Of a stretch of 64,000 nucleotides of DNA, positions 1 through 64,000 are shown one piece after another (within the stretch, counting starts at the first letter, position 1; every line of letters begins with the position of its first letter). The translations under genes and the position numbers were made by a program. The stretch is from Gautieria morchelliformis (lineage: Eukaryota > Basidiomycota > Agaricomycetes > Gomphales > Gomphaceae), in NCBI GenBank assembly GCA_015179125.1, contig WHVA01000003.1, forward strand, positions 470,001-534,000. Direction: 5' to 3'. The notes beneath the pieces are model-generated. The model saw nothing but the letters and a program-made list of their open reading frames with translations, made no database searches and had not been told where the DNA came from.

Positions 1-16
1 AGCGTGGGAGGCGCAG

Positions 17-1490
17 TTGAACGAAGCAGTTAGCGGAAAGAAAGTGGTCGATAATGTGAACCTGGCGCCGTCCCTAATCGTTGACGCAGGGGCTGGGGTC
101 AATGTCGCCACTTCCGCCATCGATACCTTCGATACAATATCAGCGTCTTGGACTCCCCTCGTAGAAAATATCAGGCTCTTTACCGGTATTGTGGATACGG
201 CCTCCGAGCTATAGTTCATAACGCCAGGGGTCTCCCAAGTCAACTCGTGGACATCGTTTTAATATTATTCTAGATCCATCCATATGCAAACATGGTATGG
301 TCTATCCTGTCTCTTGCACACATGGTACCTCTATCTCATACACGAATCGTGATATAGTTGACATCTGGGGTTGACTCTATTTAGACGATCATAGCTCAGA
401 TGGACCGGGACGATAGCATCCATGGCCTGGCGAAAATTATTGGAGACACCTATGCATTCGTCCATCTGGCAGAGCCATTGAAGAGAATTGAATCGCACAA
501 GTCAATTATCTTAGCCTTGGAGCAGCAGATGTTAGAGTGCAGCTACTTTGTCCGCGCCTACGCAAAAAACAAAAGACTTCTCTATGTTGGACCCACTGTC
601 AGGCGGCCATAGCTCATGATCCTTGTTCAGGGATAAGAACCGTGATAGTGTCGGATATCAGCAGCAAGGTCAAACAATACCAGGAACCTTTCAACAAACT
701 ACAGTGGGAGTTACAACGACTTGGCGTTATTCACACTGAAATCACTGTACTACGTGTTCTTAATATCGTTGAGGAAATCGGCGAGTTTTCTGATTTGCTG
801 CCTTTCCCTAGGCTAATACACCTTGCAAGCAGCCGGGGAAGTTCCACTTAGTGACTTGCCCCACGCGCAAGCAGCTCATTTCAATCCTAATAAGGGATGT
901 CTGCGGGGTACTCGGGAGAAAGAGATATGTGAGTGGATTAACCAGGAGTGGTGACACCCCCAGATATTCTTCTTGAACGATGTTGCCGGTGCCTGCAAGT
1001 CTGCGATTGCTCACGAGGTCGCTAAACGATTTGACGGGCTCAAATGTCTCGGATCGTCGTATTGTTTTGACCGCGCTCACCAGAACGCTCCCCCAGCAAT
1101 GTCTTCAGCACAATTGCTCGTGGTCTAGCTGATCTACATCCAAAACGCAAAGCATCTTTATTGAACGTGATTGGGGAGAATCGAGAACTTCGGACCACAT
1201 TCGTGCCTAGTGAGCAGTTCAAGAGGTTCATTCTGGATCCCACCCAGGGCCTAACCACCGTTGGACCAACGGTGATCGTTGTTGATGCATTAGATGAGAG
1301 CGGAGACGAGGAATCTCGCCATGGTCTTTTGTCTGCTCTTGGCAACGAAGCTGCAGAACTGCCGTCCAATTTCCGTGTTCTAATCACTTCTCGTGCCGAA
1401 AAAGACATCCAAGGCGCTCTTCTTGGGAAGAAGCACATGCTTTGCAGGTCCATAAAGGAGATTGACCCCAACCCCGATAAGGACATTTCC
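17..1490 (+). pseudogene. Decayed fungal NACHT-domain NLR (STAND NTPase), 5' part cut by the window edge
   Basis: Pieces of one fungal NLR-type protein lie in order on the plus strand: a helical N-terminal segment (17-214, ending near LFTGIVDTASEL), a second (400-600, with EPLKRIESHKSII), a third (about 640-790, with ITVLRVLNIVEEI) and the NTPase core (850-1490). The core has a Walker A-like stretch FLNDVAGACKSAIAH near 970, where the family has GxGKS, and a Walker B-like VIVVDALDES near 1275, followed by LITSRAEKD. Proteins of this family oligomerise on ligand binding in fungal non-self recognition. Signs of decay: an in-frame TGA at 952-954, a one-base frame change near 1090, and loss of the reading frame after about 1490. 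Some gaps (for example 215-390) are probably introns. I see no C-terminal repeat domain, so this is called a pseudogene. It is a host gene family, not a mobile element. Confidence 0.75.
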
Positions 1491-1593
1491 CCCTTTGTGG
1501 CCCCATATTGGGGCAGGGATGGGATAGGGATGGGTAATCGGGCTTGTGGGTACGCTTCTTACTCATGTACTGAATGTTACCAGTGCCCTGTAG

Positions 1594-2001
1594 CGCGCGG
1601 TGGCAAGAAACAACACGCGATTTGCCGAACTACCTGAAGGAGAGGCCGATAACGACGTTGAACCCAAGGACATTGATAACTCTGATGCCACGCCCACGAA
1701 AGCGACCCGTGGAAGAGGGCGCAAGCCCAAGGGGCAAACGTCCTGGGATCTTGCTGAACAGGAACTCATGTGCATCCAAAAGGACTGTCAGCATGATCCT
1801 ACTGCCTACAAGACGTGAGTCCTCAGTGCCACCCATTCCAACCCGCTAAATTGGCATTCTTGCAGTTACATTGAACGCCTGATAGACGCGGATCGCAAAG
1901 CCAATGGCCATCAGAGGTCCGCACTGACCTCCCATCTATGAGCCCTCCGCCCTGTTGCGAGTGGCGACCCGGGCGTGCCCTCAGCATTGGACATGGACTA
2001 A
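1594..2001 (+). pseudogene. Small AT-hook protein gene or exon pair with in-frame stop
   Basis: An open exon starts after a possible acceptor (ctgtag, ending 1593) and runs to about 1816, followed by a 48-nt GTGAGT...TTGCAG intron and a second exon from 1865. The product is acidic, then carries an AT-hook-like RGRGRKPKG and a helical stretch (SWDLAEQELMCIQKDC, then YIERLIDADRK). The second exon meets TGA at 1939-1941, but the same frame continues with protein-like sequence (ALRPVASGDPGVPSALDMD) to TAA at 1999-2001. The TGA probably replaced a CGA codon. There is no ATG at the 5' end, so an upstream exon is missing or unresolved. AT-hooks bind the minor groove of AT-rich DNA; the role of this protein is unknown. 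A further open stretch (2110-2273, KRKGHVTDLIHLAAANQQI) could be a related fragment. Confidence 0.45.
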
Positions 2002-2009
2002 GCGGTCCT

Positions 2010-2740
2010 CAGGAGGTTGGCCTGAAGGAGGCTGTATAGAACAGTCCCCATATATGATTATTGTTAAATATTTGGATATTACAGCAATTTGACGAATATG
2101 CGCCATTGTACTCTAGCATCAGGCTGCGAGCCAACGGCGATGCCATGGCTTCAAAACGTAAGGGGCATGTGACTGATCTCATCCATTTAGCGGCTGCAAA
2201 CCAACAAATCCGCTCGCCTGCTGCTGCACACGCGTCTAGCCTCATTTCAAAAGGCTGCCGCTCAGAGCTTTAGCAAGCTCGTGACACGGCTTCCGTGATC
2301 TGGACGTTTGATGAGGGCAGCTATCGGTGAGATCTCGGGCTAGATGCCTGGCCGAAGAGAGAAAATTGCCAAGGGATCGAACGGCGGAATTTGTCACTGA
2401 GTGATTTGGTTGGTTAAACGGCGAGAAAACACGTCACGTGCGGTTAGCTTGGTCTCAGATCCCCGGCTGTGCAGCGTTGAGGTGAGTGTTGGCGATATAA
2501 CTCTCGGCTGACTCATCCTTCGATTACCAACCTTGCTCGCACCCTCACGCTGGTTTCATCACTTCCAGACAGCTCGCAATGTCTCTTGCCTTCTCAAATT
2601 TCTGCAATTCCGTCGTTTGGTTTGTTTCTATTCCATTCTTACAGCATTAGTTTATTTTTGTGGATTAGGTAATACGTATCGCTGCGAGAATACAACTAGT
2701 CGTCATGTATCTTCATGAGGTGTGCCTTTTCCCGCCGCCA
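2010..2740. other. Intergenic, with one short unassigned open stretch
   Basis: This stretch separates the NLR/AT-hook relics from the chitinase 3' end. Apart from the open segment at 2061-2273 I see no coding signal, RNA gene or repeat. Confidence 0.4.
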
Positions 2741-2744
2741 GGGT

Positions 2745-5175
2745 CTAAACTCGCCTCGTGACCCCAGAGGGACCCGCAGGGACGATGGTACCCAAGCGAG
2801 ATGATATCGCTTTGGCTTTGGAAGTCTCCGTCGCGTCAAAACTGACGGCAGTACCAAATCCAGATCCAACGCTACTGGTGGTAAGGCCGAGGTCGGTGGG
2901 GGTGGCACTGGTGTCAAGGCTTATTCCGGTTGGGGTGGCGCTGGTGTCCACAATGGTGGGAGAGCTAAGTAGAGTGGCGCTGGTGTCCGCGCTGGTGGTA
3001 GAGCCAAGGTCTGTGGTGGCGCTGGTGTCCACAGTGGTGGGAGAGCTAAGTAGAGTGGGGCTGGTATCCGCGCTGGTGGTAGAGCCAAGGTCTGTGCCGG
3101 CGCTAGTGTCCACAGTGGTGGGAGAGCTACGTAGAGTGGGGCTGGTATCCGTGCTGGTGGTAGAGCCAAGGTCTGTGGAGCTGGTGTCCACAGTGGTGGG
3201 AGAGCTAAGTAGAGTGGGGCTGGTATCCGCGCTGGTGGTAGAGCTAAGGTCTGTGGTGGCGCTAGTGTCCACAGTGGTGGGAGAGCTAAGTAGAGTGGCG
3301 CTGGTGTCAGCGCTGGTGGTAGAGCCAAGGTCCGTGGGGGCGCTGGTGTCAAGACTTATTCCGGTTGGGATGGCACTAGCATCAACACTGGTGGAAGAGC
3401 TAAAGTCAGCCGATGTTGCGCTGGTATCGACACTGGTTGCGGTTGGGGCAACGCTAGTGTCAATAGTAATAGCTGAACCAAGGACAGTCGCAGTGGCGCT
3501 GGTGTCAACGCTCGGGCTGGGAGCAGCGCTTGTGTCAAGGCTGGTGGCAGAGTCGGTAGGTGTGGCGGTCGCGCTAAAAATTGTGGCAGAGCTTGCAAGA
3601 GTGCCACTGCCTGTCGGGCTGGGTTTGCTTGAACTGTTCCCATTGCCAACTGGACCTCCACCAAGACCAAAAGCTTTAAGAGAAGGCCCAATAAAGTCGG
3701 ATGCCCCCTTGGCATCGCTAAACTAACGCAACCAGTTTGGCATGGTATTCATACCCATGCGAGAGCTTTAACACACCTCAAATCCCATGATACCGCCATT
3801 CCACTTCTTGGCAACCGCCTGTTGGACGCATTGGCCCAATAATTGAGGCGTGATAATTCCGTTTGTCGCATCCTGCGAGCTCACTGGCTTCCCGATCAGT
3901 AACTTGTTGAGCGACACCCCACTGGCTGCGATTTCGAATAGGGAAGACTTGGGAACCGTATAGGATGATTGAGTAAGAAGGCCATTGCAATCCGTATATA
4001 CCGTAGCGCCATCTAAGAAATACCAGGTCACATATATAAACCTGAAACGTGCTATAAATGGTGGGACGGTGACTCACCATTGTAGAACTGCACATTATAC
4101 TGTAAATAGCAGAGGACCAATTCAACAGAGAGTTTTAAAATGCGGCGAAGAGATTCTTACGAAGTCGATGAGCGATCCGACCTTCTTGTTAACCTGGAGA
4201 TAGGGACCCCGCGCAGACGCAGGCGAAGGTGCAGCCGGAAATTCAGGGGAGAAACTGGCAAAAAAGTCAGCCTATGGCGTTAAAAGTTGAGAAATCATGT
4301 ACTGAGGGGCCAGTGCTATATACAATTATAATTAGGTGGGTTCAGGAACAGGAAATGGCTACACTCACGAGCGTGAGAGACTGTAAATTTCCCTACAGGG
4401 AGAGTTTTACGCAATTCGGTCATGAAAGTCTCCAACCAGGCAACTGCGGTGCCCTTGCTGACAGCCGCCAGGTCCTAATGGTAAAGATGAGATTGGACAA
4501 GAGTCGAGTTTATCAGAATCCAACGAGGACGCACCTCATAGTCGACGTCGATGCCGTCGAGATCGTTTGCTTTGACGAAACTTGCCATAGTTTGAGCAGT
4601 CTTAACAGGATCAGTTCCATTGGTCGTCGGAGTACTGGTACCGCCAAAGGCAGACACCATCACTTTGACACCTGCCCTGGCGTATTGAGCCTTAAGAGCT
4701 TGACGCGCTGTTGCGCTGAGGCTAGACCAAACCTGAGATTGGTCGGCAGGTCCAGTGGGGAGGAGGAATCCCAGCATTCTAACGAGGGTGTGTGTCATTC
4801 CCGGTGTCTAATGAAGATACTAATGCGCATTGAACATACAAATGAGTGTATCCCTGAATACCAAAGGATTTGTGCGTCAAATAAATGAAGAAAGGCGGAA
4901 AGGAGAGGCCAAACTTTGAGGTCTGCAGGGGCAGGAAGCTTGTTGGCACTGGCCACGACTCTGTCGGTGTAGATCACAAATTTGGGAGTAGATCCACCAG
5001 CTGAAGCAGGCCCGGAGACTGTAACATTCCCGGGAACGGTAGTGTTCCCAGTCTGAGGGATACCTGTGACCGCTGGAGCTTGGAGGTTTCGGGGGAAAAC
5101 GGGTGCGGAGGAGGCAACTCCAAGTTGTGAAATTAAGGCAGCATAGAGTGCAATAGTCGAAAGCGAAAAATACAT
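2745..5175 (-). CDS. Secreted GH18 chitinase-like protein with long Ser/Thr-rich repetitive tail
   Basis: Eight exons can be read on the minus strand: 5175-4915, 4807-4535, 4474-4369, 4315-4303, 4254-4161, 4099-4078, 4012-3777 and 3722-2745. All junctions are GT-AG and phases agree, giving about 660 aa. The start ATG is followed by a signal peptide (MYFSLSTIALYAALISQLG). The catalytic domain shows the GH18 signature DxxDxDxE as DLDGIDVDYE at the end of exon 2, then VGKFTVSHAP, SLIDFYNVQFYN and the closing IMGFE strand. GH18 enzymes hydrolyse beta-1,4-GlcNAc links by substrate-assisted catalysis with the final Glu; here the substrate is probably cell-wall or prey chitin. After the barrel a tail of about 300 residues rich in Ser, Thr and Asp-Thr-Ser motifs follows, probably O-mannosylated. 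It ends without a hydrophobic GPI signal, so secretion rather than anchoring is expected. Exon 4 is only 13 nt. Confidence 0.85.
2880..3560 (-). repeat. Coding minisatellite in the chitinase tail
   Basis: About 80-bp imperfect tandem units, read on the minus strand as variants of DLGSTTSADTSPTLLSSPTT, make up much of the chitinase tail. Unit number is likely to vary by slippage or unequal exchange. The opposite strand is also open through this stretch (2758-3726), which is a composition shadow. Confidence 0.85.
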
Positions 5176-5385
5176 CTTGCCGGAAGATGGAGTAAACTAT
5201 AAGGAAAGAAGTACGATTAGTAGGTCGTTGGGGGGGACCGTCAAGGCTCAAGGAAATCATTTTGCGCTCAGGACGCTTTTACGGCCAAGGCTTGGAGAGG
5301 CACATCAAGGGTCGAGCGTGATGGGACATCACCGGACAGGTGCCAATTGATCATAGCGGAAGCACAGAGCAGATAGCACCGGTGG
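5176..5385 (-). promoter_or_regulatory. Putative chitinase upstream region
   Basis: This is the only sequence between the chitinase ATG and the first dispersed GC-rich repeat, so it should hold the proximal promoter. I cannot point to a convincing TATA box. Confidence 0.25.
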
Positions 5386-5389
5386 TGTC

Positions 5390-5560
5390 TGGAGCACTAG
5401 TCCGTAACTTGAGTAGTGTTCTGCACGGCCGGGCTCGGCTCACGGGGGCTCCAGAAAGGCCCGGCCGCTCGCACCCGGTCTATGGACACGTCTATGGACG
5501 CATGGACCCACAAACCCTAAAACATAAAGTCATGTGACCTGGACGCCCACTGAACCCCAC
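5390..5560. repeat. GC-rich dispersed repeat, copy 1
   Basis: A GGGCTCGG/GGCCCGGCC-rich segment begins gtgttctgca and is followed by a CTATGGACACGTCTATGGAC motif. Related segments lie near 6505, 45600 and 59160. No coding capacity; family unknown. Confidence 0.45.
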
Positions 5561-5649
5561 AAACCATGCCCACCCATGAACCACTAGAACGTGTCCATAT
5601 CTGCCATATATAGACAGATGAGTATCCAGCAGCCGAACTAAAATATTTT

Positions 5650-6500
5650 CTTATGCCCCCTTTTTACCGCGAGGATATTACGATGTCTGCCACATGTCCA
5701 TGCTCATATCTAGACCAATTGTGTAATACTACCCGCTGGATTTAAAATTTTGTCTTTCCCTCCCTTTCATCGTGGCCGTTTGGATGCAAGTGAACCATCG
5801 TGTCGTCCCATTCAATATTCGAACCGATAAACGACAACTGAGTCCTAGTAACCCATTACGACCATTTTCCAACAATCATCGCTAAACCCATTGGCCTAGG
5901 GCATAATTTGCAGACATGGGTGAGGTAGGCACCTGTATAGAACCGTTACGAGATGGCCACCAGTCGGGTGTGTATGATGTAGTTTCTCTATTTGAGAGAC
6001 GGCAATTCCCAAGGAGATGCCTCCCTTGAGCAGTTCATTCAGCCAAACAGGACTCTTTATACCGTCTCAACATTTTCGACAGTCTTATACGTCCCATGAT
6101 GTGGGTCCTACATATTTTACGTCTGCTATTCTGTATTGTTCCTTGCCTTTCCGTTTCTTCTTAGTTACTACAGCAGATTATCTTTGGCATTGTACAAATG
6201 CACTACTGATCTGTTATTAATCATGATGTCGTGATCAAGCTGCCCCACTTTTGGCCCAAGGGCTGAAGAAAATTGAGGGGGTTTACGGGCTGAGAACAAG
6301 ACGCGTAATACTGGGACAATCATTCCAGTATACTGGTTTCTTGCAGTGTGTTCTTTCTGAGATTCTTGCCTACATATTTTTAATTCAGTGATGAGATCGA
6401 TCGGCGCCCTTTCTCGTATAAAATGATGTCCCCAGGTCATGGCGAAGAGAAAGCCGGTCCACGCCGTGCAGCTGCAAATCTATCCATGAATCATGAATAC
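5650..6500. other. Intergenic, nothing recognised
   Basis: Stops occur in all frames beyond short runs. No repeat, RNA gene or protein motif was recognised. Confidence 0.4.
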
Positions 6501-6504
6501 ATAT

Positions 6505-6680
6505 AGTGTTCTGCAAAGCTTGGCTTGGGCCGCGGCTAAGCCGAGCCGCCAAAATCCCGGCCGAGCTGGGCCAAAGCCGTCCTGAGGTCGAGCTAGGACT
6601 CGGCTTGAGTTTTGGAGAGCCCGACCCGAGCACTCAAGTCGCAGCTCGAGCGGAGGAGGACAGGTGCATAAACCATGGAC
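6505..6680. repeat. GC-rich dispersed repeat, copy 2
   Basis: It starts with the same gtgttctgca as copy 1 and is dense in GGGCC, GCCGAGC and CTCGGC blocks. Confidence 0.4.
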
Positions 6681-6774
6681 ACTGCACGTTTGACGCCCCG
6701 TTATACCCACAAAATATGCTATACCCACAACACGGGGTACGAATATTTGTTTGGGGAAGAAGGAGGGTCATCGT

Positions 6775-6850
6775 CAACATGTGTGTGTGCTGGATGTGGG
6801 CTCGGAGGTCGTGGTGGTGAGCAGCATGAGAGAGCAGGAGAGGGAGCAGG
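6775..6850 (+). repeat. GGTCGTGGTGGTGAGCAGCA repeat block, copy 1 of 3
   Basis: A segment reading gtgctggatgtgggctcgg, then ggtcgtggtggtgagcagca, then tgagagagcag recurs with changes at about 8598-8660 and 8806-8870. All three have the same orientation. It looks like a piece of an unclassified element rather than a gene. Confidence 0.6.
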
Positions 6851-7138
6851 AGCAAGAGGAAAGCATTGGAAAACCAAGTACATTACACATCGTCATTGAC
6901 GTCTCAACCCGCACAGCAATGGGGTCAGGAACCTCATGAAAGACGTCAAGCCTATCAAATACTGATACACAACACTGCAGAGTGAGATGTGGCACCAGTG
7001 TATTTTAAATGGGGCGCTGAGCATGAGGTCCTGTCAAGATTGGATTTTGGGCGTTAATATCGCATGTTAGTGGTGAATGCCCGAATAGCGTGTGTGATCT
7101 AGCAAATTTCCCAGCGAATAGTACCAAAGAGGTAAGGG

Positions 7139-8360
7139 TTAAGAAGTAAGACGGTTACTCGAAAAGAGTTCGCCCTGATCTACAGTTGAAGCGAAATAGC
7201 CTGTGACACTTGACGATGTAATGTGCAAGGTGTCACAGAAAGGTTGTTTAAGCAGCAACAATCCTTTCGCCGGCGAAGGTGCTCCTTCAGAGCCCTTCAC
7301 CGGCAGCGCCGATAATAGTATGAAGGCTAAGGTAACGAAGGTGCAATACAAAAACTCACCAGTGGTGCTTAAGTCCTCCTCTGGTCGAAGATAGAAATCT
7401 ATAGGGGAGGGCTCAAGACAATGGTCACAGTGAGGTCAAGTTTTGCACAAGATAGACATATGATAATTAAACTGGAGAATATACATGCGAATGTAGACTA
7501 CTTATACTGAATGCTCATATGGTGCTAGTGAATAGGAAAGAGGCCGTCTTGAGTTAGGGTTGGATAGGGGTGTGCAGTCAGGATACAAATAAATGAAACA
7601 CATATACAATAGAATGAAAGAGGAGTGTGAACATGAAATGACCGGGAGGAAAGAGGGCAAAGGTACCAAACACGCCTTGAGACCTGCATACATGTTACCC
7701 TGCACAGACTCTTGGTCTGCTGGGTTGATCCCACATGATCTATGGGTAGGACATCCCGCGAATGCATTCTGGCCATAGGAACACCCAAAGAGGGTTGAGT
7801 CGAGAAGATGATGGGACCAGTGATGAACCATCAAGCCGGGTAAAGGATGTTGATTGTGTTTGATGGTGTGCCTGCTGGCGAATGATGCGAGTAGCGAATG
7901 GTCATTTGGCGAATGTGGTGAATAGTGAATGGAGCAGAGAGTGAATGGAGTGAAGCTGAGTGAACATGGAAGAGTGGTGAAAGGGAAAACAGGGATAGCT
8001 GGGTACAAGAAATGAATGAGTCATGACAACTGTATAGTGAAAACTTCAGCGAAGCTAATTCGTCCTGCCCTGCAGTGGTACGAGTCCCATTGAGTCCAAC
8101 CTGCATGGAGGCTGCAACTGACACTATCCAAATGCGTCCTGAGCATGTGGGTCTGTCATGGAGTGGGAGTTTAACAGATGATGGGTTCTATGATAGATGA
8201 TGGCCCCAACACCTGGGGTCCTGGCAGGAATGATGCGAATAGTGGATGCGAAAGCAGTATGGTGACGGATATTTTGGCAAGATATTCGCTGGTTCAGGAA
8301 GTCGTTCACTGGTTCAGGAGGTCATTCGCTGTGTGTTGAGGGATGATTCGCAGAATAAAC
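7139..8360 (-). mobile_element. LTR-like tract, minus orientation (retroelement fossil)
   Basis: Large parts of this tract are the reverse complement of sequence at about 32,580-33,870. One shared block includes 7195-7380 against 33,640-33,840; another covers 7700-7870. The tract is non-coding apart from short chance frames. The second copy precedes Ty3-type coding sequence, so this one is best read as a detached LTR-like fossil. Ends and target-site duplication were not resolved. Confidence 0.5.
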
Positions 8361-8597
8361 GAATCATGACAGGTCCGTCTATTCAAGTTGTGCTGTGATG
8401 GAGGTCAGGGGGGCAGATCGAGGGGAGCATAAACCAAAGACACGATACAACCCACAGGGAACAACCCGTCCATCATGGGCTGGCATAAACCCGGCACACT
8501 GCACGCATGGGGGAAACCTGTCGAGGTCCCTTTACAATACATGCAGGAATATGCATATTTGGTTTGGGGCCAAATGAGGGCCGTGTGTATGCATGCG

Positions 8598-8870
8598 TGC
8601 GTGCTGGATTATGCACTTGGAGGTCGTGGTGGTGAGCAGCATGAGAAAGTGTGCATGAAGGGGAGGAATGAGCATCCAAAAACATGGCCCGTGGAGGCTG
8701 CAGGCACGGAGGAGGAGAAGCCGCATACACATGTCCGCAACCATCTGTTCCCTCAGCTGACGCAAAACACGTAGGACAAGACGTGAACACACATCCTAAT
8801 GTTCGTGCGTGCGTGCTGGATGTGGGTTTGGAGGTCGCGGTGGTGAGTGGCATGAGAGAGCAGAGAGCGC
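8598..8870 (+). repeat. GGTCGTGGTGGTGAGCAGCA repeat block, copies 2 and 3
   Basis: Two further copies of the block at 6775 lie about 210 bp apart (8598-8660 and 8806-8870). Short tracts between them are unrelated. Confidence 0.6.
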
Positions 8871-8895
8871 AAGAGAGAGTAAAAGTGTCCAAAAA

Positions 8896-9452
8896 CCAAA
8901 GGAGGATAATCATAATGGTTATGTAATACAGCATATATGAGTATATAATATATACTATAAGAGTATTAATAACAACATATAGGAATATATAGTAGTATTT
9001 ATAAGGAGAATAATAGATGTTATTAGATGATTCTGTATATATTTAAACATCTCGAAGATATATATACATATGAGAGAGTATTAGACTACAAGATAGAGTA
9101 ACAGATACTTGGAGAGATACTTGTAACAGATATGAGTAGGAGTATTAGTATGACTAGTTATAATGAGAGAGTATTAGACTACCATATGGAGTAATAGTAG
9201 TTGTCTAGATATTTGTAATATATATGAATAGTTATAATTATATAGTGTATATTAAAAGTGGGTAGAAAAAATAAGAAGAGGGGTAAAAATAAGAATGGGT
9301 GTTCTCGTTGGCGGAGCGGCTGCTCGGGGAGGGACAAAAGAAAATTTATTTATATCCCAACAATAAGATTGGCATGTACTTTCGTCCTCTTCTTTTCTAT
9401 AATTTGAGAATAAAATGGGTGAAGCTACAGGTAATAAAAAGTTGTGAGCATC
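8896..9452 (-). repeat. AT-rich dispersed repeat, copy A
   Basis: About 555 bp, very AT-rich, with one GC-rich internal box (ctcgttggcggagcggctgc, near 9303). It is the reverse complement of the copy at 42,333-42,866 over its whole length, and of 25,480-25,902 over the first three quarters. No clear terminal inverted repeat, no poly-A and no coding capacity; probably a non-autonomous element or solo terminal repeat. Confidence 0.8.
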
Positions 9453-9459
9453 CGCCAAA

Positions 9460-10270
9460 AGGCAACCTCAAATGGCTCTATCATTTCCAAGGGTGGAACA
9501 GCACAGTCAGCAGTGTCCTTATGAGCTGGTCCATCTCCACCCACCAAGACACCTACTACATCCACTGTGTCAGGGCCATTGCCTTGCTCGAGTCCTATCC
9601 TCCTGTAATACTCATCCCCCATTGTTCCTTACCTTGAACTACCAGACAAATGTGTAAATATGTTTCATGACTATTATTGGCCCTTTATGGAGGATGTTCA
9701 CATTGACAACAATATACATTCTTCTAGGATATATTAGATATCTTTTAAAATATCAACCCTAACCGAATTCATAGTCCATCATTTTGAGCAACTTGTATAT
9801 TGTGGATATCCTAATTTTTTTTGAATGTTCTGATATTTTAAAAATATGGTTGTATGTGCTAAAGCATGGTGTGTATTCAAATGACAGAGGAATTTCAGAT
9901 AGGATTTGGATGACTATATTAAAAGTATATATGAAGCTTGTTACATGTATGATGATAGAATGTAGAGGCAAGTATATGAGTACATGTTAGAAGTATATAT
10001 GAAACATGTTAGATGTACAATCCCAGAATATAGAAGCAAGTATGGACAGTACCTGTACTATATTATAATATATGGTTGAGAGATCTGATTAGAAGGTATA
10101 TTTAAAATAATATGCATGTATAGTACAAAGATATGCAACTATTGATGTTTAGACAATAGGGTATACACCCTTTTCCTGGGGGAGCAGCAGACTGTGAGAA
10201 AGAACTTTATGGCTAGGATTAAGCATACCTTACAGATGCTGGCAACTGTCTCAATTGTGATATATTTTAA
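9460..10270. other. AT-rich intergenic, nothing recognised
   Basis: AT-rich sequence with short chance frames only. No repeat shared with the rest of the window was noticed. Confidence 0.4.
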
Positions 10271-10276
10271 GAAATA

Positions 10277-10916
10277 TAAGATAGCGGCAGTATAAACCGT
10301 GCACCCTCTAAGTGCCCATTAGTCATCTTAGGGTTAGGGTTTAGGCAGCGAAAATAGACGAGATGCAAGTTTCAAATTTCGGTAGAACATCCTGGTAGCT
10401 TTGGTATATTACTTTGAGGCCTGATCTAAGCTGCTCCATGATTCTAGCAGACACACAATATATGTATTCAATCAGAGTCAAAGAAGGGAATGTACCTGTG
10501 TCTGCGCAGGCACATATGGGTAAACTTTTGTGGATTTGGCTTTGATACTTGGGATCTTGCGGATTACCAATCTGCTTGTTCGGGCTCCATCTCCCACGAA
10601 AAAGTATTTAAACTCTGCTATTTGCTTATGTAATGCGGCGAAAATCGCTGGGTCAGAAAATCGAACTTGTGTTCCCTGGACAGGGAATCTCGTTTTATGA
10701 ATTTTGAAATGAAAAAATGAAAAAAACATGTGATAGAAATTTTTATAGGCTTGATTTCAATAAAATAGCACCATAGAGTTGTTGAATAGTGTCTTATGAA
10801 CAAACCTATGGTCTTACTTTTTTGAAATTTCGAGTGTCTACAATTGGGAATGGGTTCTGGTGAGATGGCTTAGATGGGCGCTTAGAGGGTGCGCAGTTTA
10901 TACTGCCGCTATCTTA
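10277..10916. mobile_element. 640-bp TIR element (non-autonomous DNA transposon)
   Basis: The left end TAAGATAGCGGCAGTATAAA and the inverted right end match exactly for 21 bp, and with few changes for about 50 bp. The interior has no transposase; an open frame at 10,478-10,729 (-) resembles nothing I know. The target-site duplication is unclear, so superfamily is not assigned. The interior includes a short TTAGGG-like run near 10,328. Confidence 0.7.
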
Positions 10917-11344
10917 GATGAGCTAAGTTATATATACATATATATGACAGTTACAACCATCCCCCTTGGCTCTAAATGACAGCTGAGCCAAGGTTCAGAA
11001 CTGAGGGCTTGGTTTCAACTTCATAGGTTGCACCCACTCAGTGTTCTGCCCTAATTTTGGGAACAGGTTCGGCAATAACCTGAGAATCAGACTTGTTATC
11101 AGGCAGGAGAGCTTGGTGTACAAGGAGCTAAGTTGATATCTGAAATGAGGAACTGGCATACAGGATTGGAGGGTTTATATAGTAAAGCAGGGGTCGGAGG
11201 AGCTTTCTCACGCCCACCACCACCATCGATACCATAAAAAACCCAAATCCCACACACACACACACTCCTACGATAGATAGTGCATCCCAGACTGTCGATA
11301 ATAGCAGCCTGAAAGCCCGCACTAACAAAAGAACAAAAAAGGGC

Positions 11345-13057
11345 ATGCCAGCCAGCGCGGAAGCCCAAACAGCCCCAGCGACAACATCGCTGCGCACGAG
11401 GGCCAGCAGCCAGCAAACAGGCAGTAAAAGCAAAGCCGACCTACTAGCAGATCCTCACGCCTCAGTACGCACCAAAGACCAAGCCCGGACATTCCTCGAC
11501 AAGCACGGATTCCTCGCAAGGGAGAACCCGGCCACCGCCGACCAGCTCAGCTACGTCCTCCTCTCCCTCGCCCACAGTTCCTCCGGCAAAACACTCGAGG
11601 AGGGAGCCAGAGCAGCAGCAATACTACTCACCGAAGAGGCGGCCAGAGAAGCGAGCAGCGTGCTACTTCAACACGTCGAAAAGACCTTAGCGCCCGTCTT
11701 CACAAAAGTCGACGAGGTCATCGACGCCGTACGCGGCATCGCAGACACCGCGAGGACCGCAGCGGACGAGGCAAACATGGCGGTGGAGGACATCTGCAGC
11801 GTACACAGAGCCAGAGCAGAGCTAAGAGAGGAAGTCAGAGAGGGGGCGACAGCAGAAGGCGCTACATACGCGGCAGCCCTAAAAGGTAACGTCCCTTTAT
11901 CACATCCGAGTAACCTGGCAAGAGCCAGGGCCAGAGAGCGCCAGTTGCTGATAGACAGAGACCCGAGAGCTGAGCACAACGCGCTGGGGGAGCTCACCGA
12001 AAGAGAGCTGGTCGCTAAGGCCAATGAAGCGCTAGAACAGCTAGGAGAGCCGAACGCGCTCGAGGACATCAGCTTCGTAGGGGCCAAGATCCTGGCCAAC
12101 GGAGGGATAGTCTACGAATTAAACAAACCGGCGGCAGCCAAATGGGTCCAGACCAACAAGGCGCGCTTCATAGACAAGCTAGGCGGGACGTCCGTGGTCA
12201 AAGACAGAGCAGTATCAGTTCTAGTAGAATACGTCCCACTAACGCACTCACCAGAAGCGATGGGAGAACTCAAGAAAATTGAAAGAGACTCCAGGCTACC
12301 CAGCGATACCTTGCTGTCGACCAGATGGATAAAACCAGCGAACAGGAGAACCCAGGGCCAGCGCTCAGTGCACCTAATAGCTAAGTTCTCCACAATCGAG
12401 GCTGCAAATCAGAGTATACGGGACGGGCTGATAATAGCAGGAAAACGCACCTGGGCGAGATGAATGAAAAGAGAACCCAGGAGGTGCCTAAAATGCCAAA
12501 GACAAAACGCACGACACATGGCGGCGGAATGCGGGAGTGAGGAAGTATGCGGGACTTGCGGAAAGGGGCACAAAACGGCAGAGTGCGAGGAAACAGACCC
12601 GAACCGATACCGATGCGTAAACTGCGACCAAAATGGACACGCGTCATGGGATCGCACGTGCCCAGCGTTCACAGCCGCGTGCCAAGCAATCGAGAGAACA
12701 GACCCAGAGGGAACGTATAAATATTTCCCCAACGACACACCGTGGACATGGGAGCAGCGGGGTCAACAGGGTACGACGGCGGACGCGGCGGAGCTGTTGC
12801 AGAGGGAAGCGGAGCACATCAGCAGAATGAACCACCCAGATCAGACACACCAAACGACCAGAAGAGATAGCCAACGCGAACCAACGAGAACCGGACCAAC
12901 AGGGGAAGGACGAGGACGACACAACACCAACCCAGAAGTAGGCCACAGAGACCCAGGATGGCAGAACCGTAACGAAAGACAAAGGACGCTAGACGAGTTC
13001 GGGACAGCAGACGGACAACAGACAGAGACGACCAACAACGAGACACGGCAAGGATGA
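11345..13057 (+). pseudogene. LINE ORF1: Gag-like RNA-binding protein with three CCHC knuckles, one internal stop
   Basis: One frame of 570 codons runs from ATG at 11,345 to TGA at 13,055-13,057, broken only by TGA at 12,461-12,463 (codon 373), immediately before an ATG. Residues 1-100 are Ala-rich, residues 100-190 helical and probably coiled-coil, followed by an RNA-binding-like region. The part after the stop has three consecutive zinc knuckles (CLKCQRQN..., CGTCGKGHKTAEC, CVNCDQNGHASWDRTC). ORF1 proteins coat LINE RNA and form the RNP. The stop codon follows AGA and may have been CGA. It would separate the N-terminal half from the nucleic-acid-binding knuckles unless it is read through or translation restarts at the adjacent ATG. 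Confidence 0.85.
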
Positions 13058-16000
13058 GTGACACAACCGAGACGATACAACAGTTGCGGATCAGACAACA
13101 AAATGCCAACAAATCACTAACGGCCACCGCAGACATACTCGCCAAAGCCACACCCGACAAATACGATATAATCGCCATACAAGAACCGTACATCGATTTC
13201 CTAGGAAATGCAAGAGCGACCCCTAACTGGTACACCATTTACCCCAAGACCCACTACCTAGACAAGGAGAAAAGAACGAGGTCGATGATACTAGTCAACA
13301 AGAGGATAGCGACGAGATCATGGGAAGCCCTCGATGTCGGCTCCCCAGACATAACAGCAATGAGAATAGAGACGCAAGCCGGCAGCATCATAATCCTAAA
13401 CATCTACTGCGACTGCACACATTCCGACGCGCTGCGAGACATCGACATATTCATACAAAAACAAACGGACGACAGGGAAGATAGGGAATGCGACGCGGGA
13501 ATGATATGGGTCGGAGACTTCAACAGACATCACCCACAATGGGACGAAGAACGCAACAACCATCTATTCACCAGGAACAACCTCGACGAGGCGCAACTGC
13601 TTATAGACGTGGTAGTGGAAAGGGACATGCAAATGATACTGCCTAAGGACACGCCAACACTACAAGCCATGTCCACAGGAAACCTGACGAGAACGGATAA
13701 TGTATTTTTATCCTCATCGCTACTAGAGTGCTTACTACGATGTCACACAGAGCCGGAGGACCAGCCGACGAGGAGCGACCACTTCCCAGTGGACACTATT
13801 CTGGAAACCACGCTCGAGACAATGCCCATGGAACCGTGCTACAACTACAGACAAGTCGACTGGGAGGCATTCAGAGGAAAACTAAGAGAGAGGCTACAGA
13901 GTCAGATAGAACAACCGGTCCCCACAGACAAGCAGCAGTTTCACAATAACCTGAAAAGGATTACTGACGCTATCATAGACACCACAAGAGACCACGTGCC
14001 GCGAACGAGACCCTCCCCGTTCATGAAGCGCTGGTGGTCCCTAAACCTGACCAAACTCAGAACGGAGACGAGGAAAACAGGGAGACAGGCATACAAGCAC
14101 AGAGCGGACCGCGCACACGAATCACACGCGAAGTACAAAGAGGTCAGGAACAAGTACGCGGAGGCGATAGAGAGCTCCAAAAGAGAGCACTGGGAAGATT
14201 TCTTAGAGCATGTCAACCAAAAGACGGTATGGACAGTCCACAAGTACACATCGAGCGACCCAACGGACGGGGGACGAACGCGAATCCCAAAGCTCATATC
14301 CAAGCACGGCAACGGCGAGCAATGGATAGCAGAGTCCAACGAAGACAAAGCCTCAATGCTCTTCAAGAATTTCTTCCCAGACATGACAACTCGCTCTGGA
14401 GCAGCCGCAGACGAAGATTACCTGACCCCCGCGTTCGACTATGAGGAGATCACGGACGAGCAGATACGCAGAGCGATAGAAAAGCTGAACACATTCAAGG
14501 CGCCAGGAGCCAACGGTATCCCTAACTCAGTGATCAAACAGAATGCTGATGTGCTCCTACCCTATATAGGACCACTATTCCGCGCGACGTTCAGCCTAGA
14601 GATATACCCCAGCGAATGGCGGGACTCCATCACCAAGGTACTCCGCAAACCAGGGAAAAAGGATTACACCGTCCCAGGCGCATACAGACCAATCGCGTTA
14701 CTAGACACCTTGGGAAAAGTTCTATCGGCATGCGTCGCGGAAGACTTAGTCAAAAACACGGAGAGGTACAACCTCCTGCCGAGCAACCACTATGGATGTA
14801 GAGCGGGCCGCACAACAACCGACGCGATCCACCATGTGATAGCGACTGCAAAAGACGCATGGAGGAAAGGGAATACATTGGGTGTGCTATTTCTCGATAT
14901 CAAAGGAGCATTCCCAAGCGTTATACTAACCACGCTTGTACACGACATGTGCATGCGAGGCATCCCCAAGGAATATACCGACTGGATAAAAAGGAAAGTC
15001 CAGGGGCGCAGAACCACCGTACAGCTAGACGACTACAGCACCGCATCGATGACCATAGGGCGCGGCATGGACCAGGGGTGCCCCCTATCGGCCATAGCAT
15101 ACCAATACTATAATGCGGGCCTGATCGAAGTAGTCCAAAAGAAGAACGGCGAGGACTGCATAGGCTTCGTAGACGACACAACCGTACTAGCGGAGGGGAG
15201 AGACATGGCAAACGCCTTCGGGAAGCTGGAGAGAATAATGACCAGAGCGGGAGGGGCGTTGGAATGGGCGCGAACACATGAGTGCACATTTGCTATAGAA
15301 AAGTTTGGGCTAATGGGACTGACCAGAAGGAGGGAACCTGACCCCACAAAGGAAAGGAAGGCCAAACCGGCACAGAGGCCCCCAATAAGCCTGGGACAGC
15401 ACGCGGTCAAACCGGCCCAGTCACACAAGTTCCTCGGGATCATCATTGACCAGGAACTGTGATTCAAGGAACAAGTCAATCACGCTCTCCAAAAAGGCAG
15501 CAGATTCATCGAACCATACAAGAGACTGGCGAAGCCCACAAAAGGCGTCCCAGCCAAACAGATGAGTCTATACTACCTCACAGTCGCAGTCCCGAAGCTT
15601 CTATACGCAGCTGACGCCTTCCTCTTACCAGACTCCGCACGTGGTAGAGGAACGAAAGGACACATCAATAAGCTAGCTCGAGTCCAGAGGCAAGCGGCAC
15701 TTGCAATAACGGGAGCGATGCGCACCACGGCGAGTGATATCCTCGATGCCTACGCTAACCTACTGCCATTTCAGCTCCTGGTGGACAAGACAGTACACAG
15801 AGCGGCCGTGCGCCTAGCTTGCCTCCCAGGCAATCACCCACTGGCCGCCAGAGTGCAGAGAGCGGCGGCGAGATATGTCAAAAGACACAGAACGCCTTTC
15901 CACGAGATCATGCACACATACGCACTACAGCCAGGTAAAATGGAGAAAATACAAACGGTAACCCAGAGCCCAAAATGGACACCGTCGTTCAAAATCCGCA

Positions 16001-17004
16001 TACCACACAAAGAGGAACAGGCCATGGCAGAGGTAAGGGATGACACTGCACAAATTCAGGTATACACCGACGGATCGTGCGTTGACGGAGGGGTAGGAGC
16101 AGCAGCGGTTCTATACAAGGGGGGAGTAGAGATACAAGCAGTCAGGCTCTACCTAGGCACCGAAGAGCAACACACAGTCTTCGAGGCGGAACTGATCGAA
16201 GCCGCCATGGGGGCGAAGCTTCTATACACAGAGCGCAGCCAGAGATACACCATAGGGCTGGACAGTCAAGTGGCAATGCTAACGACGAGGAAGGACAAGC
16301 AGATCCCGGCGCAGTACATGATCTGCGCACTGCACCGCCAGATAGAGGGACTAGTGCAGAGACGACAGGGGACGGAAGTGACCATGAGATGGACCCCAGG
16401 CCACAAGGGCATCAAGGGGAACGAGAGAGCAGACGCGGAGGTGAAGAAGGCGGCGAGAGGCGACAGCAGTGAGGAGAGACATGTGCCGATAGAGTGCAGG
16501 GGTGTACTGCCGTGGAGCAAAGCCGCAGAGCTACAGCGGCACCAAAAGGAGCTCAAAGGGAAGGCCAGAGAGCTGTTTGCAAAATCGCCGAGAGCTGGTA
16601 TAGCGCACAGAATCGACAAATCGATGCCGTCCGTAGCATTCGCAAGGCTGACAGCAGGCATGCCACGAAGGAAAGCAACGCTCCTCATCCAGCTAAGGAC
16701 AGGACACATCGCATTAAACAAGCACCTGTACCGCATAGGAAAAACAAACTCACCGACTTGCGCAGCATGCAAAGGCGCAGACGAAACAGTACACCACTTC
16801 CTCTTTCGATGTCCAGCCTACAAAACCCAGCGCAGCGAGCTTGAAAGAACGCTCCGGAGAGCAGCAACAGCAGCCAACACGCTCCTAACAAAACCGAAAG
16901 TGATGAAAGGGCTGTTCAGATACATTCAGAGCACGGGAAGGTTCAAACAAATGCACGGAGACTGGAACACAAGAGAGGAAGCAGGAGGGCAAGGCAGGAA
17001 CTAA
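13054..17004 (+). pseudogene. LINE ORF2: APE endonuclease-reverse transcriptase-RNase H, one internal stop
   Basis: The ATG at 13,054 overlaps the ORF1 stop (ATGA), the arrangement used for termination-reinitiation. 1316 codons: an APE-type endonuclease at 1-245 (IIAIQEPYI, GDFNRHHPQWD, SDHFPVD); reverse transcriptase at about 430-740 (GANGIPNS, YRPIALLDTLGK, LDIKGAFPSV, GMDQGCPLSAIAYQYY, active site GFVDD near residue 705); RNase H from about residue 1000 (YTDGSCVDGGVG, EAELIEA, LDSQVA, GHKGIKGNERADAE); and a C-terminal CAACKGADETVHHFLFRC zinc motif. TGA at 15,460-15,462 (between DQEL and FKEQ) splits reverse transcriptase from RNase H. Otherwise the frame is open throughout, so the insertion is fairly recent. 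Confidence 0.9.
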
Positions 17005-17279
17005 GGAGAAGAAAAGCGATCAAGGACCCAGCGAGTCGACGAGAGGGCCTAAACCAGGCCAAGCGGAAGAGGGAAGCGAGCGAAGAGGAAGACATAGAGG
17101 TAGAGCAGTAGAGAAAGGCATAACACGCACACCTCGCCACCGGAGGCACGGACATGCTCAGGGCACAGCCCGACGAGCACAAGTGGAGATCGAGAAAGAT
17201 AGTCTGGACAGAAAACATGTAGACCGGCGATATGTACATGCGTCTTACATAGGGCCGTGCCCCAAAAGACGATAAATTG

Positions 17280-17310
<31 letters not shown>

Positions 17311-17313
<3 letters not shown>

Positions 17314-17600
17314 GGGGTCAGGGCCAGGGGCATCGATGACCAGAACTAGTGGACAAGGGGAAGGAAGGGATGAATATACAGGGAACTAACGAAGAAGGGG
17401 AATCAGGGGTGATGGACAAGTTTAAAGGGAAACTGAGGAAAGCCAAATGAACCTGAGGTTTCCTGAGCAAGTACCAAAGCTGAGGCTTTGGAACCAGAGT
17501 CAGGAATGGATCATAACAGGTGGAGCGAGTAAACAGCACAGCCTTATATAGACCACATTGTGTGTTGATCTTTGCAGGTCACATGGCCCCAAAATACATG
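17311..17600. other. LTR remainder and short intergenic stretch
   Basis: 17,311-17,518 is the second part of the split solo LTR. The remaining bases lead to the 3' end of the NLR gene. Confidence 0.6.
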
Positions 17601-17602
17601 GC

Positions 17603-20600
17603 TCACATGGACGTTTGAACACCGTGATGCTCCTCACCAAGCACCCCCTTGCTTGTCTCCATGACAGGAACCTCTAGGCCCTCCACCTCCATGCACTGGC
17701 CCTGACTCTGATAGGTGATGGCAAGATTCTCAATAGAGCATACTGTGTCAGGATGGTCCTCACCAAGCACCTCCTTGCTTGCCTCCATGACAGGAACCTC
17801 TAGGCCCTCTGCCTCCATGCACTGGCCCTGATTCTGATAGGTGATGGCAAGATTTTTAATAGAGCGTACTGTGTCAGGATGCTCCTCACCAAGCACCCTG
17901 TTGCTTGTCTCCATGACAGAAACCTGCAGTTCCTCAGCCTCCTTCCACAAGCCCTGCTTCCAATATGTGACAGCAAGATTCCCCATGGAGCATAGTGTGT
18001 CAGGATGCTCCTCACCAAGCACCCTCCTGCTTGTCTCCATGACAGAAACCTGCAGGTCCTCAGCCTCCTTCCACCAGCCCTGATTCGAATATGTGACAGC
18101 AAGATTCCCCATGGAGTGTAGTGTGTTAGGGTGCTCATCACCAAGCACCCTCTTGCTTGTCTCCATGACAGGAACCTCCAGGTCCTCAGCCTCCATCCAC
18201 CGGCCCTGATTCTGATAGGTGATGGCAAGATTCTCCATAGAGCATAGTGTGTTAGGATGCTCCTCACCAAGCACCCTCTTGCTTGTCTCCATGACAGAAA
18301 CCTGCAGTTCCTCAGCCTCCTTCCACCAGCCCTGATTCGAATATGTGACAGCAAGATTCCCCATGGAGTGTAGTGTGTTAGGGTGCTCATCACCAAGCAC
18401 CCTCTTGCTTGTCTCCATGACAGGAACCTCCAGGTCCTCAGCCTCCATCCACCGGCCTTGATTCTGATAGGTGATGGCAAGGTTCCCCATAGAGCGTAGT
18501 GTGTCAGGATGCTCCTTACCGAGCACCTTCTTCCTTGTCTCCATGACAGGAACCTCCAGGTCCTCAGCCTCCATCCACTGGCCCTGATTCTGATAGGTGA
18601 TGGCAAGATTCTCCATAGAGCATAGTGTGTTAGGATGCTCCTCACCAAGCACCCTCTTGCTTGTCTCCATGACAGAAACCTGCAGTTCCTCAGCCTCCTT
18701 CCACCAGCCCTGATTCGAATATGTGACAGCAAGATTCCCCATGGAGCATAGTGTGTCAGGATGCTCCTCACCAAGCACCCTCCTGCTTGTCTCCATGACA
18801 GAAACCTGCAGTTCCTCAGCCTCCTTCCACCGGCCTTGATTCTGATATATGACAGCAAGATTCCCCATGGAGTGTAGTGTGTCAGGATGCTCCTCACCAA
18901 GCACCCTCTTTCTTGTCTCCATGACAGGAACCTCTAGGCCCTCCGCCTCCATCCACTGGCCCTTATTCCGATAGATGATGGCAAGATTCCCTATAGAGTG
19001 TAGTGTGTCAGGATGCTCCTCACCAAGCACCCTCTTTCTGGTATCCATCACCAGAACCTCCAGTTCCTCAGCCTCCTTCCGCCGGCCCTGACTCCAATAG
19101 ATAATGGCAAGACTCCCTATAGAGCGTAGTGTGTCAGGATGCTCCTCACCGAGCACCTTCTTCCTTGTCTCCATCACAGGAACCTCCAGTTCCTCAGCCT
19201 CCTTCCATAGGCCCTGTTTCCGATAGGTGATGGCAAGACTCCCTATGGAGTATAGTGTGTCAGGATGCTCTACCCCCAGCACCCTCTTCCTATTTTCCAT
19301 CACTACCATCCCTAGCTCAATGGCCTCCTTCCATCGTCCTGCTTCATCATATACTTGCCAAAAGCTCTCACATATATCAGAGCTACTTGTCTTTGAATGT
19401 GATTTAGAAATATGAGATAGAAGGGACCTCCTGAATGCATAGTCCTCTATACTCTTTCCAACTGTCATGGAAAGGGATAGTATCTGTAATGTGCAGTTGC
19501 AGTGTGCTTCACCATCTGTAATCCCAGTACGGTCTCGAGCCCAAGCATGCACCAGTGGATGAATGGAAAATGTCTTGCCATCTCCATTGATACTAATCAG
19601 TGAGTATGATGCTAACTCATTCATTATATTCTGAAATCTGAAGTCACTCCAGGTGCCATTTGTAGTCTCGAAATTTTGTAGAAATTCCTTTGCATCATCA
19701 AATTGTCCATCACTCTGCCTAGCAGCAGCTTTTTCAAATATACTTTTAGAAATACCACCATAATGCAAATATCCACATAGGTGTAAGAGCCTTGCTGCTA
19801 TAACACTAAGCTGTTTCCAGCTAAGTTCCCATGTTGTATAGACTGCCAACTGATAGTCATCCAGTGTCTGCACAGGATGTGTCTGCATCAGTTGTGCCCG
19901 GTCCACCTTGAAGGTCTGAAGGTATTCATCCATGTTGCAAGACTTTGAGATATAAGCACCTGCTTGCACAATAGCCAGGGCAAGATACCCAAGTTCTTTT
20001 ACTATCACAGATGCCACTCTTTGATTGTTCTCAGAATCTTTGGCCATTGCAAATGTAAGAAGCAATTGAATGGCATCATCAGTATCCAACCCTGAAACAT
20101 TGCAGTGGGAGTGAGGTGAATGCATGCGGCATTCCACATTACGGCTTGTTATGAGTATGTTTCCATGCTTGCATGCTGGGAAGTACTTTCGAAGGTTAAT
20201 GCCTGGGTCATCAGCATTATCCAGGAAGAGCAGCCATGTTTGGTGTTGTCGTGCAAGCCAGTGAAGAGCCTCATTGGCACTCTTTCCAATTCCTACTTCA
20301 TGAGCAATGTCTTCAAAGCCTGACTCTAGGGCTTGTGCACTACTTGCATCAATGCAATACACTCTCCAGAAACTGAACATGAAACAGGTCAGTCCATACA
20401 TAGCATACCTGGGTAAATTACCCCACCATTGATAAAACTTATCAATGAATGTCAATGCAATCTGTGTCTTTCCTGCACCACCAAGCCCATACAAGACAAA
20501 TATGCGCTGTTCCACCTCAACAGATGGCCAGTCCGATAAGAAGTATCCCTCCAGTTGCATAAGGATATCAGCTCTTCCAGTAAACCTGCTTGTTGGTGGA

Positions 20601-22107
20601 GGGCAAGTCTTAAGACGTGCTCCTTTAGCAGATTCCTTGCCAACAGTGCCTATACCAATGGTGTCTATCATACAACGTCAGAAACAGTTGTGAGGAAATG
20701 TAGGTCATACGCACTGAGGTGTGCAACAGCTATCACTTCCCAGCGCTCCCTGAGAGCTTTGACAGCAACTGTGACTGACTCATCTACTTTTCCCTGCCGA
20801 AGATACTGTAATGTGTGCGTTGTCACCTCATTCAATCTTTCCCACTGTGCCAATGTTACACTCTGCATTCCTTGCTCCACGTTGAACCGGAAGTAAACAT
20901 TTGCAGCAGACCTGAAGCGCCGCTCCGTTTCCTCCGCTGTGGTCTCACATCCAGTAGTAATCCTCATTAATACCTGGGCTACACCAAATGGTATAACATT
21001 GCTAAGTAGACTGGGTGTCGGCAGGCCCGTTGTGGTGACCTTTCCAGTGCCAATACTGATGACACAAGCAATATGCTGGTGTGGAAAGATGTGTTCTGCC
21101 TCAGTGAGGAGTTGCTTGATAGGATTGTTGCACCCCAGACCGGCATCAACGAATGGTTCATCCATAGGTGGTACGCCGATGACAATGCGCTTGAAAAACG
21201 TGGGAGCGGCAGAAGTAGCACGAGCGGCCTCCCAAATAGCGCAGTCGAATGATTCATTCTTTTCGACGCTGTACGTGCGAAAAAGGCGGGGAGTACTCAT
21301 GTTATTTGCGGGCATTGCACAGACAAAGCTGTGTTCAATCAGCTGCGTGTGAAGAAGAAGCGGCACCCTGAACGTACGTCTTGCAGACCTCGTTGCTTGG
21401 TCTCGGATCAAACATGCGTGCATTAGTGTTACCAGTCGATTCCTGGATGATCGCCTGGAAAGCCTTCTCCAAATTGGATGCCTTGAACATCCCATCTTTC
21501 CAAAATTGTTTCTTGTCCGAGAAAACCTGTGATGCAAATCTGCCATAGGCATCGATCGCCTTATCTACTGGCAAGCGGAGACGCCCAAGCATGAGGGCTA
21601 TGAGCCTGGGCGGACGTATTAGAGCGCGATGATGATCTGGAAAACTACTTACCCTCCTGTACTCGTACCGCCGATCAAGTCGAAATATTCGCAGGGAAGA
21701 GGCATCGTTTCTCGCCCTTCCTGGCGCTGAATTCTTTGCATAATTTCCTTGAGAATGATGAGTTCGGACAAACCCCGAATGCCGCCGCCGTCTTCTCAGG
21801 GAGTCAGAAGGTGTCACATAGCAAGCATAAAGACTTACCGAGTGAAAGCAACCTAAGCCCGGTACCCTGGGGCTCATCGTTTGGGACTGATTCGATGGCC
21901 GTTCCTCCTACCGGGAGAGCAGAAGTAGACGGCGATATAGCCTTGTAGTACGTGAAGACTTGTCAGACAGGTCCCTCTATTGTTTAGAGTCCCAGAATAA
22001 ATTCTGCCTACCGTTGAGGTTCCTAGCGACGATCGCGGGACGATCGGCGGCATTTCGTGTTGCCTAGATGAAGTCAAGACTTTGGAGATCTGCTGGCTAC
22101 GGTCCAT
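17603..22107 (-). CDS. Patatin/NB-ARC/TPR NLR (fungal STAND protein), complete
   Basis: Seven exons fit by phase: 22107-22012, 21941-21839, 21791-21653, 21605-21378, 21328-20715, 20664-20427 and 20372-17603, giving about 1395 aa from ATG at 22,107. The N-terminal patatin-like phospholipase has the oxyanion loop DGGGIRG (about residue 67), nucleophile elbow GTSTGG (about 112) and catalytic-Asp motif VDAGLG (about 249). The NB-ARC has Walker A GLGGAGKTQ (about 454), Walker B LLFLDNADD, ILITSRN and an MHD-like IHPLVHAWARD (about 745). Thirteen full 42-residue TPR units (kinesin light-chain type) and a partial one follow. By family knowledge the TPRs sense a ligand, NB-ARC drives oligomerisation and the lipase is the effector of a cell-death or incompatibility response. 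The last intron (54 nt) is in-frame and would be missed by ORF callers. All catalytic motifs are present, so it looks functional. A duplicated repeat block begins about 110 bp upstream and may limit the promoter. Confidence 0.88.
17640..19360 (-). repeat. 126-bp tandem array encoding the NLR's TPR units
   Basis: Thirteen full 126-bp units plus a partial one. Units read like LEVPVMETSKRVLGDEHPNT followed by LHSMGNLAVTYSNQGWWKEA. Units 8 and 10 are identical in protein, and 6 and 9 differ at a single residue. Differences concentrate at a few positions (RKK/SKR/SRR, D/N before TL, R/H/C/Y before S, and the residues around QG). Confidence 0.92.
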
Positions 22108-22217
22108 AGACGAGTTGGAGGTCGTGGTATGTGGGAAACGAGTGCGTGGGATGATATCGATGAGAACGTGGGAATGAGAAGGCTCGACAGTTACCGGTGC
22201 TGTGGCGTTGCGAGCCT

Positions 22218-22878
22218 CCCTAATCCGTGGTTCTCGTTGGCCTTTTATTATTATTGACTATACTTATGAGGCCCATGTCGAGTAGACAGAGATGAACGTG
22301 AGCACCGAGAACCTGATAGCATGCGTCGGCGAATAGTAAGAGTACAGGATTTAAAAAAGTGATAAATAAAAGTTTATTAAACAATTTAATAGGAGGCTCC
22401 AGGGTGTTACCAAGAAATATTCGATATGCGGCTGCGTTCGCGGGCTAAGGCACCCGGAGGAGGCCCGCTCTGTGCGTCGCGGCGGCGTCAAATGCTCGCC
22501 GCATCCGTGTCTGGTCGGGCTCGCTGTCCCATTTTGCGTCTGCGTCCCCCGGCCCCGGCCCTGGCTGCTTACCCGCCCTCTGGTCCCATACTTGGCCCAT
22601 ATCCCCCTGGGACGTCCGCCCCCTCCTCGGAATAGCAAGCATCCGCCACCCTCCCGTCCCTCCATCAACACGAATCACCCGTTCAAGCGCGTCACCCTCT
22701 CTTCCGGCGCACCGGGCTCGCCCTCCTCCCACTGCCCGCATTCCCCGTCTTTCCCGCGGTTCCCTACCGTGCAGTCGCAGCACTCGCCGTCCGCGAGCCT
22801 GCGCCATTCCCTTCTTAGCGGATCCGGGTCTGGGTCGACGGCCGCTGCGACGGGTGGCGGAGCCTCCCCAAGCACGCC
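22218..22878 (+). pseudogene. Duplicated block, copy 1, with ATG13-like coding fragment
   Basis: Begins ccctaatccgtggttctcgt and continues ggccttttattattattgac, matching 25,905 onward. From about 22,480 the two copies share a Pro/Ser-rich coding-like segment (TLSSGAPGSPS, QHSPSASLRHSLLSG, TGGGASPS) resembling the disordered middle of fungal ATG13. The match stops at about 22,878. Copy 1 has an extra 100 bp or so of AT-rich sequence near 22,320-22,420. The coding frame is not maintained as a gene, so it is a fragment. Confidence 0.55.
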
Positions 22879-22879
22879 A

Positions 22880-23480
22880 CGTCAAATTCACGTAAGACCA
22901 TTTTCTGACCGCAACAGTAGAGTTGGCAGGCGCACAGATAGAGTTTGGGCACTAGTAAGAGGTTCAAGCAAAGTGAGAGTGAGGATGGAATAGGGCTGTC
23001 CACAATTACAATTATTTACATCCGGGTACATAAGGCGGAGTCTGAATGTTGACTCCGTGACAGCCGTTCAGAAAGAAACATGTATATCTCGATAACTAGT
23101 GGATAATAAGACCTGATATTTTGTAATAACTATATATGATATAGTATCTACCATTCAGTACAAAATCTATAGCGTATTATGCAGATTCTAATATTCAAAA
23201 AGTAGGCTTATATGCACCATTATGACACCAATATAGCATAAGCAGAGGATGTAGCATTCTCAGAGTAGAGTAATATACATGTATAAATGTTTGAAAACTA
23301 ATGGAATTGTATACTGAATGGTTTTGGGAAGGGGGAGGGCTGCATACTAATTGAGCACCTTTCCAGCCTTTTAGCTTTCTACAAGGCCATAAATGCTGAT
23401 TGTATCCATCTAAATTATTGTATATAACATATTTTTTCAGGCCTACCTGGACTTCCTATCTCTGCACACACTATTCTCTT
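22880..23480. other. Intergenic, AT-rich, nothing recognised
   Basis: No coding signal or shared repeat was recognised between the ATG13-like fragment and the 19-bp array. Confidence 0.4.
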
Positions 23481-23640
23481 TGACATGTAACACGTCACAT
23501 GACATGTAACACATCACATGACATGTAACACATCACATGACATGTAACACATCACATGACATGTAACACATCACATGACATGTAACACATCACATGACAT
23601 GTAACACATCACATGACATGTAACACATCACATGACATGT
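23481..23640 (+). repeat. 19-bp tandem array (about 8 copies)
   Basis: Unit GACATGTAACACATCACAT repeats about eight times with almost no divergence; the first unit has CACGTCACAT. There are no spacers, so it is not a CRISPR array. It ends 15 bp before the transposase ATG. Confidence 0.92.
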
Positions 23641-23654
23641 GACGTTCACGTGAT

Positions 23655-24904
23655 ATGACATACTTGTACTTGTACTGGATGCCTCGCTACCTGCCTGAAC
23701 ACCAAAGGGAGCGTCAAACATACTCTGAAGACCTCCGGAAGCGTGTAATTTACCAACGGTTCATACAGGAGAAGAAGATCGATGACATCGCACTTGATCT
23801 GAACATGTCAAATCGTGTTGTCGAGCACATCCTCCAATTGTGGCATACTACTGGTGAGGTAGTTATGCAGGGACATGGAAAGACGGGAAATAGAAGGAAG
23901 ATTATGACTCCAGAGGAAATGGAGGTAAGCATTTCCACTACAGAGTAAAGATGATCATATTTTCTCACTTTGTATATTACTGTAGTTTCTTCTTCGGCTT
24001 ACAGAGCAGTTCCCTGACCTATACTTGGACGAGATACAAACCATCATGCAGCGCCTGTATGGGATAACAGTTGGAATCAGCACCTTATGGGACACAATGA
24101 CAGTCCTTGGTCTCACCTGCAAAAAGGGATGTTCTAATGCTTCGCCCTCTTCTAGTCTACTCATGCTTTCCACAGCTGTCCAAGGTTGCTGCTGAGCGCA
24201 ATGAAAATTTGTGCACTCTATTTGGTTTCAAAATTGGTCATGAGTCCCCGGAGCATCTTGTGTTTATCGATGAGAGCCATATTGATTGTCACACCACATA
24301 TCGTCTGAATGGATGGGCTCCCAAGGGAAAGAGAGCTTCAGTGAAAGCTAAGTTTGTACGAGGTACTGGGTGAGTGTATATTCCTTTGTGCATCTACTGT
24401 CGATTCATTTGGATTATATAGGTATTCTCTCTTACTGGCCCTTGGTGCAGAGGGTATAATATACTCGGATGTGCGGGGAAGGGGATTATGATTCAGCCTC
24501 GTTTATCCAGTTCATCACCAACCTCATGCCTCATATGAACCCATGGCCTGAGCGCCGCAGTGTGCTTGTCATGGACAATTGCGCTATTCACCATGCAGCA
24601 GAAGTCTCAGAAATTTGCCAGGAGTGGTAAGTCATTTACTGTTGTTTTTTATGTTTCAATGGAGGCTAAGCATTTTAACAGCAGTGTACGGCTATACTAC
24701 TTGCCACCTTATTCACCGGACCTCAACCCAATTGAAGAAGCCTTTTCATCTCTGAAATCTTACCTCAGGCATCATGGGGATACCTTTTGGCAGGTGGTTG
24801 ATGCTAAAGACCAAGGTTCTGTATTATTGTTCTTTCACAGTGCCCTTGCCACCATTACTGCAGATCATTGTGAGGGATGGATGACACATTCAAGGTATTT
24901 GTAA
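23655..24904 (+). pseudogene. IS630/Tc1-mariner-type transposase with introns, probably inactive
   Basis: Exon 1 (23655-23924) is an N-terminal helix-turn-helix region (YSEDLRKRVIYQ, DIALDLNMSNRVVEHIL). Further exons are at 23986-24126, 24176-24369 and from 24422. The DDE triad is seen as LVFIDESH (near 24,262), VLVMDNCAIHH (near 24,565) and YSPDLNPIEEAFSSLK (near 24,710). These enzymes cut and paste at TA. Two faults: the donor after exon 2 reads GG instead of GT (24,127), and an extra base in a G-rich run near 24,470-24,480 shifts the frame before GDYDSASF. Introns near 24,630-24,690 and 24,793-24,840 have normal borders. I could not find the terminal inverted repeats. Such intron-bearing copies are common in Agaricomycetes. 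Confidence 0.82.
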
Positions 24905-25475
24905 AAATAAGTATCCTGCTGTAGAAACATTGTGACAATATTTGTTGTTATAATGTGTAACTGTACAGCATACTTGTTATATGATGCTTTATGTGATGGT
25001 GCAATGAATAGTGTGTTTGTCAGCTCAGTATTTGTGCTAGGATAGATTAGCAAGGATTATCAGGGGATGTCCTCCTCTCCAGTTCTGCTTCTGCTTCCCA
25101 TCTGGCCACTTCTGCTCTCAGAGCAGTATGTTCATGAAGACAACATACCAACATGGGTCTCATGGCCCCCACATAGCCTCCAGCCCCTCCAGACCAGAAC
25201 TGAGGTGTCTGCGTTGCTGGTAATGCACCTAGGTGCTGCTGGTATGGCTAAGTACGCCGCCATGAGGAGCAACCACACGGTAAAGCTACCCACATGAGGT
25301 GATGAAGAAGGTGTGGCAGTAAGACTGTTGACAAAAGCAGAAAATATGCCAACACCGCATGCTGTGGTACACAAATCACCTGACACAAGGAAGACAACAC
25401 GACATGTTCATCCAAAAAAGGCAGAAACCACCCATACATGTAATACGTACTGATTATGTCCAGGATCACTGACCC
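24905..25475. other. Intergenic, nothing recognised
   Basis: May include the 3' end of the transposon. The open frames are short and lack motifs. Confidence 0.35.
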
Positions 25476-25479
25476 ATGG

Positions 25480-25902
25480 TGGATGCTCACAACCTTTTAT
25501 TACCCGTAGCTTCACCCATTTTATTCTCAGATTATAGAAAAGAAGAGGGTGAAAATACATGGCAATCTTATTGTTGGGATATAAATAAATTTTCTTTTGT
25601 CCCTCCCCGAGCAGCAGCTCCGCCGACAAGAACACCTCTTCTATTTTTACGCCTCTTCTTATTTTTTCTACCCACTTTTAATATACACTATATCATTATA
25701 ACTATTCATATATATTACAAATATCTAGACAACTACTATTACTCTATATGGTAGTCTAATACTCTCTCATTATAACTAGTCATACTAATACTCCTACTCA
25801 TATCTGTTACAAGTATCTCTCCAAGTATCTGTTACTCTATCTTGTAGTCTAATACTCTCTCATATGTATCTATATATCTTCGAGATGTTTAAGTATATAC
25901 AG
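25480..25902 (+). repeat. AT-rich dispersed repeat, copy B (3'-truncated)
   Basis: Same family as copies A (8,896-9,452) and C (42,333-42,866). It matches from the start (atgctcacaacc) through the GC box to gtttaagtatatacag, then stops exactly where the duplicated ATG13-like block begins at 25,903. The last 140 bp of the family are missing. Confidence 0.82.
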
Positions 25903-27520
25903 CGTCCCTAATCCATGCTTCTCGTTGGCCTTTTATTATTGACTATACTTATGAGGTCCGATGGGAAGGAGGATGAACGCGAGCGCCCGGATACGAGGTC
26001 CAGAAATATATCATATGCGGTAGTGTTCGCGGGCTAGAGGCCCGCTCGGTGTGTGCGCGCCGTCTGGTCGGGCTCGCCGTCCCATCTTGCTTCTGCGTCC
26101 CTGGCCCCGGCCCTGGCTCCTTCCCTTACCCGCCCTCTGGTCCCGTACCCGGCCTATATCCGCATGGGACGTCCGCCCCCTCCCCGGCATCGCAAGCATC
26201 CGCAGCCCTCACGTCCCTTCATCAACACGAACTTCACACGTTCAAGAGCGCCATCCTCTCCTCCGGGGCACTGGGCTCGCCCTCCTTCCACTCCCCGCAT
26301 TCTCCGTCCTTCCTGCCATTCCCTTCTGTGCAATCACAGCACTCGCCGTCCGCCAGCCTGCGCCATTCCCTTCTTAGCGGATCTGGGTCTGCGTCGACGG
26401 CCGCCGTGACGGGTGGCGGAGCCTCCCCAAGCGTCCCATCTCGGCGGCGGCTGGGGTGTTATCGTGCTACATATCCCCCCGTATCGCCCATCACGACAGA
26501 CCGGCCCCTCCTGTCCCTTACATCATCATCCATGCACGTGGCTGCGCATACACCCCGCCCCTCCCTGCCCACAGGAAAGCGGTACTCAAACAGCTTTGGA
26601 CATCGGTATGCTGCGCCGGCGTCGGGGGCGAGGGCTGCGTCTGGCGTGGGCGGGAGCGACGGGAGTTCGGGGACTTCTTGCCCTGGGAGCTCGAGATGCT
26701 CACTGAGGAGAAGGGGCAGGAGAGGGAGAGGATGTATAGCGGGGCGGGGGGACAGGCACGGTGGTGGGAGGCCTTCTGTAAGTCTTGGTTTGCGTGTTTT
26801 CTTTTATTCCATTCTTTCAAGAGTATACACGCTGGCGTGCACTGGGTTCTTTCGCGTTTCGTGCTATTACTCGCTCTACTGTATTCAAGCAGCCTTTCCT
26901 CGTGCTCGCTGTCAATTACTTTTACTCATATTTTCTGTCCCCGCCTTCCCCAACATACCCCTTCTGGCCTTCCCCCTGCCAGGGGCAGCCGCATCCCCCT
27001 TCGCGTCTGTCTTCCCCTATCCACTAGTCGCATACTGATCCCCTTCAACCACAGCCCAAGCCCGCCTCGCCCGCCTGCCTCACCAGCACGACAGACGACG
27101 ACGAGCTCTCCCCGTTTGTGCAGGCCACCGACCGGCGGGTTATGCTTGGGGGGCGGAGCAGGTGGCTGTGGAAGCAGGAGCGAGAAGAATTGGGTGAGAG
27201 GGGATGGGAGGGCGAGCGGGACTCTACATCTGAGCCTGCAGAGGGAGAGGGTGGGTGCAAGGGGGAGTAGAAGGCAGCGATGGCGCGGATCGGGAGCAAG
27301 ACACGGTGGTGGAGAATGGGACGCGGAGGCAGCGCCACCCCCGCTCTATGCCAGCTCTCCGCGCGGCGCCTCGTGGCCTTCACATTTCCCTTACCCCGGC
27401 ACACCGCACCTCCGGCCCTCATCCCCACCCCATCATCACTTTCACACCCCTCACCCCGTGCCTCACCGCCGACATTCACGTTCCATGGGCATGTCGATGC
27501 GCAGCTCTGCCGCCTGAATG
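25903..27520 (+). pseudogene. ATG13: Duplicated block, copy 2, with longer ATG13-derived pseudogene
   Basis: After the shared non-coding head, coding-like sequence runs from about 26,060: FKSAILSSGALGSPS, QHSPSASLRHSLLSG, TGGGASPS, then GKRYSNSFGHRYAAP near 26,575 and, after a GTAAGT...CCACAG gap (about 26,778-27,050), TTDDDELSPFVQATDRR near 27,085. The KRYSxSFGHRY and TDDDExSxFV motifs are typical of the C-terminal disordered region of fungal Atg13, the scaffold of the Atg1 autophagy-initiation kinase complex. There is no HORMA domain, no start and no single open frame, so this is a captured or duplicated fragment. The functional gene must lie elsewhere. Only the first part is shared with copy 1. 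Confidence 0.6.
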
Positions 27521-27539
27521 ACTCGTTTTGGAGTAGTGT

Positions 27540-27899
27540 GCACAATACACCATCTTACGCAAGTTGGGTACTCATCTGTGTGGCTTGCTGTAGATAACTT
27601 GTAAGTGACGCATATAATAACTCAAAAACTCCCTGGGCTCTCGTGCACATTTTTCAGGCTTAAAAAATATGTTGTGATGAAAACTTGATATTCACCTCTG
27701 CATTCAGAAATACGGTGTGGAGCATGCAAGTCCATCTCGGGCGCACATACTGACTATGCTGCGTCACTTTGAACACTGGCCCGAATGGCGTGCACTTGTG
27801 TATGTTGTTTGATCTTGGATGTTACTTACCCTGGTTGACGTATGGTATGTTCGCTTCCGATTTGGCTGGCCGGTGAGAACTTGCCTCACAATCTTCAGC
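27540..27899. other. Intergenic upstream of the AT-hook gene
   Basis: No coding signal or repeat recognised. It should hold the promoter of the gene starting at 27,900. Confidence 0.35.
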
Positions 27900-28748
27900 A
27901 TGCCAGTGCGCGCACGTAGAAAGGCCCCATCTCCCCGAGAACCTCATGCGCCAGCGCCTGCTCCTTCCGACGATGGCTCCGATGAGAACCTCGAACACAA
28001 GGTGGCTTTGCATTCTCAGGGGCAGCGTAAAGTGTGCCACTGACCTGTATAACAAGCTGAGCCTTAGGCAAAAGGTTGTTGCCAAGCATCCAGTGAAGAC
28101 AAGAGGTCCGGGTCGACCCAGAACAGCCCGGACCTCAGACAATGGAGGCTTTGAGATTGGCCCAGCAGAAAACCATTCGACAGTTGGTGACACGAGTGAT
28201 ATCGATGACCACGACAAGCTGTTTGATCTGGGCAAAGGCAAAGGTATGAATTTTCTCGGTCTCGGAGGTGACAGGGACGGCCAGAACGAACGAGTCTAAC
28301 GAACAGCTCAGAAAATATTCTTTACACTAGGGATTTGTCCATCATAGGGAATCTGAAGTGGAAATTCGATTCCCTGCTATCGGATGTCAGGAGCGCCGCA
28401 GCACCCTTAGGACATATACTATACAGCATGCCATCTTGCATGTTTCCGCCCACAGTCTTTAATGGTCAAGCCAGGCTACTCTCCGATCCAAGACACAGGA
28501 ACGGTGCGCCATCTCAATTCACAGACATCATCGACTGGGAACATGATCATACCGCTCATCTATACTTCCTCTATGAATACCCGATGGGATGTTCATCAAG
28601 GGACAGTAACTGCGAAAGGCGGCCTATGCGACCAACCCTATCGTTCAGCTGTATTTCTTTCGAGAACTGTATGCTCAGTTTCCGCGATGTTGGGGCATAT
28701 GGAACCAAGGGGATGCATAAAGGCCAAGTGTTCGACGCTGAATACTGA
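27900..28748 (+). CDS. Hypothetical three-exon AT-hook protein
   Basis: Exons 27900-28001, 28057-28243 and 28312-28748 join in phase through GT-AG introns (55 and 68 nt) to give 241 aa ending at TGA. The basic N-terminus starts MPVRARRKAPSPREPHAP, an acidic patch SDDGSDE follows, and exon 2 has an AT-hook-like TRGPGRPRTART, then an acidic stretch (DTSDIDDHDK). Exon 3 (LSIIGNLKWKFDSLLSDVRS...) is mixed and matches no domain I know. The modular charge pattern suggests a nuclear DNA-binding protein, but that is inference. The start is chosen because it is an ATG followed at once by the basic run and puts the first intron in phase. It could also be a gene remnant carried in this repeat-rich area. 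Confidence 0.5.
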
Positions 28749-28749
28749 A

Positions 28750-29190
28750 GTTTAATATGGCTTATCTTGGTCGGGTGTATTGCCAGACCTCGCGTTGGAA
28801 TATAGTGAGGAAAACAAACCCACTTGCAGGTCCAAGTCCCGCTTGGAGCTGTCTGTTCTTTCTCGTAGGTTCTTCAGTTCCTATATAAAAATGTCATTCG
28901 GTGTCAAATGTGATCACTGGCCACCTCCGCCCAGCAGAATGTAGGAGAACCGCTTACAGGCATACAAATGCTACATAGGGTATGTACCTTCATAAAATGT
29001 TACGACCGTGCATTTCCAATTTCCGACCCTCAGTTCCGCACACATTCCGCCCCTCCGATAATTCCAACATTCCGCCCCTTGTTCTACTCGGATAGCCGCC
29101 AGACGCCCGCGGTATCAAATGTGTACAGCCCACTGTAAAATACATGTCCAGCCCATTGTAAATATGTATGTAGCTAGGCTGTATATACAA
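28750..29190. other. Intergenic, nothing recognised
   Basis: Leads into the palindromic satellite. No gene or repeat recognised. Confidence 0.4.
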
Positions 29191-30170
29191 ATATATGGTT
29201 CACGTGCACCGTACGCCCTCTGCACCTACTGCACGTACGGTGCACTCAAACCATATGCCCTCCCCACGTGCGGTTCACGTCCACCGTCCCGCCGTATGCG
29301 CGTACGGTGGACAGGCACCGTACGCCCTGCCGACGTATGGCGCACTTGAACCGTACGCCCCCTCGCCGCCGTATGCACGTACAATGCACAGGAACCGACT
29401 GCCCCCTGCACGTACCGTTCACGTGCACCGTCCGCCGTATGCACGTATGGTGCACAGGCACTGTGTGCCCTCCCGACGTACTGTGCACTCGAACCGTACG
29501 CCATCTCCACGTACGGTGCACGTCCACCATCCAGCTGCATGCACGTACGGTTCGCATGCACCGTCCGTCCCGCCGCATGCACGTACGGTTTACGTCCACC
29601 GTACGTGCATACAGCGGACGGTGCACGTCCACCATCCCGCCGCATGCACGTACCGGTTCGTGTGCACTGTCCGCTGTACGCACGTACGGTGCACGTGCAC
29701 CGTCCCGCCGCATGCACGTACGGTTCACGTCTACCGTCCACCATCCCGCCGCATGCATGTACGGTTCGAGTGCACCGTCCGCTGTACGCACGTACGGTGT
29801 ACGTGCACCGTCCAGCCGCATGCACGTACGGTTCGCGTGCACCGTCCGCCATCCCCATGTACGGTGCACGTGCACCATCCCGCCGCATGCACGTACGGCT
29901 CACATGCACCGTCCGCCCTCTGCATGTCCGGTTCACGTGCACGTGCGCCACCAGCCGTCTCTGCGGGAAAATTGGTTGTTCAGGACGAGGTCACCAAAAG
30001 CTGGAGTATAGCATGCACCATCCTCTTTCCATTCACGGATGGTGAAGGGTGTACAGCAACCGTAAGCCCTCTCCCTGCACGGTTCACGTGGACGGTCCGC
30101 CCTCTGCACGTCCGGCGCACAGGAACCGTACACCGTCGTCGCCACGTACGGTTCACGTGTGCCACAAGCC
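29190..30170. repeat. Palindromic-unit satellite (ACGGTxCACGTGCACCGT family)
   Basis: About 1 kb of degenerate short units such as GCATGCACGTACGGTTCACG followed by TGCACCGTCC. The core is nearly its own reverse complement, and GCATGC, CACGTG and GTAC palindromes recur. A unique-looking 90-bp segment (29,965-30,055) interrupts it. Lack of stop-type triplets in the unit leaves frames open on both strands for over 200 codons; these are not genes. A small outlier lies at about 31,500-31,630. Confidence 0.85.
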
Positions 30171-30270
30171 GTCTCTGTGGGTAATTCAGTTAAGGTCTCC
30201 AAAAGGTGGAGTATAGCACACACCATCCTTTCCACTCTCAAATGCTGAAGGGTGCACAACATATGGCGCT
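29965..30270 (+). repeat. Diverged direct duplication around the satellite end
   Basis: A segment like aaaagctggagtatagcatg, continuing caccatcctctttcc and gatggtgaagggtgtaca (near 29,995-30,055), recurs near 30,195-30,260. Satellite units lie between the two copies. Confidence 0.6.
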
Positions 30271-30309
30271 CCTTCACAGCTGTCATCCATGTCTCTCAAG
30301 TGAGTTGGC

Positions 30310-30480
30310 ACTCACATCCAGCCGGATGGCCATGAAAGTCGTCGTGGGAGAAGCAACAAGCATGCAACGGTGTGTCGTGGGCACCTCACGTGACGAGTAT
30401 GCAACGCGCGTTGTGGGCATGTCACGTGACACCATGGAGAACCAAGCAACAATGCCTGCAACGGGTCGTGGGCACGTCAC
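30310..30480 (+). repeat. Imperfect tandem repeat with CACGTGAC motifs
   Basis: Three units of roughly 50-60 bp share gtgggca(c/t)(c/g)tcacgtgac-like sequence. CACGTG is an E-box core, but the repetition is the only evidence for meaning. Confidence 0.4.
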
Positions 30481-30735
30481 TTGAATACATACAGACTGAT
30501 CCAACTGGTCATAAACTGCCACTCCAAATAATCTCCCTATGACTCCTGATTCATAAGGAAAGAAAGGCCCTGGTTCAGGTTACAACATTCTGCATGCAGG
30601 CATTCAGATTGTAAGGAATGAGAGAACTGTGGCAGGTTCACATGGATGCAATAAGGCAGTATAGGGGTGCTGTTCTCCTATGGCTTGTACATAAACACTA
30701 TTACATGCTAGCTGAGATGGCCATTCTTTGTCTTT

Positions 30736-31040
30736 TCAGGCAGTTCCATACAGAAATGAAGACATGGGTGTATACGACATAACGATAGCATGTGATTGGG
30801 ACATGTAGCTGACGAACTTATGGATGCAGTGCAATCCACTATTGCCACACTCTACAGCACTTGTGTTGATCTGGGCAAGCCATGGATCCAGGGTGGCATA
30901 AGTTGAAAAAAAGGATGCGGGTGAACATTTGGTGTGCCCCCGGGCATGAAAGTCATCAACGGCAAACAATGTGTCTGCAAAAAATTCAGGTTTGAGCAGT
31001 ACTAGCAAAGCCCCGCTGGAATAAGAGTGATGTGGATACC
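30736..31040 (-). pseudogene. KDZ (Kyakuja-Dileera-Zisupton) transposase fragment
   Basis: The minus strand encodes AVDDFHARGHTKCSPASFFS, LDPWLAQINTSAVECGNSGL and FVSYMSQSHAIV. This fits the KDZ transposase core of Agaricomycetes, where D-x-FH-x-x-x-H-x-x-C and N(S/T)S-x-x-E-x-x-NS are conserved. Only about 90 residues remain; the N-terminal CxC region and the C-terminus are not recognisable around it. A fragment of a large cut-and-paste DNA transposon. Confidence 0.75.
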
Positions 31041-31349
31041 ACAGACACCTGGTGGATCACGTGACAAGTGCATAATCGGCGGGACCTTCAGTGACCGTGG
31101 ATACCTGCCTGTCAGGTTATTCCTCACATGCCTACCCATGGTATTGATTGGCATAGCAGACATCACACTCACGCACCACATTGATCTACAGTATCACCTT
31201 ATTGCCCAGGAAGCACAGGGGCAACTAGAGAGAAAGGAGCTGGACCACCTGTCAAGCACGGGAAATACAAAGCGTCCTCCACATGATGTCGTTGACAGAC
31301 TAGCATTTCACTCGTGGGTGGAATGGACTGCGTGCCCTATTATTTGACC

Positions 31350-31855
31350 CATGTATGCTGAAACATGGAATGTCAGCGGGTGAGTGTGCAGCTTTCTCAA
31401 GGTTCATGAGATCAGGTGCTGATGAAAAGGACCCATTTGCTCTGCGACAACATGAACATAGGTGGGGAAGCTTGCATGTGTTCGGTCCAAGTGCACCATA
31501 GGTGGAGAGCTATGGTTCGCGGATGTGCAGGACAGTGCGCAGGAACCGTAAGTACCACATATGGTGGACAGTGCACCTGCGCCGTACGCGCAGAGGTCGG
31601 ATGGTCCCTGTGCACCGTACGTTTACGGGTGTGTATGTGTGTCCTGGGGTGCTCAGGATGAACTTGGATAGGCTTGGATAGGTGTGCATGTGTGCCTCAG
31701 CTCGGATTGGACTTGGATATAGAAAGTGAGTGGAGAGATATTGAAATAGTTGTGAAATAGTTATAGAGGGTGTTATGAGTCATTAGGCACATGCCTGAAG
31801 TCGTGAAATAGATCAAGTGAAAATTATATCCATGGCTGTTAAACCTGTCCTCATG
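31350..31855. other. Intergenic with a satellite relic
   Basis: Contains a few units resembling the 29-kb palindromic satellite (31,500-31,630, with cgcaggaaccgtaag and tgtgcaccgtacg). Nothing else recognised. Confidence 0.45.
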
Positions 31856-32150
31856 ACACTTTCATTCCTTACAAAAATGAATCTACACTTTACAGACACG
31901 TGTTGCAACCCAAACTAGGTTCTTTCATTCCTTACCAAAATAAATACACACATTCAGACACTGGTCAGATGAATACATGCATGCAGACATGTGTCGGAAC
32001 CAGAACCAGGTTCTTTCATTCCTTACCAAAATGAAAACACACATGCAGACACTGGTCAGAACCCAAACCAGGTTCTTTAATTCCTTACAAACTGATTACA
32101 CACTTTGAGACATGTGTCACAACCAGAACTAGTTTCTTTCATTCCTTCAC
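31855..32150 (+). repeat. Tandem array with TTCTTTCATTCCTTACCAAA unit
   Basis: Five diverged units, roughly 55-95 bp apart, each start near ttctttcattccttac and carry acacattcagacactggtca-like and ccagaaccaggt-like parts. Confidence 0.75.
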
Positions 32151-32456
32151 CTGGGAATAGTCAAAACTTAATTATACTTCTTAATTACACTCCCAGCGCC
32201 TTCCTGGCTACATATCTTGGCAGATCCTTCAGCTTGAAAGATACACAAAGAGTATCGGCATGTTCCCGTCAGAGGTGAGCGTCCGCTGTCTCCAGCACCT
32301 GCCATGCATGACCTGCTCCTGCCGAGATCGTCTCGCACAAGTGGCAGAAGCTGGTGCATGCCCCCACATTCTGGCATGCACACTGCCTCGCACTCGCTCG
32401 CCTGGCCAGCCCAATGAATGGAAGATGCTCTACAAAAGCCTGTTCCACTGTGAGCG

Positions 32457-33985
32457 GGATGTCATGACCCGTCTATTTCCCTTACCTCACTGTCTCTACG
32501 ATCCCCCTCCTCGCTCCTCCTGCAGCTTCACCTGAGTTTGCCCTACCCTTCAACCACTCCTCCCATATGTTCGCTCCATTCGCTCTTCGCCCCATTTGCC
32601 GAATGACCATTCGCTGCTCGCATCATTCGCCAGCAGGAACGCCATCAAACACGATCAACATCCTCTACCCAGCGTGATGGGGGCAATGAGGACTATGGCG
32701 CGTGATATATCAGATGCTCACATGAACTTGCTACCATTCAACCTACTAGTAGACAAGTGTCATGACCCGTCTGTTTCTTATGCCCAGCAACCTCGTCACT
32801 CCACTTTTATATTCTCCCTGTTCGCTCCTTTCTGAATTCGCTGAACGTTTATTCGCTTCCCACGTCATTCATACATAGCCACGCCATCAAAAGCATGATC
32901 ATCGCCCTCCCCCTGGCTCGATGGTTCATCACGGGTCCTATCACCTGCCCGGCTTAAACCCTGTCGGGTGTTCCTATAATCAGATGATGTGACTGGTTTA
33001 TTTCCTGTACCCAGCTACCCCTATTGTCCCTTCCCCCAGTCCTCCTCTATGGTCGCGCGGGTTCACCCTCCCCTCAGGCCATGCTTCTTCTATGATCATT
33101 CCATTAGCCCTTTGTTGCAGTTTCCGAACAACCATTCTCTGCTCTCATCATTCACCAGCAGGCACACCATCAAACACGATTGACATCCCTTACCCAGCTT
33201 GATGGTTCATCACTGGTCCCATCACCTTCCCAATCCAACCCCTTTAGGTGTTCATATGGCCGGAATGCATTCGTGGGACGTCCTGTCCGTAGATTGTGTG
33301 GGATCAACCCAGCAGACAAAGTGTCCGTGCAGGCCGGCGTATATGCGGGTCCCAAGGTGTGTTTTCATACATAAGTACCTTTGTCCCCTTTCCTTCCTGT
33401 CGTTTCATATTCACACTCCTCTTTCATTATATTGTGTCTGTGTTCCATCTATTCTGTATCATGACTGCGCACCCCTATCCAACCCTGACTCCAGACGGCC
33501 TCTTTCCTATTCACTGGTATCATACGAGCATTAGATATAAATAGTTAACATTCACATGTACATTCCCCAGTTCAATTATCATATGTCTATCTTGTGCAAA
33601 ACTTGACCTCGCTGTGACTAGCATCTTGAGCCCTCTCCTGTAGATTTATATCTTCGACCAGGGGAAGACTTAAGCACCACTGGTGAGTTTTGATACTGCA
33701 CCTTCATTACCTTAGCCTTCGAACTATTATCTGCGCTGTCGGTGAAGGGCTCCGAAGGAGCACCTACACCGGCAAAAGGATTGTTGCTACTTAGACAACC
33801 TTTCCTTGACACCTTGCATGTTACATCGTCAAGTGCCACGGGCTATTTCACTATGACTGTAGATAGGGTGAGCCCCGTTCGGGCAGCCCTCTTATCTTCT
33901 GAACATTCATTGGTTCACCTTATTCGCCGAACGGCACACTTATTCACACAAGTTATTCGGGAATTCACTGTGTTCACTAATACAT
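32457..33985 (+). mobile_element. Nested LTR-like tract (retroelement fossil)
   Basis: Several stacked, partly repeated segments have heads like TGTCATGACCCGTCT (about 32,459 and 32,757; a diverged third near 32,985) and shared bodies (gccatcaaacacgatcaaca and relatives at 32,641 and 33,163). The right part matches the minus-strand tract at 7,139-8,360. It ends just before Ty3-type protease sequence, so it may be the upstream terminal region of that element or an older LTR cluster. Confidence 0.5.
32679..32758 (+). mobile_element. 80-bp LINE ORF2 fragment inside the LTR-like tract
   Basis: This segment encodes MRTMARDISDAHMNLLPFNL, matching MRTTASDILDAYANLLPFQL in the ORF2 of the LINE at 11,197 (15,709-15,790). 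It is an internal piece with no poly-A, so simple target-primed insertion does not explain it. Confidence 0.7.
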
Positions 33986-36900
33986 GATGAGGGTGATACC
34001 CAACCCAACAAATCTCCGGACAACGGAGAAACACCTGCTGAAGAGTGGGATCCCGAGCCAACCCAATACTATGAATGGGATGAAGAGGCGGAAGACACCA
34101 CCTACAGGTCCAGCACGGTCCTGATCGCGCTGGAAGACGGCTCGGCCACAAAGGTCATGGCGGCATGCACGTTGGTCATGCCAGACAAGGCGGCCGAGCT
34201 GGTGTATCACCACCGAAGCAAGCACAGGACTCGGCCAACGCGCCCACGCAGTGAAAACCGTACCCTCTTGGGGTACTGGGAGATAAACAGTGTGAAAGCC
34301 CACTGCCTGCTGGATAGCGGGAGCGAAGGGGTACTATTATCCCCTGAATTCACGCGAGCCACAGGGATGAAAACATTCACCCTGGAGCAGCCAATCACGC
34401 TGCAACTGGCCTGCATAGGCAGCCGTTCCACTATTAACTATGGAACGAACATGACCATCAAATTTGGTCGTGAAACATATGAAGAATACTTCGACATTGT
34501 AAGAACCCGGCCTTTGGCCGGTTACTTACCAGTACTCTGGGCCCATCTGCTCTGGAACACATGCACCTCAATGAAACCCTTGCAGACTCACTGCCCGTGA
34601 TTGAATCAGGGCTTGCAGAACTGAGTCCTGCACTTGGGGCCCTGTTCCATGTCAGCTTTGGGGTCAGCGGGCCAGAAGTGCACCCCAGGCCCGAACCGGC
34701 CAATGTGGCCTTCACCAATGTGCTTCCCATTACAGCGTTCTTCACACAGGGATGGCTTACCCTCCCCCACCTGTTCATGTCTTCTTCTTCCTGGGGATCA
34801 TATGTCTGCCCCAGATTTGCGCCAAGGAATCTGTGCTCCAAGTCGTAACCCAGCCTGCTCAGGCAGACCTCCTTCGCTTCATCACCTCACCTAATGAAAC
34901 CACACGCACCCAATTGGTATCAGTGCCATGTGTCTACTATCCTGTTGAGCATTATGCCATGCATCATGACCCATACCCACTGGCAGTCATTGATTGCTGT
35001 AGCTGGCTCTCTGCCTCTGCCTGGCTTTCTCTTCCTATGGTTTGCTTTCTCTTGGTTATCTCTGTGTAGTCCATCTGACAGGTACTTTATTTGTAATTTT
35101 ATTGTGTTTTTGGTTGTTTTTTTTTTTTTTTGTATTTTAATATATGTACTGTACATTTTTTAGGTGATGCCCGAGACTGAGGCTTTGGCCCACTCGGCTT
35201 CTGCAAAACCCAAACCCATGGATCTCAAGGACGTCCCGCCAGAGTATCATGACTTCGTGGATGTTTTCAGCAAGTCCAAAGCTGATACCTTGGCTCCACA
35301 TCGACCTTATGATCTCAAGCTTGCTCTGGAGGACAGTGCTACGCCTCTTCAACCTCCGTTATATTCACTCCTCACCTTGGAGCTTCCCATGCTGCGAGCT
35401 TTCATTGATGAGCATCTGAACATGGGTTACATTTGGCCCACTCAGTCTTTGCACGGAGCCCCCATCCTCTTTGTCACAAAGAAGAGCAGAGAGCTTTGGC
35501 TTTGCGTTGACTTCAGAGCACTCAACAAGATTACAAAGAAAGACCACTATCCACTCCCATTAATTACCAATCTGTTGGACGCACCGCGAAAGGCTTGCAT
35601 ATACACCAAAATCGACCTTTGGCATGCCTTCCATCTAGTCCAAGTCGCTGAAGGTGACAAGTGAAAAACAGCTTTCCAGACCCGTTACAGCTCCTTTGAA
35701 TGGGTGGTCATGCCGTTCGGCCTTATCAATGGTCCTGTGGTTTTTCAACGTGTCATGAATGACGTCTTTGGAGATATGCTTGATGTATGCATCGTCGTGT
35801 ACCTTGACAACCTACTCATCTACTCCAACAACCCAGTCAAACACAGGGAACATGTCCATGAAGTGTTGCAACATCTTTGGAAACATGGCTTCTATGCCAA
35901 ACCCAATAAATGTGAATGGCACTGTGATTCTGTGGAATTCCTCAGTTATATACTCTCTACCGATGGCTTTACCATGTCTGAAGACAAAGTCCAGACCATC
36001 CATAGTTGGCCTGAGCCTCAGAAGGTAAAAGATATTCAGTCCTTCCTCAGCTTCGCCAACTTCTATTGCCGCTTCATTTTCAATTATTCTGACATCACTG
36101 TTCCCCTCACTCAGCTTACCCATAAAGGCACCCCCTGGGCGTTTACCGAAGAATGATGAAAGTCTTTCAACTACCTCAAGGAGGCTTTCACTTCGGCTCC
36201 AATCCTGTCCCACTGGGTTTCTGACTGACCCATGGTCATGGAAACCGATGCTTCAGATTATGCCCTCGGCGCAACCCTGTCCCTGTTCAATGATGAAGGT
36301 GTGCTACATCCTGTCGCTTTCCACTCTTGGACTTTTCCAGTGCAAAACTCAATTACGATGTCCATGATAAAAAGCTACTGGCAATCTTTGAAGCATTTCA
36401 ACGTTGGAGACACTATTTGGAAGGCTCCAGCTCCCCTATCAACGTTGTCACTGATCACAACTTGGAGTATTTTTCCACCACTAAGTTGCTAACCCACCGA
36501 CAAGCCCACTGGTCCAAGTTCCTCTCTCAATTCAACCTCATTATTTGGTTCCATCCGGGAAAGCTTGGTACAAAACCCAATGCTCTGACTAGATGATGGG
36601 ACGTCTACCTTAAAGAGATGACTACGCTGCTGTCAATCCGCAAAACTTCTGACCGATTTTTACTAATCAACAACTATCGGAATCACTCCGGGCAACTTAT
36701 TTGCTTGCACCCATCCTCCAAGTGAGCACTATGATGGGCTCCAAGAAGCTTCATGCCAACATCTTAGCCAATCTGGCATCTGACCCCGTTGCCTGCTGGC
36801 ATCTCGCTGATAACTCTGATCTGAGATGGATGCAAACCAACAATGGCTTTCTACACCATGACAGCCACATATACATCCCTGAGGCCGACGATCTCTGGCT

Positions 36901-37309
36901 CTGAGTACTCCAGTATAAACATGACCATGTACTCTTGGGACATTTCAGCCAAAACAAGACCCTTGCCCTGATCCGCCGGGAATACACCTGGCCCACAATT
37001 CGGTCTTTCATCATCAACTTCTGCAAGTCTTGCACCACTTGCTCCCATTCAAAGTCCCAGCATCACCGGCCTTATGGCACCCTCAAGCAGCTCCCAATAC
37101 CTGAGCAGCCTTGGAATTGCATCTCCATGGATTTCATTGAGCAGCTGCCAGCTTCCTCGGGATTCACTGCAATCCTCGTGGTAGTCTGTTGTTTAACCAA
37201 GCAGAGTATCTTCATTCCGACATACAACATGATCACTTCTGCTGACCTAGCCTGCCTGTTCATCTTGCATGTATTCTCAAAGCACAGTATCCCAAGCCAT
37301 GTGACATTA

Positions 37310-38036
37310 GGGTGTTTCACGCAGGTGAATTCGACGTGAAATCGGTCCTGAAATCGGTCCCACACTCCGACGCGAACTCGCAGAGTTCGTGAATTCCGCA
37401 ACTTTGCGAAAGCAGCCTCGACCCTCCTTTCACAGCAAACTCGCTCACGCACTCGTCCGTGAACTCGCTCCCCAACTCAGTCCCCAGCATGCCGTTCTGC
37501 GGCACATACAGCTGATGTCCAATGTGAAAATTAATTACTACAGTACTAAACAATTTTCTTTGCCTTCCTTTTTCTTAATTTTCCGTGGTACACACATGCA
37601 CTGTCGCAGTACTGTGCACAGCCTCTGCAAGTATCTTGTCTCTTCCTCTTCATCAAGATCCATATATGAGATGACAGGGAAGCCGAGTCCGAGAGGAGGG
37701 AGATGCTGGAGCTGCTGGAGACGGTACTGTACTACAGATAAGTAGTTGATATAATTATAGTCCTCTTCTGAGCCATGCCCACCCTCTGAGCCATCCGGTT
37801 CACACAAATGTCCCAACCACCTCATCTTTACAGCTACAACAGGCCATTCTGCCGTTGGTATGCCACGCAAGCCGGCCTTGCTGTTAAATTTCACAGATAC
37901 AGAGAGGGCTTTCACGAAGGACACAAATTTGAAGTGAATTCGGTCATGAAATCATGTCTGAACTCCCGAGTTCACATTCGAATTCACACCGATTTCATGA
38001 CCGAATTCACGTCAAATTCGCCTTCATGAAACACCC
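37310..38036. mobile_element. 727-bp TIR element inserted in the Ty3 integrase region
   Basis: Ends GGGTGTTTCA...TGAAACACCC are inverted, and similarity extends inwards for about 45 bp (gcgaattcgacgtgaa-like). TA lies on both sides (37,308-37,309 and 38,037-38,038), as for Tc1/mariner-like transposons. No transposase inside. An open frame on the minus strand (37,538-37,924) has no known domain. Confidence 0.8.
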
Positions 38037-38719
38037 TATTGGACCGAGGCTCAAAATTCATACCCATTTCTTCCGTTCCCTCAGCAAAGCTCTTGACATG
38101 AACTTGCACTTTACCTCCAGATATCACCCAAAGGCGATGGTCAAACTAAACATGTAAACCAAACTCTCAAACAATATCTCTGTGTGTACTGCAACTATCA
38201 ACAGGACAACTGGTCCAAGTTGCTACCACTTGCCAAGTTTGCATACAACAATCCTCCTAGTGCCACTACCGGCATTTCCCCGTTCTTTTCCAACAAGGGC
38301 TACAACACAAACCTCACGGTTCACCCTGAATGGGGCCTCACTTCCTCTCAGGGCTGAGACTTTGCAGTTGACCTTGACCAGCTTCACGCTGCCTTGAAAG
38401 AGTAAATCAACTCCACTCAATCTCAGTATCAGGTCTTGGCTGACACACATCATGCTCCTGCCCCCAAGTTCACAACAGGAGCCTTAGCATTTGTAAAAGC
38501 GCAGTTCTTCCGGACAACCTGGCCCTTGAAGAAGCTGGCTGAAAAGTACCTCAGCCCCTTTGAGATCATAGGCCAGGCCGGATCCAGAGCTTACATCCTT
38601 CAGCTTCCGAACAGCCTTCAGGCAGTCCACCCAGTCTTCCATGTCTCTATGCTCAAACCCACAACCCTGCAACCTTGAACACCATCCCAAATCAGGTTCA
38701 GTCTCCACCACCTCCAGTC

Positions 38720-39292
38720 CACTGGAGACATGGTAACATTTCCTGACTTTGGAGATCTACTGGAAATCCTAAGGATATTCCACATTTCTTCAAAATTTCC
38801 CAGTTCAGGAAATTGGTTGAAAATTTAATGTTTTATCAGAGTTTTTGACTTCAGGATATCCTTCAAAAATTGTAAGATTACCACCTCAAAATCTTCAAGA
38901 AACTCTCAGGAAGCATTGAATTTCCCCTGCTATGAAACTAAATATTTATTAAACTTTCCTCAGTTTTGGAAATTCTATGAAAATGTTGGTTTCCTGAACA
39001 TTTGATAGAGAAACTTTGTGGAAACCACTGTTTTTATAGAATTGCCTAGCTGGGGAAACTTTACTAAAAATTTAGTTTCATGAAAGAGGAAATTCAATGT
39101 TTCCTGAGCATTTCTTGAAGATTTCTATGTGCTAATTTTACAATTTCTGAAGGATTTCCAGCAGCCAAAAAACTGACAAAACATTAAATTTTCATCCAAT
39201 TTCCTAAACTGGGAAATTTTGAAGAAATGTGGAATATCCTTAGGATTTCCAGTAGATTCCCAAAGTCAGGAAATTTTTCCATGTCTCCAGTG
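38720..39292. mobile_element. 573-bp fold-back MITE, copy 1
   Basis: Starts CACTGGAGACATGG and ends CCATGTCTCCAGTG, flanked by AGTC on both sides (38,716-38,719 and 39,293-39,296). The inverted similarity extends through most of the element, so a transcript would fold into a long hairpin. It lies between the integrase and chromodomain parts of the Ty3 fossil. Related copy at 44,313. Confidence 0.85.
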
Positions 39293-39529
39293 AGTCAAGA
39301 TCAACGGCAAGACAGAGTATGGGATTTCCGAGATCCTTGATTCCAAGATCGACTGATGCTGCAGACCTTGTAACCTCCTGTACCTTGTCCGTTGGGCTGG
39401 TTATGAAGGTACAATTGAAGAAACATCATGGGTCCTTGCAACCGAGCTCAGCCATGCATCCAAGATCATGACTGACTTTCACTTGGCCTACCCTGCCAAG
39501 CCAGGACCATGGGTTCCTTGAACCCAAAC

Positions 39530-40190
39530 TTCAGCTCCCCGTTTCCTTTCACTCATTTCACAATCACTTTCTTAGTTAAAACAAAACACTCATTTGCTAT
39601 GTTCAACTCAGCCATTTTGCCAAATACTTACACTTGTAGTTCTTGGTATTCTTCCGCCTCTCTTGTTTCTGTTCCATCCTGAAACACAAAAAGCACCAAG
39701 AAAAAATATTCACATTTCCCTAACAAAAAACCTGAAAAGAAACATTAGTTAGTGTAGAGTAGCATCCTCATCTACTTCCATCTCCAAATCCTTCTCCTCA
39801 TCATCCCAACCATTCCCCAAACTCCCCTCTGACTCCCTGTATCCTGTCTTGTCCGCTCCCTCATCCCCCTCAGCATTCCTCTCTGTCTCCCCGTTCCCAT
39901 TCTCCATCCCCAATCCATTTCTGCTCTTTCTCCCATTTTTTTTTCCTTTCTTTTTCCCTTATCCCTTTTTCCTGAACTCAATCCCCCCACAAACCCAAAA
40001 CCCTCCCAATCCGCACCTGAACCCAGACCCCATACACTGGCTTCCTCAGCTGCGCCCATCTACCATTTCACCCACTCACTCAGTCAGGAATTCTGCAGAT
40101 GCGGCCTCTCGGCAAATTTGAGGGTTCCCCAAAGTGTGTCATTCATGCGCTCAAATAGCATGTTTTGTTGAGCTAAAAGCTCCCTGATGG
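39530..40190. other. Non-coding part of the Ty3 fossil
   Basis: C/T-rich sequence after the chromodomain-like segment. The open frame at 39,849-40,121 is compositional, and I see no domain. Confidence 0.4.
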
Positions 40191-40199
40191 CCACCGAGG

Positions 40200-41078
40200 C
40201 CTGGTCTGCCAAGAGACCTGTTAATCTGGGTCGTCTGGCCTCGGTAGGTGCCCCAATCCCAATCCCGAGGGTCCTGCTTGGATTTCCACCAACGGCTTGG
40301 CTCCCGTCAGCTTCAATGGCGTCAGCTTAGATGACCTCACTGCCGGCCCCTCAGCTCTGATGGCTACTCTCCACTTGCACTTCCCGTTGGTGAAACTGCA
40401 ATGCACCTTTCAGAGATTGCGGTCTTGACAAGTCATCTTCATCCCACAAATGCAGGGTACTTTCACATGGTTCATCCTGAAAACAACAAGTCAAAAACCG
40501 AGATGAGCCGAGCGATAAAACCTGAACACTCTTCTTCCTCTTCTGACTCCTTCTCCATCATTTTCTGTTTCTTTGCCCCCCAGAACTCAACTTCGTTTTT
40601 GCCAGTCCGCTCGACGGCCTGCTTGGACATCAGGATCCAAGCTCATGCCATCACCAAGTCCAGAACCATTGGCTCAGGCGACAGAATCCTAATGCCTTGA
40701 TTGACCGAGGCTTGCCATTCCCAAAACTCCTTAAGCATATCATCAAGACGCCTTCTTCAAAAGGCATGAGTAGCTACCTCAGCCTGTTTTTCCTTGGCTT
40801 CCCAAGCCTCACAAACCTCCTCCTTGGGTTCGTGAGCCTTGCGCTCCTTTTCCTCATTTTTCACTTTACATTGCCGCTCCCACTCTTCCTCAGCTTCCTT
40901 CACTTTCCATTCCTCCTCCAGCTTCTTCTTCTTCTCAGCCACTTCCTTACACTCCTGGGCAAGGCAGCATTTTTCCCTAGTTGGTTCCTCTTCTCCTCAG
41001 CCTCCCGCTCCTCCTGCTCAAGTTCTGCATTGAGCTCTTCGACTGTTGGTTCCTGAGCGTCCTGAGCATCAGACATTG
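40200..41078 (-). pseudogene. Antisense coiled-coil ORF of the Ty3 fossil
   Basis: On the strand opposite to pol, a start at 41,078 opens a Glu/Lys-rich, strongly coiled-coil region (MSDAQDAQEPTVEELNAELE, later KKKKLEEEWKVKEAEEEWER). Further on there are Cys-containing stretches near 40,440. The region lies between the chromodomain and the right LTR. It is broken. Its position suggests an accessory, reverse-oriented gene of this retroelement family. Confidence 0.5.
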
Positions 41079-41195
41079 GGAGTTACTGATGGTGATGGGA
41101 GGAAGCAAGAAAAGAGATGTGAAACAAAGCTTATATAATCCACACACCCTGGCCTCACTTATGGCCTCATGGGTTCAGCCATAAGGGGGACGTAC

Positions 41196-41658
41196 TGTTA
41201 AGACCTGTTCCCGAGTCCAGACCCGAGGTTTGGCCTCGGCTCTTGCTCAGGAACCCTTCTTGGCTTAACTTGGGTTTCCATCAGTTCATCATTCACCCTG
41301 ACTTCCTTTCCTAGATAATCCTGTTCCATTTCTGATGATTGTCTGTCTACCCTTCTTCCTGCTCATTACGGGCATTGATGCCCTCTTTCCGTTCCTTGCA
41401 ATTAGTATATAAACCCCCCATCATGTACACTAAATCCTCAGTTCTGATATCAACTTATATCCTTGTATCTTCTGCTCCTCTGTCTGATCTCATTCCCGAA
41501 CTTCAGCTTGAAGCCGAATCCGTTCCCAAGTCTGTTTCCCAAAATTAGGGTGGAACACTGTAGTGGGCACAACCTACAACGTTGAAGCCAGGCCCTCTGT
41601 TCCCAAACCTTGGCTCAGCCCTCAGGTTGAGTCCTAAGTACAACTTACATTCTTAACA
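41196..41658 (+). mobile_element. Right LTR of the Ty3 fossil
   Basis: 463 bp with terminal TGTTAAG...CTTAACA, preceded by a purine run (aaggggga) like a polypurine tract. Contains TATATAAACCCCCC at about 41,407. Same family and length as the solo LTR at 10,945-17,518. Confidence 0.75.
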
Positions 41659-42007
41659 GATATGCCTTGCCTATGTTATTTCGGGATGATTTCTAATCTC
41701 AGGCAAGTCATACCTGCCAATGCAGTTGCCATGGATGCAGATGCATTTTGCAGGAATGCATGATAGGGGATGAAATGAAGCTAGCCGCCGTAAATGGAAT
41801 CACACTGTTGTTGACTTGCATGCAACTCAGTGTGAGGAGACAAGGAAAAAGAATTTTTCTAGAGTAGTAATTAAATTTAGATATATTGTGAATGCGTCCT
41901 TGTTTGTTGTGGGTTGACATGGTGGTAATATCATGTGATGTAAAATATTTTAGGATTACACCGCCATTTGAAATTGAGGTCTTGACCGCCTGTTACTGAG
42001 TGTCTTT

Positions 42008-42324
42008 CACTAGGTGCAAGTCACTGTTTGTTTACCATAACCTATGGCAACAAATAGTGAAAAAAAGAGGAAATCTTGTAATAATTTGAAACTATGGCAA
42101 ATGGTGAAGAATTCTTTCTTTTTGTTTACAATTTAAAACATCAAGAAAATCTGAATAAAGGTATCTGTGTTTATTCAGATTTTCTTGATGTTTTAAATTG
42201 TAAACAAAAAGATAGTATTCTTCACCATTTGCCATAGTTTCAAATTATTACAAGATTTCCTCTTTTTTCACTATTTGTTGCCATAGGTTATGTATGGTAA
42301 ACAAACAGTGACTCACACCTAGTG
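42008..42324. repeat. 317-bp nearly perfect palindrome (fold-back element)
   Basis: Arms of about 150 bp, from cactaggtg at 42,008 to the centre near 42,158-42,167 (spacer about 10 bp), with very few differences and one small indel. AT-rich and non-coding; ends CACTAGGTG/CACCTAGTG. It directly abuts copy C of the AT-rich repeat. Confidence 0.9.
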
Positions 42325-42332
42325 TTTGGCAG

Positions 42333-42866
42333 GTGCTCGCAACTTTTTACTATATGTAGATTCACCTATTTTATTCTCAGATTATAGAAAAGAAGAGGGT
42401 GAAAATACATGGCAATCTTATTGTTGGGATATAAATAAATTTTCTTTTGTCCCTCCCCGAGCGGCCGCTCCGCCGACGAGAACACCGATTCTTATTTTTA
42501 TGCCTCTTCTTATTTTTTCTACCCACTTTTAATATACACTATATCATTATAACTATTCATATATATTACAAATATCTAGACAACTACTATTACTCCATAT
42601 GGTAGTCTAATACTCTCTCATTATAACTAGTCATACTAATACTCCTACTCATATCTGTTACAAGTATCTCTCCAAGTATCTGTTACTCTATCTTGTAGTC
42701 TAATACTCTCTCATATGTATATATATCTTCGAGATGTTTAAATATATACAGAATCATCTAATAACATCTATTATTCTCCTTATAAATACTACTGTATATT
42801 CCTATATGTTGTTATTAATACTCATATATGCTGTATTACATAACCATTATGATTATCCTCCTTTGG
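42333..42866 (+). repeat. AT-rich dispersed repeat, copy C (full length)
   Basis: Starts tgctcgcaactttttac, contains the GC box (cccgagcggccgctccgccg) and ends gattatcctcctttgg, matching copy A end to end. Non-coding. Confidence 0.85.
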
Positions 42867-42869
42867 AAG

Positions 42870-43215
42870 AGTCAACACCGGTCTGTAGGAGCCGTGTGTA
42901 GAACCTCTGAGTAAGGTTTGTAATAAAGTTAGCTGGGCCTTTTCAAATGCACTGCCTTTTTTAAACCTGTCACACACATGTTGTAGCTACATACAAGCTA
43001 AGGTTGCATTGTGGTATTGTATGCCACATGTCAACCTTTGGAGAACACTGACTGCAGCAGTTGAGTCTGTCACGACCACAAGCTTACGCATCTTGTGGGA
43101 GGGGATTTGCTAGCTGGTATATAGCTTCACAGAGTGTTCAGATTAGGGAATAGAAAAAATGTAACTAAGCTACTCTGGGAGCTTTTCTAGAGCCACTGTT
43201 TCAGCTAAACCACCA
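42870..43215. other. Intergenic, nothing recognised
   Basis: No coding signal or repeat seen between the AT-rich repeat and the next minus-strand frames. Confidence 0.4.
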
Positions 43216-43217
43216 GA

Positions 43218-43895
43218 CTAAATAATGTGGTTCAAAGGCCTGTATTGCGCTGTAGATATACATTTGCTAGCGAGCCCGGCCATCAGGGGCATCTGCTGTT
43301 GCTGCGGCGTATTGCGCGTGGGGGTAGAGTCAAACATAGAAAAGGACAACACCAACTCGTTTGTGCACTCGCACGTGGCTCGGGCTGTTGTGTCAGACGG
43401 GCGCGAGCACATGTTTGTACAATGTTAGAGACGAAGACCCCAAGATTCACAGTAGGTGTGGTAAATGCAGGGCCAGGTGATCAGACTGCAAAAGCACGTT
43501 AGGGTATTCCATACATCACCGTAGGATTCATTGTGACATACACATTCAGACGATAACTCCTCATCCCAGTAAACCCACTGTCCCTCTTCGCCTACACATC
43601 GGAACACACAGCGAAGATACCAATCCGACAGTAGTGTCCAGTCACGAGTATCCTCCATGTCAGAGAAGCAGGAATGCAGGGACGACCAATGCTTGTCGAG
43701 CATACGGGAGAGTTCTTTAAGTGACGCCAAATGGCACCAAGGTCGGGGGTGGGAAGAGCGGGCCACAAGAATGCCAAGAGACTTGAGATGAAACCCACAC
43801 ATCCCTGCCTGGTCTATATGAGCCAAAGAGGATATATGGCATTGCTCAATGACACACTTCACTTGTCGGTTGGCGTCGGAAGAGGGAGATACCAT
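43218..43895 (-). pseudogene. Cys/His-containing hypothetical protein, two frames
   Basis: An ATG at 43,895 opens a 156-codon frame with regularly placed Cys and His (VKCVIEQCHISSLAHIDQAG, then MCGFHLKSL, later LRCVFRCVGEEGQWVYW and ECVCHNES). A second frame at 43,218-43,412 continues downstream. The pattern resembles zinc-binding Cys clusters of the type found beside KDZ transposases, but I cannot match a named domain. No splice pair joins the two frames convincingly, so it may be a decayed transposon protein. Confidence 0.3.
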
Positions 43896-44312
43896 GGTGA
43901 ACTTGATGGGTTATATGTCTTGAGAGTATAGCTCTTAGATATAAAGCGACCAGCAAAAGATGAGAATCACCTACACCACATCCTCATCCACAAGATGCAG
44001 TCTGCTGGGTAGAGTGCTAAACTCGACACCGTCCAGGTTCAGGTCTTCATGAAAAGATGAATGTGACTTTTAACAGCTAAGCTATTTGGGATACTTACCC
44101 TCACTGGCCTTCATGCTCCAGTCAATGATATTCCCTCATGTTGGATGGAATGAGCAGTGAAAAATGGCAATTGAAGGAGCGATGAAATGTGAGTCTAGCC
44201 CTTCTCCAATGTTCACGAATCTCACTAAGGTCCTCTGGATCTCGATCCCAAGAACTCATGGACAAAATTCTTGACATGCTTAGTGTCTCTGAGCCACTGA
44301 AATGTGGGGTTA

Positions 44313-44881
44313 CATTGGAGGCATGGCAAAATTTCCTGACTTTGAAAATCAACTGGAAATTCTGAGGATATTCCACATTTCTTCAAAATTCCCCAGTTCA
44401 GGAAATTGGATGAAAATTTAATGTTTTGTCAGAGTTTTTTGTCTGCAGGAAATCCTTCAAAAAATCACCTACAAATCTTCAAGAGATGCCCAGGAAACAT
44501 TGAATTTCCTCATTCATGAAACCATATATTTAGTAAAATTTTCCCAGTTAGGAATATTGTATAGGAACACTGATTTCTACAAAGTTTCCCTGTCAAATAT
44601 TCAGGAAACCAATGTTTTTGTAGAATTTCCAAAATGAGGAAACTTTATTAAATATTTAGTTTCATAGAAGAGGAAATTCAATGTTTCCTGAGAGTTTCTT
44701 GAAGATTTTGAGGTGATACTTTTACAATTTTTGAAGGATTCTGTGAAGTCAAAAAAACCTCTGACCAAACAATAAATTTTCATCCCATTTCCTGAACTGA
44801 GGAAATTTTGAAGAAATGTGGAATATCCTTAGGATTTCCACTAGATTTCCCGAGTCAAGAAATTTTGCCATGTCTCCAGTG
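44313..44881. mobile_element. Fold-back MITE, copy 2
   Basis: 569 bp; starts CATTGGAGGCATGG and ends CCATGTCTCCAGTG. Same family as 38,720-39,292, with matching interior (ggatattccacatttcttca near both ends, inverted). The left end has two changes. No exact 4-bp target duplication is visible. Confidence 0.85.
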
Positions 44882-44884
44882 GTG

Positions 44885-45595
44885 TTAGCGTGTTGACATG
44901 GCTGCCACAATAAAAAAAATTATCTTGCCTTGGTCACAGGCTGTGGGTCGGGCCCTGGGCAACATTGGAGATGGCAGAGGCAATAGGGTGAGGGAGGGAC
45001 ATGGATAAGGCGCAGAAGGACAAGGCCACTTTCCCTTGATTGTGTACGAGCATGGAAGAATCGGAAAAAGGATGTCTACGAAGCAGCTGAACTGTAGAAT
45101 TGTTGTTATGGATCTCCACTCAACCATGCACTCCGAGCCCACAGTACCAAACATGATGTTTGGTACTGGTGGGTTCAGAGTGCTCATCGCCTAGGTAGCG
45201 TATTAAGTGGGCAGGCGACCAATCAACATGTGGATTTATATTATGTGTCTACTCACGTGACTCTTGAACATCAGCAACAACAGTATCGGTAGATGTGAGA
45301 TACTCAGTACTATAGTGTCACAAAGGCAGGGAAAAGCTGGTGGGAAGATGTACCATGTCTCAAAGTCCCAGCTTGGCTAGTAAAGACGGCAGAAGAATGT
45401 GCCACAGATGTGTTCACAAGACTTCCGTGCACAGGTCTTACCAAGGTCAGGACAAGGTGTTCGAGTTGTCGACCCCTAGGCTTTGCTTACATATTTGAAA
45501 CTATGCCATACCTTGAGCGGACGTATACTATAAGGCTATTGGAAAGGTAACAACCGCTACCTTTCAGCAAGTCGAAACTCGAACAGCGGTGTAGT
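44885..45595. other. Intergenic with a perfect hairpin at 45,142-45,168
   Basis: Non-coding. The hairpin has 12-bp arms CAGTACCAAACA/TGTTTGGTACTG around TGA. Confidence 0.5.
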
Positions 45596-45800
45596 GGGTC
45601 CATGGGCATCATCCATGAGTTGCGAACGGCCGGGCCTTGGTCGTTCTCACAAAAGCCGGGCCAAGCCCGGGTTGAGTCAGAGCCGGCTCCCAGGGCGCGG
45701 CCCTGAACTACGTGAGCCCGAGCCCCCGAGAGCAACCCCGCCATTCGCACGGCGTCCATGGACACGTTTATGGACGTGTCCATGGACCTGATAACCCTAA
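45596..45800. repeat. GC-rich dispersed repeat, copy 3
   Basis: GGGCC/GCCCGGG-rich, followed by ccatggacacgtttatggac and its near-inverse, as in copy 1 at 5,390. Confidence 0.45.
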
Positions 45801-45856
45801 TTCATTGGTAAGATGCATGTACATGTGGGTGGCAGACAATAATAGAGACATACCAT

Positions 45857-46219
45857 CGCCTCATACAGGCGACTTGGGAACTCGACCTTGTCGTTCCCCA
45901 TAACGTTGCGCTCACTGTTCGTCGGATACATGTCGGGCCTGAGCTCATCGCCCGCCACGACCAGCCGTCTTAAGCCCCCGTTCTGGAAAACATTGACCTC
46001 ACAGCGGCCGTGTCGAAGGTTTCCCCGTACGACACATCGCACCGGCCCAGATCCCTGTGTCATTCTCACCATATGACACATTCCCTCATCTGCGTCCTTT
46101 GCCGCCTTGTCTCCGATCCTCGTCAATGGCCCAACGACATCTACTTTCAGTCCTGGTAGAGACGCCTGAGCTAGCTGGGCTTCCATTTGACATTCTTGTA
46201 TCCTTTGTAGACACGTCAA
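45857..46219 (-). other. Possible exon of an unrecognised protein
   Basis: The minus strand is open with protein-like composition (TRIGDKAAKDADEGMCHMVR, VRCVVRGNLRHGRCEVNVF, LRRLVVAGDELRPDMYPTN, NVMGNDKVEFPSRLYEAM) and ends at a good donor, ATG|GTATGT at 45,857/45,856. No partner exon is evident downstream, where the GC-rich repeat begins, and the 5' side changes frame near 46,219. Probably a fragment of a host gene; family not recognised. Confidence 0.35.
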
Positions 46220-46989
46220 GCCACGTCTGATGTGGAACCAACGCTACCAAATCACTGATCTCCCCAACATACTGCCTGTCAGCATCCATTGCTTCATGCG
46301 TGACACGTTAGATATCACCGATGAACTCGGTAAGGTTTTGTGGGAGACATTGAAGGGGTTGCGGAACCAGAGGATAATATGAACAAATGGCTCAGGAAGA
46401 GGTCAGTACAGCCAGGATACCGAGGACCCAGCTACCGTATGTGGAATGCGTCTCAAATGTGTCGTGAGTCCGCACTGTCGTCCGTCTGTCCGCCGAACCC
46501 ACCGTTCTGCGGTCTAGTTTAATCACACTTGCCGTACAAACGCAGCTTTGACGATCATAATACACCATGCCTGCGTTTCTACGCCCCCTCTCATTCTTAC
46601 TGGATGGCTCCAGTCGTGGCGGGTGTCACAGCTCGATATCACAGATACCAGCTGGCTCGGCTGTTGACGCTCGCGCTGCCTAGATTGTCGCCTGTTCTCT
46701 CTAGTCTGCACTCACTTGAGTGGCAGGCGCGAAGGCGAGGTTACCGGTGTCTAAGAGTGCGATGGTAGGGATTGGCTGGCCCGGCCGCCCAGCAGAGGCA
46801 TACCGAGGATAGTCCTCGGATGGATGCTTGAACGGGGGAACCTCGTATGGCACCAAATTAATGAAAGAGGGCCACATTCCAATGACGACGCAACCTGAAC
46901 AGGCCTATCATGCAGACTTCAGGCCAGCTGATGAGCTGCCAGCTCATCACCATCTGACGACATAAGGACAAGGTCCAACTCAGAGCTGG

Positions 46990-47560
46990 ACCTTGTCCTT
47001 CTCTCGTCAGATTTTGTTGGATTTTGTACAGATGTGCGGAAGGCACTTGATCAAGCGTCTTCTGCACGACACTTTCACTACCACAACCCCCTGGACGTCA
47101 CAAAAAGAAATATGGCTTTCCGAGGATGCCCAAGCTATCAATGGAATGAGTCTAAGGATGATATCAGGGATGGAGCTTCCTGCCCTAGACACATTCGCTG
47201 AGATCGAAAAGATCTTAGCGGCGGCTCATAAGGGGGAAATGCCTCGTCCCATATCGATAATCCGACGCATACCCTTACCCCCCGATGTATACGCCGATCC
47301 ACCAAGATTTCATGTCATGGCATGCACGGTTGGATGCCAAGGCGGCATCTGCTTTGACGAATAACATTGACATATGGAAGGAGTCAGCGAGGCCTACACT
47401 TCTTGGACTCGCCCCAGAACATCTTCAGGAGCTTCAGGAGCTTCGCCGAAAGCGTCGGGATGGTTTACTCCAAATTCTGCGACAAACAAACATTTTCCAT
47501 TGTCCCTCGCAATGGAACTCCACACCATCTCCGGCACAATTAAAACGCTGGGAGGGTTTG
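46990..47560 (+). pseudogene. BTB/POZ-domain protein pseudogene
   Basis: Two frames carry parts of an Agaricomycete BTB protein: SEDAQAINGMSLRMISGMEL, PALDTFAEIEKILAAAHKGE and MPRPISIIRRIPLPPDVYAD in one (46,993-47,364), and ARPTLLGLAPEHLQELQELR, RKRRDGLLQILRQTNIFHC in the other (from about 47,390). The order matches the C-terminal part of the BTB fold and its following helical region. The switch of frame near 47,365 and the degenerate first part (DTFTTTTPWTSQKEIWLSED) indicate decay. These proteins form large lineage-specific families of unknown role in mushrooms and relatives. Confidence 0.6.
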
Positions 47561-47564
47561 AAAC

Positions 47565-49900
47565 TACAAGCCTGCCGTGCAAGGGACGCTTGCCCTTCCC
47601 ACAAACCCCAAACCCCAAACCCACACCCAGGACTCGCGCATCGACAAGATCTGGACTCGGTGCAGCGGGACGAAGGCAGACGGCCCACAAACGGTGGCCC
47701 AAGACCACCCAAGACCACCCAAGACCACCGGACGAAACTCCCCTTCTACCCTATGGCTGTGGCGCTCCTTTCTGTCATGCCAGCGCCAGACCCACCCACA
47801 CAATACCAATAGACAGGAGAGTACCCTTTTCTCCCTTGACCTCACTCACAGCGCAGGATGGCAAACACCTCCAAGGGAGGTGGGCCAGCAGTGGGAGGGA
47901 CCCATCGCCGGTGCAGCCATCAACGTGAGGACACAGGGAGCCAGGAGACCCAGGGAGAGAGGGGAAAGGCCCGTGCTCACCGTAGGTAGAAACCGTGTAA
48001 CGACCATCATAGGTGCCACGACGCGCACACCCGCGCCCCTCCTCAAGCTCCCGCGCGTATCCCCCACACCAGCCCTGGCTTCACGCAACTCCCCCTGCGT
48101 ACCACGCGTCTCCGTGACGCCTCTGGCCCCGCTGCATGCTTGCGCACAGCCCCGCACACGCACACGCTGGACGGAGCGGACGTACGAGCAGAGGCGGCGG
48201 GCGTCGCGCGTGTGCGACGCCTATGTGGCGGCACCCCTCATGGTGCACGGCAAATGCCCCGCCACTGCAGACGCGAGAACTGCCGCGCGCATCGAGAAGT
48301 GAAGGTGTGCGCCACGCGGGTGACACCGCCCGCAGCCACCGCGGGAGGCCGCAGGCGCTGCACGTGCACCACCCCCGCCTACGGGTCAGGGTGTAGTGCC
48401 GCCGCTCGATGTGGACGACCCTCGCGTGCGGAGACGCCATAGTCAGGTATGAGGGTTCAGAAAATATTGGAAGATTCGGAGACATGAGAATGAGCGGATT
48501 GTATCTTAGAGACCATGTGATAAAACTATCTACAACGGAGACCGTTTAGCAGGAAAATTGAACAACTTTCCAAGGTATTCCTGAGGATTTTGAAGTGGAA
48601 AATTCCCATGCCTCTGTTGTGAGGGCTTTTGACAATGATCACCCGAAGTGTGCTGAAACATGCCACCTGAGGCAATGGAAATCGCAAGCGACACAAGAAG
48701 GGAGAGGAGAATCGTGGGCAATAAGAAGCATAGGACGCTTGCGCTTGGGTTCCTGAGGCAGTGGAGGGGATTGGCAATCGAACGTCTCAATGGCGCTCGT
48801 TAACGTTGACGTTGACGTTACTCTTGCTCTTGCAGCTTACAAGCCACTGCAAGCCACACCACATGGACGAGTGCCTGTGGCCCGCATGCAGCGATGCTAC
48901 GCTATGTGCCCATCCAGGGTACCAGTCAAATGTTGGAAATGGCAATGCCGGAATTACCGGGATTAACTGATGCTGGGAAAGTTGAAATGAAATAATAGTT
49001 CAATGTTATCATTGCAAGATGACACGGGACACCACAGAGCTTCGACATACATTGCGATATGAAAGGGTGTCCCTGCCCAGTGCCACTTCCGTGAGAGAAA
49101 CCCGATATCATGCACTGTGACAGCGTTAACTGGCAGTGCGAACGATGCCAATGGATGGTGGATGGCAGATGGTCGGGATCATGTCTCCCCGGGCGCGCGC
49201 CGCCGACGGTCCGCACGGGCTTCTGAGTGCCGGTACGTGAGCGGACTCGTCTGGACAGATGGCGCAGTACTGTTCTGTGTCGGGCTGTCGGCGATCCTGC
49301 GTCTGCGCCCGCCCTGAATGTTTGTGTGCAAGGACTCTAGAGCATATATATGTGTCACGTGAACGTGTGAATGACACGGCTGCGCATCTATTCTAATCTA
49401 ATCAGATTCCTATTGAGTCTATTCTCGTCTTTGCTACCAATAGATATTAGCTCAACTGAATGGTGTGCCCAGTATTTTCAATTCAGTTGAGCTAATATCT
49501 ATTGAGCCGGGTAAACACTTACTGAATGGACAACTGGAGCGTGGGAGGATGGAAATAATATTATGTAATAGGTGCATGGTATCCGGTACCGGCATAGAAC
49601 TTACAATACCATAAAGTTGTCGCCACCGTCCGAGTTTGTGTCTAACCGATCTGGCTTGGAAATGATCAAGGCGTTGCTGATATACTTAGTACGTACGTGC
49701 TGGCGTTCTGTGCGTTGTTGCCACTGTTAGGAATCGCGAGGTTAAAGTTACGATGACGCGACTGAGACAAAGGGGATTGTGCAGGACTCTGTCCCGCTTT
49801 TCGTACTAAACGGGCAGAGCAATCTGGAGCCATGTACGTAGATGATACCGTAACTTTAAGTTTATAGGTCCCGGGCACGTCCATGTTATGTACTTAGAGC
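47565..49900. other. GC-rich and mixed non-coding sequence
   Basis: Open frames at 47,577-48,302 and 48,140-48,442 are low-complexity. Part near 48,205-48,330 faintly recalls a Zn2Cys6 cluster (RVCDA...C...C) but lacks half of the cysteines. From 48,500 the sequence is ordinary intergenic. A hairpin with 24-bp perfect arms lies at 49,438-49,504. Confidence 0.4.
49438..49504. repeat. 24-bp perfect inverted repeat with 19-nt loop
   Basis: Arms CAATAGATATTAGCTCAACT+GAAT and its exact reverse complement (49,438-49,461 and 49,481-49,504). Not followed by a T-run, so not a bacterial-type terminator. Confidence 0.95.
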
Positions 49901-49922
49901 TAGTGGATGGGCCTGGTAGAAG

Positions 49923-50690
49923 TTGGTCTGGCAGATACTGGTGGTAATATTGGTAGTAGTTCAGCCAGCGGGAATCATGCAATATTCTGATGCTTGTACG
50001 CAAGACACAACGAGACCAAAAGAACAGATTCCAATACACTACATTAATTATATACGCTACATTACTTAGTGGCACCATCACCCCCGCCTTGCTCGAGGCT
50101 CACTCACCCTCATCTCGATCTCCGGAGGCGAGCTCCGACATAATTGCCTCATCCTCCCGGGCCCCGTCCGCGTCCCTACATGCCGCATCCTCCCTTTTCG
50201 CCGCCACTCTCCTGAGCAGCCCGTTCTCCTTGCTCTCCTCTTGGACCCCAATTGTCCCTGAATTAACCTCACTCCATTCCACGCTCACAGCGCGCGGCAA
50301 CACACTATTCCTCACCCTGGGAGAAGTTGGTCCGGCAGATACTGGTGGTGATATTGGTAGTAGTTCAGGCGGTGGGAACCATGCAATATCTTGGTGCTTG
50401 TACGCAAGACACAACGAGACGAAAAGAACAGATTCCAATACACTATAGTCTATACATACATTACTTATTAATTAGTGGCACCATCACCGCCGCCTTCCTC
50501 GAGGCTCATTCGCCCTCATCTAGGTCTCCGGAGGCCAGCTCCGACATAATCACATCATCATCGTCCCCGTCGCATCCTCCCGTTTCGCCGCCACTCTCAG
50601 CAGCCCGTCCTCCTTGCTCTCCTCCTGGACACCCATTGTCCCTGAATTAGCCTCCCCAGAGCTCGGCAACACACTATTCTGCACGGCGCG
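49923..50690 (-). repeat. 405-bp tandem duplication containing the last exon of the neighbouring gene
   Basis: Two copies in direct tandem: 49,923-50,327 and 50,328-about 50,690 (offset 405 bp; both start gttggtc(t/c)ggcagatactg). The right copy holds the end of the gene at 50,550-53,861 and its 3' flank. The left copy has the corresponding reading (AAKREDAACRDADGAREDEA, then SELASGD) and a later stop. Confidence 0.85.
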
Positions 50691-53600
50691 TTCTCCGCGC
50701 ATCTCAACGACACGCGCGATCGCGCGCTCCAGAGCGTCAAAGCGCGCTTCAAGGATAGGGAGCTGCGGGAGCGACCGTCGTCAGCAAGTGATAAAAGGAA
50801 AGGCGTTCGCAAGCCGCATGGACACTCACAAAGTCGAGTTCGCTGGCGGGGATCGTCCCCACGAGCTTTGCGCGGCCATGCACGATCGCCGCCCGCGTCA
50901 CGGCCGTCCCGCGCCCGCCCTTCAAGCCCCCGAACGCGCGGCCCCCCCAGCGCAGGGCGCCCCTGTAGCCGTAGCCACCCAGCCCCTTGACGCCCAGCCC
51001 GACGCCAAGGGCGGTGGCCCCAGACCCGGATCCGTGCGCCCTGCGTGGCATGTCTGCGCCACTCCCTACTAAGATGGCGGGTGTCAGCTTGGTGTACGGG
51101 TACGAGTAGCCATGACGGTGCTCACCATTATTATTATTATTATTATTATAGCCTCCTCCCATGGCGTCGCCGAACGAAGTACCGCCACCCCCACCACCGT
51201 GACCGTGACCGACCGGCGCGCCGTACGCGCGCGGCGGGAACTCGGTGGGCCCGTGCTCGAACGGCGCGTCGTCCGTATCCGACTCGAGCAGCTCCTCGAG
51301 GAGCACGGGCGTGCCCGGATCATGGTCCTGGTCCGGCTCCGCGTCGGGATCGAGGTCCGCCGCCGCCTCCGACTCTCGATCCCCATCATGATCTGGGCGG
51401 CCGCGGTCGTGCTCCGCCCGGGACCGGGACGGCACGTCATTCTGGTACGCCGAGCAGTCCGTTCCAGCGTGTGGGGAGTCTGTGCTACTGTCTCCCCCGC
51501 CCTCGTCTCTGCACCGCGACAGGCTCCCGCCGCCTCCGGACCCCTTCGGATTCCGACACGCCTGCGACCCTGCAGGGCGTCCCTTCACGGAGCGCGCCTC
51601 GCCCTCCGCACCCCCCTTCCTATTGTCCCTTTTCCCACGCACCCTCCCCACATTGCCGCCACCGCCCGCATCATGATCCTCCGCACCACCCTGCCCCTGC
51701 CCCACACCGGCAGCCCTGCCCCGCTTCCGCGCAGTCGCCGTGTGCACGGAGACGAAGCGGAACTTGATGGGCTGCGCGGCTGCGGCTGCCGGTGGGGCTG
51801 GGGCGCCGCGGGGGCCCCGGTGTCGCGTGGACGTCGCGGGCAAGTCGGAGCCTGAGGTGGCGCCGGAGGGCGCGGGCGTGGTGCGCGCGGAAGAGCCGCG
51901 GCTGGAGGCGCCGGGCCACGTTTCAGAGTCGGTGCCGGTGCCGGTGCCGTGCGCGGGGCTAGAGGAGGACGACGGCGCAGCCGGACGGAACGCCGCGTCG
52001 CGCGGCGTCAGCGTGGGCTCGAACGTGAGCCGGGCGCCCCTGGATGCGGCCCTCGCAGCAGCATCGGACGCGCCCGCGCCTGATGCCGCCGCCAGGGCCC
52101 TCGTTCTGGCTCTGGCGCCGCCGGCACGCGTACGCGCAGTGGCGGCGCGACTCGGAGGCGGCGCAGGGGAGGGCGTGGGTGTGGGCGTGGGTATGGCCGT
52201 GGGTATGGGTGTGGGCATGGGTATCGGTGTGGGCATCGCCCGCGAGACGGGCCCCGGAGCCGTACGACGAGGACTAGCAGACGATGCACCGGATCTGGAT
52301 CGGGGGCTGTCCGAGTCCGAGCCCTGACGTCCGCGACCGCGGCCTCGTCCCGATCCCGATCCCGATCCCGATAAGGATAAGGCGTGTGCGACCCCGACTC
52401 CGGTCCCGCTCCGTCCTTTGTCAGCACCGCCGTTCCTGTTACCCACGGTCACGCTGTCGTTAGCCGCCCGTGCGGCTGCCTTCCCAGTCCCGTCACGACC
52501 CTCAGCCTCAGCATCAGCATCCCCGGCGCACTCCATCCCACGCTGAGCACTAGTATCAACATCTGCATCTGCATCCGCGCGGCCAGCCTGCGCGCCGGCG
52601 AGCCGGGCACGGGCACGGGAGGTCGACACCGCCACGAGGTGCGATGCGGGGCGGCCACGGACGCGGAGAGGCAATTGGGAATGGGAGGGCACGACGGGGG
52701 TGTCGTGCTTGGCGAGCAGCGCTGCCGCTGCCAGTGCGTGTGCAGGCGCTGGTGCTGGAGCGGGCGCGGGTAAGAGGGTGCGTTTTACGGAACCGGCGGG
52801 GGCGATGCTGCGGGGTTGGGCATGATGGAGGCGGGCGCGTTTGCGGGGGCGGGGCGCGGGGCTGTCGACGTCGACGTCGTGCGAGAGGGGGCTAGGGGTG
52901 ATGTTGGCGTTGGCGTTGGCGTGCTGCGGTGTGGTGCGAGTGCTTTGCAGCTGTGGGAAACCTGACGGTCCCGCCTCGGACGTAGGTGCGAACGCAGTCG
53001 ATGCAGGCGCTGCGGCGAGGGCCAATTCCCCACTCGACGGCCCCAGCAGTAGACTTGACGTCCCGGCATGTAGGTGCGTCGCAGCGGGACTGACGCCGCG
53101 GGTCGCTTGTCCCGAGGCGCCCGTGTCGACACCATGTGCATGTGTGGTGTTGGTGGCGTAGGACGCGGTGTTCGTGAAGCGTGCCTCCGAGTCAGCGCTA
53201 GCGGAACACGGCGTGAAGCCAAAGCCCTCCAGCCCTTCGACGCCCAGGATCCCCATCTCCGCGTCGAGTGCGTCGGGCCGGGCGCCGATGAAATGCAGGA
53301 GGTCTAGACCCTCGATGCCAATGCTTGGCTCGACGGGATGGTAACCGCCGTATCCAGCAGCGTCATGATACTCGGCACAGGCGCCGGGCCATAGGCGCGG
53401 TGACGGACTGCCTGAGCTGCCGCCCGCGCTGATGGTGGAGGCAGGGGTGAGGGCCGGGGTGAAGGGCGGGAAGGCGAGGTCGGGGAGTGGGAGCGGGTGG
53501 GGGTCGTGGTGCGTGGCGGGGTTGGGCTGCGGGTTGGAGTAGTGTGTGTTGTAGTATGTTGGCGGAAACGAGTACGCGTTCGCGGTTCCGGCTGTGGACG

Positions 53601-53861
53601 GGAAGGCATACGGGCTCTGCTCGAGATCTGCGTGGCAGACTGGCTGAGCACCGGCAGGAAGTATGAGAGAAGGTGGGTACCTTTAGTGCCTGCTCCTCCC
53701 TGTTGCGCGGCGGCAGGGTTTGGGTGTGTGTGGACGGGGGTTGGGGCTGGTGTGGCGAGGGCCATGGCGGCCGGAGTCGGAGTGGGCATGGGCGGCATGG
53801 GCATCTGGCCAGCGTGGTGTGGAGTCGGGAGGAGAGATCGGGGCAATTCGTGTTCAGCCAC
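50550..53861 (-). CDS. Large intrinsically disordered protein, three exons, function unknown
   Basis: Exons 53861-53681 (5' end uncertain), 53627-50830 and 50762-50550 join in phase via 53-nt and 67-nt GT-AG introns. The codon at 53,861 is GTG; the first in-frame ATG is at 53,804 (MPMPPMPT), giving about 1044 aa. The N-terminal part is Tyr/Pro/Asn-rich (DLEQSPYAFPSTAG, YYNTHYSNPQPN), followed by GIEGLDLLHFIGARPDALDA. The middle is Ala/Ser/Gly/Arg low complexity, with a nuclear-signal-like PRPRKRARLHH, GSGSGSGRGRGRGRQGS and repeated PTPIPMPTPIPT. A Gly/Asn-rich section and a helical C-terminus follow (LPILEARFDALERAIARVVE). Composition suggests a nuclear or condensate-type regulator; no catalytic domain is visible. 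Compared with the duplicated exon next to it, its last exon has lost bases and ends early (GTMMM). GC content is far above the surroundings. Confidence 0.7.
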
Positions 53862-56600
53862 AACGACTGTTACCAGCCAGCTAGTCGGGGTTATAAGGGA
53901 GCGCGAGGGATCAGACGTTACCGGGAGAACAGGAACGCGACGCGTCGAGGGCAGGACCGTGCGACGAGGCTAAAAGTAAAGCAACAAAGAATGGGAGAGA
54001 ATATCATTAAATAAGACAACGCGCAAGTCAGAGGCTTCACGTAAGATGTCGACAGTCGGGAATCAAGCAATGGTACGGGATACACCGAATGACTGATGCT
54101 GGCAGCCGGTGCTGGCGCCGCCACCGGGGGAGGTTCAACCGGGGCGAGATGAAGGGCGCTGCGTCCACATGCGGCGGGTCTGTGTACAGCCACAGTGCGC
54201 CACGCTGACGGGATGCGTCCCGCCCGGTTGGGTCGATCAGGGGCAGCGCCTGCGCTGCTGAGTTGTCCCCGCTCACCCGACTGAATGCAGCGCAGGCGGG
54301 TCCGGGAACACAGACCGCCTGCGTCTCCCATGTCCGCTCCCTCCGATCCGCCATGCCTTTTCGGAGCCGCCCCGGAGTGACGGCGCCATGGGGGCCGTGT
54401 TCCTGGTCCACACTCCGTCGCGATCATGATCGCCTCCGCCTCCGCGGAGGACACATCGGGTTATATTGCTCTGCGGCTATCGAGATGACCTAACACACGC
54501 GGCATGATCAATATGTCAGCCAAGACTATCCAGACCAGTGATCCCAGCGACCACCTCGAACAGCAACGCTATCCCCGGCGACCACTGCGCGTATCAGATC
54601 ATCGATGCTCCGATGGTGGCGGGTGGCTGCTACGTGTGGCGACCAGACGAGAGATGTGGCGCGCGCGTATCGTGCGTGTGCTCGCTCGATGTGCCAGGCG
54701 CAGCGCGCCTCCCATCCCGCCAGCGCGCCCGCGGCCAACACCCCAGTGCTTCTCGACTTCGGCAGATCTCCCTGCGCGCACACAGCCCCGCCCGTGGGCG
54801 TGATGGGCATGTGCCCCCTATCGCTGCACAACTGGGACATCCCTGCGCATTCGACACATCAGGGCGCCCCGGGCCTCCAGCGCGCGCAGAGCCCAGTGAC
54901 AGTCCGGCGCACACAACACAGCAATGCCGTCCATCTTGCGACTGTCGCTATTCACCCCATCTCAGCGATCTCCCCCATCTCCGGTACGTCCGAGTTTTCA
55001 TCTGTCCAACCTTTTCCATGTTATGCGAGATTCCAGCCCTTCAGGTACGCCAGGTATAGCATCTATAACTCTATTCAATTCCCTTTTCAGCGTGTCCACT
55101 CTCGCAACCCGCCACCTATTGCGCACCGTCCATCGTATCGCTGTAATAGCATCCAGCCCAGCGTCAACGTTAATCGACGCTCTTTTTGGCAGTGACTCAC
55201 CCCCACCTCAGCGCTAAAGAGCGCTCTCTCCCCATTCTAGAACATACCACTAAACGTTGACAAACCTCCATCATGAGTCAGGCTCAGGCCCAGGTCGCCA
55301 CCCGCTCGATCATCTCTCGCCCTGCCTCTCATCCACTCTTATACCCATGCTTCTCACCGATCCCTCGCTTGGCTGTCATCCTCCACTTCTCCCGCCTTCC
55401 TTCATAAATGTCCTCGAATCGCTGATCGTGCTTGAAGCCCCACGCTTCTATGATCAGCGGCGCTTTTTATAGCAACCAGGCACAGGCACGCTGTGCGCTG
55501 TGAGCATCACGTCCTACCGATTATAAGCTATCAGCTTTGCTATAGGCTATCCGCCACCCACAGCCCACCATTCTGGTCGGCCTGCGGCCCAGGTCCGCGT
55601 TCTCACGATTTTAAGCGAGGCTGTCAGATCCTGCTATAACGAGCATCTATACAACGCCAACAGCTCCCGCTTCGACGACTGATGTCGGTGTCGCCGCGAA
55701 TGAATCACTAAAGAGCAGAGCGTCACGGTCGTCGGCCGCGCCAACTTGAAATCGTATCACTTTGCTTTCCGAGATGCTAGACTCACACCCTCGGCTTTGA
55801 ATTAATGTTTATCTTCACCAGTCACGTACAGTCGCTTCTTACTTTTTCCTCGCTCGCTTCTCACCCCTCCCTTTGTGCTGCCAACTGATGATAACGCCTC
55901 TTGAGCAACCAACGACTGCGCATAATTGGCGTCTAGCCTCCATCTTAATAAATCGACAATTAGCTGCTCAGCGTGTGGAATAAATAGAAAACGCCAAATA
56001 CGCGTCCTACAATCCTACTCATCAGCGACAGCTGGCGGTCTTATCATGATGATCCCACATCAACTCGAGTTGGCAAGTACGGACTCAACTGCAACTATCA
56101 ACTCCGTTACGCGTTATCACCCGGGGCTCGACTATCACCTTTGCGTGCTTATCATGCCACCCGCGCGCCAGCTGCGCGGGCCACCGACTGCTACCCGACC
56201 GCCATCGCCTCGCGTGCCCTGGTGCGCTGTGCGGCGTGCCAGCCGACGCCGTCAACTGTGACATATCGTGTCTTCAAGTCGCCGGTGCCGAACCACGTCC
56301 GTCGTCCGGTCCGTGGTTCGGTCCAAACGAAACGTGTGACAAAGAACGCATGTGTAATGGGCGTTCGATCGCTACATAGTAGCGAGCGATAAGTATCATT
56401 CTTCTCACATCACTGGCATATGGAGAGGGCACGTTAAGCAGCAGGCATTATATGTGCATGTATACTAATGGGCTAACGGCTTCAAAAGACCATTTTTCTC
56501 ACGCACGTGGCGGTGGGTGGAGGGTCTTTATATATAAAGCAAAACGCTACTATAGCTTACTTTATATATAGCCTAACGGCACCAAAACATTTTTCCGGTG
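53862..56600. other. Intergenic, no gene recognised
   Basis: The first part should be the promoter of the disordered-protein gene. Frames at 54,500-55,200 are overlapping composition shadows without motifs. TATA-like TTTATATATAAAG occurs near 56,527, with no gene attached that I can see. Confidence 0.4.
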
Positions 56601-56609
56601 GGTTCTTCA

Positions 56610-57360
56610 ATTAAGCTTTTATACGATCGGTGCCGAATGTGGTAGATTCTGGCACTCGGATTGCGATGTGCGTTGCAGTACGTAAAGGAATCAATGATCG
56701 ATGCGATGATCCTCCATGTCGCTTTCGCAATTGGAGATGCGTGTGAACCCCACTTCTCGGAGGTCAGGGTGCGGGTGCTGCACGTTGCGGAGTGGGTGGA
56801 TAAATCTATGATTCTGTGCTATTCGCACTAGGGCTGACTTTTCAGTAGAGTTTCCTTAATTTTCTTTTTTCTTCTTTCTTTTTCTGTTTCAACAACGAAA
56901 TCAGCGTCGGGGAACTCCGAGTCGATTGTGCAACCACCAAAAATAAGTAAGTACAGGCATCAAGATAAAAAAAAGAACTTTCCAGTGCCAGTTCTCCATA
57001 AAGAGTCGTACGATCGACCGTGCCGAATGTGGAGTAGATAATTCTGGCATTTGAAAATCATCACGATGCACGGTGTTGCGGTACCCGCATCATGAGCAGT
57101 GAGGTTGTCTCGCAATTGCAGAAGCATGCTACGTGCATATGGTGAGAATCCACTTGCGTTTTCAGGGTATGTTGTGGCACGTTGGCACGTTGGCGGATTG
57201 GTGGATTGGTGAATTTCGCTGTTAGATCTGCAACTATTTGTACTAATTTTTCAATAGTTTCTTTTTTTCTGTTTTTTTGTCAGAACGAAATCAGTCACGG
57301 TCACGGTGTCGGGGAACTCAATTGAGCCAATTTGAACCACCACAAAAATAAGTAACATGC
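56610..57360. repeat. Diverged tandem duplication, about 390-bp unit
   Basis: Both units run from a (t)acgatc(g/ga)(g/cc)gtgccgaatgtgg-like head (56,623 and 57,009) through a T-rich tract with tttctgttt (56,880 and 57,270) to aacgaaatcag, gtcggggaactc and aaaaataagtaa (56,938-56,950 and 57,343-57,356). Non-coding. Confidence 0.65.
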
Positions 57361-57959
57361 CGCATCATGAGTGCGTTTAAAACGCGGTACCCAAAAAAAG
57401 CGCAAGTGCACCTAGGGTCCTAGTGACTAGGGACACTATCTATCTACTTCAGGACAAAACGAACTCAGTCCTCGCAAACTTTGGAGTGACCACTGCGGTC
57501 AATTAATGATGCATGATGCCCCCACTCATTCAAGTCGCCGCGCTTCATTTTTTTTTTTTGAGTACGTGCATGTCAGCTCACAGGGCGCATGATATCCTTC
57601 CCACCCGTACCCGTGGCCCACAACAGGGCTGAACGACAGCCGGGAGATGTCGACGCCTCGTCTGGCAGGCGCAGGTTGAGCGTACGTAGCCATGGCATGA
57701 CTCGGAGGACGTGTATGATTCAGTTTAGTTCACGTTGTCCATAAGATACCTGTCGAACCAGGCTGGCTGGGTCGGGGTTCCAATTGCGAGCGCGACATCA
57801 GTACTCAGTGGTTGGGAGCAATCTGGTGAGAGTGGTGTTGCGTGGACGCTTGGTAAGGAATTGGATCGGACACGGCGTCGCCGGTCGGATGGTGCGTTGT
57901 CAGCAAAATCCAGTACTACCATACTTGGACCTCGCACGTTGACATCCATCGTTCAACCC

Positions 57960-58380
57960 GGTTGAGGATCTTTATATCTGAGTTCAGCTCGTGCGTGTCC
58001 GACTCGAGTCGTCGGAAGGGTCGGTCGTCCAAAGCGGTTTGATAAGAGTGCTTGCCATTCTCAGAGTCGATTCAATGTCCGACCATTACATAACTCGGAA
58101 TTCGAACTCCTTCTTTCTACCTCCGCCACCAAGCCTGGCCGCCCTCGACATTGACGCTCCTTACCCTTGTGCTTTACTTATATAATGGGGCGTCCAACCA
58201 AGCGGATGCAGAGAAATCCGGCCGTTCATATTGATCATTATACCCGCTCAATACCCTCTATTACTGTAATATTATTTCAATCGTTATTGTCATGCATATA
58301 CTCGATTATGACATAGCGTTGGCTGTTTTCTTCTCGACCAGAGGCCTCGGGAGCTACGTGTTCTGCCACCATACATAAGC
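57960..58380 (+). repeat. Dispersed segment, copy 1 (paralogue of 63,190-63,480 and 63,770-64,000)
   Basis: Starts ttcagctcgtgcgtgtccga, passes gagtgcttgccattctcaga, contains atataatggggcgtccaacc and cattatacccgctcaatacc, and ends tcgggagctacgtgttctgc. Two further partial copies of its right end lie in tandem at the window end. Followed by a 23-bp A-run (58,408-58,430). Confidence 0.8.
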
Positions 58381-58633
58381 CGATACAGTGTCAAATACTA
58401 ATAAAAGAAAAAAAAAAAAAAAAAAAAAAACACGAAGTCACAAGTGATCATGCTACATCTGGCTCCAATTACAAGGATGGGCATCGCCCAGCCAGGGGCG
58501 GTGAGATGGAGAGTTTCTAGATGGGGTGTCTCGAGACGGCGCCGTGTGGCACATGGAGTGTATCGAGGCGGGGCTGGGTCGCGAGATGGAGGGTCTGGGA
58601 AACGCCTGTCCATGCTTGCATGCCACCCAAGGC

Positions 58634-58825
58634 GACTTCCATCGGCATAATCAGTGAGTCTTTCAGCTTCTTGATACTGTCAGCAGATTTGCCGACCTTG
58701 GGCTCCTTCAGCGGCCATGTCAATGCGAACCGTGACACGGCCGCTGAGCAAGGCCGAAGTCAGAAAGACTGTGGACAGTATCAAGAACCTCAAAGACTCG
58801 TTGGTTATGGCGACGGAAGTAGATC
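58634..58825. repeat. Diverged inverted duplication of a short coding-like segment
   Basis: The plus strand from ATG 58,717 reads RPLSKAEVRKTVDSIKNLKD SLVMATEV when its two parts are taken together; the minus strand of the left arm reads WPLKEPKVGKSADSIKKLKD followed by SLIMPMEV. The arms (58,634-58,715 and 58,735-58,825) are head to head, with about 20 nt between them. The plus frame continues to 58,983 (FAAFEAGVSLAVGLVTPRN). The protein family is not recognised. Confidence 0.7.
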
Positions 58826-59159
58826 AGACGCACGTTGCATTCGCGGCCTTCGAAGCAGGTGTAAGCCTTGCGGTAGGCCTGGTTACGCCCCGTAACGTAG
58901 AATTCAGAATTGAGCCGGGCGAGTGGAAGGGAGGAGCGAAAACTGTCCAATTCTATATCACATCTGTGCTACTTATACTCTGAGAGCGGCCAGGCCTATC
59001 TAAAGAGAACAAAAGGATTGCAAACGGACCACAATGGTGGGCTATCAATAATGAGACAATGGCCGAAGAAATGCGGACAAGTGTGCTTGTCCACAATCAG
59101 GGGCTATGTGTGGACGCGTCTGATCTCTCCTTATCCGCAGCTAGACTGCTACGCTGTCT

Positions 59160-59260
59160 TACATCGGGCCCAGGCCTCCAAAAACCCAGGCAGGAGGTCT
59201 CGGCTTCCCCTGCGCCCGGCCCTTAAGCCCGGGCTTTTTTGGGTGGGGCCTCCATTGTGG
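59160..59260. repeat. GC-rich dispersed repeat, copy 4 (weak)
   Basis: gcccaggcctcc, gcgcccggcccttaagcccg and ggcttttttgggtggggcct recall the other GC-rich copies. Extent uncertain. Confidence 0.3.
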
Positions 59261-59506
59261 ATCGTCGTTTGCGGAGTCCAAAAGAGTTACATAACTGTAA
59301 CTACAAAAGGTTGTGAATTAGCTGAAAATTTTCTCCACTGTTTTTTTTTGCGTCCTTCCACCTATCCCCACACTTTAAATCCCAGTGCCTCGCATAGTCA
59401 TCGACAGCTCCGAAGACGAAATCCAAGAAATCGTCTCTCTGCCATTTAAAAGCAGTTTGGGCCGTGTGGCGAAGGTGAAGCCAAGCACGGAAGTGCCTCA
59501 ACGGCG

Positions 59507-59621
59507 CTATCTATCTTCAAGTTGAAGATAGATAGTGGTGTCGACGCGCTGCAGGAGCAGGGTGCCACCCATAGCCAGTCAACGCAGGACATGAACAGCC
59601 TGTTCATGTCCTGCGTTGACT
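59507..59621. repeat. Two perfect hairpins in the NLR relic
   Basis: 59,507-59,535: 14-bp arms CTATCTATCTTCAA around G. 59,577-59,621: 21-bp arms starting AGTCAACGCAGGACATGAAC around GCC. Both perfect. Confidence 0.95.
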
Positions 59622-59950
59622 CCCGTCTCTGTGACGTCTGGACATGGCGGATCCGTGTCCAATCCTTGCAAAGACGGACTGCCGAGATTATCCAGGCGCG
59701 CTAGAACAAGCCAAACTGCGTACGTCACCTCTCGCCAGTGTTTCCAAAGGTGTGAAGCTGATTCTGAAGCCTTCGTTATGTAGAAGAACATCGCCAAAAG
59801 ATCCATAATTGGCTGGAGCCTAGCGGCTCCTGACCACGAACCAAAGCATAGGAATTCCAGTAGCGACGACAAGAGACAACCGAGGTGTGGTTTGTGGAAG
59901 AAAAAACGGTTCTAGAAATGGGGAGAAGCCCCTCAATCGCCGCGAGTAAG

Positions 59951-60061
59951 GAGTAAATATTCAGCAGCATAATGGACTCACATATACCGTGGACCCAAAG
60001 GAACGCGGTTCCTGTGGGTCCAGGGTATACGTGAGCCCGCTCTGCTCCTGAATATTTACTT
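59951..60061. repeat. Imperfect 54-bp-arm inverted repeat carrying NLR Walker-A-proximal sequence
   Basis: Left arm from gagtaaatattcagcagc, right arm ending gaatatttacttg. Plus strand of the right arm: GTRFLWVQGIREP...LLNIYLLL; minus strand of the left arm: GTAFLWVHGICES...LLNIYSLL. Confidence 0.85.
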
Positions 60062-60544
60062 GCTGCTGGTGGATTGAAGCAGCTGGGGGCAGGGGGGGGG
60101 GGACCATCCCATAATATGCGCAATCACATTCGTTTTCCTATCATGCTAACGCATGACGGGGTCAGGCTCGACCATCTTCGAAGAGCTTTTATGTCACTGC
60201 AGTTCTGATCCCTCCTTCGCGATGGCCTTTTTCGATCTTGACTTTAATAACAAGGCCACTTTGCCGGATATCGTCTTTCGATCTCTGATCGAGCAATTCA
60301 CTAAACAATCCACGACCATCCCTCAGATCATGGAGACACTGTTCTCTAAGAATGCTGGTGCACGCCGATCATTGGCTCAAGAGGATCTGATGTCCAATCA
60401 AGGATATCCACGACTGTCAGTTCGACACATTACACTTGCGGGCGACGAGTCCGAAAGAGCGTATCGTGTTCGTCCGACCGGACCCTGGGCCCTGCGCAGG
60501 GGGGAAGCCCAACTCGGACACATCCGCTACGGTCAGTCCTAGGC

Positions 60545-62700
60545 ACGTTTGTATGCGCGCGTGCGACTCATTTCTCGTTGGTCAATATGTGTATGCATGC
60601 GCGCATGGGTAGTTCATACTGTCGACTGGGTTTGACGGGCGCGTGAGATTATGTGCGTGTCTGCCACGCGTTCATACAAGGTACTCATGTTGACGCTGAC
60701 GGGTCCACTGGCAGGGGGTTACACGACACTACAATGACGGCGCTGGAAAACATATCCACTTGAGCAATAACAGTAGATGTCTTTCCATTCCTCCGCCCTC
60801 TTTTGGCTTTGGCTTGTGGCTTGTGGCCGACTGACATAAACCGCTCTCTTCATGATGATGATTTAATCTAGTTCATTATCCGTCTACTTGGCGATGCATA
60901 TGTCTAGACGCAGTCCATACACAGCACATCACTAAGCCCTCACTCCTCGTAGTCGCCTTGGAAGACCAGACTAGTGGCTACTCCCAATTGAACCCTTTGG
61001 ATCCAACACATCGGCCGCCTGGCGCGTCAAAAGTTCGACAGTGCATATCGTGACGTGAGCCGGTAACTCGCCTTCGGCCTCCTGTTGCCCTGTGTACTGT
61101 ACGTTGGGTATATTACTAAGCGCTCGTTACATTTTATGGGACGCCCGCAGGTCATATGCATGTAGACGGGCGGAATTTAGCGTCATGAGTGTGCAAGCTT
61201 GAAGGTTACATTGACGGACACGGAACGTAATAACGAAGAATGATGACGATACAGTAGAGCACAGCTTGCTGGTGCGACCGTCTAGTCGTTCTAGCAAGCT
61301 GTGCTCTATGATGATGGGGCCACCCGGCGACTAGTGCAGGGTCGGTCAGAACCCGGGAATCAAACCAGGAGCAACGGCATGCTGTGAACCGTACATCATA
61401 GGTATGTACCGATGGTGCTTAGGACAACTGAGAATGATCACTAGATCAGTCATATTGCCGACGGGGAGGGTAACGGTCGAGATAAATTCCTAACAGAAAT
61501 TTGACGCTAGACGGACTCCTGTCCAATGCCGAGTCTAGCACGAGTAAGTAGGTCAAGACCATCCAGCTGTTCCGGGATATTGAGTCATTGACTCGTATGC
61601 AATACTCAACAGCAGTTCGCGAGAGGCGTGCCATGTCAAACCATTGTCTGTGGCACTCACTGTGGATAGCGGAACCATTGAAAACCCATAGGCCACTGGC
61701 GTTCAGTTTTGAGCGCGCTAGCTAATGCTAGACGTGAGTGTGACCCGACGGTGCGAACCAATCAGTTCGAGCGAGTTAGCAATCTTTTTGCAGTGTCAGG
61801 GAGGGGGAGAGAAGCCGGCGGAAAGTCGACAGTGTGACCTCCGAGCCTCCGACTCGTTAGCCGCACGTATCTATTCTGTCACAGTGCCACTGAAAATAGC
61901 GTTTACACGCGGAGGTACTGGGTGGTAGTGCGAGCGCGCGATGGGGTGTAACGGGCGCCCGAAGTGGCGTACGCAATGTCGCGTGGTGGAGGTTCAGGAG
62001 GTGGGGTTTGATGAACCTAATAGTGCATATCTAAGCTTAGGGGCCTTACGCCACTTACAAAGACATTGGAAATTGCTTTAGCCCCGATGACGATAGCAGA
62101 GGATTGCAGTGTGAGTACTTACGGGCGCGAAGACGTGATCGGGAGGTGCTTGAGCGAGTGAGAATGGGGCAAGAATATGGTGAGAGTGAAATACGCAGAG
62201 AAAGCGAGACTGGGCAGGAGTACGGTTGCACGACGAAATGGATGGCTGCATGGCTAGGTGAGGATGCGTGCTTTAGATTCGAATACTGTCCTGCGATCGC
62301 TGCACACACTCTTATGTTAGCAATTTCATGGATTTGTACACAAACCAAAAAAATTGTATGATTAGTTGCCGTCCTGTTGGTGGTGCTAGGTGATGGCGAG
62401 GCCAACAGCCAATTTCGTCAACGCTTCGAACGCTCCGACGCCCTGAGGAGGTCCGCGTGGGAGACTCCGAGAGACCCCAAAGTACGATACAGCCCGGGCT
62501 GAAGCAACGGAGCCTATAGCCCTCCTCCAAGGTATGGATGGTGATCCTGCGCTATAAAGAGACCCAGACGAACCCCTCGATGGGAACGCACGTGAGAGGT
62601 TGGGCCCAAATGCAGCTCACCGGCGCGTATATTTTTAGGCCTGGCGATCGGGCAAATACCGTGTATCCTGATGATAGGCTGAGTAATGGGTTCACCAAAG
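60545..62700. other. Intergenic, no gene recognised
   Basis: Only short chance frames. One hairpin with 15-bp perfect arms (AGAGCACAGCTTGCT) at 61,256-61,307. Confidence 0.45.
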
Positions 62701-62720
62701 CTAACTGGCACGCGGCAAGA

Positions 62721-63090
62721 TGCGGCAAGATTTATAGCGGCGCAACTAAATCTTGCCGCAAGTTGGGGGGGAAGAGGAGTAAGGAAAGTATGACATCGAA
62801 AATAAATATCGGCTCAAAGCCGACTAAGCCGTAGGACCCTGAGACCCACCTGTGGGTGATGCGGGGTGTGTGCTCGACACCTCTGGATCTCGGGGAGTGG
62901 CTGGTTAGCTTAGTCAGAGCCGTTCTACCCTCGAGCCTGAGGATGCGGAGTTAGTAAGCTCCAACACCCAAATACGCTAAAGAAATAGGGAGTAGTGGGT
63001 GGGAAAGAAAATACTCTGTGCTACTACACGCAGGTAGTGGTAGCGGAGGGAGAGAATCTGGCAAAAGTCTGATAGCGTTGTCAGACTTTT
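62721..63090. repeat. Two further short hairpins
   Basis: 62,721-62,760: 14-bp arms TGCGGCAAGATTTA, loop 12. 63,063-63,090: 10-bp arms AAAAGTCTGA, loop 8. Surroundings non-coding. Confidence 0.85.
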
Positions 63091-63189
63091 ATTTGACAGC
63101 TTAGCTAATGAACCTTACTCAGCCCGGCTGTAGAGTTGTACTCGCGAGCCTCAGCGCTCAGCGCTCAGCACCCACGTCCATCTTTATCC

Positions 63190-63480
63190 AAGTTCAGCTC
63201 GTGCGTGTCCGACTCGAGTCGTCCGAAGGGTTCGTCGGAAGGGTCTGTCGTCCAAACCGGTTTGATAAGAGTGCTTGCCATTCTCAGAGTCGATTCAAAT
63301 TGAATCGACTCTGAGAATGGCAAGCACACCAAGCCACGATCCTTACCCTTGTGCTAGGCCAACATGTCATCTGTTATATAATGGCGCGTTCAACCAAGCA
63401 GATGCAGAGCAAGTCGGCTGTTCGTATGATCATTATACCCGCTCAATACCTTGTATTACATGTATCGTAGTCCGTAGAGC
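63190..63480 (+). repeat. Dispersed segment, copy 2, with inverted-copy replacement
   Basis: Matches 57,990-58,260 on both sides of a perfect 28-bp-arm palindrome (63,271-63,327, 1-nt centre). Copy 1 has about 50 bp of ordinary sequence at the place where copy 2 has the inverted arm. Confidence 0.9.
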
Positions 63481-63497
63481 TCTTCGAGTCTATATTA

Positions 63498-63737
63498 GGG
63501 TGTTTCACGCTTGCGTTTTCGTGATTTGGCAGAGGTTTTTGCGTCAGCGTTTTCGTCGCCGCTTTTGGAAAAAAATCAGCAAAAATGGGTGGAAAATGCC
63601 AAGCGTGAAACGGGTGGATCCCGGCATTATGTAAGACAAGTTACATTGATTATATAATACACGTAAGGGAACTTTCGCCTCAAAAACGTCGTGAAAATAT
63701 CGACGAAAACGCCACGAAAACGCAAGCGTGAAACACC
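63498..63737. mobile_element. 240-bp TIR MITE flanked by TA
   Basis: Ends GGGTGTTTCACGCTTGCGTT and the inverted AACGCAAGCGTGAAACACC, about 26 bp of TIR, TA on both sides. It shares the GGGTGTTTCACG terminus with the 727-bp element at 37,310 but not the interior. No coding capacity. Confidence 0.85.
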
Positions 63738-63769
63738 TATTATTGCACAGGGTCTTGGTCATAATAGTG

Positions 63770-64000
63770 CGTTTCAGTATCTCCCTCAGGAGAGTCACTA
63801 TTTCAATCATTATTTGCCATGCATATAAGTACACGATTATGACATACTATTGCGTTGGCTGTTTCTTCTAGACCGGAGGCCTGCAGAAGTATAGGTATCG
63901 GATCACTATTTCAATCATTATGGCCACGCATATACTCGATTATGACATGGCGTTGGCTGTTTCTTCTCGACACGAGGCCTCGGGAGGTACGTGTTCTGCC
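63770..64000 (+). repeat. Tandem partial copies of the dispersed segment's right end, cut by the window
   Basis: cactatttcaatcattat, ctcgattatgacat, gcgttggctgtttcttct and gaggcct recur at about 63,800-63,885 and 63,902-64,000, as in 58,268-58,378. Confidence 0.8.

Follow-up and report, generated by a model that had tools for sequence, protein, structure and literature searches.

The Gautieria morchelliformis DNA analysed here, a stretch of 64 kb (the window, 50.7% G+C), carries two paralogous segments that differ by a sharply bounded replacement, in which a block of one copy gives way, in the other, to a reverse-complement copy of the adjacent flank. The best account of this difference, and probably the correct one, is a template switch with return to the own strand in the lineage of the second copy. 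Sequence comparison placed copy 1, the presumed before-state, at 57981-58367 and copy 2, around the palindrome, at 63191-63464, both on the forward strand; the match may extend further, copy 2 being cut by the window end. The alignment bore out the claim of a first-pass annotation, made from the letters alone, that two paralogous segments lie here. In copy 1, a 28-mer common to both copies (58048-58075) runs straight into an unrelated block of 52 bp (58076-58127, forward strand), which the pair alignment shows to be missing from copy 2. In copy 2, the identical 28 bases (63271-63298, forward strand) form the left arm of a perfect inverted repeat of 57 bases (63271-63327), and are followed by a spacer of one base, A63299, and by the right arm, the presumed new piece (63300-63327), given on the minus strand, which matches the reverse complement of the left arm exactly (28/28). 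The first-pass annotation had described the 28 bases as followed directly by their own exact reverse complement, a description that holds once the A between the arms is added. This base belongs to the copied piece: the 29 bases from 63299 to 63327 match the reverse complement of copy-1 58048-58076 at 29 of 29 positions, so that T58076 of copy 1 is missing from the left arm of copy 2 and its complement is kept as the spacer. Homology restarts at ACCAAGCC (58128 in copy 1, 63328 in copy 2), in agreement with the earlier observation that the match resumes after the palindrome, though the right flank has other indels. The replacement of about 50 bp that had been proposed is therefore real, and its sizes are corrected to 52 bp lost and 29 bp gained.

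Chance is excluded as the origin of this structure. Arms of 28 bp at spacers of 0 to 10 are expected about 1e-11 times in the window, and the reverse complement of the shared 28-mer has a single occurrence in it, the right arm itself. When folded as single-stranded DNA, the region 63250-63350 reaches -34.9 kcal/mol (z -12), a value equalled by none of 200 shuffles. The palindrome apparently sits in non-coding DNA, and a TATA-like motif (63375-63381) follows 47 bp downstream of its end. This position, together with a left flank that is better conserved than the right one, would suit a functional palindrome maintained by selection, be it a regulator site, an RNA hairpin or a mobile palindromic element. 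Against such a role, copy 1 lacks the palindrome, the five palindromes of the window that share a one-base spacer (see below) are unrelated in sequence by eye, and the whole window yielded no Rfam match at gathering scores, a result that also led to the rejection of an RNA gene. A function under selection is hence regarded as highly improbable; the palindrome most probably represents a neutral mutation, and no function is claimed for it. A reading of the two copies as an LTR or solo LTR was likewise discarded: the TATA-like motif and an A tract were seen, but the terminal TG/CA disagree by eye.

The flanks are collinear on both sides of the replaced piece, and they have not diverged equally. 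The left flank is identical at 93 of 95 positions (2/95 mismatches) plus a 13-bp duplication, and the right flank at 110 of 122 (12/122 mismatches), with several gaps and other indels. The difference, evaluated on 57981-58268 and 63191-63464, gives a Fisher p of 0.025 (0.018 when the 3' piece is included), and it could stem from unequal constraint or from the left tract having been converted recently. Several further replacements between the paralogues are found to the right of the palindrome, which indicates that the region had complex changes. Further homology of copy 2 to copy 1 appears at 63799-63882 and at 63907-64000, where the window ends; this 3' part of copy 2 is tandemly duplicated (63795-63891 and 63903-63989, 78% identical), while it is single in copy 1. 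Copy 2 also contains a MITE-like element (63499-63737) with exact 25-bp terminal inverted repeats (GGTGTTTCACGC...), which is absent from copy 1 and has TATTA on both sides, at 63493-63497 (then one G) and at 63738-63742.

The relation between the copies was scored with a four-point model, in which a linear alignment is followed by one reverse-complement excursion and a second linear alignment, and which is compared with linear alignment alone; its parameters (switch rate, gap costs, length prior) were set by choice rather than fitted, in which respect it differs from the calibrated published model. In the direction from copy 1 to copy 2, the switch model gained 31.5, 29.8 and 28.2 natural-log units at divergences of 0.05, 0.10 and 0.15, respectively, whereas from copy 2 to copy 1 it scored -8.9, -9.2 and -9.0 log units at the same divergences. 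This ratio is one-sided by construction, because a switch makes a palindrome cheaply but cannot cheaply unmake one, and a published threshold of 8.95 belongs to another calibrated model and serves for comparison of scale only. The template switch with return that the first-pass annotation had put forward thus stands as the best single-event account, with a log gain of 28 to 31.5 against about -9, while its before-state is a matter of parsimony.

The fitted points 1, 2, 3 and 4 fall at 58075, 58076, 58048 and 58128 in copy-1 numbering, and points 3 to 2 delimit the presumed template stretch in its copy-1 state (58048-58076, forward strand). These positions suggest the following course. In the copy-2 lineage, and presumably during replication, a polymerase moving rightwards would have halted after 58075, switched its template to the opposite parental strand at base pair 58076, the next in line, and copied 29 bases backwards, from 58076 to 58048. 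It would then have returned to its own strand at 58128, with 52 bp skipped, and the outcome of switch and return would be a perfect palindrome with a one-base spacer. In the four-point scheme described for great apes (PMC7954356), fold-back of the nascent strand needs point 2 to lie before point 1, and a point 2 that lies ahead is a sign of inter-strand switching. In the present fit, point 2 exceeds point 1 by one base, which points to an inter-strand switch at the next base pair, a reading that hangs on one base whose agreement with copy 1 has a one-in-four chance. Synthesis on a strand folded back on itself requires a loop of several bases, and a single loop base is sterically unlikely. Nascent-strand fold-back would not readily account for a spacer of one base and a point 2 that lies beyond point 1. 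Microhomology at the switches is nearly absent: the letters, read by eye, show a single C at the return, and at the first switch nothing that could serve.

The same spacer base lends some weight to a different origin, in which the left end of a double-strand break was sealed into a hairpin, or copied inverted by end joining, before an off-centre opening allowed it to be joined to the right flank. Hairpin sealing of ends is carried out by hAT-type transposases and by the antibody-gene recombinase, and a hairpin cut with an offset of one base would leave a spacer of one base complementary to the base that came next, in line with both the length and the identity found here. The presence of five tight palindromes in the window, all with a one-base spacer, and of the MITE-like element about 170 bp away would also be in keeping with break repair. 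However, the 28 added bases far exceed the usual length of an opened hairpin, and the junction, read by eye, shows neither a terminal repeat nor a target-site duplication. Such a repair is considered unlikely, and the template switch with return remains the preferred reading.

The switch appears to have needed no earlier palindrome, as the lost block does not align to the right arm beyond chance and copy 1 has no unusual fold. When the block was compared with the right arm (as 58076-58128, one base longer than the 52-bp block), no similarity above shuffles was detected (p 0.34 and 0.15, 5000 shuffles each), and the copy-1 stretch was not exceptional in its folding (z -0.34; 60 of 200 shuffles did as well). 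The event, therefore, looks more like de novo palindrome formation than like the correction of a quasi-palindrome. The notion that copy 1 is itself a decayed palindrome or a quasi-palindrome found no significant support, the loose similarity of GAATTCGAACTC to GAATCGACTC being at chance level. A weak imperfect stem does occur in the best fold of this stretch of copy 1, from which it follows that a very short quasi-palindromic precursor may have existed; precursor arms of 4-5 bp would escape the alignment and fold tests used, and some yeast cases are reported to have begun from arms of just that size (PMC8604942).

Copy 1 is likely the before-state and copy 2 the after-state, on grounds of parsimony and not of proof: the path from copy 1 to copy 2 takes one event, while the reverse takes the earlier birth of a palindrome, a deletion and an insertion of 52 bp. 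That reverse path, in which the palindrome is older and copy 1 is derived by deletion of the right arm and gain of 52 bp from elsewhere, deserves some attention, since palindromes are prone to deletion and the copy-1 block opens with TGTCCGAC, eight bases that stand in direct orientation upstream in copy 1 as well, at 57996. Direct matches of 8 bases occur at 2 of 260 start positions in copy 1, evidently both members of one pair, and the repeat implies that copy 1 may itself be rearranged; the unequal divergence of the flanks (2/95 versus 12/122) leaves room for the same. Nevertheless, beyond requiring the additional steps, an older palindrome is at odds with copy-2 arms that show no decay and with a block for which the DNA next to either copy offers no significant source (p 0.065, 0.287, 0.996 and 0.734) and which BLAST, at E up to 0.01, matched nowhere else in the window. 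This ordering is, accordingly, judged to be rather unlikely. A third copy was also looked for: the exact shared 28-mer had 0 matches in a collection of viral contigs and a copy-2 27-mer had 0 in a collection of genome contigs, and neither copy 1 against plasmids nor copy 2 against phages gave a match. The 27-mer differs from copy 1 at one base and could thus find only copy-2-like DNA, and these negatives weigh little for a eukaryote, as the collections are viral, prokaryotic or plasmid.

Elsewhere in the window, frames of a non-LTR retrotransposon with endonuclease, reverse transcriptase and RNase H domains occupy 13054-17004, with a 26-base A tract downstream (17285-17310). On the minus strand, at 17603-21552, a patatin frame is followed by an NB-ARC/TPR frame; the latter contains about thirteen 126-bp repeats (13.2 copies, 87% matches) and, judged from its sequence, resembles a fungal NLR-type gene in which the TPR repeats are similar. 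No tRNA was found in the window by ARAGORN. A near-perfect palindrome of 317 bp lies at 42008-42324 (arms matching at 148/162), and a repeat that adjoins it recurs at 8937-9459 and 25477-25875.

The palindrome at 63271 is not the only tight one in the window. There are 21 entries for perfect inverted repeats whose arms reach 10 or more and whose spacer is up to 30; two of them overlap at 62.7 kb, and all five with a spacer of 0 to 5 have a spacer of exactly one base. Besides the one at 63271, these are, with no strand assigned, 59577-59621 (arms of 22, no paralogue found in the window), 59507-59535 (arms of 14, the core of a decayed 59-bp inverted repeat, 59492-59550, matching at 23/29), 45142-45168 (arms of 13, the core of a decayed 56-bp inverted repeat, 45128-45183, at 25/29) and 46929-46949 (arms of 10, from the inverted-repeat count). 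When spacers of 0 to 8 are considered, five of nine have one base, and the 29-kb tandem array holds two of the remaining four. In ten dinucleotide shuffles the mean was 0.1 at spacer 1 and 0.6 over spacers 0 to 5 together, and the analytic expectation at spacer 1 is 0.06. Under equal use of spacers 0 to 5, the probability that all five share one spacer is 0.0008, a figure that is post hoc, concerns five cases and is taken as a lead. Two further inverted repeats are eroded, 59952-60060 (45/54) and 58635-58820 (69/93). The latter, an imperfect inverted repeat of 186 bp, has arms that read as similar opposite-strand peptides (DSIKKLKDSLIM / DSIKNLKDSLVM) and would be like an old inverted duplication of coding DNA.

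The excess of one-base spacers hints at a recurrent birth of palindromes by strand switching at the base pair being copied. In this genome, new palindromes would be born repeatedly by a swap to the partner strand at the base being copied, each with a spacer of one base, the complement of the former next base, and the window would display a series of birth and decay from perfect (63271, 59577) to eroded (45128, 59492); this extension is a tentative one that we think rather improbable. Birth and decay of inverted repeats is as such possible, with the numbers small and drawn from one window, and the test of the retained base is confined to 63271, because a BLAST of 58400-59700 found no paralogue for 59577 and 59507. 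The decayed members bear as well on whether the palindrome is an assembly, cloning or library artefact in the form of an inverted chimaera, small inverted chimaeras being a known library artefact. Inverted repeats that have partly decayed look like aged real events and unlike artefacts, which supports the class as real rather than the palindrome at 63271 itself; for the latter, what speaks against an artefact is that the sequence rejoins the correct collinear flank. An artefactual origin is considered very unlikely.

Other reverse-complement replacements between paralogues, a search for which the first-pass annotation had suggested, were sought in 11 comparisons of paralogues, each read both ways, and in one self-comparison, which its design makes uninformative. 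The scan, run without a shuffled control, kept exact reverse-complement matches of at least 8 with at least 3 differences. The 29-nt replacement from copy 1 to copy 2 came out clearly, and among the matches listed there was no other clear case. The comparison of copies 1 and 2 also listed a 12-mer identical to its own reverse complement, situated at the 13-bp duplication. The pair 38700-39310 / 44300-44900 gave matches of 19, 14 and 13 among those listed, which are not independent evidence because this element is itself an inverted repeat, and three other paralogue pairs gave only 8 or 9 among the matches listed.

Template switches that make perfect inverted repeats are already known from apes, RNA genes and yeast. 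A close parallel is offered by the great-ape events (PMC7954356), in which a reverse-complement copy takes the place of a stretch close by, the return is collinear and the product is often a perfect inverted repeat, and which were evaluated with a log-probability ratio of the kind used here; the present case differs in that it compares two paralogues in one genome with no outgroup, and in that the piece is 29 nt long versus an expected length of 10 in that model. Work on hairpins of RNA genes (PMC8794818) likewise describes how a single event can make a perfect stem, with four-base loops enriched among instantaneous compensatory changes, as opposed to the one-base spacer found here. Template switching in a fungus has been reported to give perfect inverted repeats in yeast rad27 deletion strains and in wild lineages (PMC5677150, PMC8604942), and one product had 16-bp arms and a 1-bp spacer; these cases are described as mainly correcting or extending a quasi-palindrome, whereas here no significant precursor was detected. 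Numerous perfect inverted repeats, with template switching as one possible mechanism, are also reported from the mitochondria of Nematomorpha (PMC6649704), but those palindromes are mitochondrial, lie in coding genes and reach a far greater length (up to 284 bp). The usual way to find short template switches is to compare species or strains, and two paralogues in one genome can give the likely before and after side by side, in this instance with no significant quasi-palindrome beforehand. Only the excess of one-base spacers might be new. In a survey of 118,019 genomes (PMC13155455), eukaryotic perfect inverted repeats are reported to have predominantly a spacer of 0. Published studies differ on inter-strand switching versus fold-back, and such an excess, if it holds genome-wide, would offer a simple signature separating inter-strand switching from the fold-back of one strand.
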